DNA of 64,000 nt from Microcoleus sp. AS-A8 (GTDB lineage: Bacteria; Cyanobacteriota; Cyanobacteriia; Cyanobacteriales; Coleofasciculaceae): NCBI GenBank assembly GCA_039962225.1, contig JAMPKV010000008.1, positions 1 through 64,000 on the forward strand, read 5' to 3'. The notes beneath the pieces are model-generated. The model worked only from the letters and a program-made list of their open reading frames with translations. It did no database searches and was not told the DNA's origin. The position numbers and the translations under genes are program-made. Positions 1 through 64,000 of this stretch are shown piece by piece. How positions within the stretch are numbered: the first letter of the stretch is position 1; the number at the start of each line of letters is the position of its first letter.

Positions 1-2
1 GG

Positions 3-98
3 AAATCTTGTGGAGGGATGAAGCAACTGGGGTCGCTGAAGCGTTCAAAACACCATCCTACGGGCGAGGTCGCAGAAACCCCGCCCTCAACAACGTAG
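3..98 (+). pseudogene. 3' end of a probable TnpB-type (IS605 OrfB) gene, cut by window edge
   Basis: The third forward frame stays open from the left edge to a TAG at 96-98 and reads as a basic, low-complexity tail (GGMKQLGSLKRSK, then HHPTGEV). Tails of this kind are common after the zinc finger of cyanobacterial TnpB proteins. The stop lies inside a strong hairpin (79-105), as in the complete tnpB element further right in the window. Only about 31 codons are visible, so identity rests on tail style plus hairpin; it could be spurious. Confidence 0.35.
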
Positions 99-105
99 GG
101 CGGGG
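79..105 (+). repeat. Hairpin at right end of TnpB-type element
   Basis: CCCCGCCCT (79-87) and AGGGCGGGG (97-105) form a perfect 9-bp stem with a 9-nt loop, overlapping the stop of the putative tnpB tail. Subterminal hairpins at the right end are typical of IS200/IS605 elements, and the 3' end of tnpB is also where the omega-RNA lies. It could also act as a terminator. Confidence 0.5.
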
Positions 106-129
106 TAGTTCATTAGATGGGAATTGGGA

Positions 130-1386
130 TTATGCCTTAAATACCATTGCCGGATCGAGGCGGGTGACTTTTTGAATCGCAAAGATGGCTGAGCCAACAC
201 ACATGACTATGGTTATCCCAAAAACTGCGATCGCAGAGACGGGTGTGATTAAAATTAGGATGCCCTGGGTAAAATAAGCCCAAGTGGCTACGCCATAGCA
301 TAGTGCCACACTGGGAATATAACCGGTAACGGCCATCCAAATTGCCTGTTCAATAATCACACCATAGACTGTCCAATCCGAAGCCCCCATTGCCTTAAGC
401 GTGCCAAATTCTTTGAGATGGTCAGAAACGGAAGAATAAAGAATTTGACCGACAATAATTACGCCAACAATAATACCCACAACGGCACCCAGACCTAAAA
501 TAAATCCAACTCCGGTTCGCTGCTGCCAGTAGTCTTGATTTTTTAGGATAAACTCCTTACGAGTGTAGGCGCGGGTGTTCGGTAAAGCTGCTTCTAGTTT
601 TTTCTTGAGTGCCTGTAAATCTTCACCCGGCTTGGCTTTAATCAAGACATAAGTAATCAAATCAGAGGCGACTAATTTATCGGGTACAGGAGGAGGCTGA
701 ATCGGTGCCCCATCTTCAGGGGAACGTATAGAGGTGTTGGTACAAACTAATTCCTGTGAACCGGATGGTAATTGACAGGATAAATCAGATTTTTGCCCCG
801 ACGTGATATAAACGTTGGCACTCTTTAAAGAGGTGAAGAGAAAAGGATTCGAGACAATTGCGCGGTTGCCTTGGGTTAAGCCAACAACTCGTGTGGGTAT
901 GGAGTTGACATTTGCGACTTCACCCACTCCTTTGACTTCCAGAGAGTTGAGGGTTGTCTGATCGATAATTGCGGTGTAAGGCTCTGTCAGGGCACTGACA
1001 CTTCCTTTTTTCAGGTTCATGGGTGTAAACAATTGCCCATTGGGGTCAAATCCAACGACTTTGACAAGTCCAATTTCGCTCTCGGATCGACGCCACATCG
1101 CACCACTAAAAATAAGAGCCTCCGCTAGCTCCACACCAGCCACCTCTCGAGCCTGAAGGACATGGGAAAGGGGCAGTGGCAAGGTTAGTTCAATCTGAAC
1201 TTGACTCTCTGAGGCCACCCAAATATCAGCGTCAGCATTATGAATTAACTGCCCGGTAGAGCGCGTAAATCCGTTGAAAATACCCGTTTGCAGGGTCACT
1301 AGGCTGACGGCAAACATGATTCCGGCTTGAGCCACCAGGAAGCGAGGAATGTCTTCGAGCAGGTTCTTACGGGCAAGAGAAACCAT
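130..1386 (-). CDS. devC: DevC-type ABC transporter permease (FtsX family)
   Basis: A 418-residue inner-membrane protein of the MacB/FtsX class. It has an N-terminal membrane segment (about 20-40), a large periplasmic domain (about 45-285) and three C-terminal helices (about 290-405) forming the FtsX-like domain, with the family phrase LKEFGTLKAMGAS near 325. DevC works with membrane-fusion protein DevB and ATPase DevA, exporting glycolipids or related cargo through TolC in heterocystous species; many non-heterocystous cyanobacteria keep paralogues of unknown cargo. No devB lies upstream (above 1387), and the side where devA would follow holds a transposon end, so the gene looks orphaned here. 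ATG start. Family call is strong; cargo unknown. Confidence 0.85.
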   Translation of the reverse strand: MVSLARKNLLEDIPRFLVAQAGIMFAVSLVTLQTGIFNGFTRSTGQLIHNADADIWVASESQVQIELTLPLPLSHVLQAREVAGVELAEALIFSGAMWRRSESEIGLVKVVGFDPNGQLFTPMNLKKGSVSALTEPYTAIIDQTTLNSLEVKGVGEVANVNSIPTRVVGLTQGNRAIVSNPFLFTSLKSANVYITSGQKSDLSCQLPSGSQELVCTNTSIRSPEDGAPIQPPPVPDKLVASDLITYVLIKAKPGEDLQALKKKLEAALPNTRAYTRKEFILKNQDYWQQRTGVGFILGLGAVVGIIVGVIIVGQILYSSVSDHLKEFGTLKAMGASDWTVYGVIIEQAIWMAVTGYIPSVALCYGVATWAYFTQGILILITPVSAIAVFGITIVMCVGSAIFAIQKVTRLDPAMVFKA

Positions 1387-1609
1387 GGGTCTACTTGTAC
1401 AAAATTTATCTTTTAGCGTAAACCTTGCTAGGTCAAAGCTGTCCAGACGCGGGTGTGAGATTCGAGCCTTAGGGATCGACTCGCGTTAACTGTAATACCA
1501 CAGTCGCTAGGGTTTTCCCGCCTCGTTCTTATAAAATTGTTTTGATGCCGCGAAACTTTCGGTTTGAAAGTGTAAGACTTGGTAATCAATCCCCTTCACT
1601 GGCTGACTC

Positions 1610-1969
1610 GTGATGAGTGACAACAAAGGTAATAACAAATCAAAGCCCAGTCTGTTCACAGGATTTTCCACTGGAACGGGTTTAAGACTTTGGTTGTTTT
1701 TTCTGTTCTGCTTTTTCTTTCTGGGATACCCAGTTCCCTTAAGTATCTTACTCGGCTTTGCTGGAGGCCTCGCTGGAGGGTGGGCGATGGGTTGGTGGAA
1801 AAGCTCGGAAGGTCCCAGAGTGGTGGAATCGCAGGAGGAAGAGGATTTAGATCTAGACGAACAGCCCAGAGTCAGTGGGCTACGTTTAGCCAAACAGCGG
1901 AGAGATAATCGCTCTAGACGGCGCACCCAAAAGCCCCTGGTAACTTTTGGCGGCTTCTTGAGACGGTGA
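1610..1969 (+). CDS. Small membrane protein of unknown function
   Basis: 119 residues. A polar N-terminus leads into two closely spaced hydrophobic stretches (about 25-45 and 48-63, the second Gly/Ala/Trp rich), then an acidic run (EEEDLDLDE) and a strongly basic C-terminus (RRDNRSRRR). The layout suggests a two-helix membrane anchor with a charged cytoplasmic tail. GTG at 1610 is followed directly by ATG at 1613, which may be the real start. I do not recognise the family. It lies about 110 nt upstream of the co-oriented YdcF-like gene. Confidence 0.55.
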   Translation: MMSDNKGNNKSKPSLFTGFSTGTGLRLWLFFLFCFFFLGYPVPLSILLGFAGGLAGGWAMGWWKSSEGPRVVESQEEEDLDLDEQPRVSGLRLAKQRRDNRSRRRTQKPLVTFGGFLRR

Positions 1970-2079
1970 AATCCTCCCCCACAAGTCTCGCCTGAATCCG
2001 CATCTGCCGCCTTTAATGACAAAGGAAAAAATATTACCGGACTCCGTCTTCGTGGTTCTCACCCTTAGACCTAATAAGC

Positions 2080-2871
2080 ATGTTTTTATTCCTCTCCAAG
2101 CTGCTGCCGTTGTTCTTGTACCCCTTGGGACTCGCTTGCATACTCATGGTTGTGGCATTGGTAATGTGGTGGCGACGCTCTCGCTGGGTGCCGTTTCCCA
2201 TTTCTTTGGCTTTGATGGTGTTATTGTTAGCTAGCAATAATTGGGTCGCCAATGGCTTGGTGAAATCCTTAGAGTGGCAGCAGATCCCACCTAAAACATT
2301 ACCGACGGCTGACGCAATTGTGATTTTAGGCGGTGCAACAAAATCGGCTTTTCCCCCACGACCCGGAGTCGATTTGAGTGAACAAGGCGATCGCGTCCTC
2401 TACGGTGCCCAACTCTACCGTGAAGGTAAGGCTCCTGTTGTGATTTCATCCGGGGGTCGTATTGATTGGCGGGGGGGTGGGCCATCTGAGTCGGCAGATA
2501 TGGCCCAAATCCTAAAAACTGTGGGTGTTCCGTCCTCTGCTATCCTGCAAGACCCCACATCCCTCAATACCCACCAAAATGCTGTCAATGTGAAGAAAAT
2601 TATGCAGGAGCGAGGTATCCGCCGCATTTTATTGGTCACATCGGCGATGCATATGCCGCGATCGCTCCGGATTTTCCAACGCCAGGGGATTGACGCCATC
2701 CCCGCTCCCACCGACTTCTTGGTCAGTCAACAAGAGATTGAGGAGCCGAACAGCAGCCCTCAAGCCATTATGCTGAGCCTGATGCCGGATACAGAGCGCC
2801 TCGACAGAACGACTCGTGCGCTTAAGGAATACATCGGAATGGCCGTTTATCGCCTCCGAGGCTGGCTGTGA
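2080..2871 (+). CDS. YdcF/SanA-like protein (DUF218)
   Basis: 263 residues. Two N-terminal membrane helices (about 5-27 and 37-55) are followed by a DUF218 domain from about 75 to 240: ADAIVILGGAT, then REGKAPVVISSGG, SLNTHQNAVN and RILLVTSAMHMPRS, the usual signature blocks of the family. Relatives (YdcF, ElyC, SanA) are envelope-associated proteins linked to envelope barrier function and lipid-carrier metabolism; the reaction is not settled. Length and domain order match cyanobacterial homologues. The catalytic role here is inferred only from the family. Confidence 0.85.
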   Translation: MFLFLSKLLPLFLYPLGLACILMVVALVMWWRRSRWVPFPISLALMVLLLASNNWVANGLVKSLEWQQIPPKTLPTADAIVILGGATKSAFPPRPGVDLSEQGDRVLYGAQLYREGKAPVVISSGGRIDWRGGGPSESADMAQILKTVGVPSSAILQDPTSLNTHQNAVNVKKIMQERGIRRILLVTSAMHMPRSLRIFQRQGIDAIPAPTDFLVSQQEIEEPNSSPQAIMLSLMPDTERLDRTTRALKEYIGMAVYRLRGWL

Positions 2872-2976
2872 TTGAAAAAGCTGAAAATTAAAAATTAAAT
2901 ACTATGGAAGAAGGTGCTGGAAACCAACGGGAAATTGCCTACCGTTCCACCTACCTTCATTTACTCTTATTCAGGA

Positions 2977-3201
2977 ATGCCAGAAAAATTCCAATTCATT
3001 GTCCCAGCGCCTCCGCCACCGGCTGATATCTTTGCCACTTACCAACTCGCTCATGAGTTTCACCGGGAAGCGCTATATCGACAGGAGCATGAACGCTACT
3101 GTGAGTGGTATCGCGCCACTGCTGAAAGCCACAAGCAGGAGTTGCAAAAAATGCAAGGAGACATCAACCTGTTTGGTTGGTTTTGTCGCCGCAAGTCTTA
3201 A
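2977..3201 (+). CDS. Small hypothetical protein
   Basis: 74 residues from the ATG at 2977; an upstream GTG at 2914 would add 21 unconvincing residues. It begins with a Pro-rich stretch (VPAPPPPADIF), followed by a helix rich in His, Tyr, Arg and Glu (HEFHREALYRQEHERY), and ends CRRKS. No family recognised. Its stop TAA shares one base with the ATG of the next small ORF (TAATG), which suggests translational coupling if both are real. Confidence 0.4.
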   Translation: MPEKFQFIVPAPPPPADIFATYQLAHEFHREALYRQEHERYCEWYRATAESHKQELQKMQGDINLFGWFCRRKS

Positions 3202-3323
3202 TGGTAAAAGTCCTCAAAATATCCCAGCCACAACGCCTCACCGTCCAAGAACGTGGAGAATGGGCGTTAACGCTCCCTACAGCCGAAGTTGCAGCCACAA
3301 CAGTAGGATTAGACTATTTGTGA
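3201..3323 (+). CDS. Possible 40-residue coupled ORF
   Basis: Begins at the ATG that overlaps the stop of the preceding small gene and encodes 40 residues (MVKVLKISQPQRLTVQERGE, then EWALTLPTAEVAATTVGLDYL-like end). It contains no membrane segment or known motif. The start-stop overlap is the only real support; it may be chance. Confidence 0.25.
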   Translation: MVKVLKISQPQRLTVQERGEWALTLPTAEVAATTVGLDYL

Positions 3324-3378
3324 TTTTTCTTTAGTCTATTACCATTAATTGACTCATTTGTCAAAAAAACTGTAGAAA

Positions 3379-3409
3379 GAGGAGGCATCTAACCTCCTCA
3401 GTGAGGAGG
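3379..3409 (-). terminator. Alternating GAGGAGG/CCTCCTC hairpins downstream of ftrV
   Basis: Plus-strand GAGGAGG (3379-3385), CCTCCTC (3393-3399) and GAGGAGG (3403-3409) can pair in two mutually exclusive ways. Read on the minus strand, the left-hand stem is followed by a T-rich run ending in seven Ts near 3363-3369, as expected for the ftrV terminator. The alternative stem may be incidental. Confidence 0.5.
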
Positions 3410-3426
3410 AGACGCTCAGGGAGTTG

Positions 3427-3648
3427 CTAAATGATTTCTACCTCGTCCTCCCGAAAGTGAGCGCGGAATTTTTTATCGAATTGAACTAACACAGGCAGGT
3501 TAGCGCTCACAGGTCTGCCTTGCCACTCAACAACAATTCCGAGTACGTCCCCTTCTAGCCCTTTGAGATCAAAAGGCTCGTTTTTGTGAGAAGGATGGTG
3601 GTAAACAATGACAGATTTGTTAATACGGACGCGATCGCCAACTTTCAT
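3427..3648 (-). CDS. ftrV: Ferredoxin-thioredoxin reductase, variable (alpha) chain
   Basis: 73 residues, the typical cyanobacterial FtrV length. The SH3-like barrel signature is clear: MKVGDRVRI at the start, VVYHHP-type segment (IVYHHPSHKNEPFDLKG), WQGRPVSANLPVLVQF in the middle and RAHFREDEVEII at the end. FtrV forms the heterodimer with the catalytic 4Fe-4S chain FtrC and passes electrons from ferredoxin to thioredoxins in light-dependent redox control. ftrC is not in the window, as is usual since the two genes are often unlinked. Single-gene unit with its own terminator-like hairpins. Confidence 0.92.
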   Translation of the reverse strand: MKVGDRVRINKSVIVYHHPSHKNEPFDLKGLEGDVLGIVVEWQGRPVSANLPVLVQFDKKFRAHFREDEVEII

Positions 3649-3846
3649 AGATGAAGCTCGTGTTCTCTCAAATAGCCTGAATTAAGCCGGAACTTGCCCA
3701 GACAACCTTTCTATTCTTGCACAGCAGTGTTCCTTCCAAAGGCTCGACTCAACTAATCCTGACAGGGATTGAAGTAAGAAGGTGACGGAGTGACCGGAGT
3801 TTGAGCGCCATTCTCCGTTAAACACCATAACCTTCCTAGTGTTCTT

Positions 3847-5862
3847 CTACCTTTCTCCCTGTTCGGGGGGTTGTGTCGGAACGGAGGAAGATGGAGAAAT
3901 CTTAATACGATCGGTTTGCAACATGCGTTCGCGCACCTTCTGGAACCCATCGGGATTAATCAGCCACTGAGCCGTCAATAAAGCCGCACCCGCTGAAAAT
4001 AGTACCAGTAAGACCCCCACCATGCCAAGAATGACTTTAAACCATTCGCCTTTTGAGGTTTGGACAACAGGTTCGCTTTCGTGTGTTATTTCCGGTTCAT
4101 CCGACTCATAATCCTGACGTAATCCAGAAAAGTCTGTGTCCAGAGTAAAGGTGTAGTCCTTGGTACCGACGGGGAGTTCTCCAAGATTCAGAACCACCGG
4201 ATATTGGGGAGAAACAGCACAGTAGCTGAGAACAACCGAAATGTTATCTTGACCATTCTTTTGATTGGCGAGGTCAATTAACGACTGCACAGCCGCTTCG
4301 AGAGAAAGCTTGCCACTAAAAACATCTCGTGGGTAGTCAACACAAAATTGTTCAAGTAAGTTGTTGTCACTTAAACCATCAGAACATAAAAGTAGTAATC
4401 CATCTTCCTCTAAAATGAACCGTTGTACTGTTGGACGTAATAACTCAGCATCCTTAGTTCCCACCGCTTGAGTGAGTGCCCCAGCATCAGGGCGCTGCAA
4501 CGCCTTGCGGTAGAGACTGCGACCCAACCGGACTTCCCGTGTTGCCACATCATCATCCACTGTTAGCCGTTGGCAGTAGCGAGGAGTCAGCCAGTAGGCA
4601 CGGCTATCTCCCACACTAGCAATGTAGAGTTCGTGAGCATTGCCCTGACCATCCGCCATCTTCATAATCTGGGGCAGTTGCAGTGCCAGGGTTAGTGTGG
4701 TTGCCATGCGACGCCGGGACTCTCGTTCTTGTTCATCATTACGAGAGGCAATCAAGTTATTCGCGACCCGGATAATGGCAGCTAGCTGCTGACTCATCAG
4801 TTCCGGGGTCATCAGTTCCGGGTCTTCAGCTAACTCAGACAGGAGTGCCCGTACTTGGAGTTTAATAGACTGCACCGCCAATTGGCTGGCTACTTCCCCG
4901 CCCTCATGTCCACCAATGCCATCACAAACGATAGATAGATGAGGAATTAAGGAATCACGGGGTAGGCTGAGGTCTGCCGGTAAGTCGGCCATTGTGGGAT
5001 AGCAGCTATCTTCGTTGTGCTTTTGCACAGAACCTATATCTGTAGCACCCGCAATTTTAAGGCGCAGAGGTTGTCTAGCGGCTTGTTCTAGCAATAGCTT
5101 ATTGAGAGTAGTAGCGATCGCTTTTAACGAAGGCTCCTCGCCTTGCAACTGTTGGGCAAGCGCTTGTAAGCGAGACGCCACGGACATCGCGGCCTTAGAA
5201 CATAACGAGGCCCACAACTCTCCGAGTTGTTGGAGACTGGCTTTCTTGGCGCGCCTGAGCAGGGTGGAACTGACGCCAGAGGATTTTTCGCTTTCTAATC
5301 CGTCTGAGGAACTTGTCCCACCCCCTATAGATGATGCCACCAAGGCTTCTCGCTCAGGCTCATCAACAGCAGAGGCTATGCTATCAACATAGAATTCCCG
5401 CAGCCGCAGCCGCCACCCCTCAACCCGCAAATTATCGGGAACCAAAAGACTGGAAGCTACACCCATTTCCTGTAATGGCGTCCACAGTTCTAGAATCTGC
5501 CAGAGCCAATAAACCTGACGGACGGCTGGCACCTGCGTCCACATCGACTTGATGGAGGGATACAGTTCTCCGCTAGGATTAATCGGGACATTTTCTAGCA
5601 ACGTAACAACCGAATTGCCCAACTCGCATACGCCATACACCTCAGGAACGTGGAGGCGTTTGGGATACAAGCGCAGGTACGTAAGGATATCGCCACTCAG
5701 TTGAGCAGGCATCTCTGGTAGCAGTTCCGGCTGCGTATCTCGCCAAATTTGTGGAGCAACTACCTCATAGCGGTCTTTAACGAATTCTCCAGCAGGAATC
5801 TGCATGGCAGTTGAACCAACTGCCCAGAGATAGCGATTCATCAGCGGCTTGGAACTGCTCAT
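3847..5862 (-). CDS. PP2C-type protein phosphatase with kinase-like N-terminal region and C-terminal anchor
   Basis: 671 residues from the ATG at 5862 (a TTG at 5886 would extend it by 8). The C-terminal half of the soluble part is a PPM/PP2C phosphatase with all metal-site motifs: HNEDSCYP, CDGIGGHEGG, VGDSRAYWL, CSDGLSDNN and GQDNISVVL. A single helix near residues 610-632 anchors a short tail. The first ~230 residues look like a degraded kinase lobe: GEFVKDRYEVVAPQIW resembles a lobe start, and LVPDNLRVEGWRLRLREF resembles the catalytic-loop/DFG region with the catalytic Asp missing. PP2C proteins remove phosphate from Ser/Thr residues using Mn/Mg; the target is unknown. Phosphatase call is firm, pseudokinase reading is inference. 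Confidence 0.85.
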   Translation of the reverse strand: MSSSKPLMNRYLWAVGSTAMQIPAGEFVKDRYEVVAPQIWRDTQPELLPEMPAQLSGDILTYLRLYPKRLHVPEVYGVCELGNSVVTLLENVPINPSGELYPSIKSMWTQVPAVRQVYWLWQILELWTPLQEMGVASSLLVPDNLRVEGWRLRLREFYVDSIASAVDEPEREALVASSIGGGTSSSDGLESEKSSGVSSTLLRRAKKASLQQLGELWASLCSKAAMSVASRLQALAQQLQGEEPSLKAIATTLNKLLLEQAARQPLRLKIAGATDIGSVQKHNEDSCYPTMADLPADLSLPRDSLIPHLSIVCDGIGGHEGGEVASQLAVQSIKLQVRALLSELAEDPELMTPELMSQQLAAIIRVANNLIASRNDEQERESRRRMATTLTLALQLPQIMKMADGQGNAHELYIASVGDSRAYWLTPRYCQRLTVDDDVATREVRLGRSLYRKALQRPDAGALTQAVGTKDAELLRPTVQRFILEEDGLLLLCSDGLSDNNLLEQFCVDYPRDVFSGKLSLEAAVQSLIDLANQKNGQDNISVVLSYCAVSPQYPVVLNLGELPVGTKDYTFTLDTDFSGLRQDYESDEPEITHESEPVVQTSKGEWFKVILGMVGVLLVLFSAGAALLTAQWLINPDGFQKVRERMLQTDRIKISPSSSVPTQPPEQGER

Positions 5863-6271
5863 AAATTTAATACGGCTTAAAAACAAGCATTAAGTTGATT
5901 GGCAAAAGAAGTGTTCAGGGGGAGGCAAGCGTTGGCTAGTCGGTTCAGGATATTCACTTCACTGGGAGCCAGCCGAGACAGCGAGTCCCAACTCCTTATC
6001 TTCTCTCGATGCCCTCATCCTGACAACCTCACGCCTCGTTGGGTCAACGAGGAGCTCACTAGGATAAATGGGAGTTAGGTCGGCGAATTGTTTATTTTCC
6101 CCGATGTAGCTTAATCGCTGTAAAAAGAATCAATACAAACCTGGTTTTTGTGTCCAGAAACGTTATCGAAACATGGCAAACTTGTCAATGGGCACAGATA
6201 GTCATGCCCACAGAAACTGGAATTAATAGATCAACTCTTGGATCTACTGATATAAACGCTTGCGATACCGG
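5863..6271. other. Intergenic region between divergent phosphatase and nfeD
   Basis: About 400 nt without a credible ORF. It must hold both divergent promoters. A small hairpin (GGGCA/TGCCC) lies near 6190-6210. I see no recognisable operator. Confidence 0.5.
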
Positions 6272-6718
6272 ATGGTGGATATGCCATTGCTAAGTCCTTC
6301 GATGCTCTGGCTACTGGCAGGATCGATTCTTTGTTCAGTAGAGCTGTTTGTGCCAACAGCCTTGGTCGCTTTCCTCATGGGGCTTAGTGCCTTTGTGGTG
6401 GCGATGGTGGCATGGATGTTGCCGACGGCGTTCCCGTTGCAAGTGGTAGTGTGGCTCTTGTTTTCGACAGCGCTGGTTTGGCTATCCCGTCGCTTCCTAC
6501 CGCATCCGAAGGCGTCTAAAACTTTGGATGCAAAGGAAGCGCAAACCATGACAGAAATTTCAGCAGGACAAACCGGGCGAGTACTTTACGAAGGCAATTC
6601 CTGGAGGGCACGTTGTGAAGATGAACTAGAAGTGATCGCGCCTAACCAAAAAGTTTACGTCGTCCGCCGGGAAGGCAACACCCTAATTGTTGTGCCACGA
6701 AACCTGTTGCATTCCTAA
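6272..6718 (+). CDS. NfeD-like membrane protein
   Basis: 148 residues from the ATG at 6272 (a TTG lies four codons upstream and another ATG three codons downstream). Two to three hydrophobic helices (about 8-75 in this numbering) are followed by a short linker and a C-terminal OB-fold-like domain (QTGRVLYEGNSWRARCEDELE, then VYVVRREGNTLIVVP), the standard short NfeD architecture. NfeD proteins are partners of SPFH/stomatin proteins in membrane microdomains. The next gene on the same strand is exactly such a stomatin, 191 nt away, supporting a functional pair. Confidence 0.88.
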   Translation: MVDMPLLSPSMLWLLAGSILCSVELFVPTALVAFLMGLSAFVVAMVAWMLPTAFPLQVVVWLLFSTALVWLSRRFLPHPKASKTLDAKEAQTMTEISAGQTGRVLYEGNSWRARCEDELEVIAPNQKVYVVRREGNTLIVVPRNLLHS

Positions 6719-6897
6719 GCTTAGTGATTTGAGCGGCGATTGCCCAAGCCGAAGTTCATACGAACACACTGCAATCAGGCGATCGCTAGCTCTGTCTAAA
6801 AAATTACACTCCGCATCCGGAGTTTTAGCATTTAGCTCAAACGTCGATTTCAAAACTCTTATTCAGCGCAAGCTGTGGAATATTACGCAAAACTCAT

Positions 6898-6903
6898 AGG
6901 AGG
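6898..6903 (+). promoter_or_regulatory. Strong ribosome binding site of the stomatin gene
   Basis: AGGAGG ends 6 nt before the ATG at 6910 and fixes that start. Confidence 0.8.
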
Positions 6904-6909
6904 CTTAAG

Positions 6910-7872
6910 ATGGAATTTTTGGGTTGGATGATTGCATTGGTTCTGGGTGCTTCAGGTCTTGCCAGCTCCGTTAAGATTGTCAATCAAGGTAACGAAGCCT
7001 TAGTGGAACGATTGGGGAAATATAGCGGCAAGAAATTAGAACCCGGTATTAACTTTCTCGTTCCTGTCCTCGATCGGGTGGTTTTTCAGGAAACGATTCG
7101 AGAAAAAGTGTTAGATGTCCCTCCTCAGCAGTGCATTACCCGCGACAACGTTGCCATCACGGCTGATGCGGTAGTCTACTGGCGAATTATGGATATGGCG
7201 AAAGCCTACTACAAGGTGGAAAATCTCAAACTAGCAATGCAGAACATGGTGCTAACCCAGATTCGTGCAGAAATGGGTCAGCTAGAACTCGATCAAACCT
7301 TTACCGCTAGGTCGGAAATCAATGAAACCCTGCTGCGGGAATTGGATGAAGCAACAGACCCTTGGGGTGTGAAAGTGACGCGAGTTGAACTGCGTGATAT
7401 TATCCCATCCAAAGCCGTGCAAGATTCGATGGAGTTGCAAATGTCGGCAGAACGGCGCAAGCGGGCGGCGATTTTGACTTCTGAGGGGGAACGGGAATCT
7501 GCGGTTAACTCGGCTAGAGGGAAAGCGGAAGCCCTAGAACTCGATGCCCAAGCGCGTCAAAAGGCAGCGATTTTGGAAGCAGAGGGTCAACAAAAGGCGA
7601 TCGTGCTTAAAGCCCAGGCAGAACGCCAGCAGCAAGTCCTGCGAGCACAAGCGACAGCTGAGGCGCTACAAATTGTTACCAAGGCGATGAAGGGTGACTC
7701 TGGTGCTCATGAAGCACTCCAGTTCTTATTGGCTCAGAATTATTTAGAGATGGGGATGAAGATTGGTAGTAGCGACAGCAGCAAGGTGATGTTTATGGAC
7801 CCTCGCAGTATTCCAGCAACGATTGAGGGCATTCGTTCCATTGTTGGTGATAACGGTAATGGCAATGTTTAG
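6910..7872 (+). CDS. SPFH/stomatin (band 7, QmcA/SLP-2-like) membrane protein
   Basis: 320 residues. An N-terminal hydrophobic segment (about 3-22) anchors the protein. It is followed by the SPFH domain (about 22-180; [37 protein letters not shown]) and an Ala/Glu/Lys-rich coiled coil (about 180-250, repeated [19 protein letters not shown]-like heptads). Such proteins assemble into large membrane cages and organise microdomains or control FtsH-type proteases. It pairs with the upstream NfeD gene. The start is supported by a perfect AGGAGG. Confidence 0.9.
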
Positions 7873-7990
7873 TTCATCGAGTGGGGATTGTTTGCCCCAT
7901 AGAAAGCTGAGGTGATTGTACATTTGACTCGCATCTCAAACGCGATCACCTCTTCTCATTTCAACTCCTTTAAAAGGAGATCCGCTACAT

Positions 7991-8016
7991 GTAGGGGCAA
8001 GGTGCCTTGCCCCTAC
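7991..8016. repeat. 26-bp palindromic repeat (GTAGGGGC family)
   Basis: GTAGGGGCAAGG (7991-8002) and CCTTGCCCCTAC (8005-8016) form a perfect 12-bp inverted repeat with a 2-nt spacer. It sits between the convergent stomatin and invertase genes and could serve as a bidirectional terminator. A diverged copy lies inside the CrtH-like gene (11215-11242) and another near 44829. Confidence 0.75.
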
Positions 8017-8056
8017 GAAGATGGAGTATTCAAGCAGAAAATGAGTAAGTTTCGAC

Positions 8057-9520
8057 TTACTTATGAGCTAATTCTTCACTCACTCCAGGTTCATCATCAA
8101 ACGTAATTAACTTTAAATGATCGCGGTCTTGAATCAAGTATTTTGCCACTAAATATCCAGCAATTGTCCAGGTTTGATAAAGTCTTGCTTCTCTGCCAAT
8201 AACATTGCCATTCTTCCCATCGTAATATTCAGGCCACTCATCATCTAGTAAGTAATGTTCAGCCAATTGAATAGCACGTTCAGCTATCTCTATTTGCTTC
8301 GTTTTTAGAGCCGCGGCCGTCAAAGACCAAAGTAAAACAGGCCAACTTCCACCATTGTGGTACGACCAGGGGACATTTTTGGGGTCGCATCCCGTTATAC
8401 TCTCCCAATCTCGTTCCTCTAGGGCTGGATAACACAGTTTCATCGGCATATGTCCCATCAGTTTCGACCATTGCAGGTCAATTAAATGCATAATGCTTTG
8501 TGACTGGTCAGGTGTAGCTAATCCAGAAATAATACTGAGCAAGTTACCCTGGGAGAAAAATCGAAAATCTATCCAACCAACACCCAGATTTCCAACTAAA
8601 TAACCTCCTTTTCTGTCCACCCAAGGTAGTACCCATTCAGGAACCGAATTCTCGTAGATATTGAACTTATTTAAAGCCGTTTCCCCAAACTCTTCCGTCT
8701 GGTAGCGATAGATTGCCCTCACTCGTTTGGGGTCTAGCCAATACCGTTCTCGAATGTATTTAGTCAGCAAGTGCAAACGGCTATCCACTTCCCGCTTTTC
8801 AATATAGCTTTCATTAACGAGCAATTCATAACGAGCACAGCGTAAAGCATGATGAAATAATGATTGAATTTCCAACGGATGCCCATAAACTCCCATCCGA
8901 CGGTCAATCATAAATGCCGCCTCTGGCACTAACATGGTTGGGGTCATGTCGAATCGCTTACTCAAGCAAATATCCAGAATTAATTGGATGCCCCGTTGGA
9001 ATTCGATTCGATGAGCAATGCTCTCTTCCGGTCGGTTGGCTATCTGACAAGCTTTTTCATAAGCTCGTAACAGAATAATCCACCACAAACCCGAATCAAC
9101 CGGTGTTACTCTGCCAATCGCTCGCTGACCAAAATCCGGTTCAATTTCTTGATTTGATGTCACTTCAAAGCTAGCAGGCATCAAACCATCTCCCAGGCGA
9201 ATGCCATCAATGAGAAGTTCTTTCCCCTCCCAGATTCGCCTCACTTCACCAAATAACCCTTGACCTTTCTTTAACCCAGCTCTGTCAGACTGCAACGCTA
9301 AGGTAAATTCAAGAAAGTTGCGGACAATTTCTCGTTCTCCTTGCATGAGAAAGGCAAGCCCTGAAGGAACAAAATCGCGGACAAAGCAATGTCCATAGTT
9401 GAGTTGTTCTTCTTCGAGAGCTTCTTCCTTTGCCGCTACCGTCCCGACTGGCTGTCCCTGATAGGTCATAATAGACTGTCTCAGTCTTGCTTGCGCTTCT
9501 TCTAATATTTTGCTACTCAT
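8057..9520 (-). CDS. Neutral/alkaline invertase (glycoside hydrolase family 100)
   Basis: 487 residues from the ATG at 9520; the upstream in-frame start at 9583 adds a basic 21-residue leader not typical of the family. The whole protein is an (alpha/alpha)6-barrel GH100 enzyme: LNYGHCFVRDFVPSGLAFL near the N-terminus holds the proposed catalytic Asp, and later blocks such as NLGVGWIDFRFFSQGN, ESITGCDPKNVPWSYHNGG and EYYDGKNGNVIGREARLYQ are family hallmarks. It hydrolyses sucrose to glucose and fructose in the cytoplasm, feeding sucrose turnover (osmoprotection, carbon storage). No sucrose-phosphate synthase is nearby. Single gene, divergent from the CrtH-like gene. Confidence 0.92.
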   Translation of the reverse strand: MSSKILEEAQARLRQSIMTYQGQPVGTVAAKEEALEEEQLNYGHCFVRDFVPSGLAFLMQGEREIVRNFLEFTLALQSDRAGLKKGQGLFGEVRRIWEGKELLIDGIRLGDGLMPASFEVTSNQEIEPDFGQRAIGRVTPVDSGLWWIILLRAYEKACQIANRPEESIAHRIEFQRGIQLILDICLSKRFDMTPTMLVPEAAFMIDRRMGVYGHPLEIQSLFHHALRCARYELLVNESYIEKREVDSRLHLLTKYIRERYWLDPKRVRAIYRYQTEEFGETALNKFNIYENSVPEWVLPWVDRKGGYLVGNLGVGWIDFRFFSQGNLLSIISGLATPDQSQSIMHLIDLQWSKLMGHMPMKLCYPALEERDWESITGCDPKNVPWSYHNGGSWPVLLWSLTAAALKTKQIEIAERAIQLAEHYLLDDEWPEYYDGKNGNVIGREARLYQTWTIAGYLVAKYLIQDRDHLKLITFDDEPGVSEELAHK

Positions 9521-10083
9521 CACTCTGCTCTTTTTTAGCTTTTGCTCTCTTCTACTGAACGAATAAGAATGCAACCCCGACAAGAAAAATTAAGCCCAAT
9601 TGAAACGTTGAGCCTGAATAAGAGGATACTGTTGACTTCTCCTCAGTACTAAAGACACGACCATTATCAGCGGATGTTAAACGACACTCACCTATCGAGG
9701 CCGTTGACACTCCTACCTTGCTAGATGTTAGCTAATTTATTGACCCAAATTCGTAGGGTTTGCCATTGTTTTGGATGGTACTTGGTTCCTTGTATCAAGG
9801 GTTCAGAGATTTGATAGACTTTCGATTAATAACCCTACGAGTTCCTACATTAGATACACAAATCAGCCAATTTTTTAATCCTGAGCCTATATTTAGTACT
9901 TTAGCCTTATCTACAATTTCAACTAGAGCTGATGTGCATAAGATATTCTGCCCTTCCTGACTTGATTTACCTCTGAACAAATAAACTCTAAAATTGTAGC
10001 AAAATAGTTGTCAAGAATCAGTAATATTTGTTGAAATATGTACCGATAAATTCCCTCCTTGTTTTGCCACTTGCTCAGCTAAA
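9521..10083. other. Intergenic region between invertase and CrtH-like gene
   Basis: Over 500 nt that must contain the divergent promoters. It also carries a 90-bp inverted-repeat element (9751-9840, listed separately). Short ORFs across it show no family resemblance. Confidence 0.5.
9751..9840. repeat. 90-bp element bounded by 10-bp inverted repeats
   Basis: TCGTAGGGTT (9751-9760) is matched exactly by AACCCTACGA (9831-9840). The interior is AT-rich with no ORF. It has the size and ends of a miniature inverted-repeat element, although I see no target-site duplication. Confidence 0.45.
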
Positions 10084-11871
10084 ATGGTAATTATTGAGAA
10101 CATTAACTACTCAAGTTCTCAAGCGGTTGGTAAAGCCTTCCTTAAGGGTAAGCTTTACTCGAATTCATTCCTCCTCCTAAAAAACAAAATCACCAAATTC
10201 CCAGGAATACAGGATTACGAGGATTTTTGTTTTTTGAGCGATAACGGGTTGCTCACTAGCGGTGAACCTCTCTCAAGAGAGGGCTTTCAACGTCAGAGTT
10301 CTGTAAAGGGTATTGAAATCGGAGAAGCATCATTGAGCCTTGATGTAATTGTTATTGGTAGTGGGATTGGCGGCTTAACATGTGCCTCTCTATTGGCGCG
10401 GTACGGTAAGCGAGTGCTGGTGTGCGAGAGCCATGCGATCGCCGGAGGTGCCGCTCATAGTTTTAAACGGCGGGGGTTTGAGTTTGATTCGGGTCCTTCG
10501 TTTTACTGCGGCCTAAGTGACCAACGTCCCAGCCTCAACCCTTTGCGGCAAGTATTGGACGTTCTCGGAGAATCGTTGCAAGTCGTTTCCTACGACCCCT
10601 TGGGATATTACCATTTTCCGGAAGAAACGTTTCCAGTTTACAGCAATGGCGATCGCTATCGAGAGGCTGTTGCTCAGATTACACCGCAGGGGGCTAGGGA
10701 ACTTGAACGATTTGAAAAACGTTTGTTGCCCCTCTATGACTGCTTACGGGATATCCCAACCCTTGCCCTGAGAGCCGATTGGCAGCTCCTTCCTGTCTTG
10801 TTGGGACGCTATTTGCCCTCGCTGTTCAAAATGCTACCCAAACTCGGTATCATCCAGGGTTCCGTCGGGTATGTTATGGACAAAGAGGTTTGTGACCCTT
10901 GGGTGCGGCGGTTGATTGATTTAGAGTGCTTTCTCCTATCGGGACTGAAGGCACACGGCACGATCGCGCCGGAAGTAGCATTTATGTTAGGCGAACGCAC
11001 CCGCGCAGGCGTAGAGTATCCCGTTGGGGGCAGTGGGGCAATTGTAGAAGCTTTGGTACGCGGCTTAACACGCTGGGGTGGCGAGTTGCGACTGAATGCT
11101 CACGTCGAGCAAATTCTGGTAGAAGCAGGTAAAGTCGTTGGGGTACGGTTACGCCAAGGGGAAATCCTCAAAGCCCCTGTGGTCATCTCCAATGCCACGA
11201 TTTGGGATACTTTTGTAGGGGTAAACGGTCGTTTGCCCCTACTGCGAAAAGAAGACTTACCCCAGTCTTACCGCCAATCCGCTTTAGAGACACCTGCGGT
11301 TAATAGTTTCATGCACTTACACCTAGGTATCCGGGCAGAGGGATTAGAGGGGCTGACAGGGCATCATGTCGTTGTTCACGATCGCGATAAGGATATTACA
11401 GAACCGGGAAATACTTGTATGATTTCCATTCCCTCGGTGTGGGATGCCAATCTCGCCCCAGAGGGTCATCATACCGTTCATGCCTATACCTTGGAACCCT
11501 ACGAAGGATGGCAACGGGATGAGGGGTATGAGGAAAAGAAGAAAGCGCGATCGCAACCCTTATTCCGTGCCTTAGAACGCATCATTCCCGATATCCGACA
11601 ACGCGTCGTCTTAGAACTGATCGGCACACCCTTAACTCACTCCCACTACCTGCGCCGCTATCAAGGAACCTATGGCCCTGCGATCGCGGCAGGAAAAGGT
11701 ATGTTTCCCAGTTGCCAAACCCCTATTGCTGGTTTATACCGTGTCGGTGACAGCACCATGCCAGGGATTGGAGTTCCTGCGGTTGCCGCCTCTGGTATCC
11801 TCTGCGCTAATACTCTGGTAACGCCTCAACAGACTTCAGAATTATTGGTAGAAGCAGGTGGGCGTAAATAA
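10084..11871 (+). CDS. CrtH-like FAD-dependent carotenoid isomerase/desaturase family protein
   Basis: 595 residues as drawn from ATG 10084. The FAD-binding Rossmann motif (VIVIGSGIGGLTCASLLARYG) begins only near residue 88, so the first ~83 residues are an unusual leader; a TTG at 10333 would give a start just before the motif, as in relatives. The rest matches the CrtISO/CrtH class: GGAAHSFKRRGFEFDSGPS, EYPVGGSGAIVEALVRGL, and a C-terminal flavin motif GLYRVGDSTMPGIGVPAVAASG. CrtH converts poly-cis carotenoids to all-trans; the exact substrate here cannot be fixed from sequence. Residues FVGVNGRLPLL (about 377-387) are encoded by a palindromic repeat inserted in frame (see 11215-11242). Confidence 0.82.
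   Translation: MVIIENINYSSSQAVGKAFLKGKLYSNSFLLLKNKITKFPGIQDYEDFCFLSDNGLLTSGEPLSREGFQRQSSVKGIEIGEASLSLDVIVIGSGIGGLTCASLLARYGKRVLVCESHAIAGGAAHSFKRRGFEFDSGPSFYCGLSDQRPSLNPLRQVLDVLGESLQVVSYDPLGYYHFPEETFPVYSNGDRYREAVAQITPQGARELERFEKRLLPLYDCLRDIPTLALRADWQLLPVLLGRYLPSLFKMLPKLGIIQGSVGYVMDKEVCDPWVRRLIDLECFLLSGLKAHGTIAPEVAFMLGERTRAGVEYPVGGSGAIVEALVRGLTRWGGELRLNAHVEQILVEAGKVVGVRLRQGEILKAPVVISNATIWDTFVGVNGRLPLLRKEDLPQSYRQSALETPAVNSFMHLHLGIRAEGLEGLTGHHVVVHDRDKDITEPGNTCMISIPSVWDANLAPEGHHTVHAYTLEPYEGWQRDEGYEEKKKARSQPLFRALERIIPDIRQRVVLELIGTPLTHSHYLRRYQGTYGPAIAAGKGMFPSCQTPIAGLYRVGDSTMPGIGVPAVAASGILCANTLVTPQQTSELLVEAGGRK
11215..11242. repeat. Palindromic GTAGGGG repeat inserted in a coding region
   Basis: GTAGGGGTAAACG (11215-11227) and CGTTTGCCCCTAC (11230-11242) form a 13-bp inverted repeat with one mismatch and a 2-nt spacer. 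It belongs to the same family as the intergenic copy at 7991-8016 but lies inside the CrtH-like gene, adding roughly nine codons in frame. Confidence 0.75.
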
Positions 11872-11914
11872 ACCTCGCACCCAGAGTTGAGCGATCGCAC
11901 TTCTTCCCCTATTC

Positions 11915-12154
11915 CTACTCCTCATCATCGCTAGACTCACGCAGATAAAGCCTAATAAACTCCTCAGAGGCATCTGGATCGATTTTCCTTAAAGCGGCAA
12001 CGATATCCGCAATGGTGTCGCCCGTTGGGTCTATCTGTTCGTGATACCAGCGACCAACGTTTGAGCGTCTAGTTTCCATTACTACTGCCAACCTATTTTG
12101 CGTAATTCCATAGGTTTCTAAAACCTGCTTAAGGGCTTTGCCTACTTTTCCCAT
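11915..12154 (-). CDS. XRE-family DNA-binding protein
   Basis: 79 residues. A helix-turn-helix is clear: LKQVLETYGITQNRLAVVM, then RRSNVGRWYHEQIDP as recognition helix and wing; the C-terminus (LRESSDDEE) is acidic. It is transcribed away from a set of small genes beginning at 12294, and the 139-nt space between holds two copies of a 21-bp palindrome (12213-12233 and 12248-12268). This is the layout of an autoregulated repressor switch as found in prophages, satellites and some mobile islands. Repressor function is inferred from fold and layout. Confidence 0.8.
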   Translation of the reverse strand: MGKVGKALKQVLETYGITQNRLAVVMETRRSNVGRWYHEQIDPTGDTIADIVAALRKIDPDASEEFIRLYLRESSDDEE

Positions 12155-12212
12155 GCCCCTCTTCGTGAAGCGTGTCCCAAGGACATCGTGTCAGAGGCTG
12201 ATGACTCCGTAA

Positions 12213-12233
12213 ATGTCTCGTCTATGGAGACAT
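12213..12233. promoter_or_regulatory. Operator-like palindrome 1 (ATGTCTC-N7-GAGACAT)
   Basis: Perfect 7-bp arms (12213-12219 and 12227-12233). It lies about 60 bp before the XRE start and 60 bp before the divergent gene. The same arms and spacer recur 35 bp away, which argues for a dimeric repressor site. Confidence 0.75.
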
Positions 12234-12247
12234 GATGTAGAATTTAG

Positions 12248-12268
12248 ATGTCTCCATATATGAGACAT
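12248..12268. promoter_or_regulatory. Operator-like palindrome 2 (ATGTCTC-N7-GAGACAT)
   Basis: Identical 7-bp arms (12248-12254 and 12262-12268) with a different 7-nt spacer. Its right edge is 25 nt before the ATG at 12294, so binding here would occlude that gene's promoter or leader. Confidence 0.75.
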
Positions 12269-12293
12269 CGTTTTTAAGTAAAAATCATTACCA

Positions 12294-12581
12294 ATGAAAA
12301 AATCCAAAGCGACGGAAGCACTCCGAGTCGCCACAGACATTGCTGCCATAAAAGCAGCACTTCACAAACGCGGCTATCGACTTCGTAAACAACCCAAACA
12401 GCCAGTCTGGAAAGTCATCATCAGCCCCGAAATCTTCTACACGCTGACTTATCAACCCGCCCCGATTAGCGCCTGGGTACTTCACCCGCAAGACAACGAC
12501 ACCCGACGCCACACACTTGAAACCATCATTCAAAACACCCTAAAAAAGCAACCCGCAAATCCGATTAGGAGGGCGTCATGA
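12294..12581 (+). CDS. Small basic protein of unknown function, first gene of island operon
   Basis: 95 residues, net basic (MKKSKATEALRVATDIAAIK, HKRGYRLRKQPKQP). I do not recognise a domain; the middle (PVWKVIISPEIFYTLTYQ) could form beta strands. It is divergent from the XRE gene across the paired operators and its stop overlaps the next start (ATGA), indicating an operon under the same repressor. Confidence 0.6.
   Translation: MKKSKATEALRVATDIAAIKAALHKRGYRLRKQPKQPVWKVIISPEIFYTLTYQPAPISAWVLHPQDNDTRRHTLETIIQNTLKKQPANPIRRAS
12567..12573 (+). promoter_or_regulatory. Ribosome binding site of the second island gene
   Basis: AGGAGGG sits 5 nt before the ATG at 12578, inside the end of the preceding gene; it decides the start and supports translational coupling. 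Confidence 0.7.
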
Positions 12582-12787
12582 CCTACTTACAACGGCTCAA
12601 TCCCTGGTGCATCATCCGTCCCTTCCCCAATATGCGTACCCTCATCGTCGGACGCTTTCGCCGCCGAGTTGACGCGGAGGGGCATCTGCGAATCCTCAAG
12701 CAAATGATACCCAGCGTCCCCTATGAAATTGTTTTTGACGTAATGCCAGATGAGGTAGAAACCTGCGTGCCGAAGTCACCGGAGTGA
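12578..12787 (+). CDS. Small hypothetical protein, second gene of island operon
   Basis: 69 residues: NPWCIIRPFPNMRTLIVGRF, then RRRVDAEGHLRILKQMIPSV and YEIVFD. The pattern (aromatic N-terminus, short strand, basic helix, strand) resembles small conserved cyanobacterial proteins of unknown function. Strong AGGAGG and a 4-nt overlap with the upstream gene make it credible. No function assigned. Confidence 0.6.
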   Translation: MTYLQRLNPWCIIRPFPNMRTLIVGRFRRRVDAEGHLRILKQMIPSVPYEIVFDVMPDEVETCVPKSPE

Positions 12788-12852
12788 CATCCTCCTATAT
12801 GCTCCGGCTCAATCCCCCCGGAAACGGCAGGGCTGATTCTTCTTCTCCAAAC

Positions 12853-13013
12853 AGCGAGGGACTTAAGTCCCTCGCTCATAGCCCAAGTCGTCTGAAGACG
12901 ACTCAAAGAGGGATTGATAGTCCTCTTTAGAGGACTTTCGCTATGAGACAGGGGTTTTAACCCCTGGCGGACTGCGCCACTCCCCTCGCTAACCGGAGCT
13001 TTAGTGAGGGGAG
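12853..13013 (+). repeat. Cluster of five hairpins forming a branched structure
   Basis: Consecutive palindromes: 12853-12876 (24-bp, fully symmetric, centred on ACTTAAGT), 12886-12903 (AGTCGTCT-GA-AGACGACT), 12919-12936 (AGTCCTCT-TT-AGAGGACT), 12949-12966 (CAGGGGTT-TT-AACCCCTG) and 12980-13013 (13-bp stem with one G-T pair). In addition CTCATAGC (12875-12882) pairs with GCTATGAG (12940-12947), enclosing the second and third hairpins in a multi-branch junction. It lies between the second and third island genes. It may be a structured leader, an ncRNA or a compound repeat. Confidence 0.7.
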
Positions 13014-13060
13014 GGGTTCTTCCAAGATTCAGCACAGACTGCACCGACTCCACAACAACC

Positions 13061-13414
13061 ATGAATGTCCTGCGCCATCGCATCAACCCCGAAACCTTTG
13101 TCATCACCCGCAAACAACTTGCCAAATATCTCAAAATTGACCCAAGCCGAGTTTGGCGCTGGGAAAAATGGAAGCATGTGCTGTGGGTACATATTCAAGG
13201 CATGGGCGGCTACTTTATCAGCTACCGCCAACTAGAACAATGGGTAGCTGCTTGCTGCACCTTAATTCGCGCCTGCCGAGACTCGAAAGCACTGAAGCTA
13301 GTTTGGTCAGCCATTGAGCGAGAAGCAGAGCGATATACAGAAGAAGCCTTCAGCCGTCTTTCGGAGATTCACGCACAACGACTTGCGTATTTGCAATGTC
13401 ACGAACCAAGATAA
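13061..13414 (+). CDS. HTH-containing small protein, third gene of island
   Basis: 117 residues from the ATG at 13061 (an earlier start at 13004 would begin inside a hairpin). Near residues 14-35 the text TRKQLAKYLKIDPSRVWRWE reads as a helix-turn-helix with DNA-contact helix; the C-terminal half is helical and rich in Glu/Arg (ALKLVWSAIEREAERYTEEA). It may bind DNA, for instance as a second regulator or excision/replication helper of the island. No specific family recognised. It ends 37 nt before the tRNA-Ser gene on the other strand. Confidence 0.6.
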   Translation: MNVLRHRINPETFVITRKQLAKYLKIDPSRVWRWEKWKHVLWVHIQGMGGYFISYRQLEQWVAACCTLIRACRDSKALKLVWSAIEREAERYTEEAFSRLSEIHAQRLAYLQCHEPR

Positions 13415-13450
13415 CCAAGAAATCGCTCACAATACCATTTCACTGGATAA

Positions 13451-13535
13451 CGGAGAGGGTGGGATTCGAACCCACGGACTCTTTCGAGTCACTCGATTTC
13501 AAGTCGAGCGCATTCGACCACTCTGCCACCTCTCC
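13451..13535 (-). tRNA. tRNA-Ser(TGA)
   Basis: On the minus strand the acceptor arms GGAGAGG and CCTCTCC pair, followed by discriminator G; CCA is not encoded. The anticodon stem CTCGA/TCGAG encloses loop CTTGAAA with anticodon TGA. A long variable arm (GACTC/GAGTC) and the T arm with GGTTCGAATCC are present, as expected for class II tRNA-Ser. It flanks the small XRE island, and tRNA genes are frequent attachment sites. Confidence 0.95.
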
Positions 13536-13575
13536 GGGCTAATCTATAATATCAATCCTTGGCACTTATGGCGAA

Positions 13576-14508
13576 CTAACTATAAACCGGTTGCACTTCC
13601 ACGGATTCAGGACGCCGATAGAACACCTGTTCAGAAACCACTGAATAGTCTTGACCTACCCAAACCAGGGAGATCTGGGAAACCCCATCCCCCTCCAGGG
13701 AAACCAGGGAAAAATTACGAAGTCTGTTCGTTTCCGTTTGGATAATCCGGGGCACACTTGCCGAATTCAAGTAGACAGTTCCCTCTGGCCTCGCAATAAT
13801 TGCCCTCCGTCGTTGCTCTTTAGTATGGCGCAGGGAGTGGTGCATGTGACCAAAGGTAACAAAAGCCACGTTTTTACCCAGCGTCTGAGTTTGCGCGATC
13901 GCTTCGGCAAAATCTGGGTCACCATGATCGCCACCCAGAGGTTGCCAGTCTCTACCGCAGGGGTCTTCTGCCTTGTCGCCTAACCCGGTGGGTCCATTGT
14001 GGCCTATAAAAATAATCGTTTCATAAGCCGCACTCTGCACCGCTTCGACGATGCGCTCAACTGACTCTGCAAAACTGGTGATGCCGTACCGTTCCTGATA
14101 GAACTCGTTATTTTTCCAAACTTCTCCACCCCAACTAAACGGACGACTCCCCACAACAGAAAGCTGAAACTGGGGAAAGTCCAAGTACCCATAACCAACA
14201 TGAGCCTCTCCCAGCAAATCTAATTGCTGCTGCACCCAATCTTCCTTTTTTCGATCATAAGGGCACCGCTTTCGCCCCCAGTCCGAAGCCGTATACCAGG
14301 CATCATGATTGCCCATAATTGCTGCTTTATCGAGGTCGAGAGCAGCAATCATTCGCACGATTTCGACCGATTCATTGCCGAAATCTCCCACAAATAGAAC
14401 GAGGTCAACGCCTAACTGCTTAAGAGCGATCGCATCTTCGTTTTCCCATTGATCGTGGATGTCCCCGACAACAGCAATTTTGACGGGATTATTGTGATAA
14501 CTGGTCAT
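13576..14508 (-). CDS. Metallophosphoesterase, TIGR04168-type
   Basis: 310 residues with the calcineurin-like motif series: VVGDIHDQW at the start, FVGDFGNE, GNHDAW (MGNHDAWYTASDWG), IIFIGHNGPTG and FVTFGHMHHSLR. These residues bind the two catalytic metals. The insert WGRKRCPYDRKKEDW and the GLGDKAEDPCGRDW segment fit a cyanobacterial/plastid subfamily of unknown substrate. Cytoplasmic, no signal peptide. Convergent with the small island, separated from it by tRNA-Ser. Confidence 0.88.
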   Translation of the reverse strand: MTSYHNNPVKIAVVGDIHDQWENEDAIALKQLGVDLVLFVGDFGNESVEIVRMIAALDLDKAAIMGNHDAWYTASDWGRKRCPYDRKKEDWVQQQLDLLGEAHVGYGYLDFPQFQLSVVGSRPFSWGGEVWKNNEFYQERYGITSFAESVERIVEAVQSAAYETIIFIGHNGPTGLGDKAEDPCGRDWQPLGGDHGDPDFAEAIAQTQTLGKNVAFVTFGHMHHSLRHTKEQRRRAIIARPEGTVYLNSASVPRIIQTETNRLRNFSLVSLEGDGVSQISLVWVGQDYSVVSEQVFYRRPESVEVQPVYS

Positions 14509-14704
14509 ATCCCTTTCTCTGCCTACCTTTTTCCAGGATAGGCAACTCAGACTCGTTTTGATTAAACGAAGTATGAAGGATGAAGCCTGATTTCTTGCTA
14601 GAAAAGGATTTCTCGATTTTTTATCCTTGCGGTGTCCTACCCCTACGTCAAAATGTCACGCCTCAACTAGGTTAGCGACCCCAGCCATTTTTGGTAAAAA
14701 CTAC

Positions 14705-14710
14705 TATAAT
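14705..14710 (+). promoter_or_regulatory. Possible -10 box of nadA
   Basis: A perfect TATAAT lies 42 nt before the nadA start. No good -35 is present at 17 nt, so this is tentative. Confidence 0.3.
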
Positions 14711-14751
14711 TGCCCCAAGTAGCAATTTTTTAACCAAGGCAACTCCGAACT

Positions 14752-15726
14752 GTGTTTACCACTGCACTTGCCCAACGAGACTCTGCCCAGACTGGTGCCT
14801 TACCTCACGACCTATTTGAAGCCATTGGTGCTCTCAAAAAAGAACTCAATGCCGTCCTGCTGGCTCACTACTACCAAGACCCCGACCTTCAAGATATCGC
14901 AGACTACATTGGCGATTCCCTCGAACTTTCGCGCAAAGCCGCTAGTACCGATGCCGATGTGATTGTCTTTGTCGGTGTCCATTTCATGGCAGAAACCGCC
15001 AAAATCCTCAATCCTGACAAACTGGTGTTGTTGCCCGATTTAGACGCGGGTTGCTCACTCGCCGATAGTTGTCCACCCGATGCTTTCGCCAAATTTAAGG
15101 CCGCTCACCCCAATCATCTGGTCATTTCCTACATCAACTGCTCCGCCGAAATCAAGGCGATGAGCGACATCATCTGTACCAGTTCCAACGCGGTCAAGAT
15201 TGTTAACCAAATTCCCAAAGACCAACCGATTATTTTTGCTCCGGATCGCAATCTCGGACGCTATGTAGCGGAACAAACGGGACGAGACCTTGTGCTGTGG
15301 CAGGGAAGTTGTATTGTCCATGAAACCTTCTCAGAACGGAAGATTGTTCAGCTTAAAATTGAACATCCAGAAGCGGAGGTGATTGCTCACCCGGAATGTG
15401 AACCCACGGTACTGCGTCACGCCAGTTATATTGGCTCGACTACTGCATTGCTGAAGTATTCTCAAGCAAGTTCCACTCAAACTTTTATTGTGGCGACGGA
15501 ACCGGGGATTATTCACCAAATGCAAAAGCAAGCACCTGGTAAACGCTTCATCCCAGCACCACCAATCAACAATTGTGCCTGTAATGAGTGTCCGTTCATG
15601 CGGCTTAATACCTTAGAAAAGCTGTATCTTGCCATGAAGAATCGTCAACCAGAAATCACGCTACCTGAACACATACAAGTAGCGGCTCTACGACCGATTC
15701 AGCGTATGTTGGAAATGAGTGTGTAG
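14752..15726 (+). CDS. nadA: Quinolinate synthase A
   Basis: 324 residues from a GTG start. NadA condenses iminoaspartate with dihydroxyacetone phosphate to quinolinate in de novo NAD synthesis, using an oxygen-sensitive 4Fe-4S cluster. Visible signatures: [20 protein letters not shown] near 38-57, [11 protein letters not shown] (98-108), [11 protein letters not shown] with Cys130, AHPECEP with Cys216, and the CACNECPFM block (275-283) that supplies the third cluster ligand. Three-fold repeated architecture and length match the family. nadB is not in the window. Confidence 0.95.
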
Positions 15727-15781
15727 AGAGGCGATCGCGTTTCCCTATTTCAACAACAAAAAGAACAAACAGGGCGGGCAC

Positions 15782-15799
15782 CCGGAGCTCATACGAGGA
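15782..15799. repeat. 18-bp motif shared with 60942-60959
   Basis: CCGGAGCTCATACGAGGA here and CCGGATCTCATACGAGGA at 60942 differ by one base; both are intergenic. Here the motif sits between GGGCGGGCAC and GGCACCGCCCC, which can pair, so it may be the loop of a palindromic repeat. Confidence 0.4.
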
Positions 15800-15860
15800 G
15801 GCACCGCCCCTATAAATCGGGTTGGAGGTGATATTTTTCTAAATGCAATGGTTTAGATTC

Positions 15861-15972
15861 CTAGTGCAGCATGGCGGAAATAACTATCCAGTTGGAAAAG
15901 CTTAAAAAGCTTACTGTATAAACTTTCTTTCCTTCTGCCTCCTGCCTCCTGCCTTCTGCCTTCTTGTACTAG
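15861..15972 (+). repeat. MITE-like element, copy 1, with CCTTCTG heptamers
   Basis: Starts CTAGTGCAGC and ends TTGTACTAG; the outer eight bases are inverted repeats with one mismatch. The interior shares AAATAAC-TATCCAGTTG and CTTACTGTA-AAACTTTCTT with copy 3 (45024-45142). The right arm consists of seven-base units CCTTCTG/CCTCCTG. It lies just upstream of a toxin-antitoxin pair. Confidence 0.65.
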
Positions 15973-16016
15973 CCTATTGCCATGATGGTTCCATTTCGTG
16001 AATTGAGCAAAAAGTA

Positions 16017-16256
16017 ATGATGAATACAGAAATTTCTAAGGGGATTGCCTCCGAAATCCAGATATTTCAAGATATTGAGCGAAAAGAAAGCTTTTTATTT
16101 GTTTTAGGTGCTTTAGCGGCTAAAGTTATCAGTTTGAAGAAAGCAGCGGAAGTCATGGAAGTAGAACCGGAAGTATTTATGAAATTACTAGAGCTAATAG
16201 GGTTTGAATTCTCTTACTTATCACAAGAAGATGTTTGGGTTGAAAGAAACTGGTAA
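16017..16256 (+). CDS. UPF0175-family antitoxin-like protein
   Basis: 79 residues. IERKESFLFVLGALAAKVIS and LKKAAEVMEVEPEVFMKLL match the small helical UPF0175 proteins that accompany DUF3368 toxins; such proteins carry an HTH-like fold and bind DNA and toxin. It ends 5 nt before the GTG start of the DUF3368 gene. Together they form a type II toxin-antitoxin module. The pairing strengthens a call that would be moderate alone. Confidence 0.75.
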   Translation: MMNTEISKGIASEIQIFQDIERKESFLFVLGALAAKVISLKKAAEVMEVEPEVFMKLLELIGFEFSYLSQEDVWVERNW

Positions 16257-16261
16257 TTCTT

Positions 16262-16744
16262 GTGAAAATAGTTTTTAATTCGTCACCTTTAATTTTTCTG
16301 GCTCGATTGCATCTATTAAAAGTATTTGTTTGTGCCTCGGATGAGTTTTATATACCAGAATTTGTAATTGAGGAAATTAAGGTTAAACATGACGAAGCTA
16401 GCGAATATATCCAACGTTTAATTCATGACAATCAGATAAAAGTCAGAGCCACTAATCTCATTTCTTTGGCTAGTAGTCTGAATGTGCGTCTTGGCAAAGG
16501 AGAGTCAGAAGCCATCGCTCTATGCACAGAGTTACAAGCTAATTACGTTGTCCTAGATGATTTTGCTGCTAGAAGAGAAGCAATACGATTAGGGTTGAAT
16601 GTCAGAGGTACTCTAGCCATTATCAGGAACCTGAACTCAGAAGGTAAAATTGCCATAGACAACCTGGATGAGCTTTATCAACGACTGATGGCGATTAATT
16701 TCAGAGTAAAACGAGCGCTATTTGATGCCATCTTTGAAGACTGA
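16262..16744 (+). CDS. DUF3368 PIN-like toxin
   Basis: 160 residues from GTG. The DUF3368 signature is clear: VFNSSPLIFLARLHLL at the start (PIN-type strand with Asn-Ser-Ser in place of the usual Asp-Thr), FYIPEFVIEEI, GKGESEAIALC with acidic residues, and YVVLDDFAARREA with two Asp. PIN-fold proteins of this type are predicted RNases. It follows the UPF0175 gene directly and is the toxin of that pair. Confidence 0.85.
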   Translation: MKIVFNSSPLIFLARLHLLKVFVCASDEFYIPEFVIEEIKVKHDEASEYIQRLIHDNQIKVRATNLISLASSLNVRLGKGESEAIALCTELQANYVVLDDFAARREAIRLGLNVRGTLAIIRNLNSEGKIAIDNLDELYQRLMAINFRVKRALFDAIFED

Positions 16745-16834
16745 ACAGTTGCTAGTTGACCAAAGAACGTGACGTTTTTTAGGTTTCTACATCTCATAGT
16801 AATATGTTTTATATCGATTGACTTTTGACTTGTT

Positions 16835-17458
16835 GTGATTCCATTAACTACAGAATGCCTGATTATTTTCACCCGCTACCCAGAACCCGGAAACACGAAA
16901 ACACGACTCATCCCAGTGCTGGGTGCGGAAGGTGCTGCAACACTTCAGCGTCAGATGACAGAACACAAGCTAGCTGAAGTTAATCAACTCCTAACGTTTT
17001 ATCCGCTATCGGTGGAAGTCCATTTTGCGGGTGGCAATGAACAGTTGATGCAAGAGTGGTTGGGGTCTAGCCTAGTCTACCGACGCCAAAGTGAGGGCGA
17101 TATTGGCGATCGCATGGCATCAGCGTTTCAGCTGTCTTTTGCGGCTGGAATGACGGCTGGGGTTCTGATCGGTAGTGATTGCCCTGACTTGAATGCTCCC
17201 CTTATGGCAGAAGCGTTTCAGTTATTGCGTCAGCATGATTTGGTACTTGGGCCTGCACTGGATGGGGGCTATTATCTGATTGGGCTGCGTCGGTTGATTC
17301 CAGAACTTTTTACAGGCATTCCTTGGAGTACGGCTGAGGTTTTGCAACAAACAATAACTATCGCCAAGAGGCTTGGGTTAGCTGTGGCTAAGTTGCCTCT
17401 ACTCAGTGATGTCGATCGCCCAGAAGATTTATCGGTTTGGAAGCCAGCCAATCTTTAG
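16835..17458 (+). CDS. TIGR04282-type glycosyltransferase (rSAM/selenodomain-associated transferase 1)
   Basis: 207 residues with GT-A-like fold: CLIIFTRYPEPGNTKTRLIP holds the nucleotide-binding loop, GVLIGSDCPDLNAPLM the DxD-like metal site, and GPALDGGYYLIGLRRL the acceptor-side loop. The family is annotated in arsenosugar biosynthesis and in rSAM/selenodomain gene sets. The partner TIGR04283 gene follows about 200 nt downstream on the same strand, the usual pairing. No ArsM or radical-SAM gene is visible here. Start GTG at 16835. Confidence 0.88.
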   Translation: MIPLTTECLIIFTRYPEPGNTKTRLIPVLGAEGAATLQRQMTEHKLAEVNQLLTFYPLSVEVHFAGGNEQLMQEWLGSSLVYRRQSEGDIGDRMASAFQLSFAAGMTAGVLIGSDCPDLNAPLMAEAFQLLRQHDLVLGPALDGGYYLIGLRRLIPELFTGIPWSTAEVLQQTITIAKRLGLAVAKLPLLSDVDRPEDLSVWKPANL

Positions 17459-17661
17459 GTGGTTTTCTGATTGAGGTCTATTGAACTTGCATAATTGAGA
17501 GGCTCAAATCCCTGACTACCGGATGTTGAGCCAGAAAACTCAATCAGAGCACAGCAAGAATTGTGAGTTTTTAGTGACCCGTTGTCAACCAGAAATGACG
17601 GGTTCAGGAGACTTCGCCGTGCAAAGCCTGTGTTCTTGCTCTTTTAATGACCCAATGCTGC

Positions 17662-18387
17662 ATGAAAGCCGCCAAAATTTCCATTATCATTCCCGTTCTC
17701 AATGAAGCTACGACAATTGAGGCAACACTCACTAGGCTTCAGGATGTCTCGGATATCGAAGTTATCGTAGTCGATGGGGGAAGTCGAGATGAAACGGTGG
17801 AATTAGCCCATCGCTGCTTTAGCAGATTCGCGCCCTCGTCAGAACTGAAAGTTATTTCTGCGGCAGCCGGTCGTGCTTGCCAAATGAATGCAGGCGCAGC
17901 AATGGCGACAAGTGATATTTTGCTATTTCTTCATGCTGACACGCATTTGCCCTCTGAGTTTGACACCTTAGTCCGCCAATCCCTAGAAAACCCCAGCACC
18001 ATTGCCGGGGCATTTGAATTGAGAATTGATTCCGACTTGCGAGGGCTACGGTTGATTGAGAGGATAGTGAATATGCGATCGCGCATTTTTTCCATGCCCT
18101 ATGGTGATCAGGCTATCTTTCTCAAAGCCACCACTTTTGATGAACTCGGTGGTTTTCCAGAGTTGCCAATTATGGAAGACTTTGAATTAATGCGGCGATT
18201 GAAATACCAAGGAAAAATCACCATTGTTCCAAGATCTGTGCTTACCTCAGGACGCCGTTGGCAAAAGTTAGGGGTACTAAAAACCACGCTGATGAACCAA
18301 CTAATTATCGTGGCCTATTATCTAGGGATTCCCCCAAGCACCCTAGTTCGCTGGTATCGTCAGGGTGGTTTTAAAAATAGAGGGTAA
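17662..18387 (+). CDS. TIGR04283-type family 2 glycosyltransferase
   Basis: 241 residues from the ATG at 17662 (an ATG at 17647 would add five). GT2 motifs: ISIIIPVLNEATTIEATL, VIVVDGGSRDETVELA, GRACQMNAGA and ILLFLHADTHLP (the DxD metal site), then MPYGDQAIFLKATTFDELGG and PIMEDFELMRRL. This is the second transferase of the rSAM/selenodomain pair annotated in arsenosugar biosynthesis, and it follows its partner closely. It probably transfers an activated sugar in the cytoplasm; the acceptor is unproven. Confidence 0.88.
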   Translation: MKAAKISIIIPVLNEATTIEATLTRLQDVSDIEVIVVDGGSRDETVELAHRCFSRFAPSSELKVISAAAGRACQMNAGAAMATSDILLFLHADTHLPSEFDTLVRQSLENPSTIAGAFELRIDSDLRGLRLIERIVNMRSRIFSMPYGDQAIFLKATTFDELGGFPELPIMEDFELMRRLKYQGKITIVPRSVLTSGRRWQKLGVLKTTLMNQLIIVAYYLGIPPSTLVRWYRQGGFKNRG

Positions 18388-18469
18388 GCTTCGATCTTAA
18401 TGTCGCTACCGCTACGCTAACGTACTCATTGCGTAAGTCCTAAAAAACCATTTTTTTATTAGAAGAGGG

Positions 18470-19093
18470 CTAATTTGGTTTAACATTATCTTCTGCGGCT
18501 AGACCATAACTCTTTGCAGACTCGAAAGAGACATCTGGAAGATTACGAAGCATCTCATCCCATGTACTTTGAGCTTGTAAAGCCTCTACCACGACTTGAA
18601 GTGGCTTTGAGAGGATGGCTGGGAAATCCGCCTCTTCGGAAACCTGAATCTTGAAAGCTAGCCTTTCTTGCGGTGGTGTGAACTGAGCATCAACACCCTC
18701 TCGATTACCTCTTGCATCAACACGATACCAACCAACTTTAGGTAAATAGACTGCGTTGAAGCCATGCAAACAGTAGGGCGCACCCTGATCGTTCATACTC
18801 AATCGTACATAGCAAAACCCGGCTGGAATACCATTTGCCCGTAGCAAGGCAGCTAGCAAATGACTTTTTGCGTAGCAGTAACCTGTTTTGTACTGGAGTA
18901 CATCTGAGGCTCGACACGTAATAGGGTTCATCTGATAGTCATAGCTGTGATGAATTTCATCCCGAACCCATTCAAAACAGGCTTTTGCTATCGCTTCAGA
19001 TGTTTGATGTTCTGAGGCAATTGTCTGGGAAAGTGCCAAAATTGCTGGATGGTTCCAGTCAATAATTTCACTGCTTTGTAGGTACTCTTCCAT
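18470..19093 (-). CDS. Transglutaminase-like cysteine protease-fold protein
   Basis: 207 residues. The catalytic triad is visible: Cys in YKTGYCYAKSHLLAALLR, His in YCLHGFNAVYL and Asp in GWYRVDARGN. This is the transglutaminase/papain-like fold used by many bacterial peptidases and amidases. The short length means it is essentially the catalytic domain. No signal peptide, so probably cytoplasmic. Lies 92 nt downstream of the co-oriented M61 peptidase, possibly co-transcribed. Confidence 0.88.
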   Translation of the reverse strand: MEEYLQSSEIIDWNHPAILALSQTIASEHQTSEAIAKACFEWVRDEIHHSYDYQMNPITCRASDVLQYKTGYCYAKSHLLAALLRANGIPAGFCYVRLSMNDQGAPYCLHGFNAVYLPKVGWYRVDARGNREGVDAQFTPPQERLAFKIQVSEEADFPAILSKPLQVVVEALQAQSTWDEMLRNLPDVSFESAKSYGLAAEDNVKPN

Positions 19094-19185
19094 GTCGATT
19101 GCTAGACAAATTCCTTCTAATTCGCTAATGATTGAAATCCCCCGTTTTTCAGGCGAGGGATTAGCTTAATCGTCCTTTTTTACAA

Positions 19186-20970
19186 TCACGATTCCCAAGT
19201 TCCCAGCCACCCAGTAAAGTTCTGCCTCTGGGCATCGGAAGGCTTCTCCACGGGCATAATTTGGTAACGACTGGGTAGTGGTGCAGCTAAGGTAACGGAT
19301 AATGTGCGGAGTTCTTCCTGGTGGAAAACGCTCAACTGGATGGTGTCACCAACCTTGTAATCTTTGAGACGATCGCTCAATTGTTCAGCCGTTACCCGCC
19401 AACCATTAAGGGCTAGCAATTCGTCTCCCGCATCGACTCCTGCCGCAGCGGCTGGAGATGCGGCTTCGACAAACTGGATAAGGGTTTTACCATTGTCTGC
19501 ATTCACGTTTACGCCTAGGTGAGGTACACTTTCCCCTGATTCCACACTCAATAAGCGCAAACCGAAAGGTTCGAGGTACTCATCAAAGGGTAATTCATCG
19601 GTGCCATCGATGTAGCAATTAAAGAAATCGCTCAAATCTGTCTGTGCCACCGACTCGAACACATCCCGTAGTTGTTGGGGAGTAAAGCCAATTTCATTGA
19701 TGCCGAAACGCTGCCACATTTGGCGCATCACATCATCGAGCGATCGCTGATTTCCATGTCGCGCACGAATGAGCAAATCCAACAAAAATGAAACCATTTC
19801 CCCTTTCAAGTAGTAGGAAATTTGGGAATTATTGCTGTTGGCATCGCGTCGATAAAGTTTAATCCAAGCATCAAAACTCGACTCACTCAGCGGCTGTACT
19901 TTACGACCGGGTATCATTTGAAACTGAGTAATTTCCTTACTCAAGTTTTCTAAAAAACTCTTAGCTTCATAAATCTTTGCTCTGAAGGGAATCACCAAAT
20001 CGTAGTAACTCGTCGTTCCTTCAGAAAACCACAAAGAAGGAGTGTAATTTTCCTGTTCGTAGTTAAATTTTTCTAGCGCTTTTGGTCGAATTCGCTTAAC
20101 ATTCCAGAGGTGAAAGAATTCGTGGGCGACTAATTGCATGAAGCGGTTGTATTTCTCCTTCGCCCGAAATCCGAAGCGGGAGTAATTCAACGAACAGGAA
20201 TCCTTATGTTCCAAACCGCCGAAGCCGCCAGAGGAGAGATGCAATAGAAACAGATAGCGGTCATAGGGTAAGCCCCCAAATAACTCGGCTTCCACCTCAA
20301 TAATCTGCTTCGTGTTCTCTATAATTCTCTCTGGGTCAGCGTTTCCCTGTCCCCAGATGGCGAGTTGATGGGATTTACCCAATACTTGAAAGTTATAAAG
20401 TTGCTGAGAACCAATTTCAAACGGGCTATCGACCAGGGTATCGAAATCTGCCGCCTCGAAGGTGTTGGCTTCTCCAGGAAGCGATTGCAAGGGGGTCGTA
20501 ACCTGCCAATCGGGTTTGGCTGGTATAATATTCACCCGAATTGGTTGATGTTCCCATCCGGGGATAAAAAAGAACAGCGCCGCCCCATTAAAATAGCCAT
20601 GAGTGGCATCTAAATGATTCGTTCGCACTGAGAGTTCATTGGCAAACACACGGTAACGAACAGTAATTTCTGAGGTATCTGCCGTCTCAATTTGCCAGTG
20701 ATTTTTGCTGATTTTTCGTGACAGCAAACGCTGCCGTTGGTCACCCGTGTCAGCAGAAAAGTCTTGGAGATGTTTCGCATACTCCCGCACTAGATAAGAA
20801 CCTGGAGTCCAAACAGGCAATTTTAAATCCAGCACAGGTTCCTGCCAGCCTGTCACGAAAAGCGTCACCTCAAATAGGTGCGATTCTGGCTGAGGCATCG
20901 CCACCTGGTAGCGGATTGACGGTGCGGTGCTGAGTAAACTGCTGGGGCGAACGGTTGTTGCTTCTGTCAT
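19186..20970 (-). CDS. M61-family metallopeptidase with C-terminal PDZ domain
   Basis: 594 residues. The N-terminal beta-rich region (about 15-215) is the M61 N domain. The zinc motif HEFFHLWN lies in a gluzincin-type catalytic domain (about 230-470), preceded by GGFGGLEHKDSCSLNY and followed by WFSEGTTSYYDLV with the third ligand Glu. The PDZ domain spans about 490-570 (AASPAAAAGVDAGDELLALNG). Family members are aminopeptidases with preference for Gly or Ala. No signal peptide, so probably cytoplasmic. Confidence 0.92.
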   Translation of the reverse strand: MTEATTVRPSSLLSTAPSIRYQVAMPQPESHLFEVTLFVTGWQEPVLDLKLPVWTPGSYLVREYAKHLQDFSADTGDQRQRLLSRKISKNHWQIETADTSEITVRYRVFANELSVRTNHLDATHGYFNGAALFFFIPGWEHQPIRVNIIPAKPDWQVTTPLQSLPGEANTFEAADFDTLVDSPFEIGSQQLYNFQVLGKSHQLAIWGQGNADPERIIENTKQIIEVEAELFGGLPYDRYLFLLHLSSGGFGGLEHKDSCSLNYSRFGFRAKEKYNRFMQLVAHEFFHLWNVKRIRPKALEKFNYEQENYTPSLWFSEGTTSYYDLVIPFRAKIYEAKSFLENLSKEITQFQMIPGRKVQPLSESSFDAWIKLYRRDANSNNSQISYYLKGEMVSFLLDLLIRARHGNQRSLDDVMRQMWQRFGINEIGFTPQQLRDVFESVAQTDLSDFFNCYIDGTDELPFDEYLEPFGLRLLSVESGESVPHLGVNVNADNGKTLIQFVEAASPAAAAGVDAGDELLALNGWRVTAEQLSDRLKDYKVGDTIQLSVFHQEELRTLSVTLAAPLPSRYQIMPVEKPSDAQRQNFTGWLGTWES

Positions 20971-21310
20971 TTCGGCAAATTATGGGGCAAATAAGCAAAT
21001 GGCGATTAGCTTTTAGCGTAGCAGTGGTCAGGGATCGATTGCCTGGGGAGGGTGGATACTCCCCCACCCTGCCGATTCTGTTCTCACGAGGGATTGAGGG
21101 ATGCGAATAAGTAGATGCACCTAATTGAAATTACAGGTAAGACGTAGGGGGTGCTCAGCCTGTGCGTAACGCAGCGAATGGTCAGGTTTTAGGCCGTTAA
21201 GCTGGCGAAAAGAGCATTTTACAGACCATTGGGAAGTCTTGAGTGACGGCTTTTTGCAGAACCGGATGTTCCAAGATTTAGCCACACTATTTTCTCGCCC
21301 ATTGCCCCGT

Positions 21311-21994
21311 CTACACACGTCCTGCCAAATGAGCTAGTTGCTTAATATTGAGCAGGCACAGTGTCTGATTTTCCGGGTCAATGTTAATCCAGCCCTTACT
21401 ATCGAGCTTGTCCATAATTTTGGCGGTATCGTCGGCGCTGATGTCTGAAATATCTGCCAAGTCTTTATAGGAGAAGTTAAAGATTTCTGTGCCCTTTTCT
21501 GTGGGTTCACCGTAGTTTTCTGCCAAGCTAACCAGCGTACTGACTAACTTGACGGCGGGTGGCTGATGGCGTCGTTGCAGGCGGATGTTGGTTTGGCGTA
21601 ACCGCCGCACCATCAGTTGCAACATCCGGTGGTGTAATTGAGGGTCTTTGAACAGGGTTTGAATGAAGCGTTGGGCAGAGACGCTGAGTAATTTTACGTC
21701 AGAAAGAGCGAGAACATCGGTTGAGCGGGGAGATTCATCGAGAATGGCCATTTCCCCAAAAAAATCACCCTGACCCAAAATTGCTAGAGTCACAACGTTT
21801 TCTCCATAAAGGCGTCGTACTTTGACCCAGCCGGAGACAACAAAGTAAACTGCGTTGCCCCAGGCATCTTCCATGAGAACCGCTCTCCCTGCCGGATACT
21901 CGTGTTCTACTACAACCGACAGGAGCCATTCTAATGTCTCTGGGTTAGCCGTATTAAACAGTGGGAAAAGCTCATTAAAAGCTTTAGTCTGCAT
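21311..21994 (-). CDS. Crp/Fnr-family transcription regulator
   Basis: 227 residues: cyclic-nucleotide-binding barrel (about 15-130, with VSGWVKVRRL, GQGDFFGEMAILDESPRS), long dimerisation helix (about 115-150) and C-terminal winged helix (FSYKDLADISDISADDTAKIM). The phosphate-binding cassette GEMAILDESPRST is close to the cAMP-binding consensus RSA/RST, so a nucleotide ligand is possible. Targets unknown. Its leader is interrupted by the group II intron: the exon junction lies 137 nt upstream of the ATG. Confidence 0.88.
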   Translation of the reverse strand: MQTKAFNELFPLFNTANPETLEWLLSVVVEHEYPAGRAVLMEDAWGNAVYFVVSGWVKVRRLYGENVVTLAILGQGDFFGEMAILDESPRSTDVLALSDVKLLSVSAQRFIQTLFKDPQLHHRMLQLMVRRLRQTNIRLQRRHQPPAVKLVSTLVSLAENYGEPTEKGTEIFNFSYKDLADISDISADDTAKIMDKLDSKGWINIDPENQTLCLLNIKQLAHLAGRV

Positions 21995-22130
21995 GAAAGG
22001 TTTTTAAAGATAGAGTCTGAGGATGCAAGAGCCGTGACAGTCAAAAACTAGTGTAATGCTATAGAAGATTCCCAGCCTCAGTACCAACTGAGTTTTGAAT
22101 CAACTACGGCTGGTCGCTATACTGGGAAAC

Positions 22131-24618
22131 ATTAAAGTCGGCGACTCTCTCACGAGAGCCGCTGCTCTCCAAAACCGTGCTTGAGACTTTCGCCTCACAC
22201 GGCTCCTCAATGATTTGGTGTATTGTCAAACACACCTCATTACCCAATTCCCGTTGACCATTTCTAGTTTTCTGGGGGGCTTAGGCTCGGCACTGTTACA
22301 GCCGGATTTGTTGCCAAAACTACCATCTCTGGTGGTTTTTATGTCGTGGCAATGTCTGTGAAGGAGCTGCCAATTGTCGTATTTATCCTTTCCACCTTGC
22401 GATTTTGGGATTTTATGGTCAATCTCCATCACATCTTCCTCACGGAAGTGTAAATTGCACCTGGTGCATATCCCTTTTTGTTTCTTCAAGAGCATTGCTA
22501 CTCTCGTTGGCATCTCAGGGTTTTCACCTTTTCTTTTGCTCCAATAAACTAGGTTTCCGTCGTATGGAGACGCTTCGCCTTTAACTTTTACATGACGAAC
22601 TATAGGAGTTTTGGCATGGTCAAGTAACCGGAGGGGGTTATTTCCCTCCCTAGTCGCGAAGACCCAGTTATCGCCGCCTATGGTTATCCAATAGCGCTTA
22701 ACCACATCCCCCATATTCTTTTTGGGGTGGCGGCGTTTTGCCCAAGCGCGAAGCTTTTGGTACATGAGATTATCTAATTCTGCGTAAGTTACCTTGCTTA
22801 CTACAGTTGAGAAGTAATTAGACCAACCCCTAATGATTGGATTGAGATGTTTAATAAGCGCCGATTGGGGCGCTGCCTTATGGCGGCTAATTACGTCCGC
22901 AATTTTGTCGTAATGTACCTTTACTTTCTCTTTACTTGGGGTGATGATGGTTTTAATGCCAAGTAATTCTCCGTGTGTATTTTTACCCGTGTGGTACTTA
23001 CCTACAGAGAATTGGCGTATGTTGAAGCCGAGGAAGTTAAATCCCGGCTTCTCATTTTCCACCGGATTAAGGGTGTGAGCCAATCGGGTCTTACTGGGCT
23101 TTAGTTCCAAACCCATGTCTTTTAACCAGTCAGAGATAATCACCTGACATCCTTGGACTACGGTTATGTCTTCGTGGAGAATAACGAAGTCGTCGGCGTA
23201 TCGGATAAGGCTTACGCTGAGTTTTCTATTAATTAGGCTTATACCCAACTTTAATGACCCAACGTATTCTTTTATCCGTTCTTCCATCCCGTGGAGGGCA
23301 ATATTGGCAAGTAGTGGCGATATGACGCCACCTTGCGGTGTACCCTCGGATGTGGGAAACAGCTCTTTGCCATCCATTACTCCCGCTTTTAACCAAGACC
23401 TGACTTGCCGTCTTAGGGTGGGGAATGTATTTAATTTTGCGAGCAGTTTCTCCTGGTCGATGCGGTCAAAACATTTTGCAATGTCGGCGTCAAGCACGTA
23501 TTTCGATTTGACGTTGATTGCCTTGAAAATTGATCCAATCGCATCGTGACATGACCTACCTGGTCTGAACCCATAGCTATTAGGTTCAAATCGCGCTTCC
23601 CATTCTGGCTCTAGAGCCAGTTTGACTAGCGCTTGCAAGGCGCGGTCTTTCATTGTAGGTATTCCCAAGGGTCGTTTCTCTTCCGTTCCGGGTTTTGGAA
23701 TCCATACTCTCCGGGTTGGACTTGCCTTGGTTCCCAGGTGTAATTTATTTACAAGTTCAAGACGTTGCTTTGGGGTCAGGCTTTTTTGCCCATCCACTCC
23801 TGCCGTCTTTTTACCTTGGTTGTCCTGGGTCACTCTACGAACCGACAATGCTCTTGCTGACCAAGATTTCATCAGCATCTTTTGGAGTTTGCGAAGTGCT
23901 TTGATATCACCACGATTAGAGGCTTGATAGATTCGCTTTTGGAGCTTAAACACCCGCTTTTCCAGCTTTCGCCAGTCTATCGAGCGCCATTCCACCATCA
24001 GTTGTTTAGACCGTGTTTTAGACATATTTACTCTTAATTGGACTCTATCTTCCAAATCACCGTGGGAACGTCAGCATATCCAGGGCATTACCCCTGGCAT
24101 TCGCTTCTTTCCCAATCTCTCCTACCCGCTGTATACGGTTAGCACCTGCTCTCGGTATTCGACCTCCGAGAGAACAAACGGGAGGTTACTTCGTTCCAAA
24201 TGACCATTCTGTGTACCTTTAGAGTGACACTATTCGCCGGGTTTATGGGAAGTGCTTGTTGGTCGAGTAGGTAATCGCCAACTCCCTATCCTTAACCTTT
24301 TGGTTCCAGCCTATCAGCCTTATTTGGCTGGTTTGGAATAGCGACGATTCAATCGTGTCTTCAAGCCGAGGCTTTTACTCATGGGTACTTTGCTCGATGG
24401 GTACCGGATTAGGCTTCCAGTATTGCCACCTTTTCACCCCGCTTCAGGCGTTGATGGCTAGTCGCAAACCTGGGGGTGATGCTTTCACTCCTGCACCTGG
24501 AGGAAGGGTCTTGCACCCTCATGGTCATTCAGTTATCGTGGTTCTGATGGCTTGCGCCTCATTTACCAAGTTCGTCATCCCTAAGTATTGCTACCTATTT
24601 CGACGAAACGAATCGCAC
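22131..24618 (-). mobile_element. Group II intron with maturase ORF
   Basis: Minus-strand element of about 2.49 kb. The 5' end fits GTGCG at 24618-24614, followed by CGTCGAAA- and GACGAACTTGG-type domain I text. Near the 3' end, domain V reads GAGCCGTGTGAGGCGAAAG and then CTCAAGCACGGTT (about 22174-22207). Domain VI has a perfect 9-bp stem capped by GTGA and a bulged A seven nucleotides before the 3' terminal AAT at 22131, giving the required AY end. The 5' boundary is inferred from consensus, not from an empty site. Confidence 0.8.
22226..24025 (-). CDS. ltrA: Group II intron reverse transcriptase/maturase with HNH domain
   Basis: 599 residues from ATG 24025 (TTG 24055 upstream adds ten). 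RT blocks are intact: KRPLGIPTMKDRALQ, YGFRPGRSCHDAI, LDADIAKCFDRID, EGTPQGGVISPLLAN and the catalytic YADD (LIRYADDFVIL). The maturase X domain follows (LKHLNPIIRGWSNYF). The C-terminal HNH has CTRCNLHFREEDVMEIDHK, then HRHCHDIKTT. The protein splices its intron RNA and carries out target-primed insertion. All motifs present, so likely functional. Confidence 0.95.
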   Translation of the reverse strand: MSKTRSKQLMVEWRSIDWRKLEKRVFKLQKRIYQASNRGDIKALRKLQKMLMKSWSARALSVRRVTQDNQGKKTAGVDGQKSLTPKQRLELVNKLHLGTKASPTRRVWIPKPGTEEKRPLGIPTMKDRALQALVKLALEPEWEARFEPNSYGFRPGRSCHDAIGSIFKAINVKSKYVLDADIAKCFDRIDQEKLLAKLNTFPTLRRQVRSWLKAGVMDGKELFPTSEGTPQGGVISPLLANIALHGMEERIKEYVGSLKLGISLINRKLSVSLIRYADDFVILHEDITVVQGCQVIISDWLKDMGLELKPSKTRLAHTLNPVENEKPGFNFLGFNIRQFSVGKYHTGKNTHGELLGIKTIITPSKEKVKVHYDKIADVISRHKAAPQSALIKHLNPIIRGWSNYFSTVVSKVTYAELDNLMYQKLRAWAKRRHPKKNMGDVVKRYWITIGGDNWVFATREGNNPLRLLDHAKTPIVRHVKVKGEASPYDGNLVYWSKRKGENPEMPTRVAMLLKKQKGICTRCNLHFREEDVMEIDHKIPKSQGGKDKYDNWQLLHRHCHDIKTTRDGSFGNKSGCNSAEPKPPRKLEMVNGNWVMRCV

Positions 24619-24815
24619 CCCTACGCTTCCATTACACCACACTACAACAGCAGTACCCAACTTCCCTTAGTTGGATAGAGGCGAATGCCTCTTCGCTCAA
24701 CCAGGTTTGACGACTATCGATGTTTCTCCTGCGATTGGCGAGAGCGTTGCGAGTAAAGCGTACTCCGTTGGAGTAGCCGAAGCGTCGCGCAGCTCGCACT
24801 TTGGGGAACGGAGGC

Positions 24816-24858
24816 GCGTTTGCGTAGCTAATGCGCTACGCCCATGCTACGCAAACGC
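24816..24858. repeat. 13-bp perfect inverted repeat in a GC-rich repeat block
   Basis: GCGTTTGCGTAGC (24816-24828) and GCTACGCAAACGC (24846-24858) pair exactly around a 17-nt loop that itself contains GCGCTACGC. The surrounding 24733-24875 resembles blocks at 61005-61100 and 35132-35170 (ATGCGATAGCG...GCTGCTGC...ATCGC). This looks like a dispersed cyanobacterial repeat. Confidence 0.6.
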
Positions 24859-24900
24859 CTTAGCGAATCGCATCCACTAACATAGAAAAGCGATGTTCCC

Positions 24901-25021
24901 CTAGTGTACCCAGGCAGAAATAACCCACCAGTTGGCAACGGGGGAACTCTCGAAGCTCTTGGAGCAAGCTTTTAATTTAATCCTATTGAAGTGGTGGAAA
25001 ACTTTTTCTGCGTTGCACTAG
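24901..25021 (+). repeat. MITE-like element, copy 2 (no heptamer expansion)
   Basis: Begins CTAGTGTACCCAGGCAGAAA and ends TTTCTGCGTTGCACTAG, so CTAGTG/CACTAG and GCAGAAA/TTTCTGC form nested inverted repeats. The left 35 bp align with copy 1 (15861) through AAATAAC and CCAGTTGG. No ORF. No clear target duplication. Confidence 0.6.
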
Positions 25022-25164
25022 TCAGACATCATAAATCAGTTGGGTGGACTACTACGCTGCTTTCGCTAGCTAGATGGGCATGACACAGAAGTAGCGATAC
25101 AATTTAAAAATCTACAAAAATTACTCAAGAGTTTTACGATTGTGCAGTCATCGGTCTTTTAAAA

Positions 25165-25824
25165 ATGCTGAAAAATTTATTTTTTAGGCGAAATAGAAAA
25201 ATCAAAAAAATTCTTAATACTAAGATTATTTCAATAAATGAAATTGAAGAAAGATATGCTAATTTGTGCCTTAAAAACTATGGTCTTCCTCTAAAAGTTA
25301 AGGATCGAGATAAAGTTCAAGTTATTTTTCCTAGATTAACTCCAAAGGGGGATGTAGAGTACATTTTTTCTTGGCATAACCTAGACGATGTGGAGATTCC
25401 TGAGGTTGAAATAGATCAAAACGATATAAAACTGAGAGCAGCAAAAGAGTTAGCCCCTCTCATCAAGGAACACTTACAAATCGATCAAGAGATTTTAAGT
25501 CTTGAAGAGCAATATCAAAAAGTTAATAATTTAGCAGATTTAGTTTCAACTTCTGAACTGTACTCTAGTCAACTGGATATATATGAAAGGGCTATTCTAG
25601 AGATAGAAAATTTATTAAGAAAAGCAGAGCAATTGCAAAAAATATACATTCATCTCATTAGAGAAGGTTTAATTGGAATTCAAGTTGCTGGATACAACCC
25701 TGACAATATTCGAGACAATAGGTTAGCTTTTGATTCGCAATATAAAAGAATTAAGGAAGAGTACCAATACATGAGAGATGCAGCAACAGCTTATCAAGAG
25801 CTGATGCGTCAGCAGGGTGAATAA
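25165..25824 (+). CDS. Hypothetical coiled-coil protein
   Basis: 219 residues, with notably more A+T than the neighbouring genes. A basic N-terminus (RRNRKIKKILNTK) leads to a small mixed region (about 25-95), then a long helical part with heptad character (about 100-215: EILSLEEQYQKVNNLADLV, IYERAILEIENLLRKAEQL). No signal peptide. I do not recognise the family. The base composition suggests acquisition from elsewhere. Ends 1 nt before the convergent Uma2 gene. Confidence 0.6.
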   Translation: MLKNLFFRRNRKIKKILNTKIISINEIEERYANLCLKNYGLPLKVKDRDKVQVIFPRLTPKGDVEYIFSWHNLDDVEIPEVEIDQNDIKLRAAKELAPLIKEHLQIDQEILSLEEQYQKVNNLADLVSTSELYSSQLDIYERAILEIENLLRKAEQLQKIYIHLIREGLIGIQVAGYNPDNIRDNRLAFDSQYKRIKEEYQYMRDAATAYQELMRQQGE

Positions 25825-25825
25825 A

Positions 25826-26404
25826 TTACCAGATTGAGTCAAGATTTAGGACAAATCCAGGCAGAATTTTTTCTCCTGAAAGGGTAGCAGGAGATTCAAG
25901 CACTTCAACCTCTTGATTAGGTCTATAAATTTCTACTTTCCGAGTTTCTAAGCCAATTAACCAACCCAATCTAGCACCGTTATCTCGGTACTCTCGCATT
26001 TTATTTTGTAGCCGTTTTAAACAATCAGCAGCAGAGCGCAATTCTGCTACAAAATCAGGACATACTGGCGCAAATCTTTCTTTTTGCTCCTGAGTAAGAG
26101 CATCCCATCTGTCGCGCTTCAACCAAGACGCATCAGGCGAACGAACCGCACCATTTGGTAGAGTGAAACCCGTAGAAGAATCGAAACCAATTCCCAGCCT
26201 ATCATCACGATTCCACATCCCAAGTTGAGCCGTTAAACTGGCATTGCTGATGCTAGTTGTACCGCCAACAAGAGGCATTAGCACTAATGTGCCATCAGCA
26301 TTACGCTCAAATCTAATAAGTTCGTTCTGCTGACATAGCTGGAAGAATTGCTCATCAGTTAGGTTAATAACCGAGTTAAAGTTGACAGTTAAAGCAGACA
26401 TCAA
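25826..26404 (-). CDS. Uma2-family putative nuclease (DUF820)
   Basis: 192 residues with the PD-(D/E)XK fold of Uma2: NLTDEQFFQLCQQNELIRFER, SPDASWLKRDRW (catalytic Asp), CPDFVAELRSAADCLKRLQNKM (Glu and following basic residue) and GARLGWLIGLETRKVEIYR. Uma2 genes are highly amplified in cyanobacteria; role is uncertain. It follows another Uma2 gene by 13 nt on the same strand. Confidence 0.9.
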   Translation of the reverse strand: MMSALTVNFNSVINLTDEQFFQLCQQNELIRFERNADGTLVLMPLVGGTTSISNASLTAQLGMWNRDDRLGIGFDSSTGFTLPNGAVRSPDASWLKRDRWDALTQEQKERFAPVCPDFVAELRSAADCLKRLQNKMREYRDNGARLGWLIGLETRKVEIYRPNQEVEVLESPATLSGEKILPGFVLNLDSIW

Positions 26405-26417
26405 GTGATTCCTCTAC

Positions 26418-27071
26418 CTACTGGCTTCGTAACTGTTGCCGCACCCATTCCCTAAATTCCCGCAGCCTAGCATTCTCACCTTTTTGAGGGTCTAGTTGTA
26501 TAAATTGTGTAACTTCTTTTACTGGAAACGACCCAAACGCTAGACTAGTTTCAGATTCCACATAACCTGTATCCGTCAGAATATTGACTGTAAGTTTGCC
26601 CTTATGCCAACGCCAAACCTCTGGCACCTTTAGTTCAGCGTAGACTGCCATCTTATCGATTGATGAGTGAGTTGCATCGATCTCAATTGCTAAGTCGGGT
26701 GGTGGGTCAACTGTAAGGTCGATTTTTAACTTGCTGCGAACTAAGGCTTCGTTTTGAATATAAAAACATTCATCGGCTTCTTTGCCAGCCGTTTTGGGTT
26801 TTGAGCGCCAAGTAGTTGATTTCAACCCCCGAATCTCCAGTCCCAGTTCTTCAGATAGCGCTGCTACTAACCGACCAAGTGTCCAGCCATATGTTTCATG
26901 TTCTGGTAGGGGTGTCATCAGTTCTAGAGTTCCCTTATAGTAAGTCATGCGAAGACCTGGATGCTCTGCAAAGACATCTAGAAGTTTCTCATACATTTCC
27001 CAACTGATGTCATTCAAGACTAGATGGGAACCTATCGTTGGTGATGTTGCTGGGGTTAGGGTTTGAGCCAT
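26418..27071 (-). CDS. Uma2-family putative nuclease (DUF820), second copy
   Basis: 217 residues: DISWEMYEKLLDVFAEHPGL, YYKGTLELMTPLPEHETYG, KEADECFYI (Asp/Glu site), DLTVDPPPDLAIEIDATHSS (catalytic Asp-x-Glu block) and VPEVWRWHKGKL. It belongs to a different Uma2 subgroup from the downstream gene, so the pair is not a recent tandem duplication. First gene of the two-gene unit. Confidence 0.9.
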   Translation of the reverse strand: MAQTLTPATSPTIGSHLVLNDISWEMYEKLLDVFAEHPGLRMTYYKGTLELMTPLPEHETYGWTLGRLVAALSEELGLEIRGLKSTTWRSKPKTAGKEADECFYIQNEALVRSKLKIDLTVDPPPDLAIEIDATHSSIDKMAVYAELKVPEVWRWHKGKLTVNILTDTGYVESETSLAFGSFPVKEVTQFIQLDPQKGENARLREFREWVRQQLRSQ

Positions 27072-27427
27072 GATTCAATTTAAGTCTGTATCTGCCTACA
27101 ACTTTAAGCTAATTGATTGGGCTTGTGGTTTAAGTTCTGGATATGGTGCGTTAGCGTAGCGGCGCTTCAGTGTTTCACATCTTGGGGAAAATAGACGCGA
27201 TAGCACTTTGGGCAAGATACACGCGATCGCTTTCCTGTAAGTGTGCTGCTCCCCGTATATATTGAACTTAGGGCATTGATGCTAAAGAATATGTCAATCA
27301 GGAACGAGATTCATGGAATGGATAGCCCAGCTACAGGGGGCTGACACGGGCTTTGTTGTGCCATAGTTGAACCGCTTAGATACAATGCATAATAAATTTA
27401 GGTTTAATTATCAGTTATACTCGTGAG
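27072..27427. other. Intergenic region upstream of vapBC with repeat fragments
   Basis: About 355 nt with no gene. At 27180-27236 are fragments ACTTTGGGCAAGATACACGCGATCGC-like and AAAATAGACGCGATAGC that match the 52-bp tandem repeat found on the far side of vapBC (28134-28350). Confidence 0.55.
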
Positions 27428-27673
27428 ATGGAAACTATTCGTCAAGTAGTTCAAGTAGGCAAAAGTCGCCAAATTCAACTTACTCTACCTGAGAGTGTGG
27501 AACCGGGTTTAGTAGAAGTTGTGATTGTTGTGCAACCTCTCTCAAATCAGACAAAATCAATCGATGATCGCGCTCAAGAAAATCAAATTGTAGAGCTATT
27601 TGGTTTTTTGCCACGACGGGTAGATCCACTACAATTCCAGCAAGAACTGAGAAAGGAGTGGGATAGATATTGA
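27428..27673 (+). CDS. VapB-like antitoxin
   Basis: 81 residues. The N-terminus (METIRQVVQVGKSRQIQLTLPESVEPG) resembles a beta-rich DNA-binding start, and the acidic/aromatic C-terminus (FQQELRKEWDRY) is typical of a toxin-wrapping tail. Its stop overlaps the start region of the PIN-domain gene, so the two are coupled. Assignment as antitoxin rests mainly on position and size. Confidence 0.72.
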   Translation: METIRQVVQVGKSRQIQLTLPESVEPGLVEVVIVVQPLSNQTKSIDDRAQENQIVELFGFLPRRVDPLQFQQELRKEWDRY

Positions 27674-28049
27674 TTATCTACTAGATACAAATATCTTGAT
27701 TTACTATTTCAATGGAGAGTTGGCTGTCCGAGCGATCGTTGATGAAATCCGCTCTGGCGATGCCTTAGGATTATACTGTCCTATTACTTGGGTGGAGTTG
27801 CTATGCTACCCTGGTTTGAGTGAGATTGAAGCCAATCAAATACGACAATTATTGAGAGAGCTTACCTATGTACCCCTTACAGAAGCAGTTTTAGATCGTG
27901 CTGCTCAAATTCGTCGTGATTATCGGTCGATGTTAGCGGACGCTTTAATTGCTGCTTGTGCTTTGATTGAGGGATGTACTCTGGTGACTCGTAATATTGA
28001 TGATTTTAGACGTATTGATGGGTTGATTCTGTTGAACCCTTTTGATTAG
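27669..28049 (+). CDS. VapC-like PIN-domain toxin, apparently with ATT start
   Basis: 126 residues if started at ATT 27669, overlapping the antitoxin stop. The first ATG/GTG/TTG in frame is TTG 27696, which would remove the first catalytic Asp (YLLDTNILIYYF). The other PIN acidic residues are present: Glu in ITWVELLCYPGL, Asp in LADALIAACA and Asp in TRNIDDFRRI. PIN toxins are Mg-dependent RNases. The fold needs the upstream residues, so a non-standard start or a sequence error is implied. Confidence 0.82.
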   Translation: MDYLLDTNILIYYFNGELAVRAIVDEIRSGDALGLYCPITWVELLCYPGLSEIEANQIRQLLRELTYVPLTEAVLDRAAQIRRDYRSMLADALIAACALIEGCTLVTRNIDDFRRIDGLILLNPFD

Positions 28050-28052
28050 GAT

Positions 28053-28350
28053 GAGCGATCGTACTTTGGTAAAAATAGACGCGTGAAGCGAAGCTATCGC
28101 GTTAGCGAATCACATCCACGATACTCCAAACGCGATCGCACCTTGGGAAAGATAGACGAGATCGCATCCACCAACACAGAAGCACGATCGCACTTTGGCA
28201 AAGATAGACGCGATCGCATCCACCGACACATAAAGGCGATCGCACTTTGGGCAAGATAGACACGATCGCATCCACCGACACATAAAGGCGATCGCACTTT
28301 GGCAAAGATAGACGCGATCGCATCCACGATACAGAAACGTGATCACACTT
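28053..28350. repeat. 52-bp tandem repeat with HIP1 sites
   Basis: Units begin GATCGCAC-TTTGG at 28134, 28186, 28238, 28290 and (diverged) 28341, giving periods of 52, 52, 52 and 51 bp. Each unit holds two (G)CGATCGC sites separated by the phrase AAGATAGACG and followed by CATCCACCGACACATAAAG. A partial, interrupted unit starts at about 28053. The repeats are open in several frames but no protein is plausible. Related fragments occur upstream of vapBC at 27180-27236. Confidence 0.85.
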
Positions 28351-28363
28351 TCCTCTTAATCAA

Positions 28364-28570
28364 TTAGGCGAACATTAAGCGACCTTTCGGTTCAGGAATC
28401 GGACGCCCTAACTCCTTGGCAGTCTCAATCCACTCTTGCATAATGATTTCTACATTTTGCACAGCTTCTTGATAAGTTTCCCCATCAGCAGCACAACCCG
28501 GTAACTCTGGTACCTCAGCAATAAATGCTTGGTCTTCTTCGCTCCAGTATAGGATGACCTCATAACGCAT
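28364..28570 (-). CDS. hicB: HicB-family antitoxin
   Basis: 68 residues from ATG 28570. The HicB partial RNase-H-like fold is clear: MRYEVILYWSEEDQAFIAEV, PELPGCAADGETYQEAVQNV, EIIMQEWIETAKELGRPIPEP. No C-terminal DNA-binding domain, so it is the short form. Overlaps the end of hicA by 11 nt, which is the usual toxin-first order. Confidence 0.9.
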   Translation of the reverse strand: MRYEVILYWSEEDQAFIAEVPELPGCAADGETYQEAVQNVEIIMQEWIETAKELGRPIPEPKGRLMFA

Positions 28571-28838
28571 CATCATCTTGGGCATCATCTTGGCTTACCA
28601 ATTTGTACTTCAAAATCACTGCTCGGACTTGCTTAACCTGATAGGCTTTACCTTTGGCATTTTTGGGTTGCAGATTCAGGATTTCTTCGACACCTTCTTT
28701 GCTAAAAATGTGATGACTACCGTTAATCCGCTCGTCAAAGCCAAGTTGGCGTAGGCGTTGACACATTGGAGCAAAGGGGATGTTGGCATCTGAAGTCCCA
28801 CTTAGGATTTTGGCTAAAAGTTTGTCTAGTTGACTCAT
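28560..28838 (-). CDS. hicA: HicA-family toxin
   Basis: 92 residues, slightly longer than typical HicA. The dsRBD-like fold shows as FAPMCQRLRQLGFDERI, the catalytic-His segment GSHHIFSKEG, and QPKNAKGKAYQVKQVRAVILK. HicA toxins cleave mRNA; HicB neutralises them. It precedes and overlaps hicB. Confidence 0.88.
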   Translation of the reverse strand: MSQLDKLLAKILSGTSDANIPFAPMCQRLRQLGFDERINGSHHIFSKEGVEEILNLQPKNAKGKAYQVKQVRAVILKYKLVSQDDAQDDDAL

Positions 28839-29143
28839 TAAGGTTTTTCATAGTAATTAATAGATAAATATATAAGTACATTGTATCCAAATATTGTGTA
28901 GTTATACCAGAGAGTTTTTGATTTTTTGTGTAGGGATCACCCGACTTTCGAGTGTGCCAATCACTACACTTCATACCACACAGATTAAAAAGCCGTCGCT
29001 CATCCGTTACTTCAATGATCGGGTTGAGGTAAATGGTTAGGGCATTCATCGGTGATCGCATTCTTATAACTTTTGCAGGGAAGCAAAGTGCTAGTACTCC
29101 CCTGCAAAGGCAGCTAAAGTTGTGAAGGTTGCAATCCAAGTAG
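28839..29143. other. Intergenic region with Uma2 remnant
   Basis: About 300 nt between hicA and the DndB-like gene on the minus strand. Apart from the Uma2 fragment at 28977-29049 I see only AT-rich sequence. Confidence 0.5.
28977..29049 (-). pseudogene. Uma2 N-terminal remnant
   Basis: Reading from the ATG at 29049, MNALTIYLNPIIEVTDER is followed by LFNLC, matching the start of the intact Uma2 gene nearby (MSALTVNFNSVINLTDEQFFQLC). Homology ends after about 25 codons; the rest of the frame is unrelated. Confidence 0.65.
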
Positions 29144-30445
29144 CTAGGCTGAAGCCCCTACAGGTTCGGATGCTACCTCTACTACAGGCTTGGGCAACGC
29201 CTTTAGCTCAACATCCGGGTCATTAATGTCGATACCATTTGCAAGGTTGTATTCCCGATGAACTGCCTCGATTTCTTCTGCTGTCATCTTGTCAGCAGCA
29301 ATGAGATAGGCGATCAGTTTTCCTCCCAAATTCTGTGCCTGTTGCGCCCTAGCCATCGTTCCGCTAGGAGTTACAAGTACGTTTGTCCAAATGTCTGAAG
29401 ACATCCCCCAGTCAATTTTGTTAGCTCGTTGCACGGCTTCACAAAGGCTGAGACGATTGTCCCGTGTTGCAGCAATCAGACCTTTGAACAAAGCAATTTG
29501 TGGAGCTGACTTGAAAAGTAGTGAGTACGGCTGGTCTTCCTTACGCATCTGTGGAATTTGGCTACTGTCCTGTAGTGCCTCTTGGTAAGGCTGTAGCCCC
29601 TCTAAAATAGTATTCCAGAACTGTTCAGCCCATTCATAGTATTGCTCAAGCTCCTCTTCTGACGGGCGAGAAGTTGGATCAATTGGCACACCCTTAGCTG
29701 GGAGAATAAGCTTTACAGTCTCGTAGACAACGCTGATAGTCGTCAGCTTTATGCTTCGTGCCGCCAGAGTATTACTCTTCCACTCAACAATCACATCACT
29801 GCTACCCTTTGCCTTTACACCCAGTGGCGCTCCATCGCTCAGAAGCTTCCGTGCAATAATGGCACTACGGTCATCCTCACTAGTGATAATGTTGTCACCT
29901 CGACTAGTTGGTTTAGCATAGCGATTAACCTTATTGAAGATGCGCCTGGTTTTCTCGTTGCTTTCATGATTAATGAAAATGACGCAGACATCATCCCTTG
30001 GTACTTCCTCGCGACACTCTCCATTGACCTCACCGTTGTAGACCATTTCGAGGGCTAGAAGTCGGTGCTGACCATCCAGCATGATCAGAGAGCCACCGTC
30101 AATTGTAATGACACCAATATCATCTGCTACTGATTGGTAGGCTCGTGGAGCCTTGTTAGATACCCAATCTTTGATGCTGTCAAAGTAAATTTCTCCCTTG
30201 TAAACCAAGACTATTACCGCGCCGAAGAAGCGATCCTTCGCTTCAGCAATATAGGGAGCAATCTGTTCCCTAATTCGTGTCATGTCTGGTTCGCGTTGCA
30301 GCCGATCCTCAATGGTCATGGTTGTCCACTCATCAAGTTCCTTTGCTGGACGTACCCCTTGTACCAGATCACGAACCTTCATGGTTGCTTGGTAAAAGTC
30401 AGTGTTACCCATCTGTCCCTTTATACAGGGAATGACTAAAGCCAT
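29144..30445 (-). CDS. DndB-like DGQHR-domain protein, orphan
   Basis: 433 residues. The diagnostic DGQHR motif is present in SLIMLDGQHRLLALEMV (about 118-134), with VCVIFINHESNEKTRRIFNKVNRYAKPTSRGDNI downstream, both typical of the DndB/DGQHR family. In DNA phosphorothioation systems DndB regulates the dnd operon; many cyanobacteria also have stand-alone relatives of unknown role. No dndA, C, D or E genes occur in the window. The upstream 220 nt hold three evenly spaced TGTTT-N4-AAACA palindromes, so the gene is probably tightly regulated, possibly by its own product. C-terminus (EIEAVHREYNLANGIDINDP) is family-like. Confidence 0.82.
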   Translation of the reverse strand: MALVIPCIKGQMGNTDFYQATMKVRDLVQGVRPAKELDEWTTMTIEDRLQREPDMTRIREQIAPYIAEAKDRFFGAVIVLVYKGEIYFDSIKDWVSNKAPRAYQSVADDIGVITIDGGSLIMLDGQHRLLALEMVYNGEVNGECREEVPRDDVCVIFINHESNEKTRRIFNKVNRYAKPTSRGDNIITSEDDRSAIIARKLLSDGAPLGVKAKGSSDVIVEWKSNTLAARSIKLTTISVVYETVKLILPAKGVPIDPTSRPSEEELEQYYEWAEQFWNTILEGLQPYQEALQDSSQIPQMRKEDQPYSLLFKSAPQIALFKGLIAATRDNRLSLCEAVQRANKIDWGMSSDIWTNVLVTPSGTMARAQQAQNLGGKLIAYLIAADKMTAEEIEAVHREYNLANGIDINDPDVELKALPKPVVEVASEPVGASA

Positions 30446-30489
30446 TGATTTTCTCTAAAGAAGATTGAGTTTGAGCAAAAATAACCTAT

Positions 30490-30505
30490 TTGTTTTCGCA
30501 AACAA
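30490..30505. promoter_or_regulatory. Operator-like palindrome 1 upstream of DndB-like gene
   Basis: TTGTTT-TCGC-AAACAA, perfect 6-bp arms, 45 bp upstream of the start codon on the minus strand. Confidence 0.7.
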
Positions 30506-30532
30506 CAAGATTAATTACTGTCTCATCTCCTA

Positions 30533-30548
30533 ATGTTTGCACAAACAA
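30533..30548. promoter_or_regulatory. Operator-like palindrome 2 upstream of DndB-like gene
   Basis: ATGTTT-GCAC-AAACAA; 5-bp core arms TGTTT/AAACA match copies 1 and 3. It begins 43 bp from copy 1, about four helical turns. Confidence 0.7.
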
Positions 30549-30574
30549 TAACAAATAGTCAACAAACATAACTG

Positions 30575-30590
30575 ATGTTTTTGCAAACAA
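30575..30590. promoter_or_regulatory. Operator-like palindrome 3 upstream of DndB-like gene
   Basis: ATGTTT-TTGC-AAACAA. It begins 42 bp from copy 2, so all three sites lie on one face of the helix. Half-sites (ACAAATAG, AACAAACA) occur between copies 2 and 3. Confidence 0.7.
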
Positions 30591-30618
30591 CAGCCAATCA
30601 AGCCCCTATAAACGCGGA

Positions 30619-30639
30619 AGGCACGGTCATGCCGTGCCT
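30619..30639 (-). terminator. Hairpin downstream of chlH
   Basis: AGGCACGG (30619-30626) and CCGTGCCT (30632-30639) pair around a 5-nt loop just past the chlH stop. There is no clear T-run, so it may be one of the GGCACGGCA-type palindromic repeats (compare 56279-56301) serving as a 3' structure. Confidence 0.5.
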
Positions 30640-30664
30640 CTCACCCTATTTATGAAGTATCAAC

Positions 30665-33600
30665 CTACTCAATTCCTTCAATCCGATCCTCAACCTCCTG
30701 ATACAACTCGCGCAACATCTGCAAATTACTCTCACTCGTCTCCCAATAACCCCGACCATTCACTTCCAGCAACGTCGATACAACCTTGCGGAAGGAATGA
30801 GGATTTAGATTCATCAACCGCTTCCGCATTTCTTCATCCTGGATAAACGTGGTATTCGTATCCTCGTAAATCCAGTTATCGACAGCACCAGCCGTTGCAG
30901 ACCAACCCATCGTATTCACCAACCGCTTCGAGAGTTCCCGCACTCCCTCATACCCGTGACTCAGCATTCCCTCGTACCACTTGGGATTGAGTAGCTTCGT
31001 CCGCGCATCCAAACGCACGGTTTCCGAAAGGGTGCGGATTTGGGCATTTGCTGTTGTGGTATCGGCAATGTACGAGGCTGGCGTCTTGCCATCTCCTCGC
31101 AGACTGGCGACAACTTTGGTGGGGTCAGAATCGAAATAGTGGCTGACATCTGTCAGACTAATCTCGGCAGAATCGAGATTTTGGAACGTAGCATCAGCGG
31201 TTTTCAAGGCTGTCTCAAAAATCTGCCGATTCTGTTCCATCGTGCCTGGGTTGTCGGAGGTGAAGGCAAACGACTTCCGTGCCAGGTACATATCCTGTAA
31301 CTCAGATTCGCTTTCCCAAGTGCTGTTTTCTACTGCCAGGTTGATATTAGAAGAGTAGGAACCCGAAGCATTGGAGAAGACGCGAGTTGCCGCTTGCCGC
31401 AGATTAATCCCCATTTCCTCTGCCTGTTGCATCGCGTGTTTGCGGACAAAGTTCATCTCCAAGGGTTCGTCCGCCTCTGCTGCCATTTTCACCGCTTGGT
31501 CGAGGAGGTTCATTTGGTTGATGAACAAGTCGCGGAAGACGCCGGAACAGTTGATCACAACATCAATCCGAGGACGCCCCAACTCTTCTAAGGAAAGCAA
31601 TTCTAACTTGTTCACGCGACCTAAGGCATCGGGTACAGGTTTAACCCCCACCATCCACATAATTTGTGCCAACGATTCCCCATAGGTCTTGATGTTATCT
31701 GTACCCCAGAGGACACAAGCAATGGTTTCAGGCCACTTCCCGCCATTTTCATAGCGTTGACGTTCCAGCAGGCGGTCTACCACAATTTTGGCTGATTTAA
31801 CCGCCGCCGTTGTGGGGATGGATTGGGGGTCGAGGGCGTGGATGTTCTTTCCTGTAGGCAATACATCAGGGTTGCGGATGGGGTCGCCACCGGGTCCTGG
31901 GAGGACGTACTCGCCTTCCAGGGCTTTCAGCATTGCCCCTAGTTCGTTATCCGCCACGATTTGCTGGAGGCAGAATTCCAAGTACTCAAACAACGGTTTC
32001 AGCGCTTGTTCGTCAACCTTGGTGTAACCTAATTGATGCATCGCTTCAATCCAAGGCTCTTTTTTGCCCATGTTGAAGAAATTGAGCTTGGAGACTTTGG
32101 ATACCCGACCATCTGCATCGGCTTGCGCTTTCACCAAGGCGGAGACGGCTTCACGAGTTGTCAAGGTAATCTCTTGCAACAATTGGACATCACTTAAGAC
32201 GCCTCTGTCGTTATTGGTGTAAATTTCATCAATATCGCGCCCGATACTATTGGCGATAATCCGAGGTAAACTCAGGATTTCCTCTTCAGGACGGTCAAGT
32301 CCAGCAATATTGACTAAAGTTGCGATCGCTTCTTCCGCTGTTGGTGGTTTGCCAATCACATGCAACCCACAGGGCAGCAAGCGCGATTCAATCTCCATCA
32401 GCTTTTTGTACACCAAGCCTACCACCGTATCCCGTTCCTCTGCGGTCAGCCCACTGGCGTCTTCAACTAAGTCGATATCCTTATCCAGATTCACCAAGCG
32501 GCACTTATCCATGATGGTGTTCACAATCGGGATACCCCGCCCCGTATCTTTCAGGGTTTGGTAAGACGCAATTAATTCACTCAGTTCCTTCAACCCCTTG
32601 TACAACCCCGCATTCTCAGCCGGGGGTGTGAGGTAGGAAATCGTTGCAGCATAACTGCGGCGCTTGGCAATCGTCGCCTCACTGGGATTATTCGCGGCGT
32701 AGTAGTAGAGATTGGGGGTGGAACCAATCAAGTTATCCGGGTAACACGTTCCCGACATCCCCATTTGCTTACCGGGCATGAATTCCAGAGAACCATGAGT
32801 TCCGAAGTGCAGTACTGCGTCAGCTTTCCAGATTTTTTCTAAATAGGTATAGTAAGCGGCAAAACCATGATGGGGGCTGGCAGAACGAGAGAACAACAAC
32901 CGCATCGGGTCGCCTTCGTAACCAAAGGTGGGTTGAACCCCGATGAAAACATTACCAAATTGCTTGCCGTAAACTAAGAGATTTTGTCCATCACTATTTA
33001 AATTTCCCGGAGGTGGCCCCCAGTTTTCTTCCAACCGTGTTGAATAAGGGGTAAGTTCTTCATACTCCGGCACTGACATCTTGTAGGCAATATTCAGTTC
33101 GGGAGTGGCATATTGCGCTTGGGCGTCGTGAATCACCTGTTGCATCAACGCCTCGGATGATTCTGGCAAACCTTGGACATCGTAGCCGTTGTTGTTCAGG
33201 GCTTCCATCAGTTTATAGATGGAACCAAACACATCCAAATAAGCGGCTGTTCCCACATTCCCTTTATCTGGCGGGAAGCTGAAAACAGTGATAGCAACTT
33301 TCTTATCGAGTTTGGGTTTGCGGCGCAGGTTAGCCCATTTTAAAGCACGCTGGGCGATCGCTTCGATGCGGTCTTGGAGTGCGATCGCTTTTCCGGTTGT
33401 CCCATCTCTACCGGATAAAATAATAGGCTCGATCGCTCCATCCAATTCAGGAATGGCAATCTGCAACGCCACTTGAATCGGGTGCAAGCCTAAATCGCTA
33501 TCTTCCCACTCTTCTGTGGTTTGGAATACTAAGGGCAGTGCCACCATGTAGGGGCGATTCAACCGTTTTAATGATTCAATCGCTTTAGGATGGTCTTGCC

Positions 33601-34636
33601 GTGCGGGGCCACCCACCAAAGCGAAACCTGTGAGCGATACAACGCCGTCCACCAAGGCTGTCGGTGTTTTAGCGGTGGATTCGTAGAAGAAAGCATCGAC
33701 CGGTTTGGAGAAATCTAGACCCCCGGCAAATACAGGAATCACACGAGCACCCATAGCTTCAAATTCCTGTACGATTGCTACATAGTGAGCATCATCCCCT
33801 GTAACCAAGTGGGTACGTTGCAACACTAAGCCAATGGAGGGGGCTAGGGGGTCTTTTAAGTCGGCAGAGATGTCCTTGCGGCTACTGTACCAGTTCAGAT
33901 ACTCCTTGACATCCTCAAACATGGTCGGAGCCAAGGGATGCCAAATGCCCATATCGGGGTAAACCACTGGCTCATTGAAGCTCAGTTGACGCCCTTTCAA
34001 GACATACTTATCAGCGAGCATCAGCAGGAAGTTCTCCAAGTTATCGGAGGAACCACCCAGCCAATATTGGAAGCTAAGCATGAAGTTCCGGGCATCCTGC
34101 GCCTTATCCATCGGTAGGTACTTCAGGACTTTGGGCAGGGTTTGCAACAGCTTCAGCATCCCGTCTTGGAAGGAGGAACCGGATTTCTCCTTGCGCTTTC
34201 GCATGAATTGGGCGATCGCACTCTTGGATTGACCCAGTTGCGCCATCGAGAAGCTACCCAATTTATTAAGGCGCATCACCTGAGGCATGGAGGGGAAGAC
34301 GATAGCCGCGTCAAGGTGATCGCGGTGCGGTTCTACTGCCGCCACCACCTTATCCGCTAAGTCTTCAATAAAGATGAGTGAAGCAATAAAGATATTGGCT
34401 TGGGCAATATCCCGCTTAAAGTCCTCATAGTTTCCGCTGTCGCGGAGTTCCTCGATTAAATAGCCACTAATTTCAACCGCTAAGTTGGGATTGTTTTGAT
34501 TGATTGATTGAACAGCGGCTGATAATGCACTCTGATACTGTGGCTCTAGCACGACATAGACCACCTTAAGCAAATGACGCCCATTCAGGGCACCGGGGGT
34601 AATGTGTCGAATGGTGGACTTGACGTGTGTGAACAT
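30665..34636 (-). CDS. chlH: Magnesium chelatase subunit H
   Basis: 1323 residues, full length for ChlH. It binds protoporphyrin IX and, with ATPase subunits ChlI and ChlD, inserts Mg2+ at the first committed step of chlorophyll synthesis. Typical blocks run through the CobN/Mg-chelatase fold: [19 protein letters not shown] near 90, [19 protein letters not shown] near 625-645, [20 protein letters not shown], and the C-terminal [16 protein letters not shown] and [12 protein letters not shown]. The start is supported by AAGGAGCG 9 nt upstream. chlI and chlD are elsewhere. Likely light- and stress-regulated; the upstream region carries TTGTTT half-sites. Confidence 0.97.
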
Positions 34637-34829
34637 GCTACTTTCGCTCCTTATGATGCGCGTTCTCTTCTCATCGGATGAGTGCTGAGGAGTGAGCGAT
34701 CAGTTGAGTAAGGACTCACTCTTCATTGCTCAGTTTTTGTATAGGCAACATTAGTGTTTGTATCAAAAAATGCTTACCTGATGGCGGTTTGAGCCTTCAT
34801 CTGACACAATTCGATAGGAATTTTGAGAT

Positions 34830-34890
34830 ATTTGTTTACAAATCTTGACAATATATGAAGTGGTTACTTAAACTATTTGTTTGCAAAAAT
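34830..34890. promoter_or_regulatory. Two TTTGTTT-type sites upstream of chlH
   Basis: ATTTGT-TT-ACAAAT (34830-34843) is a perfect 6-bp inverted repeat, and CTATTTGTTTGCAAAAA (34873-34889) carries the same left half-site, CTATTTGTTT, that precedes palindrome 1 of the DndB-like gene (30486-30495). They lie 190-250 nt upstream of chlH. A shared regulator is possible but unproven. Confidence 0.4.
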
Positions 34891-35003
34891 TAATATGAAA
34901 TATTTTGACAAAATCAGTTAAATATGTATTAATATTAGGCTCATTGACCATAATGTGTTAAGTTACGTTAAGAGGCGCTACAAATAGAGGCTTTGGGTCA
35001 GTT

Positions 35004-35125
35004 CTAGTTCTGATCTCCTTGGGCTGTTAGCTCTAACCGCCATGCTTCATTAGCCAGACCCGTTGATAAAACTGCTCGTCTGTCAGACCTACAGCAGGGG
35101 GTACTTTCAGCGTTAGAGTTTCCAT
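35004..35125 (-). pseudogene. Frameshifted Uma2 N-terminal fragment
   Basis: From the ATG at 35125 the frame reads METLTLKVPPAVGLTDEQFYQ, the usual Uma2 start. A frameshift then moves the homology to another frame, NEAWRLELTAQGD, before a TAG ending at 35004. The remainder of the gene is gone. Confidence 0.7.
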
Positions 35126-35356
35126 CGGTAATGCGATAGCGCAAGCGCTGCTGCAAGCAGATCGCTAACAGAGTTCATTTTCTTATGGACGATTCGAGTT
35201 AGGCGATCGCTACGCTTGATTCATCTATTCAATCGTAGGGTAAGAGCGATCCGGGTTTGTATGTTAAGGGCTACAAGTATGCACAAGGTTTATGGAATCA
35301 AGTCGAGGCTCACTGAAGGATTAAGCATAGATTTGGACTTGAGGTGAAATTAACTT

Positions 35357-36202
35357 ATGAAAACTATCCTAATTTCAGGGCTGACACTAGCGTTAGCGAC
35401 CGTATGCAGTTCTCCCCCACCCTCTGCTGTTCAATCTTCAACCCGTCAAGCTACTCTATCCCCAATCAATACAGTCAACAGCAATCAGAAAACCTTAGTA
35501 TCACAGGGTGCTACTCAGCAAGTATCTCAGCCTCCAATCTTCAGGAATTATTCAGCAACAGAAAAATTTTCCGGTACACCTGCACCCGTAAATTTAACCA
35601 GCCATCCTCAAGCCAGAAGATTCCGAACTGTATTGCAACAGGGAGCAAAAAAAGGACCTAATTTTGCGGGTAAATATACAGTTGTGACATGGGGATGCGG
35701 CACAAGTTGTCAATCAGTTGGCATTATTAATGCTAAAACAGGCTCGGTTTATATGTTAAAGAGTCCGGCGGAAGCAGGGGTTAAGTTTCAGCTTAATAGT
35801 CGGCTACTTATTGTTAATCCGCCAGAAAATTTCTCCGCAAATGAACCTGACCGGATGAAAACTCGCTACTACCTCTGGGATGGTAGACAACTCAAGCAAG
35901 TTTCTGCGTCAACTTCTGAAACTCCAGCTAAGAGGGAAAACCCCGCCGTTGCCACCGTCAAAGGTATGGTTAATGGGGACTTAATGTGTTACGTCAGTCT
36001 AGTCGATGAAAACAACATCAAGCATGAAGTTGGTGCTACTTTTGAGATTTGTGAAAACCCAAATAGATTCTTAAATCAGAAAGTACGCCTCTCTTATAAA
36101 AGAGTTTCCGTTAATGATTGCGAAAGTGCTGAACCTTGTGGCAAAAATCGAATAGAGTCCCTCATTATCAACATGGAATTACAGAAAAACCACAGAAAAT
36201 AG
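35357..36202 (+). CDS. Probable secreted protein of unknown function
   Basis: 281 residues. A signal-peptide-like start (MKTILISGLTLALATVCSS) has a Cys but not a canonical lipobox. A low-complexity Ser/Gln linker (about 20-60) leads to a conserved-looking core (about 85-180): RRFRTVLQQGAKKGPNFAGKY, TVVTWGCGTSCQSVGIINAK with two Cys, and NPPENFS. A further Cys-containing region (GDLMCYVSLVDENN, FEICENPN, NDCESAEPCG) follows, which suggests disulphides in the periplasm. The core resembles small exported proteins in many bacteria; function unknown. Confidence 0.7.
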   Translation: MKTILISGLTLALATVCSSPPPSAVQSSTRQATLSPINTVNSNQKTLVSQGATQQVSQPPIFRNYSATEKFSGTPAPVNLTSHPQARRFRTVLQQGAKKGPNFAGKYTVVTWGCGTSCQSVGIINAKTGSVYMLKSPAEAGVKFQLNSRLLIVNPPENFSANEPDRMKTRYYLWDGRQLKQVSASTSETPAKRENPAVATVKGMVNGDLMCYVSLVDENNIKHEVGATFEICENPNRFLNQKVRLSYKRVSVNDCESAEPCGKNRIESLIINMELQKNHRK

Positions 36203-36302
36203 AGTTTGCGACCTAACCCTCCAGAAAATAGGATGACTCAAAAGTTGAAAAAAATGGAATCGGTGCTAATTGTAGACGAAGCATTCCTTACTCACACCTG
36301 AG

Positions 36303-37106
36303 CTAGCCTCTATCTAATCTCAAAAGCTTGCGTAACAACGATTCTTTCTTGACAACATAAACATCTAGTGCTTTATTATTCACCGTTTCAATGCTTAATG
36401 TTGATTCAGAAAAACAGAGGAGCGGTGTGACACTGCGTAACCGCTTCATAGTCTGAACTGCCAAGGCTTGCGCCATCATTTGCTGAAGGAAATCTTGCTC
36501 AAAGTGAGAAACTCCTTTCCAATCCCGGCGCTTCAATATACCCTCATCAAAAAACACCTCACCTCGATAAGACTGAAAACTAACAATAAAGTGATTATTA
36601 TTAGGAGATTGCAAAAAAACATCCACTTCCCCTAGGTTAGGAATCGGTAAATTGTAAGTCATCTTCCATCCGTGCTGCTGCAAATCGCTTAACAGGATGT
36701 CGATCGCATCTTCGCTTTGATTGTTCGGCGCGACTGCATGTGGCGTTTGTTGCATTCTAACGTTCCGACGTGCCGAACTAGGCAGTTTGGACGCTCTACG
36801 ATTTTGAACAACTGAACTGGGGGAGGGAGTCGTTGTCGTAGTCTTAATCTCTGGAGTGTATGACAACAAGAGTTTAAATCCCTGGATTACAAACGGCACG
36901 GAACAGACTCCAGCTGCAACCATAACCAAGATGGCCTGTTCATAGAACAGAGGTGCAATCCAAAAACCGATCAACAGGGTAAAACCCGCTTGAGCAAATT
37001 GTATTAAAGCGTCATAACGCCGCTCTTGGGCGGCTGTTTGATTGGAGTTGTCAGTTGGGGATGGGGCAAAAAAAGCGAACACTCTCTCCTTAATTTTTTT
37101 GAACAT
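36303..37106 (-). CDS. Membrane protein with degenerate NERD-like nuclease domain
   Basis: 267 residues from ATG 37106, which has GAGAGG 5 nt upstream; the longer frame to 37214 is unsupported. Two membrane helices (about 33-75) form a hairpin, then a Ser/Thr/Pro-rich linker and a C-terminal domain. That domain (about 155-265) reads NLGEVDVFLQSPNNNHFIVS followed by FQSYRGEV, which lines up with NERD-type PD-(D/E)XK nucleases (GDIDH, then vIEvKnysG), but the catalytic Glu-x-Lys is replaced by Ser/Gln residues. If this is right, the domain is inactive as a nuclease. Inference only. Confidence 0.6.
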   Translation of the reverse strand: MFKKIKERVFAFFAPSPTDNSNQTAAQERRYDALIQFAQAGFTLLIGFWIAPLFYEQAILVMVAAGVCSVPFVIQGFKLLLSYTPEIKTTTTTPSPSSVVQNRRASKLPSSARRNVRMQQTPHAVAPNNQSEDAIDILLSDLQQHGWKMTYNLPIPNLGEVDVFLQSPNNNHFIVSFQSYRGEVFFDEGILKRRDWKGVSHFEQDFLQQMMAQALAVQTMKRLRSVTPLLCFSESTLSIETVNNKALDVYVVKKESLLRKLLRLDRG

Positions 37107-37270
37107 ATGCCTCTCGTTCAACCTCTGTTCGGTGCCGTCTTGTAAGAGTATCTTCTTTAGTATGGCAAGGCTAATCAAACAAGCCCAACAAAAAGCCGCC
37201 CTGGCAATCTCCAAAGCGGACGTGTTTTATCTATGGATAATAAGTTAGGGGAACAGAGGCAATCTTCTCA

Positions 37271-37768
37271 TCATTCTCCGCCTACACGTACACTAGCCGC
37301 TCTAGCACCACAGCGCCTGCCATTAGCCATTGTGTCATCTGGAGTACTACAGTTAGCAGCCCCGTCATAGTTTGAGGCACCAAATCTTGTGTTACCAAAG
37401 ATTTTTTCGTTAGCGTTAAGTCTAGCTGCTCCTATAGATGTACTAGCGGATTCTTCAGATGAATTATTTGAACGTGAATTGGACTGGGTGACACCGACAA
37501 ATACATTCGTTCCACTAGTGTCACCTTCGTTGCTATAAAAACTAGAGCGATTAGACGCGCTAGAAGAACGAATAGGTTGACCCATAGAAGTACAAAGCCC
37601 TGTTAAATCTAGCATCGAGCCACTCGGCTGTTCCATGTAGCAGACAGGATTAGAATCTTTTGTAGCCGCTGAATAGATAGATTCTAAGGGAACCGCACCA
37701 GCGATTGTTGGCACAGAAAAAATAGCCGCAGTGGACAAAATAGCTGATAGACTCAAGAAGCGATTCAC
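37271..37768 (-). CDS. Secreted Ser/Asn-rich protein of unknown function
   Basis: 165 residues with a clear signal peptide (MNRFLSLSAILSTAAIFSVP, cleavage after AGA near 24). The mature part contains CYMEQPSGSMLDLTGLC, a low-complexity Ser/Asn/Thr region (about 70-110), and a C-terminal pair of Cys (NCSTPDD, GRRCGARA). Similar short exported proteins with a PSGxxxDLTxLC start occur in cyanobacteria. Function unknown. Followed on the other strand by the LpxB-like gene. Confidence 0.7.
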   Translation of the reverse strand: MNRFLSLSAILSTAAIFSVPTIAGAVPLESIYSAATKDSNPVCYMEQPSGSMLDLTGLCTSMGQPIRSSSASNRSSFYSNEGDTSGTNVFVGVTQSNSRSNNSSEESASTSIGAARLNANEKIFGNTRFGASNYDGAANCSTPDDTMANGRRCGARAASVRVGGE

Positions 37769-37932
37769 GGTGGTAGTGTCCTTGTCAACGAAAACTCTGA
37801 GCGTGTATTTCTTTGCTCTGTTTTCAGTTTCCTTGAGCCATATTTGCTTAAACGTATACGTAATGTATAAGTTGGTGTATGAGTTGAGCCGTACATTAAA
37901 AAAAAGTGGTTAACGACACCTAATTCCTAACG

Positions 37933-39231
37933 ATGCAAGCGGCAGACATTTTAATTCTCTCAAATGGCCCCGGTGAGGTGACAACCTGGGTGCGTCCTGT
38001 GGTCAAAGCCTTACGCCAACAGCTAGGAGATGACCGCTTGTTAGTCCGCATCTCCGTGGTTCTGTCCCCTTGTGCCAATGGGACGGGGAAAGAATCGGCG
38101 ATCGCACAATCTTATCCTGAAGTAGACCGAGTTCAGAGTGCCGAGCATTTCTTTCCTTTTTTGCTGTCGGGAAAAACAGCCCAAAACTGGGACTGGCGCG
38201 ACAAAGGTGTGGTTGTCTTCTTAGGCGGCGACCAGATTTTCCCTGTGCTGATTGGCAAGCGATTGGGGTACCGTACCGTTATCTATGCCGAATGGGAGGC
38301 GCGGTGGCATCGTTGGATCGATCGCTTCGGCGTCATGAAACCAGAAATTATTGCCACAGTCCCCAAACACTACAACGACAAATTTACAGTCGTTGGGGAT
38401 TTGATGGCAGATGTAGGATTACAGATTAGTAGGTTGCAGGTTGAAACTTCAGACTTGCCTTCTAACCTTCAACCTTCCACTGAACTCATCGGATTGCTAC
38501 CTGGGTCAAAACCCGCCAAACTTATGCAGGGCGTACCTTTGAGCTTAGCGATCGCCCAATTTATCCACGCACAACGACCTCAAACTCGCTTTGTCATTCC
38601 TGTTGCTCCAACGTTGGATTTTTCAACCCTTGCTCGTTTTGCCAACCCGCAACAAAATCCCCTGATTCAACAGTTGGGATGGGGCGAGGCTAAACTGATT
38701 TTTCCAAATCCTGATACTCAGGATAAAGCATGGCTCGAAACACCCAGTGGTTTGTGTATCGAACTTTGGCGAAAGTTTCCCGCTTATGATTTATTGTCTC
38801 AGTGTCACCTGTGTCTGACGACGGTGGGAGCAAATACGGCAGAGTTAGGTTCTTTAGCCGTGCCCATGATTGTCTTGCTCCCCACCCAACAACTCGATGC
38901 CATGCGTGCTTGGGATGGGTTGCTGGGAATTTTAGCTCGCTTGCCTGGAATTGGGTCTGGTTTAATCAGGATAATTAATGTAATTATGATTCAACAAATT
39001 TTGCGCCAGAAGCGGTTATTTTCATGGCCTAATATTTGGGCTAAAGCAGAGATTGTGCCGGAATTATTTGGAGCAGTTCAGCCGATTGAGGTTGCACAAT
39101 TTGTAATTGATTATTTAGAGCATCCAGAAAAGTTAGAGGAGATGCGATCGCGCCTTCGTACTGTTCGGGGGCAACCAGGGGCAGCAGAGAAACTCGCTCA
39201 ACTGGTTCGGGAAGAACTTGATCAGGATTGA
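37933..39231 (+). CDS. Lipid-A-disaccharide synthase-like protein
   Basis: 432 residues. ILILSNGPGEVTTWVRPVV at the N-terminus, VVVFLGGDQIFPVLIGKRL, and GLLPGSKPAKLMQGVPL with a later CLTTVGANTAELGSL block show a GT-B fold related to LpxB. This cyanobacterial/plastid family is distinct from the true LpxB, and its substrate is not established. Cytoplasmic or peripheral membrane. Single gene; convergent with the small membrane protein downstream. Confidence 0.8.
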   Translation: MQAADILILSNGPGEVTTWVRPVVKALRQQLGDDRLLVRISVVLSPCANGTGKESAIAQSYPEVDRVQSAEHFFPFLLSGKTAQNWDWRDKGVVVFLGGDQIFPVLIGKRLGYRTVIYAEWEARWHRWIDRFGVMKPEIIATVPKHYNDKFTVVGDLMADVGLQISRLQVETSDLPSNLQPSTELIGLLPGSKPAKLMQGVPLSLAIAQFIHAQRPQTRFVIPVAPTLDFSTLARFANPQQNPLIQQLGWGEAKLIFPNPDTQDKAWLETPSGLCIELWRKFPAYDLLSQCHLCLTTVGANTAELGSLAVPMIVLLPTQQLDAMRAWDGLLGILARLPGIGSGLIRIINVIMIQQILRQKRLFSWPNIWAKAEIVPELFGAVQPIEVAQFVIDYLEHPEKLEEMRSRLRTVRGQPGAAEKLAQLVREELDQD

Positions 39232-39294
39232 AGGTTGAAGGTTTTCTATCTAACTTTCAACTTGTCAACTTTTAACCTCTCCCTAGACTAACCC

Positions 39295-39678
39295 CTAATT
39301 CGACTGCCCATCCCGACGCCCTAATTCATAAACACCACAACCGATACAAGCCAGAATCCCCATACTAATCGCCCAACTGCGACCGAGACTGAGTTCAACA
39401 CCCCAATTACACAAACCTCCCGCCATTAAAAACGGTACGATACTGAAAATTGAGGCATACAAAGCATTTTGAGCTTCTCTACCCTGACGAATGTTTTCAA
39501 TTTCCTTAGTTGAGGCGTAAAGGGAGGCTTGAGCAACGGTGAACCAGCGATTGAGTTGCTCGATCAACCATTGGCTGAAGGATGAGAAGCTTAAATACAG
39601 TGCTAGTGCCCACAAGGAGGAACCCGCAATTAACGTAGCATCCAGGGTGAACTTAAAGGGAAAAATATTAGTCAGCAT
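39295..39678 (-). CDS. Small membrane protein of unknown function
   Basis: 127 residues with three hydrophobic segments (about 12-32, 75-93 and 100-118), separated by a helical region (LNRWFTVAQASLYASTKEIE). Ends YELGRRDGQSN. No family recognised. Confidence 0.6.
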   Translation of the reverse strand: MLTNIFPFKFTLDATLIAGSSLWALALYLSFSSFSQWLIEQLNRWFTVAQASLYASTKEIENIRQGREAQNALYASIFSIVPFLMAGGLCNWGVELSLGRSWAISMGILACIGCGVYELGRRDGQSN

Positions 39679-40111
39679 GGGTAGAACGAGGGTGGAGATC
39701 AGGAAATTTACAACGATTCAGGTATCTTAACAAAAGTACAGATTTGAAGAAATACCAAAAAGGTGTGAATTTTGGGTTATAGGGATTTTTTGGAACCCTC
39801 CGCTGCTTTGAGCGTCTTCCCTGAAGAAGCGTCTTCCTCACAACTCCTCAACCTCACAATTCGGAGCAAAAGGATGACAAGGCAGATTCTTAGAGATTAA
39901 GATCCTGCGAAGAATTAATTCGTGACGGTAAAAGCCTATCCACTGAACTTTCACAACTCCCAAAAACAGTAGAGGCAGTTTCAAGTATTGCATCGGGTGT
40001 CAGCTACTCTAGGAAATCTGCCACGAACTCAAAATGTGAAGAATAGTTACTACATTCTTGCGTGCGAGTTACCCCACTGATTAATTCATCAAGCAGTAGA
40101 GAAGTAAACAA
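39679..40111. other. Leader region upstream of the M23 peptidase
   Basis: About 430 nt without an ORF of note. Several short direct repeats (GAAGAAGCGTCTTCC-type around 39820) are visible. I looked for a c-di-AMP riboswitch, known before some cell-wall hydrolase genes, and did not find its conserved boxes. Confidence 0.4.
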
Positions 40112-40786
40112 ATGCAGCAAGTATCTAAGCCTTACCAGAGACCAAACAGCAAGAGAGCAAATCGACGCTTGCTACTTTTGGCTGTGCTGAGTCTCATCAG
40201 TGTGATTACACTAGGAGGGCTGTACAAAGATCAGGTGAGAGCCTCAGAAGCGCGTGCAATCCAGGTAGCGAGTATCAATTCCTGGCAAGGGGGTTCTTTT
40301 CCTGTCGAAAACTTTCAAGCTTACACCTCTGGTTTTGGCTACCGACGCTCTGCCACAGGAGGCGCAGGATGGGAATTGCATCGAGGCTTAGATATCGCCG
40401 CTCCGGAAGGAAGCTATATCCGCAGTTGGTGGACGGGTCAGGTTATTGAACTTTCCGATCATACGGCCTGCGGCACCTCAATTAAAATTCAATCCGGAGA
40501 GTGGACGCATGTCTACTGTCATATGAAAGGACATGTTGAAACTGCCGAGGGTCGTCGTTATTTGATTGATCATAGCGGTGGTCTTCAAATCTGGGAAGGT
40601 CAACGGGTGCCATCGGGAGCCAGAATAGGTCGAGTGGGAATGACCGGTCGTACAACTGGCCCTCATCTACATTGGGGGATGAAATATGCTAACCAATATG
40701 TTGATCCAGCCTTAGTTCTTCGGGCTATGTACAACCAACAATCTAACAGTGGTGCGGTGGCAAAGTACAAAAATCAACGGGATTAA
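40112..40786 (+). CDS. M23-family metallopeptidase (LytM type)
   Basis: 224 residues. One N-terminal membrane segment or signal anchor (about 20-40), then the LytM domain: SGFGYRRSATGGAGWELHRG with first His, LDIAAPEGSYI (Asp ligand), and GRTTGPHLHWGMKY (HxH). The zinc site is complete. Such enzymes cut peptidoglycan cross-links. Next to an amidase gene on the same strand, suggesting a cell-wall remodelling pair, though 158 nt and a hairpin (AGAGAAA/TTTCTCT near 40866-40886) separate them. Confidence 0.9.
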   Translation: MQQVSKPYQRPNSKRANRRLLLLAVLSLISVITLGGLYKDQVRASEARAIQVASINSWQGGSFPVENFQAYTSGFGYRRSATGGAGWELHRGLDIAAPEGSYIRSWWTGQVIELSDHTACGTSIKIQSGEWTHVYCHMKGHVETAEGRRYLIDHSGGLQIWEGQRVPSGARIGRVGMTGRTTGPHLHWGMKYANQYVDPALVLRAMYNQQSNSGAVAKYKNQRD

Positions 40787-40944
40787 TTTCACTGTTCGAT
40801 TTGGGAAATATTGTCTCTGAATTGAGTGCTATCCAGGCAGAACGCTGAATTGTGTAAAGATTGTCAGAGAAACATTTATTTTCTCTAACAAACTGAACTG
40901 AACCACAACGGTTCAAAGCCTCTAGAAATTTAACGGTAATTTCA

Positions 40945-41865
40945 ATGAAATACGGAATAGATATCGGTCATAACTGTCCTCCCGACACTGGAGCCAACGG
41001 CATTCGGCAGGAAGATAAGCTAACAATGGAGGTCGGGACACGCGTTATCTCCAAGTTAAAATTGCTCGGTCATCAAGTGATTGACTGTAAACCAAGTCGT
41101 GCTAGTAGTGTCGGCCATTCTCTTCAGCAGCGATGCAATATCGCGAACTCCAATCGAGTGGATATTTTTGTTTCGATTCACTTTAACTCATTTAATGGGC
41201 AAGTGAATGGAACAGAAATTTTTACAGCCAGTGATACGGGCAGACGGATTGCTCAGTCTGTTTTAGAGAATATCGTAAAGCTGGGCTACTTCAATCGAGG
41301 GGTTAAAAATGGGTTGCATTTGTATGCTATCAGCAATACAAATATGCCAGCTATTCTGGTTGAATGCTGTTTTTGCGATTCTCAAACCGATATGAAGCGG
41401 TACAATCCTGATGCTCTATCCGATGCCATTGTTAAAGGATTAACCGGACAAACTGCGCCGAATCCAGATGAGGCTGAAAAGAAAACAATTCTAGACCTAC
41501 AGAAAGCCTTAAATCGATTAAAAATTAGAGATGATAACGGTAAATCGTTGGTAGAAGATGGCTCTTTGGATAATGAAACTAAAGCTGCTATCCGAAACTT
41601 TCAACGAATGGTCGGTATTACTGAAAATGGAATTGCTGGGCCGACTACATGGCAAGCGATCGATCAGATATTAGCGAAGCCTGTACTCAGAGAAAATCAC
41701 GCCGCAGGCACCACGGTTAAATACCTTCAACATCGACTCAAAGTTGAGGTAGATGGGGTCTATGGCGTCGTGACAGCCACGGCTATTGAGGTGTTTCAGA
41801 AACAGCAAGGCTTAACGGCGGATGGTATTGTGGGGCCACAAACCTGGGATAAATTGTTTGGTTAA
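40945..41865 (+). CDS. N-acetylmuramoyl-L-alanine amidase with two PG-binding domains
   Basis: 306 residues. Amidase_3 domain at about 1-170: GIDIGHNCPPDTGA (His ligand), REDKLTMEVG-type Glu (QEDKLTMEVG), FVSIHFNSF (second His) and AILVECCFCDS (catalytic Glu). Two peptidoglycan-binding repeats follow (about 175-230 and 240-306: VEDGSLDNETKAAIRNFQ; VEVDGVYGVVTATAIEVFQ). No obvious signal peptide, as in many cyanobacterial members of this type. Cleaves the MurNAc-L-Ala bond. Confidence 0.93.
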   Translation: MKYGIDIGHNCPPDTGANGIRQEDKLTMEVGTRVISKLKLLGHQVIDCKPSRASSVGHSLQQRCNIANSNRVDIFVSIHFNSFNGQVNGTEIFTASDTGRRIAQSVLENIVKLGYFNRGVKNGLHLYAISNTNMPAILVECCFCDSQTDMKRYNPDALSDAIVKGLTGQTAPNPDEAEKKTILDLQKALNRLKIRDDNGKSLVEDGSLDNETKAAIRNFQRMVGITENGIAGPTTWQAIDQILAKPVLRENHAAGTTVKYLQHRLKVEVDGVYGVVTATAIEVFQKQQGLTADGIVGPQTWDKLFG

Positions 41866-41923
41866 GACAATAGCGATGGAAAAGAAAAAGGGAAAGATAT
41901 TGCCTTTATCTTTCCCTTTTCCA

Positions 41924-43876
41924 TCATCCAGAAACTACCAGCTTTTCTCCGTCCAATTGCTTGTGTTCATTCATAATTTCAAGCAACTGGTCGCCGTCAA
42001 TTGTTTCTTTTTCAATTAACAGCTCAACTAAGTAGTCAATAACTACGCGATTTTCGCGGATGATTTGGCGAGCTTGCTCGTGGCACTTTTTGACAATTTG
42101 CTCGACTTGTGAATCAATCTTGGCGGAAATCTTCTCAGAGTATTCTGAGCGCGTGGACATCCAGCCACCGAGAAAGACTTCGTTCCCTTGTTCTTCCAAG
42201 GACAGAGGGCCTAAATCGCTCATGCCAAAGCGGGTCACCATCTGCCGTGCCAAGGAGGTCACCGTTTGCAAATCACCACCTGCCCCGGTTGTCACTTCGG
42301 CGTCACCAAAGATTTCTTCTTCTGCTGCTCTGCCACCTAAAGCGGCTGTGATCCGATCGCAGATCTGAGAGCGAGACAATAAACCTTGTTCTTCACTGGG
42401 AGTAAACCAAGTGAGTCCACGAGCTTGTCCACGAGGAATCAGGGTAACCTTCTGTACGGGGTCATGGTTGGGCAAGAGGGCACCGATCACCGCATGTCCA
42501 ACTTCGTGGTAGGCAATCAAGCGTTTACTCTTGCTATCCACCAGTGGGGTGCCTTCCATCCCTGCTACAACCCGGTCAATGGCGTCATTAATCTCTAGCA
42601 TCGTCACCGCCTCTTTACGGCGTCGGGCGGTGAGAATCGCGGCTTCGTTGAGCAAATTAGCTAAGTCAGCGCCTGTAAAGCCAGGGGTACGACGTGCGAT
42701 CGCTTCTAGGGAAACGTCAGGGTCGATCTTTTTGTTGCGGGCGTGGACTTCCAAGATACCCAGCCGTCCTTTGAGGTCGGGGGCATCCACAATCACTTGC
42801 CGATCAAAGCGTCCGGGGCGCAACAAGGCGGCATCGAGGACATCCGGTCTGTTGGTGGCGGCGATGATGATAATCCCTGTATTTCCCTCAAAGCCGTCCA
42901 TTTCCGTGAGCAACTGGTTGAGGGTTTGCTCTCTCTCGTCGTTACCACCCCCAATCCCCGCACCCCGCTGTCTACCGACTGCATCAATTTCATCAATAAA
43001 GATGAGGCAGGGGGCGTTTTCTTTGGCTTTTTTGAACAAGTCGCGGACGCGAGAAGCCCCCACACCCACAAACATCTCGACAAATTCACTCCCCGAAATG
43101 CTAAAGAAAGGAACTCCCGCTTCTCCGGCTATCGCTTTTGCCAAGAGGGTTTTTCCTGTACCTGGAGGTCCCACCAGCAGCACTCCCTTGGGAATTTTTG
43201 CCCCAATCGCCGTGAACCGTTCGGGTTGTTTGAGGAAGGTAACGACCTCTTGCAGTTCTTCTTTGGCCTCTTCAATACCGGCGACATCATTGAACATCAC
43301 GCCGGTTTTCGCTTCCATCTGGAACCTCGCCCTCGATTTCCCGAAGTTCAAGGCTTGCCCCGAACTGCTATTCGAGCGACGCAGGATCATCATTAACCCT
43401 GCCAGTAACAATAAGAGTAAAAACAAGTTAGCGACAAGCCCTAGAGCTGCTGAGTTATCGGTCGTGGCTTCAACATCCAGCTCAACTTTTTTTTCACGGA
43501 GTTTCTCAATCAGTTCTGGATTTTGATCGAGTAGATCCACTTCTAAGGGGGGGTCGGTCTTTTTTTGCCCTAGCAGCCTGACTTTTGCCGTCCTCGTCCC
43601 TGGGTCAAGTTGGACTCGCGTGACTTCGTCTTGGTCAATTTTCTCCAACAATTCCCCATATTTGAGCGATTTTTGTTCTGTTTGCTGTGCTTGGACTGGG
43701 GTGCCTAACACAACCCCTTGAATCAGGAGTACACTAGCCGCAAGACGCCAGAAGTTGACGGTCGCGGCCTTTTGCTTGTGGTTGGTCGAAACACACTCGC
43801 GTGTCCCCTGTTCCTTTGCCAAACTTCTTGCTGGTTTATGTCCCATCCATGCCCTCATCCAGGAACTGTCTTTCAT
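41924..43876 (-). CDS. ftsH: ATP-dependent zinc metalloprotease FtsH
   Basis: 650 residues from ATG 43876 (GTG one codon upstream). Two membrane helices (about 45-65 and 146-167) flank a small extracytoplasmic domain. The AAA+ domain has Walker A GPPGTGKT (238-245), Walker B LIFIDEID, and second-region-of-homology [17 protein letters not shown]. The protease domain has HEVGH at 458-462 (numbering from GTG). FtsH hexamers degrade damaged membrane proteins; cyanobacteria have four. The N-terminal ~40 residues before the first helix are longer than usual. Which paralogue this is cannot be told here. Confidence 0.96.
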
Positions 43877-44240
43877 CACAATTTCCTTGTGCGTCTTGCC
43901 TTAACTCAACTCCTGTGTAAACCGGCGTTACCTTTCAGTTGAAGTCTCTTTCCAATTTCTAGTTTAACTTTCTCAATTCTCGCCGTATCTGCCTTGGGTT
44001 GACTGATCTTCACGGTTGTACAGGGTCTGTGCGGGTTAGTATAAGCTCTGTTTGACGAGGTTGAGCTAAATTCATTATATTAAACGTAGTCGAAATGACT
44101 TCATTTTAAATTCTGAACCTTTGAGGTGTATCCCCTACTCCCGAAATTTATATTTATCTCTATAGTGAGAGGAATTTAGCAGACTTAGTGACTAGATTAA
44201 GCCGATTATTTTAGATGTTTGAGTAAAGAGTGTTATTAAC
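43877..44240. other. Intergenic region between divergent ftsH and FMN reductase
   Basis: About 360 nt, AT-rich near 44060-44230. It must contain both promoters. No clear operator or repeat. Confidence 0.45.
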
Positions 44241-44786
44241 ATGGTGAAAATTGTTGGAATTGGCGGTAGTTTGCGATCTGACTCTACAAGTTATCTTGCG
44301 CTAGCTCTAGCAATCCAGCGCGTGCAAGCGTTAGGAGCCTCTACCGAAATACTTGACCTACGCCAGATGCAACTCCCCTTTTGTACGGGTGGCAATGATT
44401 ATCCAGGCTATCCAGATGTGATTCGATTACGTGAAACGGTTCAGGAAGCGGATGCTTTGATTCTGGCTTCTCCAGAATATCACGGTAGCGTCAGTGGGGT
44501 TTTGAAAAATGCCCTGGATTTGATGAGTTTTGATCAGATGTCGGGCAAAGTCACGGGTTTGATTAGTGTATTGGGCGGTCAGCATAACAGTAATGCCCTG
44601 AATGACCTACGGGTGATCATGCGTTGGGTACATGCCTGGGTAATTCCAGAGCAAATTGCAATTGGTCAATCCTGGAAGGCGTTTGGTGAAGATGGCAAAA
44701 TTTTGGACGAAAAACTCTCGCAGCGCTTCGATCAGTTTGCTCAAAGTTTAGTTGAAAATACCCGCAAACTTGGAGGGATTCCCTAA
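44241..44786 (+). CDS. NADPH-dependent FMN reductase
   Basis: 181 residues, flavodoxin-like fold. GIGGSLRSDSTSYLALALA binds the FMN phosphate, and ASPEYHGSVSGVLKNALDLM is the family hallmark near residue 80. GLISVLGGQHNSNAL follows. Members reduce FMN or quinones/azo compounds using NAD(P)H. Single gene. Confidence 0.92.
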   Translation: MVKIVGIGGSLRSDSTSYLALALAIQRVQALGASTEILDLRQMQLPFCTGGNDYPGYPDVIRLRETVQEADALILASPEYHGSVSGVLKNALDLMSFDQMSGKVTGLISVLGGQHNSNALNDLRVIMRWVHAWVIPEQIAIGQSWKAFGEDGKILDEKLSQRFDQFAQSLVENTRKLGGIP

Positions 44787-45284
44787 CTTCAAGCTGCCAA
44801 AGAGCAATCGTCAAGAGTTCAGGATTTTAGGGGCTAGGGAAATACCTTGCCCCTATTCAATGTCAAATTTCTATGACAATTAAACTCGGTCTCTATGGGT
44901 ATCTTAGAGAAGTATTCATGGTCGGCGAGATCGCTTAAGTATTAATGAAATTTTCTAATTCTTTGATGATTGCATCTATCTTAAGAAATGGTTTCTCCCA
45001 AACACCGATTTCTAACCGCCCGTTTAGACCAGGCTGGCATAAATAACTATCCAGTTGAAAAAGGTTAAACAGCTTACTGTACAAACTTTCTTGCCTTCTG
45101 CCTTCTGCCTTCTGCCTTCTGCCTTCTGCCTTCTTGCATTAGGTAGATAGATTGGAATTGGATACCAAATTTCTGAGCAATTTTTGCCAAATTATAATCC
45201 TATCACATTTTTAATTAATAATCATTGCTTGACCTTGACAGTGTTACTGAACTATGCTTTTTGAGACCAGTCGTAACACTACTC
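44787..45284. other. Repeat-bearing intergenic region
   Basis: Holds a GTAGGGG-type palindrome remnant (about 44828-44855: TAGGGGCTAGG / CCTTGCCCCTA) and a MITE-like element with heptamers (45024-45142). No gene seen. Confidence 0.55.
45024..45142 (+). repeat. MITE-like element, copy 3, with CCTTCTG heptamers
   Basis: Shares AAATAACTATCCAGTTG, AGCTTACTGTA and AAACTTTCTT with copy 1 (15861-15972) in the same order. The right arm has at least five CCTTCTG units and ends TTGCATTAG, close to the copy-1 end TTGTACTAG. Outer inverted repeats are more diverged than in copy 1. Confidence 0.65.
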
Positions 45285-45554
45285 ATGAATACCATGTTGA
45301 ATATTGGCGACTACGCACTTCACAAAACAACAGGCAAAATCGGGCAGGTTGTTGCCTATGGGCATGAAATGATTGACAACGCTTATTTAGCAACACTCAA
45401 AGTCGAGGTGGTTGATGACGCACAAATAAACAAGAAAACGTTTGTAGAAGATGTGACAAGTAACTGGATGCCAGTCCAGTCAGTAGAAATCTCTGAACAC
45501 GAGATTTCGCCCAACGTTCGTGACGAATCGAGCAATGTACTGACAAGGGTTTAA
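45285..45554 (+). CDS. Small hypothetical protein
   Basis: 89 residues from ATG 45285; ATG 45294 is another option and the upstream start at 45225 is unlikely. The text LNIGDYALHKTTGKIGQVVA suggests an SH3-like small barrel, as in proteins with xxGDxVxxxxxGxGxV motifs. The C-terminus is polar. No family recognised. Confidence 0.5.
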   Translation: MNTMLNIGDYALHKTTGKIGQVVAYGHEMIDNAYLATLKVEVVDDAQINKKTFVEDVTSNWMPVQSVEISEHEISPNVRDESSNVLTRV

Positions 45555-45670
45555 GCGACCTTTAAGGCTGATTGAAGGAATGAACTCCTGTCCTAAAAAC
45601 TGAGTTATTGGTCAAAAAGGACGGGTATATCGCGGAGGTTCACGGTTGTTTTACGGATCTAATCACTTCA

Positions 45671-45770
45671 AGTGAGTCCCTACTTGGATGATATCGTTCC
45701 AGAGAGTTGGGGAATTTTTAGATTTTGTCCGTAGCATCTAGATGGGGAAGTAAATCTGTAGGGACTCACT
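45671..45770. repeat. 100-bp element bounded by 13-bp perfect inverted repeats
   Basis: AGTGAGTCCCTAC (45671-45683) and GTAGGGACTCACT (45758-45770) match exactly. The interior has no ORF. Together they resemble a miniature inverted-repeat element or a long hairpin between convergent genes. No clear target duplication. Confidence 0.55.
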
Positions 45771-45806
45771 CCAATAACAGGCTTGGCTTTTGCACCAAAA
45801 TACAAT

Positions 45807-46445
45807 TCATACCTCTGTCATTACCTGCCCAATGCGTTTGAGAATCTGCAAAATATTGTAGAGTTGGTTGTGACGTTGGTAGAGAGAGAACTCATCAGAG
45901 AGGTCATATTGTGGCTCTCTAGATTGAACCAACTTAATAAAGATAAAATGACTGCCATTGGTGACTAATCCAAAAATGGGTCGCTCTGGGTTAGGGTTAG
46001 CCATCATGTAGGCTAAAGCTTGCGGTAACGCCACATCTGTAGAGAAGGTTGTACGCTTCGATTCAATGACGAGAACCCAGAACTGTTCCTGTATAACTAG
46101 GGCATCAATACGTCCCCGCAAGATTTCATCCCGATCTTCAATGGCTATCTCAACACTTGTTTCTGTGCGAAACCGGAAGGGAGGGTCATAGAATCCAGCT
46201 AAATCAAGAAGTTTAGCCAGCACTACCATTTTGACAGCGCCTTCTGCTAAGGGGCCATCTGCTCTCTGATAAAAGTATTGTTGTTTAATCCCGTCGAGAG
46301 CTTGCTTTTCTGAGTCACTGGGTTCGCTTAGACCATTGAACCATTCAGTGAAGAATTGGTCATTGTCGCTACGCCTGAGATTGAACCTGGCTTGTAGCTG
46401 GTTAAGAGTGGTGATGTTCTTCTCAATCGCAATAGTCTGAGCCAT
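45807..46445 (-). CDS. Type I restriction R-like N-terminal nuclease domain protein
   Basis: 212 residues. A PD-(D/E)XK core is visible: ILRGRIDALVIQEQFWVLVI followed by ESKRTTFS gives Asp plus Glu-x-Lys, with QALAYM and PIFGLVTNGSHFIFIKL downstream as in HsdR_N proteins. Stand-alone forms are common in cyanobacteria and are of unknown role. It starts 47 nt after the end of the broken CHAT gene on the same strand. Confidence 0.8.
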   Translation of the reverse strand: MAQTIAIEKNITTLNQLQARFNLRRSDNDQFFTEWFNGLSEPSDSEKQALDGIKQQYFYQRADGPLAEGAVKMVVLAKLLDLAGFYDPPFRFRTETSVEIAIEDRDEILRGRIDALVIQEQFWVLVIESKRTTFSTDVALPQALAYMMANPNPERPIFGLVTNGSHFIFIKLVQSREPQYDLSDEFSLYQRHNQLYNILQILKRIGQVMTEV

Positions 46446-46492
46446 AAAAGCGTCTGTTGGAGGTTGCTGGTAATACTACTATGCGATCGCTT

Positions 46493-47682
46493 TTACTGGA
46501 TGTCGTCTCTCATCTGTTGCACTCTGGCGAGCGCTTCCCGCACTGTCTCAGTATCGGGGGATTGGAGACGCTGCAATATCTCCAGAGATTGCAGCAAATA
46601 ATCCAGTGCTTTGTCAAAGTCTCCTTTCTCGTCTGCCAACAACTGCCCTAGATTTGCCAACGCCGCTGCTTTGCCCCGAACATCACCGATGCTTTCTGCT
46701 GTTTCGAGAACCTGTTGATATAGGTCAAGGGCTTGCTCGACTTTTCCCTGATTAGCGTAGATGACTCCGCCAACTCCCCATACAACACCGCAGCAGCAGC
46801 AGTCGCATCCGTATCTAATACCGTCTGCCCCCAACCCAAAACCGCCTTAGCCCCCAACTTCAGCAACCCCTCTGCCAGCGAAGGCACTGCCCCCAACTGC
46901 CCCCCTTGCCCTGTGCGACAACCAGACAGGAAAATCAGTTGCGGTAAGCGGGATTTCAACGACTTGGCGATATCCACCGCACTAGCAAGGTAACATTCCC
47001 CCGTTTCCGTTTCCGTATAGAACCGAGGTTCCCCGTTTTCGGTAATCGTGGCATGTCCCGTCAAATGCAATACATCAAAAAATCCCTTGTCGTAATCGTC
47101 AATTAAATAACCCAACTCCGTCAAACTGCCGCTTTCTTCCACCACCAGCGCCAACGGTTGCCGCGCTGTCGCCTCCAGTATCCGCCCTTCCTCTGCCTCA
47201 AATTCCAGTACAGGTTCCACTCCCAAAGGAGAGGTTGCCATAAATAAGATATTCAGCGCCCGATTGGCGGGTTCTCCCTCAAGGTATAATTTCTTCGTAT
47301 TGGATGATACCCATCGCACCGGAACCACCGCAGGCACTCGGGCCACGAGAAAGTTATTGCCATCGTGCAGCACTTCCCAAGGCAGATGGGCAAGACTTTC
47401 CCCTGCTGCGATCGCTAAAATCAAGCTTTCCCCCGGATGCTGCTGCATTGTCCGAGAGAGAAGGCGATCGCTTCCATCTAACCAGTTGTACAGCTTTTGC
47501 CCAGTTATGGTATAATCAACAGCCAAGCGAACGTAGTAGTCTTGTTCTGCTAACTGAATCAGGTCTGCGATGTCTGAAAGAGGGAGCGATCGCGACTGAT
47601 AATCATTTGGATTATCAAAAAAGAAACGTAGCTGTGCGTAATTATCCGCGACGGGCTTGAGGTCGAGGTGGAGCGTCTTCAC
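46493..47682 (-). pseudogene. CHAT-TPR gene with internal deletion and frameshift
   Basis: From GTG 47682 the frame encodes a CHAT (caspase-like) protease domain with both catalytic residues: His210 in VLHLTGHATI and Cys255 in LIFLSGCRTG. After AVLYGELA (residue ~305, near 46768) the reading frame becomes nonsense and ends at 46648. In the next frame, from the same point, clear tetratricopeptide text begins: VIYANQGKVEQALDLYQQVL, then AALANLGQLLADEKGDFDKA, ending at 46493. The CHAT C-terminal end and any middle module are missing, so the two halves have been joined out of frame by a deletion. The protease half could still be made. Confidence 0.82.
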
Positions 47683-47692
47683 GTTTACCGCT

Positions 47693-48019
47693 TCACTGGT
47701 CGTCTAGAATTTGCTTGATTTGCTCCAGTGTGGTATTCTCCAGCAGCAATCGCCTACCGTTGCGCCCCTGAATCAGTACCTTCTCAATCTTTTTCCCAGA
47801 CTTGCCTTGTTTATATTCCTTGTACCACTTGCGAATTTGCTCAGCGATCGCAACTGTGCCCCCAACTATGGCGACAATAGTACCAATTGTGATTAGAGTG
47901 CCCTCTTTATCCGCTTCACCCTCAGTGTCCCAACTTCCTGATAACCCAGAAATTGAGAAGAGTTCTTCTGTTGGTGTGATCGCGTCTTGTCCTTGTATCT
48001 CGATTTGAATATCTGCCAT
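47693..48019 (-). CDS. EACC1-like small membrane protein, partner of CHAT protease
   Basis: 108 residues from ATG 48019. MADIQIEIQG forms a first strand; a membrane helix follows (about 43-63: LITIGTIVAIVGGTVAIAEQ), then IRKWYKEYKQGK, and a C-terminal strand-helix RNGRRLLLENTTLEQIKQIL. This order (strand, helix with WY/WL motif, basic linker, strand, NVxxxEALL-like helix) fits the effector-associated constant component EACC1 of bacterial conflict systems. It ends 10 nt before the CHAT gene, so both belong to one unit. The EACC1 match is by memory of the pattern, not by search. Confidence 0.62.
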   Translation of the reverse strand: MADIQIEIQGQDAITPTEELFSISGLSGSWDTEGEADKEGTLITIGTIVAIVGGTVAIAEQIRKWYKEYKQGKSGKKIEKVLIQGRNGRRLLLENTTLEQIKQILDDQ

Positions 48020-48360
48020 TCTTTGTAAATTCACCAATACAGCAAAATTGTAGCTGCTCAGATGAGTGAAGCCTGGGCTGCGATAGCTATATCATCTGTA
48101 AGGCTTAAAGCCAAGCGGAGTTGCTTGGATATATAGCTGTCGCCATAAAGGTTAGGACAAAGGCAAATACTGAAACCAAGACCCGTCAATCTTTTCCCTT
48201 CTGCCTTCTGCCTTCTGCCTTCTGCCCTCTGCTATACCTCCATAACTGTCAAAATTAAACAAAAACGTTGAACCTCCTTCTAGCCAGGTAACTGAAACTA
48301 CTGGCTGTAAGATTCAACGCCTTTCAAATTATTGAAAATTAGCCTTAATCAGCTATGTTC
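48020..48360. other. Intergenic region with heptamers and a nested hairpin
   Basis: Contains CCTTCTG heptamers (48195-48232) and a two-tier inverted repeat (CGTTGAA 48266-48272 / TTCAACG 48313-48319, with AGCCAG 48282-48287 / CTGGCT 48301-48306) immediately downstream of the ferrochelatase-family gene on the minus strand. The latter may be its transcription terminator, although no T-run is obvious. Confidence 0.5.
48195..48232. repeat. CCTTCTG heptamer tandem repeat, isolated
   Basis: About five seven-base units (CCTTCTG), without the left half present in MITE copies 1 and 3. It belongs to the short tandemly repeated class known from cyanobacteria. Confidence 0.7.
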
Positions 48361-49545
48361 TTAATGATCATGGGAATGAGCCGAATGGGTATGCCCCTCA
48401 TGATGGTGATGGTGATCATGATCATGATGATGGTGGTGAGATGCCTGCACCGCCGCCAACTGGGGATTAACCGCTAGTGCGGTTTCTGATAACAGCGCCT
48501 CAATCTGAGGATTTGCCCATTGGGCCACCATCCTTAAGAAGTCAGGATGATCGTTAACGCAGGGCATCTCAACGTAAGTAACGTGAGGACTTGTGCGTTT
48601 TAGATTATGGACAATGTGATGCACATCCAATATCGTTTCATGATTTTCTGTGGCAAAGCCAATCGGCATCATCACAAGGGCGGTAGCACCCAAACCAATC
48701 AGGTTCTTAGCGGCTAACTCAACATTCGGCTGAGTCCATTCAATTAAGGGCGTTTGATGGTTGAGCCAACCCACTGAGATTAAAGGATACTTGTAAAGTA
48801 GCTTTTCTCGGACTCGCTCATAAAGTGCCTCACTTTCCAAGATGCCAGAGGTAAAGCCTTTAGCCTTATGAGGACAACCGTGATTCATCAACACAATACC
48901 TGTTTGGGAAGGCAAGTGCGCTACGGCTAAATCTTTAGCGATTTTTTCCTCAACCAGTCGGGCGAGTAAGTCAATGTAGTCTGGTTCGTTGTAGAAAGAA
49001 GGGATGTAACGCTGTCCTTTAACCCAGTGTTCACCGCCATCCGTCAGCTTAGTCAGAGCTTGGTTAACTTGTTCAACAGCAATACCGCTAGTGAAGATAG
49101 AATCGACCACTAACAGAGGATAGATTAGCAGCTTATCAAAGCCTTGGGCTTTGATATCCGCGAGGACTTGCTCAGCGAGGAAGGGGGCGCAGAAGTTATA
49201 GATTTTGAAGACTTGGACTCGTTCGCCCCATTTTTCCTGCAAGTGCTTCTCAATCCCTGCGCGTTGCTGTTCAAAGATTTTATTATGGGGAGAGATAAAA
49301 TTATCGTGGGTGTGTCCCCACTCGTGCAAGTCGAACATTGCCAGAAGTTTTGCCAGTGGAGGGTAAACCCAAGTGGGGACGGGGGCAAATTTGGCAGTGA
49401 GTAAGTTTAAAGCTTGTTCATTGTAGTTGGCGAAATCTTCGTAGCTTTCGACTTCGCCATAGCCCATGAGTAAGACAGCAACTCGATCATTACCGCCCGT
49501 GCGAGGGGATGTTATTTGTTGAGGTTTTTCAGGAGTGGCAACCAC
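48361..49545 (-). CDS. Ferrochelatase-family protein with His-rich C-terminal tail
   Basis: 394 residues. Two chelatase-type lobes are visible: VAVLLMGYGEVESYEDFANY in the first, then CAPFLAEQVLADIKAQGFDK, TGIVLMNHGCPHKAKGF in the second, and MMPIGFATENHETILDVHH with a likely metal-site His/Glu. The family covers ferrochelatase and related metal-porphyrin/corrin chelatases. This protein differs from the standard HemH (which starts VGVLLLNLGGP and often ends in a CAB domain). Its last 27 residues contain 16 His (ASHHHHHDHD then HHHHHEGHTH), resembling the metal-storage tails of SirB/CbiX-type chelatases. Substrate and metal unknown. Confidence 0.75.
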   Translation of the reverse strand: MVATPEKPQQITSPRTGGNDRVAVLLMGYGEVESYEDFANYNEQALNLLTAKFAPVPTWVYPPLAKLLAMFDLHEWGHTHDNFISPHNKIFEQQRAGIEKHLQEKWGERVQVFKIYNFCAPFLAEQVLADIKAQGFDKLLIYPLLVVDSIFTSGIAVEQVNQALTKLTDGGEHWVKGQRYIPSFYNEPDYIDLLARLVEEKIAKDLAVAHLPSQTGIVLMNHGCPHKAKGFTSGILESEALYERVREKLLYKYPLISVGWLNHQTPLIEWTQPNVELAAKNLIGLGATALVMMPIGFATENHETILDVHHIVHNLKRTSPHVTYVEMPCVNDHPDFLRMVAQWANPQIEALLSETALAVNPQLAAVQASHHHHHDHDHHHHHEGHTHSAHSHDH

Positions 49546-49723
49546 GTCACGTACCTACCAATAGATTCGAGTTCAATTAGCTAGGGTGCATCCGTATTGT
49601 TGTCAGAGGCACCCCGTCTATCCCTTAGGTTAGCATCCCCTCTGGGGGGATGGGTAAGGATTTTTATCTAAAGAAATTCTGAAGAAGTCTAAGTGTAAAG
49701 AATGAAGGATCAAGGAGAAACTC

Positions 49724-49828
49724 GGTAAGCTGTTGTTTAACTTGCAACGGAATCACTATGCAGATTTCTTGTGGGATGGGCATATTGCCCGTCTCGACTA
49801 GGCCAATTAGACGTTGAACAGCTTACCT
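49724..49828. repeat. 105-bp element bounded by 11-bp inverted repeats
   Basis: GGTAAGCTGTT (49724-49734) and AACAGCTTACC (49818-49828) match exactly. The interior includes TGTGGGATGGGCATATTGCCC, a nested GGGCA/TGCCC hairpin of a type often repeated in cyanobacteria. It lies just past the GGDEF gene stop and could also help terminate it. Confidence 0.5.
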
Positions 49829-49843
49829 ACCACGTCTTCAAAT

Positions 49844-50833
49844 CTAGGAGGGGAGGGTTACAATGCGATCGCATCCTTGTTCTTTAGCCTGCCTCAAGGC
49901 TGCATTCACCGCCTGGAGTAAAGTCTTAGCCGTTAAGCCATGCTCAGAGAGACTCACTACCCCACCCGAAATTGTCAGGGTACCAAGGGGTTGACCTTGA
50001 TATTCAAAATTTAATCGCTTGATGTTCTGCCGCAATTGTTCAGCTTGTTGTTGAGTCGTTTCTAAAGACGCTTCCGGCAGCAGGAGAAGGAACTCTTCAC
50101 CCCGGTAACGGCAAGCTAAGTCACTCTCGCGAATTTGGCTGGGCAAAAATAGACCCATTTCTCGCAACAGTAAATCACCGGCGGCATGACCCAATCGGTT
50201 GTTGAAGTCCTCGAAGCAATCAATATGGAGCAGGATAAGACCTAAAGAAAGTCTCTGACGAACAGACCGTTGGATTTCTCGTTCCAAGGATTCTTCTAGG
50301 TAACGTCGATTGTAGAGCTTGGTGAGTGGGTCACGCAGTCTGAGGTGATTGAGGGTATCCCGAAGTTTCAGGTTAGCTAGCGCCAAACTGATGTGTTTTG
50401 CCACCGTCTCGGCTAACGGTTTAATTTCGGTGATACGTCCCCGATAAAGTGAACCAATATATAAAACTCCCAAGGTTTCCCCATGCGCCATCATGGGTAT
50501 GCACAAGGTTTCAACAGCCAAAGAGTCGGGTCGAACATGTTGACAAAGTAAACCGTGATGGGTGTCTTCTACCAAATGGGCTTGTCCTCGCTGTAGGGAG
50601 AGGCATTCATCCGGGGTGAAGATGGGATCGCTCGTCAAGGGTAAAGCACCCCAATTTGCGATCGCTTCCACCAGGTTTTGTGAGGAACTGATGACATAAA
50701 TTGCGCCAACCTCCTGGGGGAAGAGTTGTTGCATTAATGGTTTGAGTGCTGTGTCTGCTTCGTCAACTGAAAAACAAGCTTGGAGCAAGTCAATTAGTTG
50801 ATCGAGTAAATCAATCTCTAAATTAGTTTGCAT
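49844..50833 (-). CDS. GAF-GGDEF diguanylate cyclase-like protein
   Basis: 329 residues from ATG 50833. A GAF domain (about 35-150: LCIPMMAHGETLGVLYIGS) precedes a GGDEF domain (about 170-329). The active-site loop reads YRGEEFLLLL, so the first Gly of GG(D/E)EF is Arg, and an RxxD inhibitory site (RESD) stands five residues before it. The loop position and DCFEDFNNRLGHAAGDLLL are otherwise normal. It may make c-di-GMP weakly or act as a sensor. The ORF can be extended to 50908, but that leader is unlikely. Confidence 0.85.
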   Translation of the reverse strand: MQTNLEIDLLDQLIDLLQACFSVDEADTALKPLMQQLFPQEVGAIYVISSSQNLVEAIANWGALPLTSDPIFTPDECLSLQRGQAHLVEDTHHGLLCQHVRPDSLAVETLCIPMMAHGETLGVLYIGSLYRGRITEIKPLAETVAKHISLALANLKLRDTLNHLRLRDPLTKLYNRRYLEESLEREIQRSVRQRLSLGLILLHIDCFEDFNNRLGHAAGDLLLREMGLFLPSQIRESDLACRYRGEEFLLLLPEASLETTQQQAEQLRQNIKRLNFEYQGQPLGTLTISGGVVSLSEHGLTAKTLLQAVNAALRQAKEQGCDRIVTLPS

Positions 50834-51177
50834 TGAACGCGCATAGGAATGGTGTGAGCAGCGAGAGTTAGTAGATGCGCCCTTACACCAATGCTTCAAT
50901 TTTGGCATTGCTATCTTGGCAAGCCAAATGTCATGCTCAACCCGTACTCAGGTCGCCTAATGGTTTACTACAGATTTTTTTCCTTCTCCGTCAAAAATTG
51001 AACTCAGCTTCTGAGGAAATTACACATTCTCAAATCGTGACCAAAACTAATGGGATACAAGCTGCGTAACTATTGCTCCCCTGTCCTTCTAGGACGGCTT
51101 TTATTTCCGAGATGGCTTGATAAAACGTACCATCGATAGTTCAAGAATGCTATCTTAGAACTAAGAAGGTGATATAA
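50834..51177. other. Intergenic region left of tnpB
   Basis: Leader of the GGDEF gene, then a probable left end of the TnpB element with hairpin GTCCT-TCT-AGGAC (51083-51095). An AAGGTG sequence lies about 9 nt before the GTG start of tnpB. Confidence 0.45.
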
Positions 51178-52400
51178 GTGTTTACGCTAACTTACGAGTT
51201 CAAACTTAAACCCACTCAAGCACAGATAGCCATTTTTGAAGATTGGCTAGAGCAGTGCCGACGTGTTTACAACTATGCGCTTGCCGAGCGCAAAGATTGG
51301 TTTAAGTCTCGTAGTTGTCAGATAAACGCTTGCTCCCTCCAGTCTGAATACATCATCCCAGCTGACAGCAAAAGACCAACCTACGCCAGTCAGTGTAAAG
51401 GGTTAACCGAAGCTAGGCGTCGAATTCCTGCATTAAACGCCGTTCAAGTTCACGTTTTACAGCAAACCTTAAAGCGCCTTGAACAGGCATTTGTCAGTAT
51501 GTGGGAGCTCTCGACTGGTTTCCCCCGCTTCAAGAAAGTAGGGGCAATGCGCTCATTTGTGTTTCCACAGATGGGAGTTAACCCTATTCAAAATGGCGCG
51601 GTTAAGCTACCAAAGATTGGTTGGGTTAAGTTTCGCCAGTCGCGTTCCATCCCCAATGGAGCCACGTTGAAGCAGTTACGCATCGTCGCCAAAGCTAGTG
51701 GCTGGTATGCCATGCTGGCGTTGCAATGGGATGCACAAATCCCAGATGTCATGCCGCATGGTGAGGCGATTGGAATTGATGTGGGGATTAGTCACTTTGC
51801 TGCGGTTTCTAACGGCAAATTGTTTCCGAATCCACGACCTTTCAAGAAGCTCGAAGGCAAGCTTAAATTGCTGCAACAAAGAGTATCAAGGAAGGTCAGA
51901 GGTTCAAATAACCGGAAGAAAGCGCAAGTGAAGGTTAGTAAATTACACGAACGAATTGCGAACACGAGGAAGAATTACTACTGGCTATTGGCGCATAATC
52001 TCTGCGATTGGGCAGGGATGATATTTGTAGAAGATTTGAACCTCAAAGGTCTGGCGCGTGGCTTCTTAGGGAAGCACTGTCTAGATGCTGGTTGGGGTCA
52101 GTTCTTCCAAGTATTAGAGCAGTGTTGCCGTAAGCGTGGAGTGTTTTTCCTGAAGGTAGGCAGCAAGAAAACCAGTCAGATATGCCCTAATTGCTTGGTT
52201 GAAACGGGTAAAAAAGAGCTGTCTGAGCGGGTTCATTCCTGCGAACATTGCGGCTATACAACAGACAGGGATGTTGCAGCCGCTCAAGTAGTTCTCGTCA
52301 GGGGACTTGCAGCCGTGGGACACACGGTCAAGATGCTTTCTGAGGGTAAAGCGGTTGCGCTCCCCGTGATGAAAGAATCTCCGTCCTTATAGGGCGGAGA
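51080..52400 (+). mobile_element. Stand-alone TnpB (IS1341-type) element
   Basis: tnpB without tnpA, flanked by a left hairpin (51083-51095) and a right hairpin whose arms TCCGTCCT (52380-52387) and AGGGCGGA (52391-52398) overlap the tnpB stop codon. Both ends resemble the hairpin-bounded ends of IS200/IS605 elements; exact borders are not determined. The right-end sequence is where the guide (omega) RNA would end. Confidence 0.65.
51178..52392 (+). CDS. tnpB: TnpB RNA-guided nuclease (IS200/IS605 OrfB)
   Basis: 404 residues from GTG. N-terminal helical/wedge part begins TYEFKLKPTQAQIAIFEDWL. RuvC-like catalytic residues are all present: Asp201 in GIDVGISHFA, Glu285 in IFVEDLNLKG, and the TDRDVAAAQ segment (Asp363/Asp365). 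The zinc finger has CPNC (336-339) and CEHC (355-358). TnpB proteins are omega-RNA-guided DNA endonucleases that help the element persist. All catalytic motifs intact, so probably active. Confidence 0.95.
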   Translation: MFTLTYEFKLKPTQAQIAIFEDWLEQCRRVYNYALAERKDWFKSRSCQINACSLQSEYIIPADSKRPTYASQCKGLTEARRRIPALNAVQVHVLQQTLKRLEQAFVSMWELSTGFPRFKKVGAMRSFVFPQMGVNPIQNGAVKLPKIGWVKFRQSRSIPNGATLKQLRIVAKASGWYAMLALQWDAQIPDVMPHGEAIGIDVGISHFAAVSNGKLFPNPRPFKKLEGKLKLLQQRVSRKVRGSNNRKKAQVKVSKLHERIANTRKNYYWLLAHNLCDWAGMIFVEDLNLKGLARGFLGKHCLDAGWGQFFQVLEQCCRKRGVFFLKVGSKKTSQICPNCLVETGKKELSERVHSCEHCGYTTDRDVAAAQVVLVRGLAAVGHTVKMLSEGKAVALPVMKESPSL

Positions 52401-52521
52401 GTGTCAATCCGTAAAGCGCGAGAACCCACGACCATCCACACGAATCACGACCCAAGCACCAGGCAAGAGGCGTAGGGAGTGGAAGTACTCCAAGGAACGC
52501 ATTTTTTGTTCAAAGCGATCG

Positions 52522-52986
52522 CTATCCATCCGTTTCAGTCCAGGCAAAAATCTCAAAAGCCGAGTTCTCCGCCATCTTTACATAAAGCAGTTGATGGAAG
52601 CCTTCTGCATAAGAAGGGCGGACTAACTTATGATTTGTGGCGTAAATTCCTACGTCTGGCACTCTCGCCTTACCCGTGCGTTTCTGGTTGCGTCTAAGAC
52701 AATCACTGACTTTGGATTGAAAGTAATATCCCAAAAGCTGAGCACCGTATAGCTTGCCTAGTTCAATGAGTGAGGCTCGTTCCTCAACCGTTGGGTTTGT
52801 ATTGTCAACTACGACGGAACGACCTGCTTGTAGTGCCGCTTCAACGAGCTGTGCCTGCCTTCTGGCACGATTTTTATTGTTCCGCATCAGGTCTTTACTG
52901 ACGAGTTCGTGGGTTGCCGCCCAATACTGGCGGAAGAAGGTACTCTTCCCCGAAGCTTGCAGACCGATCAAAATGATTAACTCCAT
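52522..52986 (-). CDS. P-loop kinase (polynucleotide-kinase-like AAA domain)
   Basis: 154 residues. Walker A is GLQASGKST at 8-16. SVVVDNTNPTVEERASLIEL (about 56-75) matches the NxN/T segment of polynucleotide-kinase-like ATPases, and CLRRNQKRTGKARVPD is the lid with Arg residues. Such proteins phosphorylate nucleic-acid ends or small molecules; substrate unknown. Co-oriented with no partner. Next to the tnpB element, convergent. Confidence 0.85.
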   Translation of the reverse strand: MELIILIGLQASGKSTFFRQYWAATHELVSKDLMRNNKNRARRQAQLVEAALQAGRSVVVDNTNPTVEERASLIELGKLYGAQLLGYYFQSKVSDCLRRNQKRTGKARVPDVGIYATNHKLVRPSYAEGFHQLLYVKMAENSAFEIFAWTETDG

Positions 52987-53465
52987 GACAAGTGAGAACC
53001 ATCTGTGCAGTGGCGAGGCAATTTGTCTTTTATCGACCTAAATCGATAAAGGTTAACCGACTTGAGGATAGGTTGACACTCCCCGCATTTCCCTACGCTA
53101 GGCTAACGCCTCGCTTCGCTAAGATACGGGGATTCTTGGTTCATCAACTCGCCGTTAGACAGCAGGATTGCTCCAACCGCTCTTATTGGGCAAGTCTCCC
53201 CAAGCGTAAGTTCCCAGCAGAGCTTTAGTGAGTATGCCCCACGGTACACTTCACCTGGGGTCTTCTCGGCGAGTAAGATAAAACTTATTATTTGCCGTCA
53301 CCTTTTTTTCTCTTGCTGTATAACATGACGAGTTCAAGATCATTATCAGTGGTACCAGTCTATCTAAGGAGGTTCATCCGCTCTGGCGTTGACGGGCAAA
53401 CCAATCCGGTCAGAATCTTTTAAAGAAGCCCTGTTACGATTACAAATAATGGAGTGAAGTTCGCG
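52987..53465. other. Intergenic region upstream of thiE with repeat fragment
   Basis: About 480 nt. Contains a TACGCTAGGCTAACGCCTCGCTTCGCTAAGA-type block at 53093-53124 that resembles the GCG-rich dispersed repeats. I looked for a TPP riboswitch (CUGAGA and the second conserved box) ahead of thiE and did not find it. Confidence 0.5.
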
Positions 53466-54554
53466 ATGAGCGCTCAATACAGCGGTCGTAGATGGCAAGA
53501 GCCAGCTATTTGCCGGATTTTAGACGCCAATTTAGACCGAGCGAGAGAAGGCTTGCGAATTATTGAAGAGTGGTGCCGTTTTGGTCTCAATAGCGGCTCA
53601 CTGGCAAACGAATGCAAGCAAATGCGCCAGGAATTAGCTAGCTGGCATACTCAAGAAATTCGGGCATCACGGGATACTCCACAAGACCCTGGCACTGATT
53701 TGACTCATCCGAAGGAAGAACAGCGCTCCAGCATTGAGCAGCTTTTGCAGGCCAATCTTTGCCGGGTGGAAGAAGCGCTGCGGGTGTTGGAAGAATACGG
53801 CAAGCTTTATCACCCAGAGATGGGTGCAGTCTTTAAGCAGATGCGCTACCGAGTTTATACATTGGAGAGCAATTTGCTGGCCTATCGGCGTCATCAACTC
53901 TTGGAGCGATCGCATCTTTACCTGGTGACATCCACTTCAGAACAGCTATTTACCACGGTAGAAGCAGCGCTGCAAGGCGGACTCACCCTAGTACAGTACC
54001 GAGAAAAAACCGCAGACGATACGGTGAGACTCTCCTATGCTCAGAAACTATGCCAGATGTGCCATCACTACGGGGCGTTGTTTATCATGAACGACCGGGT
54101 CGATTTAGCCTTGGCGGTGGATGCGGATGGTGTGCATTTAGGGCAACAGGATATTCCGATCGCACTGGCGCGACAGCTACTGGGTTCCCAGCGCCTAATT
54201 GGTCGCTCTACCACAAATCCGGAGGAAATGCGACGTGCGATCGATGAAGGTGCAGACTATATCGGTGTGGGGCCGATTTATGAGACGCCCACCAAAGAAG
54301 GTAAAGCCGCGGCGGGTTTGGAATATGTGCAATATGCCGCTAAGCAGGCCACCATACCCTGGTTTGCGATCGGAGGCATCGATCCGAGTAATATTAACGA
54401 GGTTCTAGGGGCTGGTGCTGGGCGAGTGGCAATTGTACGTGCCATCATGCAAGCTGAGCAACCCACCCTAATTACGCAATACTTCCTGTCTCAACTCACG
54501 CGACAGCAAACTCTCCGTAGCCTCGAAGCCCGTGTCACTCAATCTCATGTCTAA
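53466..54554 (+). CDS. thiE: Thiamine phosphate synthase with N-terminal cyanobacterial domain
   Basis: 362 residues from ATG 53466 (GTG at 53454 is another option). The N-terminal ~140 residues (ICRILDANLDRAREGLRIIE, REELASWHTQEIRAS-like text) are the domain fused to ThiE in cyanobacteria. The ThiE barrel starts near 145 (LYLVTSTSEQLF): LVQYREKTADD, FIMNDRVDLALAVDADGVHLGQ, GVGPIYETPTKEG and IPWFAIGGIDPSNI. It joins the pyrimidine and thiazole parts of thiamine. The stop overlaps the thiS start. Confidence 0.93.
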   Translation: MSAQYSGRRWQEPAICRILDANLDRAREGLRIIEEWCRFGLNSGSLANECKQMRQELASWHTQEIRASRDTPQDPGTDLTHPKEEQRSSIEQLLQANLCRVEEALRVLEEYGKLYHPEMGAVFKQMRYRVYTLESNLLAYRRHQLLERSHLYLVTSTSEQLFTTVEAALQGGLTLVQYREKTADDTVRLSYAQKLCQMCHHYGALFIMNDRVDLALAVDADGVHLGQQDIPIALARQLLGSQRLIGRSTTNPEEMRRAIDEGADYIGVGPIYETPTKEGKAAAGLEYVQYAAKQATIPWFAIGGIDPSNINEVLGAGAGRVAIVRAIMQAEQPTLITQYFLSQLTRQQTLRSLEARVTQSHV

Positions 54555-54768
54555 CACAAGCGATCGCATTACTCTTCAAGTGAATGGTGAAACCCGTACC
54601 TGCCCTCTGCAAACTCAGCTTCCGCAACTTCTAGAACACTTAGGCTTAAATCCCCGCCTAGTCGCTGTGGAGTATAACGGCGAAATTCTCCATCGACAAT
54701 ATTGGTCTCAAACTCAAATCCAAGAAGGCGACAAGCTGGAAATTGTCACGATTGTTGGCGGTGGGTAA
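54547..54768 (+). CDS. thiS: Sulfur carrier protein ThiS
   Basis: 73 residues from ATG 54547, overlapping the thiE stop by 8 nt. Beta-grasp fold: ITLQVNGETRTCP, LLEHLGLNPRLVAVEYNGEIL and the C-terminal IVTIVGGG required for adenylation and thiocarboxylate formation. It supplies sulfur for the thiazole ring. Translationally coupled to thiE. Confidence 0.94.
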   Translation: MSNTSDRITLQVNGETRTCPLQTQLPQLLEHLGLNPRLVAVEYNGEILHRQYWSQTQIQEGDKLEIVTIVGGG

Positions 54769-54991
54769 AGGTAAAAGTCTAAGTGAAAGTACGGGTATCT
54801 TCATCGGGAATCCCTCCAATGAGCTGATTCAGCTAGAGGGACGGTAGCGGTAAATTAGAGAAGGAGCTAGCAGAACCCCTTGCGGATTTCCCTTTTCTGG
54901 GCTCTCCACCTTAAGACTTATTGGTCAAAAGATGTTTTGAGCTACTAGAGCCGCTAAAGTTTCACTTAGCTTGGAGAGTAATGGTTTTCCT

Positions 54992-55969
54992 ATGCGTAAC
55001 AAACTTTTTTCAACGATTAAACCTTTTTTGAAATCCCTTTTTCTATTCGGGCTGATATGTTCCCTGGTTCTAGGTAACGCCGATAATGCCCTAGCCGCCA
55101 GAAGTGGCGGTCGGATTGGTGGTGGTTCTTTCAGTGCCCCCAGTCGTAGCTACTCACCTCCGAGTGGTGGTTACCGCTCACCGGGTGGCGGCTATGGTGG
55201 ATATGGTTATGGATATCCAGGCGGCGGCGGCTTTGGAGGGTCGTTCTTTCTGATGCCCTTCTTATTTGGCGGCGGCTTTAGCAGTATATTCGGTATTCTG
55301 ATTTTCTTTGCGATCGCTAATTTCTTGGTGCAGACCTTCCGCCGCATGGGTGAGGGTGGCGATAACGATGTTCCAGGCTACAGCAACCCCAAGATTTCGG
55401 TAGCTCGTGTACAAGTGGGTCTGTTAGAGGGGGCGCGTGGTCTCCAAAAAGAACTAGACGAGTTAGCGCTTAGTGCAGATACAGGTTCTGCTGAGGGTAG
55501 AGCGCAAGTTCTGCAAGAGTCAACTTTAGCTTTACTACGCCACCCTGAATACTGGGTCTATGGTGCGGCTCAATCTCAACAAACTGCACTCGAAGCGGCA
55601 GAAGCGAAATTTAATCAATTGGCACTGGCGGAGCGCAGCAAGTTTACCGCAGAAACCCTCTCGAACGTCAACAATCAGCTTAGAGAAGGTTCTTCCCAGA
55701 CCTCCTTACCTGCTGATGGTGGACAAATCGTTGCCACAGAGGCACCGGGTGAATACATTGTCGTTACGCTTGTGGTAGGGACTCAAGGCAAGCTGGAACT
55801 CCCACAAATCAATAGCTCAGATGACCTGCGTCAAGCTCTGCGTCAAATGGGGAGTATTTCGAGTGAGCGCTTACTGGCGGTAGAAATTCTCTGGACACCT
55901 CAAGCCGAAGGCGATACTCTCACCTCAGATGACTTGATGGCTGAATATCCAGACCTGAAGCTCGTTTAA
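54992..55969 (+). CDS. DUF1517 membrane protein
   Basis: 325 residues from ATG 54992; TTG at 54971 adds seven. A signal peptide or anchor (about 12-35, ending ALA) precedes a Gly/Ser/Tyr-rich linker (GGYGGYGYGYPGGGGFGG) and one or two hydrophobic segments (about 75-105). The soluble DUF1517 domain follows (about 125-325: ISVARVQVGLLEGARGLQ, LLRHPEYWVYGAAQ, YIVVTLVVGTQGKLELP). The family is conserved in cyanobacteria and plastids; function unknown. Confidence 0.9.
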   Translation: MRNKLFSTIKPFLKSLFLFGLICSLVLGNADNALAARSGGRIGGGSFSAPSRSYSPPSGGYRSPGGGYGGYGYGYPGGGGFGGSFFLMPFLFGGGFSSIFGILIFFAIANFLVQTFRRMGEGGDNDVPGYSNPKISVARVQVGLLEGARGLQKELDELALSADTGSAEGRAQVLQESTLALLRHPEYWVYGAAQSQQTALEAAEAKFNQLALAERSKFTAETLSNVNNQLREGSSQTSLPADGGQIVATEAPGEYIVVTLVVGTQGKLELPQINSSDDLRQALRQMGSISSERLLAVEILWTPQAEGDTLTSDDLMAEYPDLKLV

Positions 55970-55996
55970 ATTTTGACAAGATCTCAAAAATTATAG

Positions 55997-56023
55997 GGGT
56001 AGGTCTTGTACCTACCCTTTTTT
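55997..56023 (+). terminator. Rho-independent terminator of the DUF1517 gene
   Basis: GGGTAGGT (55997-56004) and ACCTACCC (56010-56017) pair around CTTGT and are followed by TTTTTTC, 28 nt after the stop. Confidence 0.85.
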
Positions 56024-56278
56024 CTTTGCTCACTTTTGTTACAAAAATATATAAAATCTGACGGAAGCTTAATATTTTTTTTATCTTTTAGTCAGACAAT
56101 CAGGTGATAAGCCATTTCCTCCTGGAGAACTCCTTAGAACCATGAGGTTTCTGCGACATGATTCAAATCATAGAAATTTTTTCCCAATGGTTGTATACCT
56201 TAACTTAGCAGCCATTCTTGTCCTCAGCACCCAGTGATTAAAGGACTTCTCCAAAAAATTATTCATGCGCCATCCTAG

Positions 56279-56301
56279 GGGGCACGGCATTGTCGTGCCC
56301 C
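56279..56301. repeat. Palindromic repeat (GGGGCACG family)
   Basis: GGGGCACG (56279-56286) and CGTGCCCC (56294-56301) pair around a 7-nt loop GCATTGT. It resembles the hairpin after chlH (30619-30639). Confidence 0.6.
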
Positions 56302-56437
56302 TTGCAACTATTATCCTGACTTAGCCTCTCGATACTTAAAGCCTTCAGCCGTATCCAGCTAACGCCATAACAACAGTGAAGTCCTGGCGCAGAAGTTCTT
56401 TTGGATAGATGTGATTACGGCTGACTCAATCTGAAAA

Positions 56438-58984
56438 ATGGAAGACTCAATCACTCAATCTCATCAATCAGAAGCCGCTCTTTCTAAAAGCGAAGTGCGA
56501 TGGCGAAGAATCTCTGCTCGTGTGCCGGGGGTCATTTACCAATTTTTGAGATATCCAGATGGCACTCTGGCTTTTCCCTTTATCAGTCCGAGTTGTCGCA
56601 AAATTTTTGAAGTGGAGGCGATTGAGATTGAAGCCGATGCCAGTGTTCTCATGTCGATGATTCATCCACAGGATGAAGCAGACTTCAACCGATCAGTTAC
56701 CGATTCTATTGAAACCTTACAGCCTTGGTCTTGGGAAGGTCGGTTCATCTTACCATCGGGGCGGATTAAATGGATTCAAGCGGCTTCTGCACCGGAACGA
56801 CAGGCGGATGGAGAGATTCTTTGGGATGGATTGCTCATCGACATCACGGCACGTAAACAAGCAGAAGATGAGCTGTGGCAAGCGAGGGAAGAACTTGAAA
56901 ATAGAGTTGAGCAGAGGACAGGTGAGTTAAAACAGGTCAATGAACAGCTAAGATTCACACAGTTTTCCACGGATTATGCTCCTGAGGCAATTTTGTGGAT
57001 GGATGCTGAGGCTCAGTTCTTTTACGTCAACGAAGCCGCTTGCCAAATGCTGGGCTATTCTCGTGAGGAACTCCTCTCGATGAGTGTCTATGATATCGAT
57101 CCCAACCTTCCTGCTCAATCTTGGCCAGAATACGGGAAAAAAATAAAATCTCTAGGTTTTGTGACTTTAGAGTCCAGCAACCGTGCTAAGGATGGTCGAA
57201 TTTTTCCGGTCGAGATTAGCATCAACCATCTAGAATTCAAGGGTCAAGAGTACAACTGCGCCTTTGTCCGCGACATCAGCGAGCGTTATAAAGCAAAGGA
57301 AGCTCTTCAAGAAAGCGAACAAAAGTTTCGCAGTATTGTAGAAAATGCTAACGATATTATTTATCAGCTAACACCGGATGGAATCTTTTCTTATGTTTCC
57401 CCGAACTGGGTCGAGCTTTTAGGGCACGAAATTTCAGAAGTTGAGGGCAAAGTTTTTACTCTGTTTGTCCATCCCGATGACATACCCATCTGTTTGGGTA
57501 CCTTACGTCGAGCGATCGAAAATGCTCAGAATCAATCTGGGGTTGAGTACCGAGTTAGACACAAGGCTGGTATTTGGCGATGGCATACCTCTAATTTCTC
57601 ACTGTTGAGAGACTCGCTTGGTCGCGTGGTTTCAGTGATTGGGATTGCTCACGATATTAGCGATCGCAAACAAGCGGAGGACGCCTTGCGAGAGAGTGAG
57701 GAGCGATTTCGGAATTTGGTTGAAAGCACTAACGATTTCATTTGGGAGGTTGATCAGAATGCTGTATACACCTACGTGAGTCCCCAAATCAAAGATATTT
57801 TAGGTTATGAAGTGGCAGAGGTTTTAGGTAAAACGCCCTTTGACTTCATGCCCTCTGAAGAAGCCTGTTGTGTGAGTGAAATGATGAGTAATCGGGTGGC
57901 TTTGCGACAGTCAATTACTAATCTCGAAAACATCAACTTGCACAAAGATGGACATATTGTAGTACTCGAAACGAGTGGTGTTCCTTTCTTTGATAAGGCT
58001 GGTAGTTTCCAAGGGTATCGCGGAATCGATAGAGATATTACTAAGCGCAAGCAAACTGAGGAAGCCGTCAGGCAATCTAAAGCGCAGCTACAACGACAAG
58101 CTAATCAATTAGAAAAAACCTTACGCCAACTTCAGAATACACAGGCACAGCTCATTCAAACTGAAAAAATGTCTTCCCTAGGACAGTTGGTGGCGGGGAT
58201 GGCTCACGAAATTAACAATCCCATTAATTTTATCTATGCCAATATTAATCATGCCAGAAATTATATCACTGATTTATTCAATTTGATTGGTTTTTATCAA
58301 GATTTTTCTCCTCCTCCCCCCCTGGAAATCGCGTCAGAAATTAAGGCAATTGACCTAGACTTTGTGATAGAAGATTTTCCCAAACTCCTTGATTCCATGA
58401 AGGTAGGGGCTGAACGGATTCGGGAAATTGTCCGGAGCTTAAGTACTTTTTCTCGTGTGAATGAAGCGGCTGTTAAAGAGGTAGATCTTCATCAAGGGCT
58501 TGATAGTACTTTAATTCTTTTAGAAAGTCGCTTGAAGCCACCGCTGAGTTCTCAGACGATTCAGGTGATTAAAGACTATAGTAATCTGCCTTTGGTCAAA
58601 TGCTATCCAGGAGAACTCAATCAGGTTTTCATGAATCTCCTGAATAATGCCATTGATGCGTTAGAAAAACATAAGCGGCATCAGAATTTTGCCGAAATTA
58701 ATGCCAACCCCAGCACGATAACAATTCGCACTGAAATAAGTTCAAAATCTACATCCCATCCCTGGATTGTAATTCGCATTGCAGACAATGGTTCAGGTAT
58801 GACAGAAGAAATTAGTTCCAGAGCTTTTGACCCATTTTTCACGACAAAACCCGTCGGCGAAGGTACTGGTTTAGGGTTAGCCATTAGCTACCAAATTGTG
58901 GTTGAGCTTCACAAGGGTCGGTTGTACTGTATTTCCTCTCCGGGTCAAGGAACCGAATTTGTGATTGCACTTCCTAATATTTAA
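56438..58984 (+). CDS. Multi-PAS hybrid-type sensor histidine kinase
   Basis: 848 residues, no membrane segment. Four PAS domains are spaced about 120-130 residues apart (about 18-140, 170-285, 290-415, 420-545), each with PAC-type ends ([73 protein letters not shown]). A coiled coil leads to HisKA ([17 protein letters not shown], phospho-His) and HATPase_c ([37 protein letters not shown]). A response-regulator gene follows 12 nt later. The signal is unknown; no cofactor motif is obvious. Confidence 0.93.
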
Positions 58985-58992
58985 AAGGAGGC
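58985..58992 (+). promoter_or_regulatory. Ribosome binding site of response regulator
   Basis: AAAGGAGG directly precedes the regulator start, five nt before ATG 58997. Confidence 0.75.
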
Positions 58993-58996
58993 TATC

Positions 58997-59707
58997 ATGG
59001 ACATTTTAATTGTCGAGGATGAACCAGAAATTGCCAAACTCATCCAACTCGCTTTAGAAAGAGAAGGGTTTGCCTGCAACTGGTGTGCCGATGGACTAAC
59101 GGCTTTACAGGCGTTTACCAAACAACAACCCGATGTAATCATTTTAGATTTGATGCTTCCAGGTCTGGATGGTTTGGAGGTATGTGCCAGAATTCGACAA
59201 AAGCCCGGTGTGAAAGACCCCTATATTTTGATGTTGACGGCTAAGGGTGAGGAAATTGACCGGGTGATTGGTCTATCCACGGGTGCAGATGATTATTTGG
59301 TTAAACCTTTTAGTCCTACCGAATTAGTAGCCAGAGTTCGGGCGCTATTACGGCGCAGTCTGCGTCATGGGGGACAGCATTTAATCTACCAAACCCAACA
59401 TTTTGTAGTTAATGTAGATCAGCGCACAGCAACACGCCAACTGGAGGTAGGCGACACAGAAGTGCTGGACTTAACCACTTTAGAATTTAATCTGTTGGCT
59501 ACATTTATTAGTCAGCCGGGCCGAGTTTGGAATCGTACTCAGCTAATTGACAAACTTTGGGGTGATAACTTTTTTGGCGATGAACGAGTCGTTGATACCC
59601 ATGTGGCGCGGTTGCGAAAAAAAATTGAGCCTGACTCCGCTAATCCGACTTTTGTGAAGACGGTGATTGGCGTCGGCTACAAGTTTGAAGACTTAGTTGC
59701 AACTTAA
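58997..59707 (+). CDS. OmpR/PhoB-family response regulator
   Basis: 236 residues. Receiver domain at 1-120 with acidic pocket (VEDEPE), phospho-acceptor Asp51 (IILDLMLPG), and Lys in LVKPFSPTEL. Winged-helix effector at about 135-232 (LTTLEFNLLATFISQPGRVW, RVVDTHVARLRKKI). It lies between two histidine kinase genes on one strand, 12 nt after the first and 35 nt before the second, so either or both may be its partner. Confidence 0.94.
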   Translation: MDILIVEDEPEIAKLIQLALEREGFACNWCADGLTALQAFTKQQPDVIILDLMLPGLDGLEVCARIRQKPGVKDPYILMLTAKGEEIDRVIGLSTGADDYLVKPFSPTELVARVRALLRRSLRHGGQHLIYQTQHFVVNVDQRTATRQLEVGDTEVLDLTTLEFNLLATFISQPGRVWNRTQLIDKLWGDNFFGDERVVDTHVARLRKKIEPDSANPTFVKTVIGVGYKFEDLVAT

Positions 59708-59742
59708 AACTTCCGCATCATTTCACGGAATTTTGTCAGCCA

Positions 59743-60879
59743 ATGAGTAAGGATAATTTGCGTCGAATGAAATCCTTGCCTTTAGCATCACGCCTGTTTT
59801 TTTCCCATCTTTTAGTGATGATTGTGGGCGTAGGTTCTCTCGTGATCATTGGCAAGTTGTCTTCCCCTCGCTTGTTTGTCCTGCACCTGCAACAACTCGA
59901 AGGCAGAGGTCTCACTTTACGCTTTGCTCGCACTTATCTGGTTAAGGGGTTTGAAACCGCTTGGAATCGCAGTACCTTCTGGTCAGTGATTGTTGGGACT
60001 ACGGCTGCCGGTGGACTTAGCTACTGGGTTTCCAAGCGAATTGTACAGCCTCTGACTCAAATCGAACAAATTACCCAAAAGTTTGCAGCAGGGCAACTGG
60101 ACGAGCGACTGCCGCCGAGTGAGATTCCTGAAATCAATCAACTGGCTAACAGTTTTAACCGGATGGCTGTCAGTTTGGAAGATGTAGAACAGCGACGGCG
60201 AGACTTAGTCAGTGACCTCACCCATGAACTGCGAACTCCTTTAACGGTGCTGCGGGGTTATCTCGAAGAACTAGCCGATGGTCAAATGGAACCGACTCCA
60301 GCGGTTTACCAGCGGTTAACAAAGGAAATCAGACGGTTAGAACGTTTGATTAATGATTTGCAGGAACTTTCTAAGGCAGAAGCCGGATATCTCCCGATTA
60401 AGGTTGAGCCTGTTAATTTACGTCCCTTGTTAGAGTCTTTGGTGGAAAAATTTGCTGACCAGTTATTGGAAGATGGCCCACAGTTGCGTTTAGACTGTCC
60501 GGAGCAATTGCCCAGTGTACTGGCTGATATTGACCGAGTGGAACAGGTGTTGGTTAACCTTTTAGGCAACGCCCTCACCTATACGGAGTCGGGTTCAATC
60601 ATCATCCGTGCTTGGGCAGAAGCCGAAGGGACAAAAGCTTTTGTCCCGCGATTGTGGATTGCGGTGACTGACACGGGGATTGGAATTTCACCCGCAGATT
60701 TGCCTCATGTCTTTGAGCGTTTCTGGCGGGCGGAAAAGTCTCGAAATCAGCATACGGGAGGAACTGGGATTGGTCTAGCGATTTCTCAACGGTTGATTGA
60801 AGTGCAGGGTGGTGAGATTGAAGTGGAAAGTCAATTGGGTGTTGGTAGTACGTTTCGCTTTTATCTACCTCTGGCGTGA
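59743..60879 (+). CDS. HAMP-domain sensor histidine kinase
   Basis: 378 residues. A first membrane segment (about 18-40), a short extracytoplasmic part, a second segment near 78-95, then HAMP (about 95-145: RIVQPLTQIEQITQKFAAG). HisKA has LVSDLTHELRTPLTVLRGY; HATPase_c has LVNLLGNALTYTESG, VTDTGIGIS and TGGTGIGLAIS. Third gene of the kinase-regulator-kinase unit. Confidence 0.93.
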   Translation: MSKDNLRRMKSLPLASRLFFSHLLVMIVGVGSLVIIGKLSSPRLFVLHLQQLEGRGLTLRFARTYLVKGFETAWNRSTFWSVIVGTTAAGGLSYWVSKRIVQPLTQIEQITQKFAAGQLDERLPPSEIPEINQLANSFNRMAVSLEDVEQRRRDLVSDLTHELRTPLTVLRGYLEELADGQMEPTPAVYQRLTKEIRRLERLINDLQELSKAEAGYLPIKVEPVNLRPLLESLVEKFADQLLEDGPQLRLDCPEQLPSVLADIDRVEQVLVNLLGNALTYTESGSIIIRAWAEAEGTKAFVPRLWIAVTDTGIGISPADLPHVFERFWRAEKSRNQHTGGTGIGLAISQRLIEVQGGEIEVESQLGVGSTFRFYLPLA

Positions 60880-61273
60880 TACCCAATCCGTCTCGATAAC
60901 CCCCTTTTTTGCCAAAGGGAGGGGGGAGTGGGTGAGTGGGGCCGGATCTCATACGAGGATGAGAGAAGGAGACGTGAGCTAAGTCAGGACTTACGCAACT
61001 GTCACATGCGATAGCGAAGCGCTGCTGCGTTTGCGTTCGCCCTTGGCGTTGCCGCAGGCTAGCATTAGCGAGTCTTCGAGCGTCAGCGCAGATCGCATCT
61101 CCAGAATTAGGCTAAGGACATGACTAACATTGGACGCTTGAGTTGAGCAATTAAATAGTTTGAAACTAAAGCTAGAGCAATCTTAGAGCCTAGCCAGTTT
61201 CCGGATTTAGTCAACTCATTCAGGTAGCAATTACTAACAACATTAAACATTTGTACATCAAGCTGAAACACCT
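60880..61273. other. Repeat-bearing intergenic region
   Basis: Contains a CCCCCTTTT/AAAGGGAGGGGG hairpin (about 60910-60937), the 18-bp motif shared with 15782 (60942-60959), and a GCGATAGCG...GCTGCTGCG repeat block with ATGCGAT/ATCGCAT ends (61005-61100). No gene. Confidence 0.55.
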
Positions 61274-62011
61274 ATGGATAAACAGTTTAGCTACAAACAG
61301 GCATCATCCACAGCTAGCAATGGCATTAAAACGGGTAGAAACTTACTCCCCAAGAATGCTATTCACAGTGTTAAGAGGAGATGCTCTAGGTTTGGTATCG
61401 TAACTCTCTCAATCGCATTACTGGGTTCTGTAACTGTTATTTTGTTTAGTAAACCTAATGGTTCTACTAATAACTATTCAACAAGTAATAACCATCAACA
61501 AATTGATGACAATTCCCAAACTTATATAATTATCCATCCAACTCGACAGCCACTCAAACAAAATACTCCCCCAACAGAAAAGAATGACTTAGATTTTTAT
61601 AATCGGGGTCAGGAAAAATTTATTGCAAGAGAATATAGTCAAGCCATTGAAAATTATACTGAAGCTCTTAAAACAGCCGATAATCCTGTCCGTCTTGCAA
61701 ACATCTATAATAGTCGGGGAATCTCGCGAATTAAACTAGGAGATAAGCAAGATGCTCTTAGAGATTTTACCCAAGCAATAACCTTAGCTCCTAAACAAAC
61801 TATTTATCATAGAAATAGAGCGGCTGTTTATGCTGATTTAAAAGATTGGTCAGCAGCAATTAACAACTATAATGTAGCGATTCAATCCAATAGTCAAGAA
61901 ACTGAATTATATCGATTAAGAGCGCAAGTGCATTTTCATAAAGGAGATAGTATAAGCGCCCTAAAAGATATTAGAACAGCAATACATATTGCCTTAGATA
62001 AACGGATATAG
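61274..62011 (+). CDS. TPR-repeat membrane-anchored protein
   Basis: 245 residues. One membrane segment (about 38-56: IVTLSIALLGSVTVILF) after a basic N-terminus, then a polar linker and three TPR motifs (about 107-240: LDFYNRGQEKFIAREYSQAI, NIYNSRGISRIKLGDKQDAL, TIYHRNRAAVYADLKDWSAA). Composition is AT-rich relative to neighbours. Probably a periplasmic scaffold; partner unknown. Confidence 0.82.
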   Translation: MDKQFSYKQASSTASNGIKTGRNLLPKNAIHSVKRRCSRFGIVTLSIALLGSVTVILFSKPNGSTNNYSTSNNHQQIDDNSQTYIIIHPTRQPLKQNTPPTEKNDLDFYNRGQEKFIAREYSQAIENYTEALKTADNPVRLANIYNSRGISRIKLGDKQDALRDFTQAITLAPKQTIYHRNRAAVYADLKDWSAAINNYNVAIQSNSQETELYRLRAQVHFHKGDSISALKDIRTAIHIALDKRI

Positions 62012-62079
62012 TGGTTCTCATGTGGATGAGGTACAAATTTCTCGTTTTTCGGGGATTGGGAAGTAGTAATTTCTTGTTC

Positions 62080-62142
62080 CCCCATCCCCCCATCTCCCCA
62101 TCTCCCCATCTCCCCATCTCCCCGTCCCCCATCCCCCCATCA
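62080..62142. repeat. ATCTCCCC microsatellite
   Basis: Four to five units of period 8 (ATCTCCCC) flanked by CCCCCC runs, between the TPR protein and the HtrA stop. It lies in the 3' region of both convergent genes. Confidence 0.8.
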
Positions 62143-63390
62143 TTACCTCTGAGCCTGCTCAATCGGAAAGGCTCCCGGCTTCACCGCTACATTCATCTCT
62201 GTTTGATTGCGGCGCAACCCAAATTGTAAGTTGCTGCCAACCTGAGAATTCTCCACAGCTTTTTGGATATCCTCAGCGTTTTTCACACGTTGACCGTTGA
62301 TTTTGTGGATAACATCCCCAGCACGTAGTCCAGCTTGGGCGGCGGGGGAATTGGGCATCACTTTGGCAATCAGTATGCCGTTATCTTCATTGACCGTAAG
62401 ACCCGCCTGAGGATTGTTATTAATGTTTTGTTTTAACTCTGGCGTTAATGTCACCATCTGGATGCCGAGGTAAGGATGTTGAGCTTGACCCGTCGCGATT
62501 AATTGCTGAGCAATCCGTTGAGCGGTATTGATAGGAATGGCAAAGCCTAAACCTTGGGCACCCTGGATAATGGCTGTATTCATGCCAATCACTTGACCAG
62601 AGGCATTTAACAAAGGCCCGCCAGAATTGCCGGGATTAATCGCGGCATCCGTTTGGATAAAGTTAACCCGCTTATCGGGGACACCGACTTGAGAACTGGA
62701 ACGCCCTGTGGCACTAATGATGCCTGTTGTGACAGTATTATCTAAACCGAGGGGATTACCGATCGCGATCGCCCATTCCCCTGGTTTGAGTTGTTCGGAA
62801 TTGCCGAGGGTAACGGCGGGGAGATTGTTCGCTTGAATTTTCACGACGGCAACATCTGTCATCGGGTCGGTTCCGACCACTTTACCCACAAAGGTGCGAC
62901 CATCTTTGAGAGTCACATTCACCGTATCGGCACCCTCTACAACGTGAGTATTCGTCAGAATCTCACCATTGCTGTTGATCATAAAGCCTGACCCTGTACC
63001 GCGTTCAACTCGCCTTTGTGGCTCTGCGGGAAGATCGGCTCCAAAAAAATCGCGAAACAGTGGGTTATTAAAAACTTGTGGCCTCCGGGACGTGACGGTT
63101 CGAGAGGAATCAATCCGCACCACAGCAGGCCCAACGTTTTCGACGACCTGGGTAATAAAATTTGTGTCTTGAATGGGTAACCGTGTGCTAGGGGGAATGG
63201 TTCCGGCGAAAGCTTTACTGGAATTTGGAGAATTCGGTGTAGCCGAAGAGAGCAAGTGACCCGATAAGAAATAATTTCCGGATAAAGTAACACCCACTCC
63301 CAGCAACACCAGTGATAAATAACTCGCAGCCTTTTTTAAAGGAAAAGAGGCAGAATCGTAAGCTTTAGAAGTTTGGTTATCGAGTACCAT
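62143..63390 (-). CDS. HtrA/Deg-family serine protease with PDZ domain
   Basis: 415 residues. A membrane/signal segment (about 22-42) precedes a trypsin-like domain: HVVEGADTVNVTLKDGRTFV (catalytic His), DPMTDVAVVKIQA (Asp) and NPGNSGGPLLNASGQVIGM (Ser). One PDZ domain at the C-terminus (MPNSPAAQAGLRAGDVIHKIN). Cyanobacteria have three (HtrA, HhoA, HhoB); this single-PDZ form cannot be assigned to one of them without comparison. Protects against envelope protein damage. Confidence 0.93.
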   Translation of the reverse strand: MVLDNQTSKAYDSASFPLKKAASYLSLVLLGVGVTLSGNYFLSGHLLSSATPNSPNSSKAFAGTIPPSTRLPIQDTNFITQVVENVGPAVVRIDSSRTVTSRRPQVFNNPLFRDFFGADLPAEPQRRVERGTGSGFMINSNGEILTNTHVVEGADTVNVTLKDGRTFVGKVVGTDPMTDVAVVKIQANNLPAVTLGNSEQLKPGEWAIAIGNPLGLDNTVTTGIISATGRSSSQVGVPDKRVNFIQTDAAINPGNSGGPLLNASGQVIGMNTAIIQGAQGLGFAIPINTAQRIAQQLIATGQAQHPYLGIQMVTLTPELKQNINNNPQAGLTVNEDNGILIAKVMPNSPAAQAGLRAGDVIHKINGQRVKNAEDIQKAVENSQVGSNLQFGLRRNQTEMNVAVKPGAFPIEQAQR

Positions 63391-63632
63391 GGGATTCTAT
63401 TCAAGAAATCGATTGCTGTGGATGACGCGATCCTAATTAATACCGAATCGTGGCTGTTTAGTGTCATGTCAAGAGAGCAAACAGAAGAGGTTCTACAAGA
63501 CGCTCTACAGATGACATTTACCACTTTAAAGAGTCTGTATGACGTTCTTGTGACAACCAGATGACGCCACCATGAAACGGTTCCAATTTCTTTTGGTTCC
63601 CTAATAATCAGCAATCAATCCCTATTTAAACT

Positions 63633-64000
63633 TTAAAGAAAGTGCGGACGCTGCCTATGATTTTCTTGGAGTTTTTCCTCTAAAGTTTGCCAATCTTCCT
63701 GCTCGATGAACTCAATAAATTGGTCGAGGCTGTGGCGATAGGAAGTGAGCGATCGCAACAATGACTCTCGATTATACCGCGCCATCATCATCCCCAGCTC
63801 TGGGTTGCCGCCTCCAACGCGGCTGGTATCCCGAAAGCCAGAACTGGCTAACTTTTGAGCTAACTCTAAAACGGTTGAGTCAGGTTCGCTCATACAGCTA
63901 TCGATCAAGCTGGCGCTAACCATCACGGGTAGGTGAGAAATCGACGCCACGGCGCGATCATGGTCTTCAGGACGGCAGAAATAGACTCGTGAAGTGAGCG
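63633..64000 (-). CDS. tyrA: Prephenate/arogenate dehydrogenase, C-terminal part (window-truncated)
   Basis: About 122 residues, cut by the right edge. The frame stays open to 64000. VYFCRPEDHDRAVASISHLP, VMVSASLIDSC and FRDTSRVGGGNPELGMMMARYNR match the C-terminal helical dimerisation domain of TyrA, with the His of ISHLP. It converts prephenate or arogenate to tyrosine precursors. The start codon lies outside the window; GTG 63950 is internal. Confidence 0.88.
   Translation of the reverse strand, partial: LTSRVYFCRPEDHDRAVASISHLPVMVSASLIDSCMSEPDSTVLELAQKLASSGFRDTSRVGGGNPELGMMMARYNRESLLRSLTSYRHSLDQFIEFIEQEDWQTLEEKLQENHRQRPHFL

Follow-up and report, generated by a model that had tools for sequence, protein, structure and literature searches.

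A solitary DGQHR/DndB-superfamily gene with three phased palindromes: a putative self-regulating cassette behind chlH in cyanobacteria

The closest described system is DndB of Salmonella enterica (DptB), the autorepressor of dndBCDE, which represses its own operon and binds two palindromes that occur as a pair at no promoter but its own (PMC4507180); PMC10853773 also cites an autoregulation of DndB that is modulated by ATP. The DGQHR domain has been assigned to the ParB/sulfiredoxin fold (PMC4619093; PMC10853773), and ParB/Srx proteins have been proposed as stand-alone NTPases or nucleases in conflicts between elements (discussed in PMC10853773).

The gene analysed here lies in a 64-kb window (the whole stretch of DNA under study, on contig C8 of the 7.75-Mb source genome, G000), between chlH on one side and toxin-antitoxin-like or Uma2-like genes. 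Like Salmonella DndB, its product, P0001, contains a DGQHR domain, more than one palindrome overlaps the promoter, and the multiple palindromes are restricted to the gene's own promoter. Unlike the Salmonella gene, it has three phased sites, sits outside any dnd operon, and carries TGTTT-N4-AAACA in place of TACGN10CGTA, an operator difference that counts against reading P0001 as an autorepressor; matches to the Salmonella motif near the gene were at chance level only.

The nearest clade consists, along with two viral-contig proteins, of DGQHR proteins from cyanobacterial SspABCD loci and from rhizobial and Roseobacter plasmid dnd or Ssp loci, 25–27% identical over the full length. Those are encoded inside modification loci, usually right behind a small gene (GIY-YIG-like in some), whereas the window gene is solitary, under a promoter array of its own. 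The N-terminal part of P0001 is predicted to have the fold of ParB, Noc and KorB, CTPase repressors and partition proteins that, like this locus, go with palindromic DNA sites. The parS site ends in TGTTT, as do the window palindromes, but the window site is two bases shorter in the centre, and a search of the window for parS found none. The DGQHR proteins of conjugative enterobacterial plasmids, annotated as DGQHR-domain proteins and not as dndB products, are distant in sequence; 954 plasmid records matched a DndB query.

A small gene directly upstream of the DGQHR gene was observed inside SspABCD or dnd loci (L049, L051, L031, L033, L112 and plasmids L117–L119), the hosts of the pair being cyanobacteria, Roseobacter and Rhizobium. 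For a few loci the small gene looks GIY-YIG-like, clearly so in L114 and weakly in L112 and L118. L114, a viral contig of 178 kb, has at its end an operon (L114:2670-5574) that encodes a GIY-YIG protein, a DGQHR protein and an HD (dGTPase-like) protein and lies under a pair of ATTGTACAAT sites. The small gene and the DGQHR gene may form a two-gene module that phosphorothioation systems have acquired.

The DGQHR protein and the dnd genes of its host

The DGQHR/DndB-type assignment made in the initial annotation was borne out by profile searches, P0001 matching PF14072 (DndB) at an E-value of 1e-33 (117 bits, cut-off 29) and scoring 110.5 bits against TIGR03187 (DGQHR), above the curated cut-off of 58.9, which places it in the superfamily. 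The DGQHR motif is intact and is invariant in the alignment (A1). P0001 fell under the DndB equivalog cut-off (TIGR03233; 75 vs 328 bits) and shares 21% identity with the DndB encoded in the same genome. In a tree of 23 sequences, P0001 and its four orthologues formed their own clade (support 97/100), which joined two viral-contig proteins (L113 and L114) and the SspABCD-linked DGQHR proteins (86/93); DndB was separate (98/99), and P0001 did not cluster with it. By the curated model, P0001 is not DndB itself; we read it as a solitary DndB paralogue.

Structure prediction with AlphaFold2 gave a pLDDT of 54 from an input of 12 near relatives, and a deeper alignment was used instead (pLDDT 87.5), giving a predicted ParB/sulfiredoxin-fold N-terminal domain and a helical C-terminal half. 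For residues 13–179, the top rows in VIA-align were ParB, Noc, KorB, sulfiredoxin (Srx) and SspE, with Z scores of 3.9–5.8 that are individually modest; nearly all of the top 25 rows belonged to the ParB/sulfiredoxin superfamily, and the best match, in the ParB/Noc/KorB group, had a Z of 5.8 and 2.7 Å over 95 residues of the N-terminal part. Foldseek alone gave weak matches, and a sequence search for solved relatives returned none. The C-terminal half has no recognised fold, and DNA binding might lie there, which counts against the autorepression reading.

The gene is not encoded with dndCDE, and the initial statement that it has no dnd partners nearby holds for the 64-kb window but fails for the genome. 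Contig C9 encodes a 552-aa DGQHR protein, a true DndB (426 bits), together with an HNH protein, DndC (703 bits) and DndD (691 bits), which rules out a genome free of dnd. In this cluster (L045:7652-18000), the HNH gene lies between dndB and dndC, a small transposase-like gene (14991-15434) interrupts the cluster between dndC and dndD, and long palindromic repeats, e.g. GCCAGGGATTTAAATCCCTGGC, are abundant upstream of dndB.

All five orthologue-bearing genomes have dndC distant from the DGQHR gene: the clusters of G338, G672 and G769 encode DndC, DndD and a second protein of ~400 aa (in G338 it matches the Pfam model of DndB), while DndC-like and DndD-like genes are present in G801. This co-occurrence is not significant as evidence, a dnd-linked DGQHR protein of ~550 aa being common to most genomes of the family; cyanobacterial dnd clusters are moreover enriched in Nostocales (PMC8569181), so co-residence alone is uninformative. 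The initial annotation had allowed that a dnd cluster elsewhere with the same palindromes might explain them; the dnd clusters (L045–L047, L110, L111) contained no exact site, and one-mismatch matches were at chance level.

The palindromes and their conservation

Three exact TGTTT-N4-AAACA palindromes lie in the gap of 219 bases between the ATG of the P0001 gene and chlH (Table 1), their starts 43 and 42 bp apart just as first described, a spacing of four helical turns. The window has zero further exact matches (0.15 expected), and none of 100 shuffles of the window reached three sites. Across the whole source genome there are 12 single sites, vs 18 for the reversed control pattern, which is background, and 3 of the 12 are in the P0001 promoter. 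A motif regulon was ruled out, single sites being at background in all five orthologue-bearing genomes.

Table 1. Coordinates of the gene, its upstream neighbour and the features between them (window numbering)
Feature	Position	Strand	Remarks
DGQHR/DndB-superfamily gene (P0001)	29144..30445	minus	433 aa; DGQHR motif at residues 124–128
Operator-like site 3	30491..30504	minus	−59 from ATG; plus strand TGTTTTCGCAAACA, gene orientation TGTTTGCGAAAACA; in presumed leader
Operator-like site 2	30534..30547	minus	−102 from ATG; plus strand TGTTTGCACAAACA, gene orientation TGTTTGTGCAAACA
Candidate −35 box TTGACT	30557..30562	minus	Inferred promoter
Operator-like site 1	30576..30589	minus	−144 from ATG; plus strand TGTTTTTGCAAACA, gene orientation TGTTTGCAAAAACA
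chlH (magnesium chelatase subunit H)	30665..34636	minus	Directly upstream of the P0001 gene, same direction

Orthologue searches covered 386 genomes of the phylum, 391 of the order, 22 of the family and 218 of a second family, and yielded four orthologues besides P0001 at 72–81% identity, in G338, G672, G769 and G801 (G672 is a Nostoc MAG, NZ_JABXKM010000190.1, and G767 is apparently the same genome, both counted once). The orthologue is absent from the sister species, G386. A 55-residue stretch in a different genus of the family (G404; L011:658-822) is 64% identical to P0001 residues 293–347, and is probably a decayed copy of the DGQHR gene.

As the initial annotation had proposed to check, the same three sites recur upstream of orthologues: G338 and G672, whose proteins are 78 and 81% identical to P0001, have them at −143, −101 and −59. 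In the three-orthologue alignment, 30 of 30 core bases are invariant vs 21 of 56 spacer bases (Fisher p 1e-9), with 43 of 74 invariant upstream of the sites and 23 of 45 downstream, and site 2 is identical (TGTTTGTGCAAACA) in all three genomes. The equal spacing is by itself weak evidence, since the whole intergenic region aligns almost gap-free; the conservation of the sites themselves in this comparison shows selection. TTGAC is likewise invariant, exactly 15 nt ahead of site 2 in all three, and with a −35 to −10 spacing of 17–18 nt the −10 would fall inside site 2, which overlaps the candidate −10 region. A simple sigma-70 promoter scan gave the candidate promoter no score.

The other two orthologues have fewer copies, with two of TGTTTGTACAAACA in G769 (980 and 40 bp ahead of the start) and one in G801 (666 bp upstream of the gene), and the sequence is found nowhere else in these genomes (8.3 and 8.7 Mb). 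The Poisson p for any TGTTTN4AAACA upstream of the orthologue is 2e-6 in G769 and 2e-3 in G801. Both the restriction of the triple phased array to three of five orthologues and the distance in G801 count against autorepression. A search of the 391 genomes of the order for two sites 24–34 bp apart found such pairs only in G000, in G338 and at one locus of G360, the last being unrelated, a tandem duplication where a terminator-like region follows a repeat-protein gene. The TGTTT-N4-AAACA motif is hence tied to the DGQHR gene, and the early description of a lone, heavily regulated DGQHR gene stands locally, with sites conserved and restricted to the gene as expected for self-repression.

The sites could instead belong to a different regulator encoded elsewhere (e.g. 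of the Cro/CI or GntR type), with P0001 as an effector that does not bind them. TGTTT-N4-AAACA is a generic operator shape, and in the remote viral relative L113 a TTGACA-N17-TATAAT promoter is closely preceded by two TGTTT-N5-AAACA copies 22 bp apart; these palindromes adjoin a divergent Cro/CI-type gene (HTH_26) and could belong to it. The second viral relative, L114, has its two ATTGTACAAT copies 22 bp apart around a TTGACT, and by analogy the paired palindromes of L113 and L114 lend weaker, independent support to self-regulation. Since there is no regulon, the sites move with the gene between genomes, and the five neighbourhoods have no regulator gene in common, we regard ownership by another regulator as unlikely.

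Several copies of the core are embedded in longer inverted repeats. Site 1 of the window is a portion of a longer imperfect hairpin 3′ of chlH; the site 1 core has 8 extra pairs in a longer perfect inverted repeat in G338, and 3 extra pairs followed by nine T in G672; the G769 cores have 8 and 11 extra pairs, and the G801 core 9 followed by a T-run. The extended hairpins of these four genomes have energies of −7.7 to −20 kcal/mol, and their stems differ in sequence yet stay paired. With the tip constant and the stems covarying, at least some of the copies seem to act as hairpins or terminators as well. If the palindromes were essentially nucleic-acid hairpins, the tip would be recognised in RNA or extruded DNA and would control chlH readthrough or DGQHR translation, a reading with which the covarying stems, the two terminator-like T-runs, and a G769 hairpin ending just ahead of a Shine-Dalgarno sequence agree. 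Sites 2 and 3 of the triple arrays, however, have no extended arms and fold weakly, and the four-turn spacing and overlap with the candidate promoter suit double-stranded DNA binding, leaving hairpin control as quite improbable. More improbable still is that the palindromes are inherited chlH terminators or structural repeats with no regulatory role for the DGQHR gene: site 1 of G672 looks like an additional terminator of chlH and the G801 site is also like a terminator, but sites 2 and 3 are not, the core is invariant where stems and spacers diverge, and a separate chlH terminator hairpin is present.

Probable exchange at the chlH slot

All five orthologues lie directly behind chlH in the same direction, so chlH is taken as a genomic slot, not a partner. 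Between G672 and G769, ChlH is 98% identical (DNA 95.5% up to the gene end), whereas the DGQHR proteins are 74% identical and the promoters differ; between G000 and G672, which belong to different lineages, the DGQHR proteins are 81% and ChlH 86% identical, and both have the triple array. By these contrasts, different alleles have entered the slot, and each has a control region of its own. The distribution is sporadic (5 among several hundred genomes). Gene and operators thus appear, from these comparisons, to travel as a self-contained cassette that is exchanged among cyanobacteria at the chlH slot.

Beside the DGQHR gene, the window contains Uma2-like genes, a small VapB/VapC-like pair and a HicA-like gene (25826-28838), and in G338, G672 and G769 the slot has Uma2-like neighbours as well, which suggests a turnover hot spot. 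Further along (22226-24055) is what looks by sequence like a group II intron-type reverse transcriptase/maturase with an HNH domain.

Proposed mechanism and significance

We favour, with moderate confidence, the reading that P0001 is a nucleotide-binding, oligomeric autorepressor acting on three operators, gene and operators forming the cassette exchanged behind chlH. P0001 would most likely bind nucleotide, and its oligomer would bind the three operators over its own promoter and repress it, with site 2 covering the −10 region and the other two placed ahead of the −35 (site 1) and within the leader (site 3). Repression would be lifted by some signal in the cell, plausibly the nucleotide or redox state, which has been proposed for DndB. 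That P0001 is the binder, that binding represses, that nucleotide controls it and what its output is are inferred by analogy; autoregulation fits because it follows the DndB precedent, with a protein of predicted ParB fold, palindromes confined to the gene that encodes it and set four turns apart, and a central site over the inferred promoter.

As output, P0001 may tune the distant dnd system or act as a stand-alone NTPase or nuclease against invaders; the sporadic distribution and the exchange at one slot slightly favour the latter, and a role separate from phosphorothioation, as initially proposed, is possible. A variant in which P0001 reads the fixed tip TGTTTGTACAAACA in freely varying hairpin stems (structured DNA or RNA) as well as linear operators, the mobile self-regulating cassette encoding a stand-alone guard independent of phosphorothioation, is given a small probability.

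DGQHR/DndB proteins outside dnd operons have so far been unexplained. For P0001, the operators can be named to the base, gene and operators move jointly, and the host has a separate dnd cluster, so that a single strain would allow two questions to be tested: whether a DGQHR protein represses its own gene away from dnd, and whether it senses nucleotides, DNA sulfur or invading DNA.
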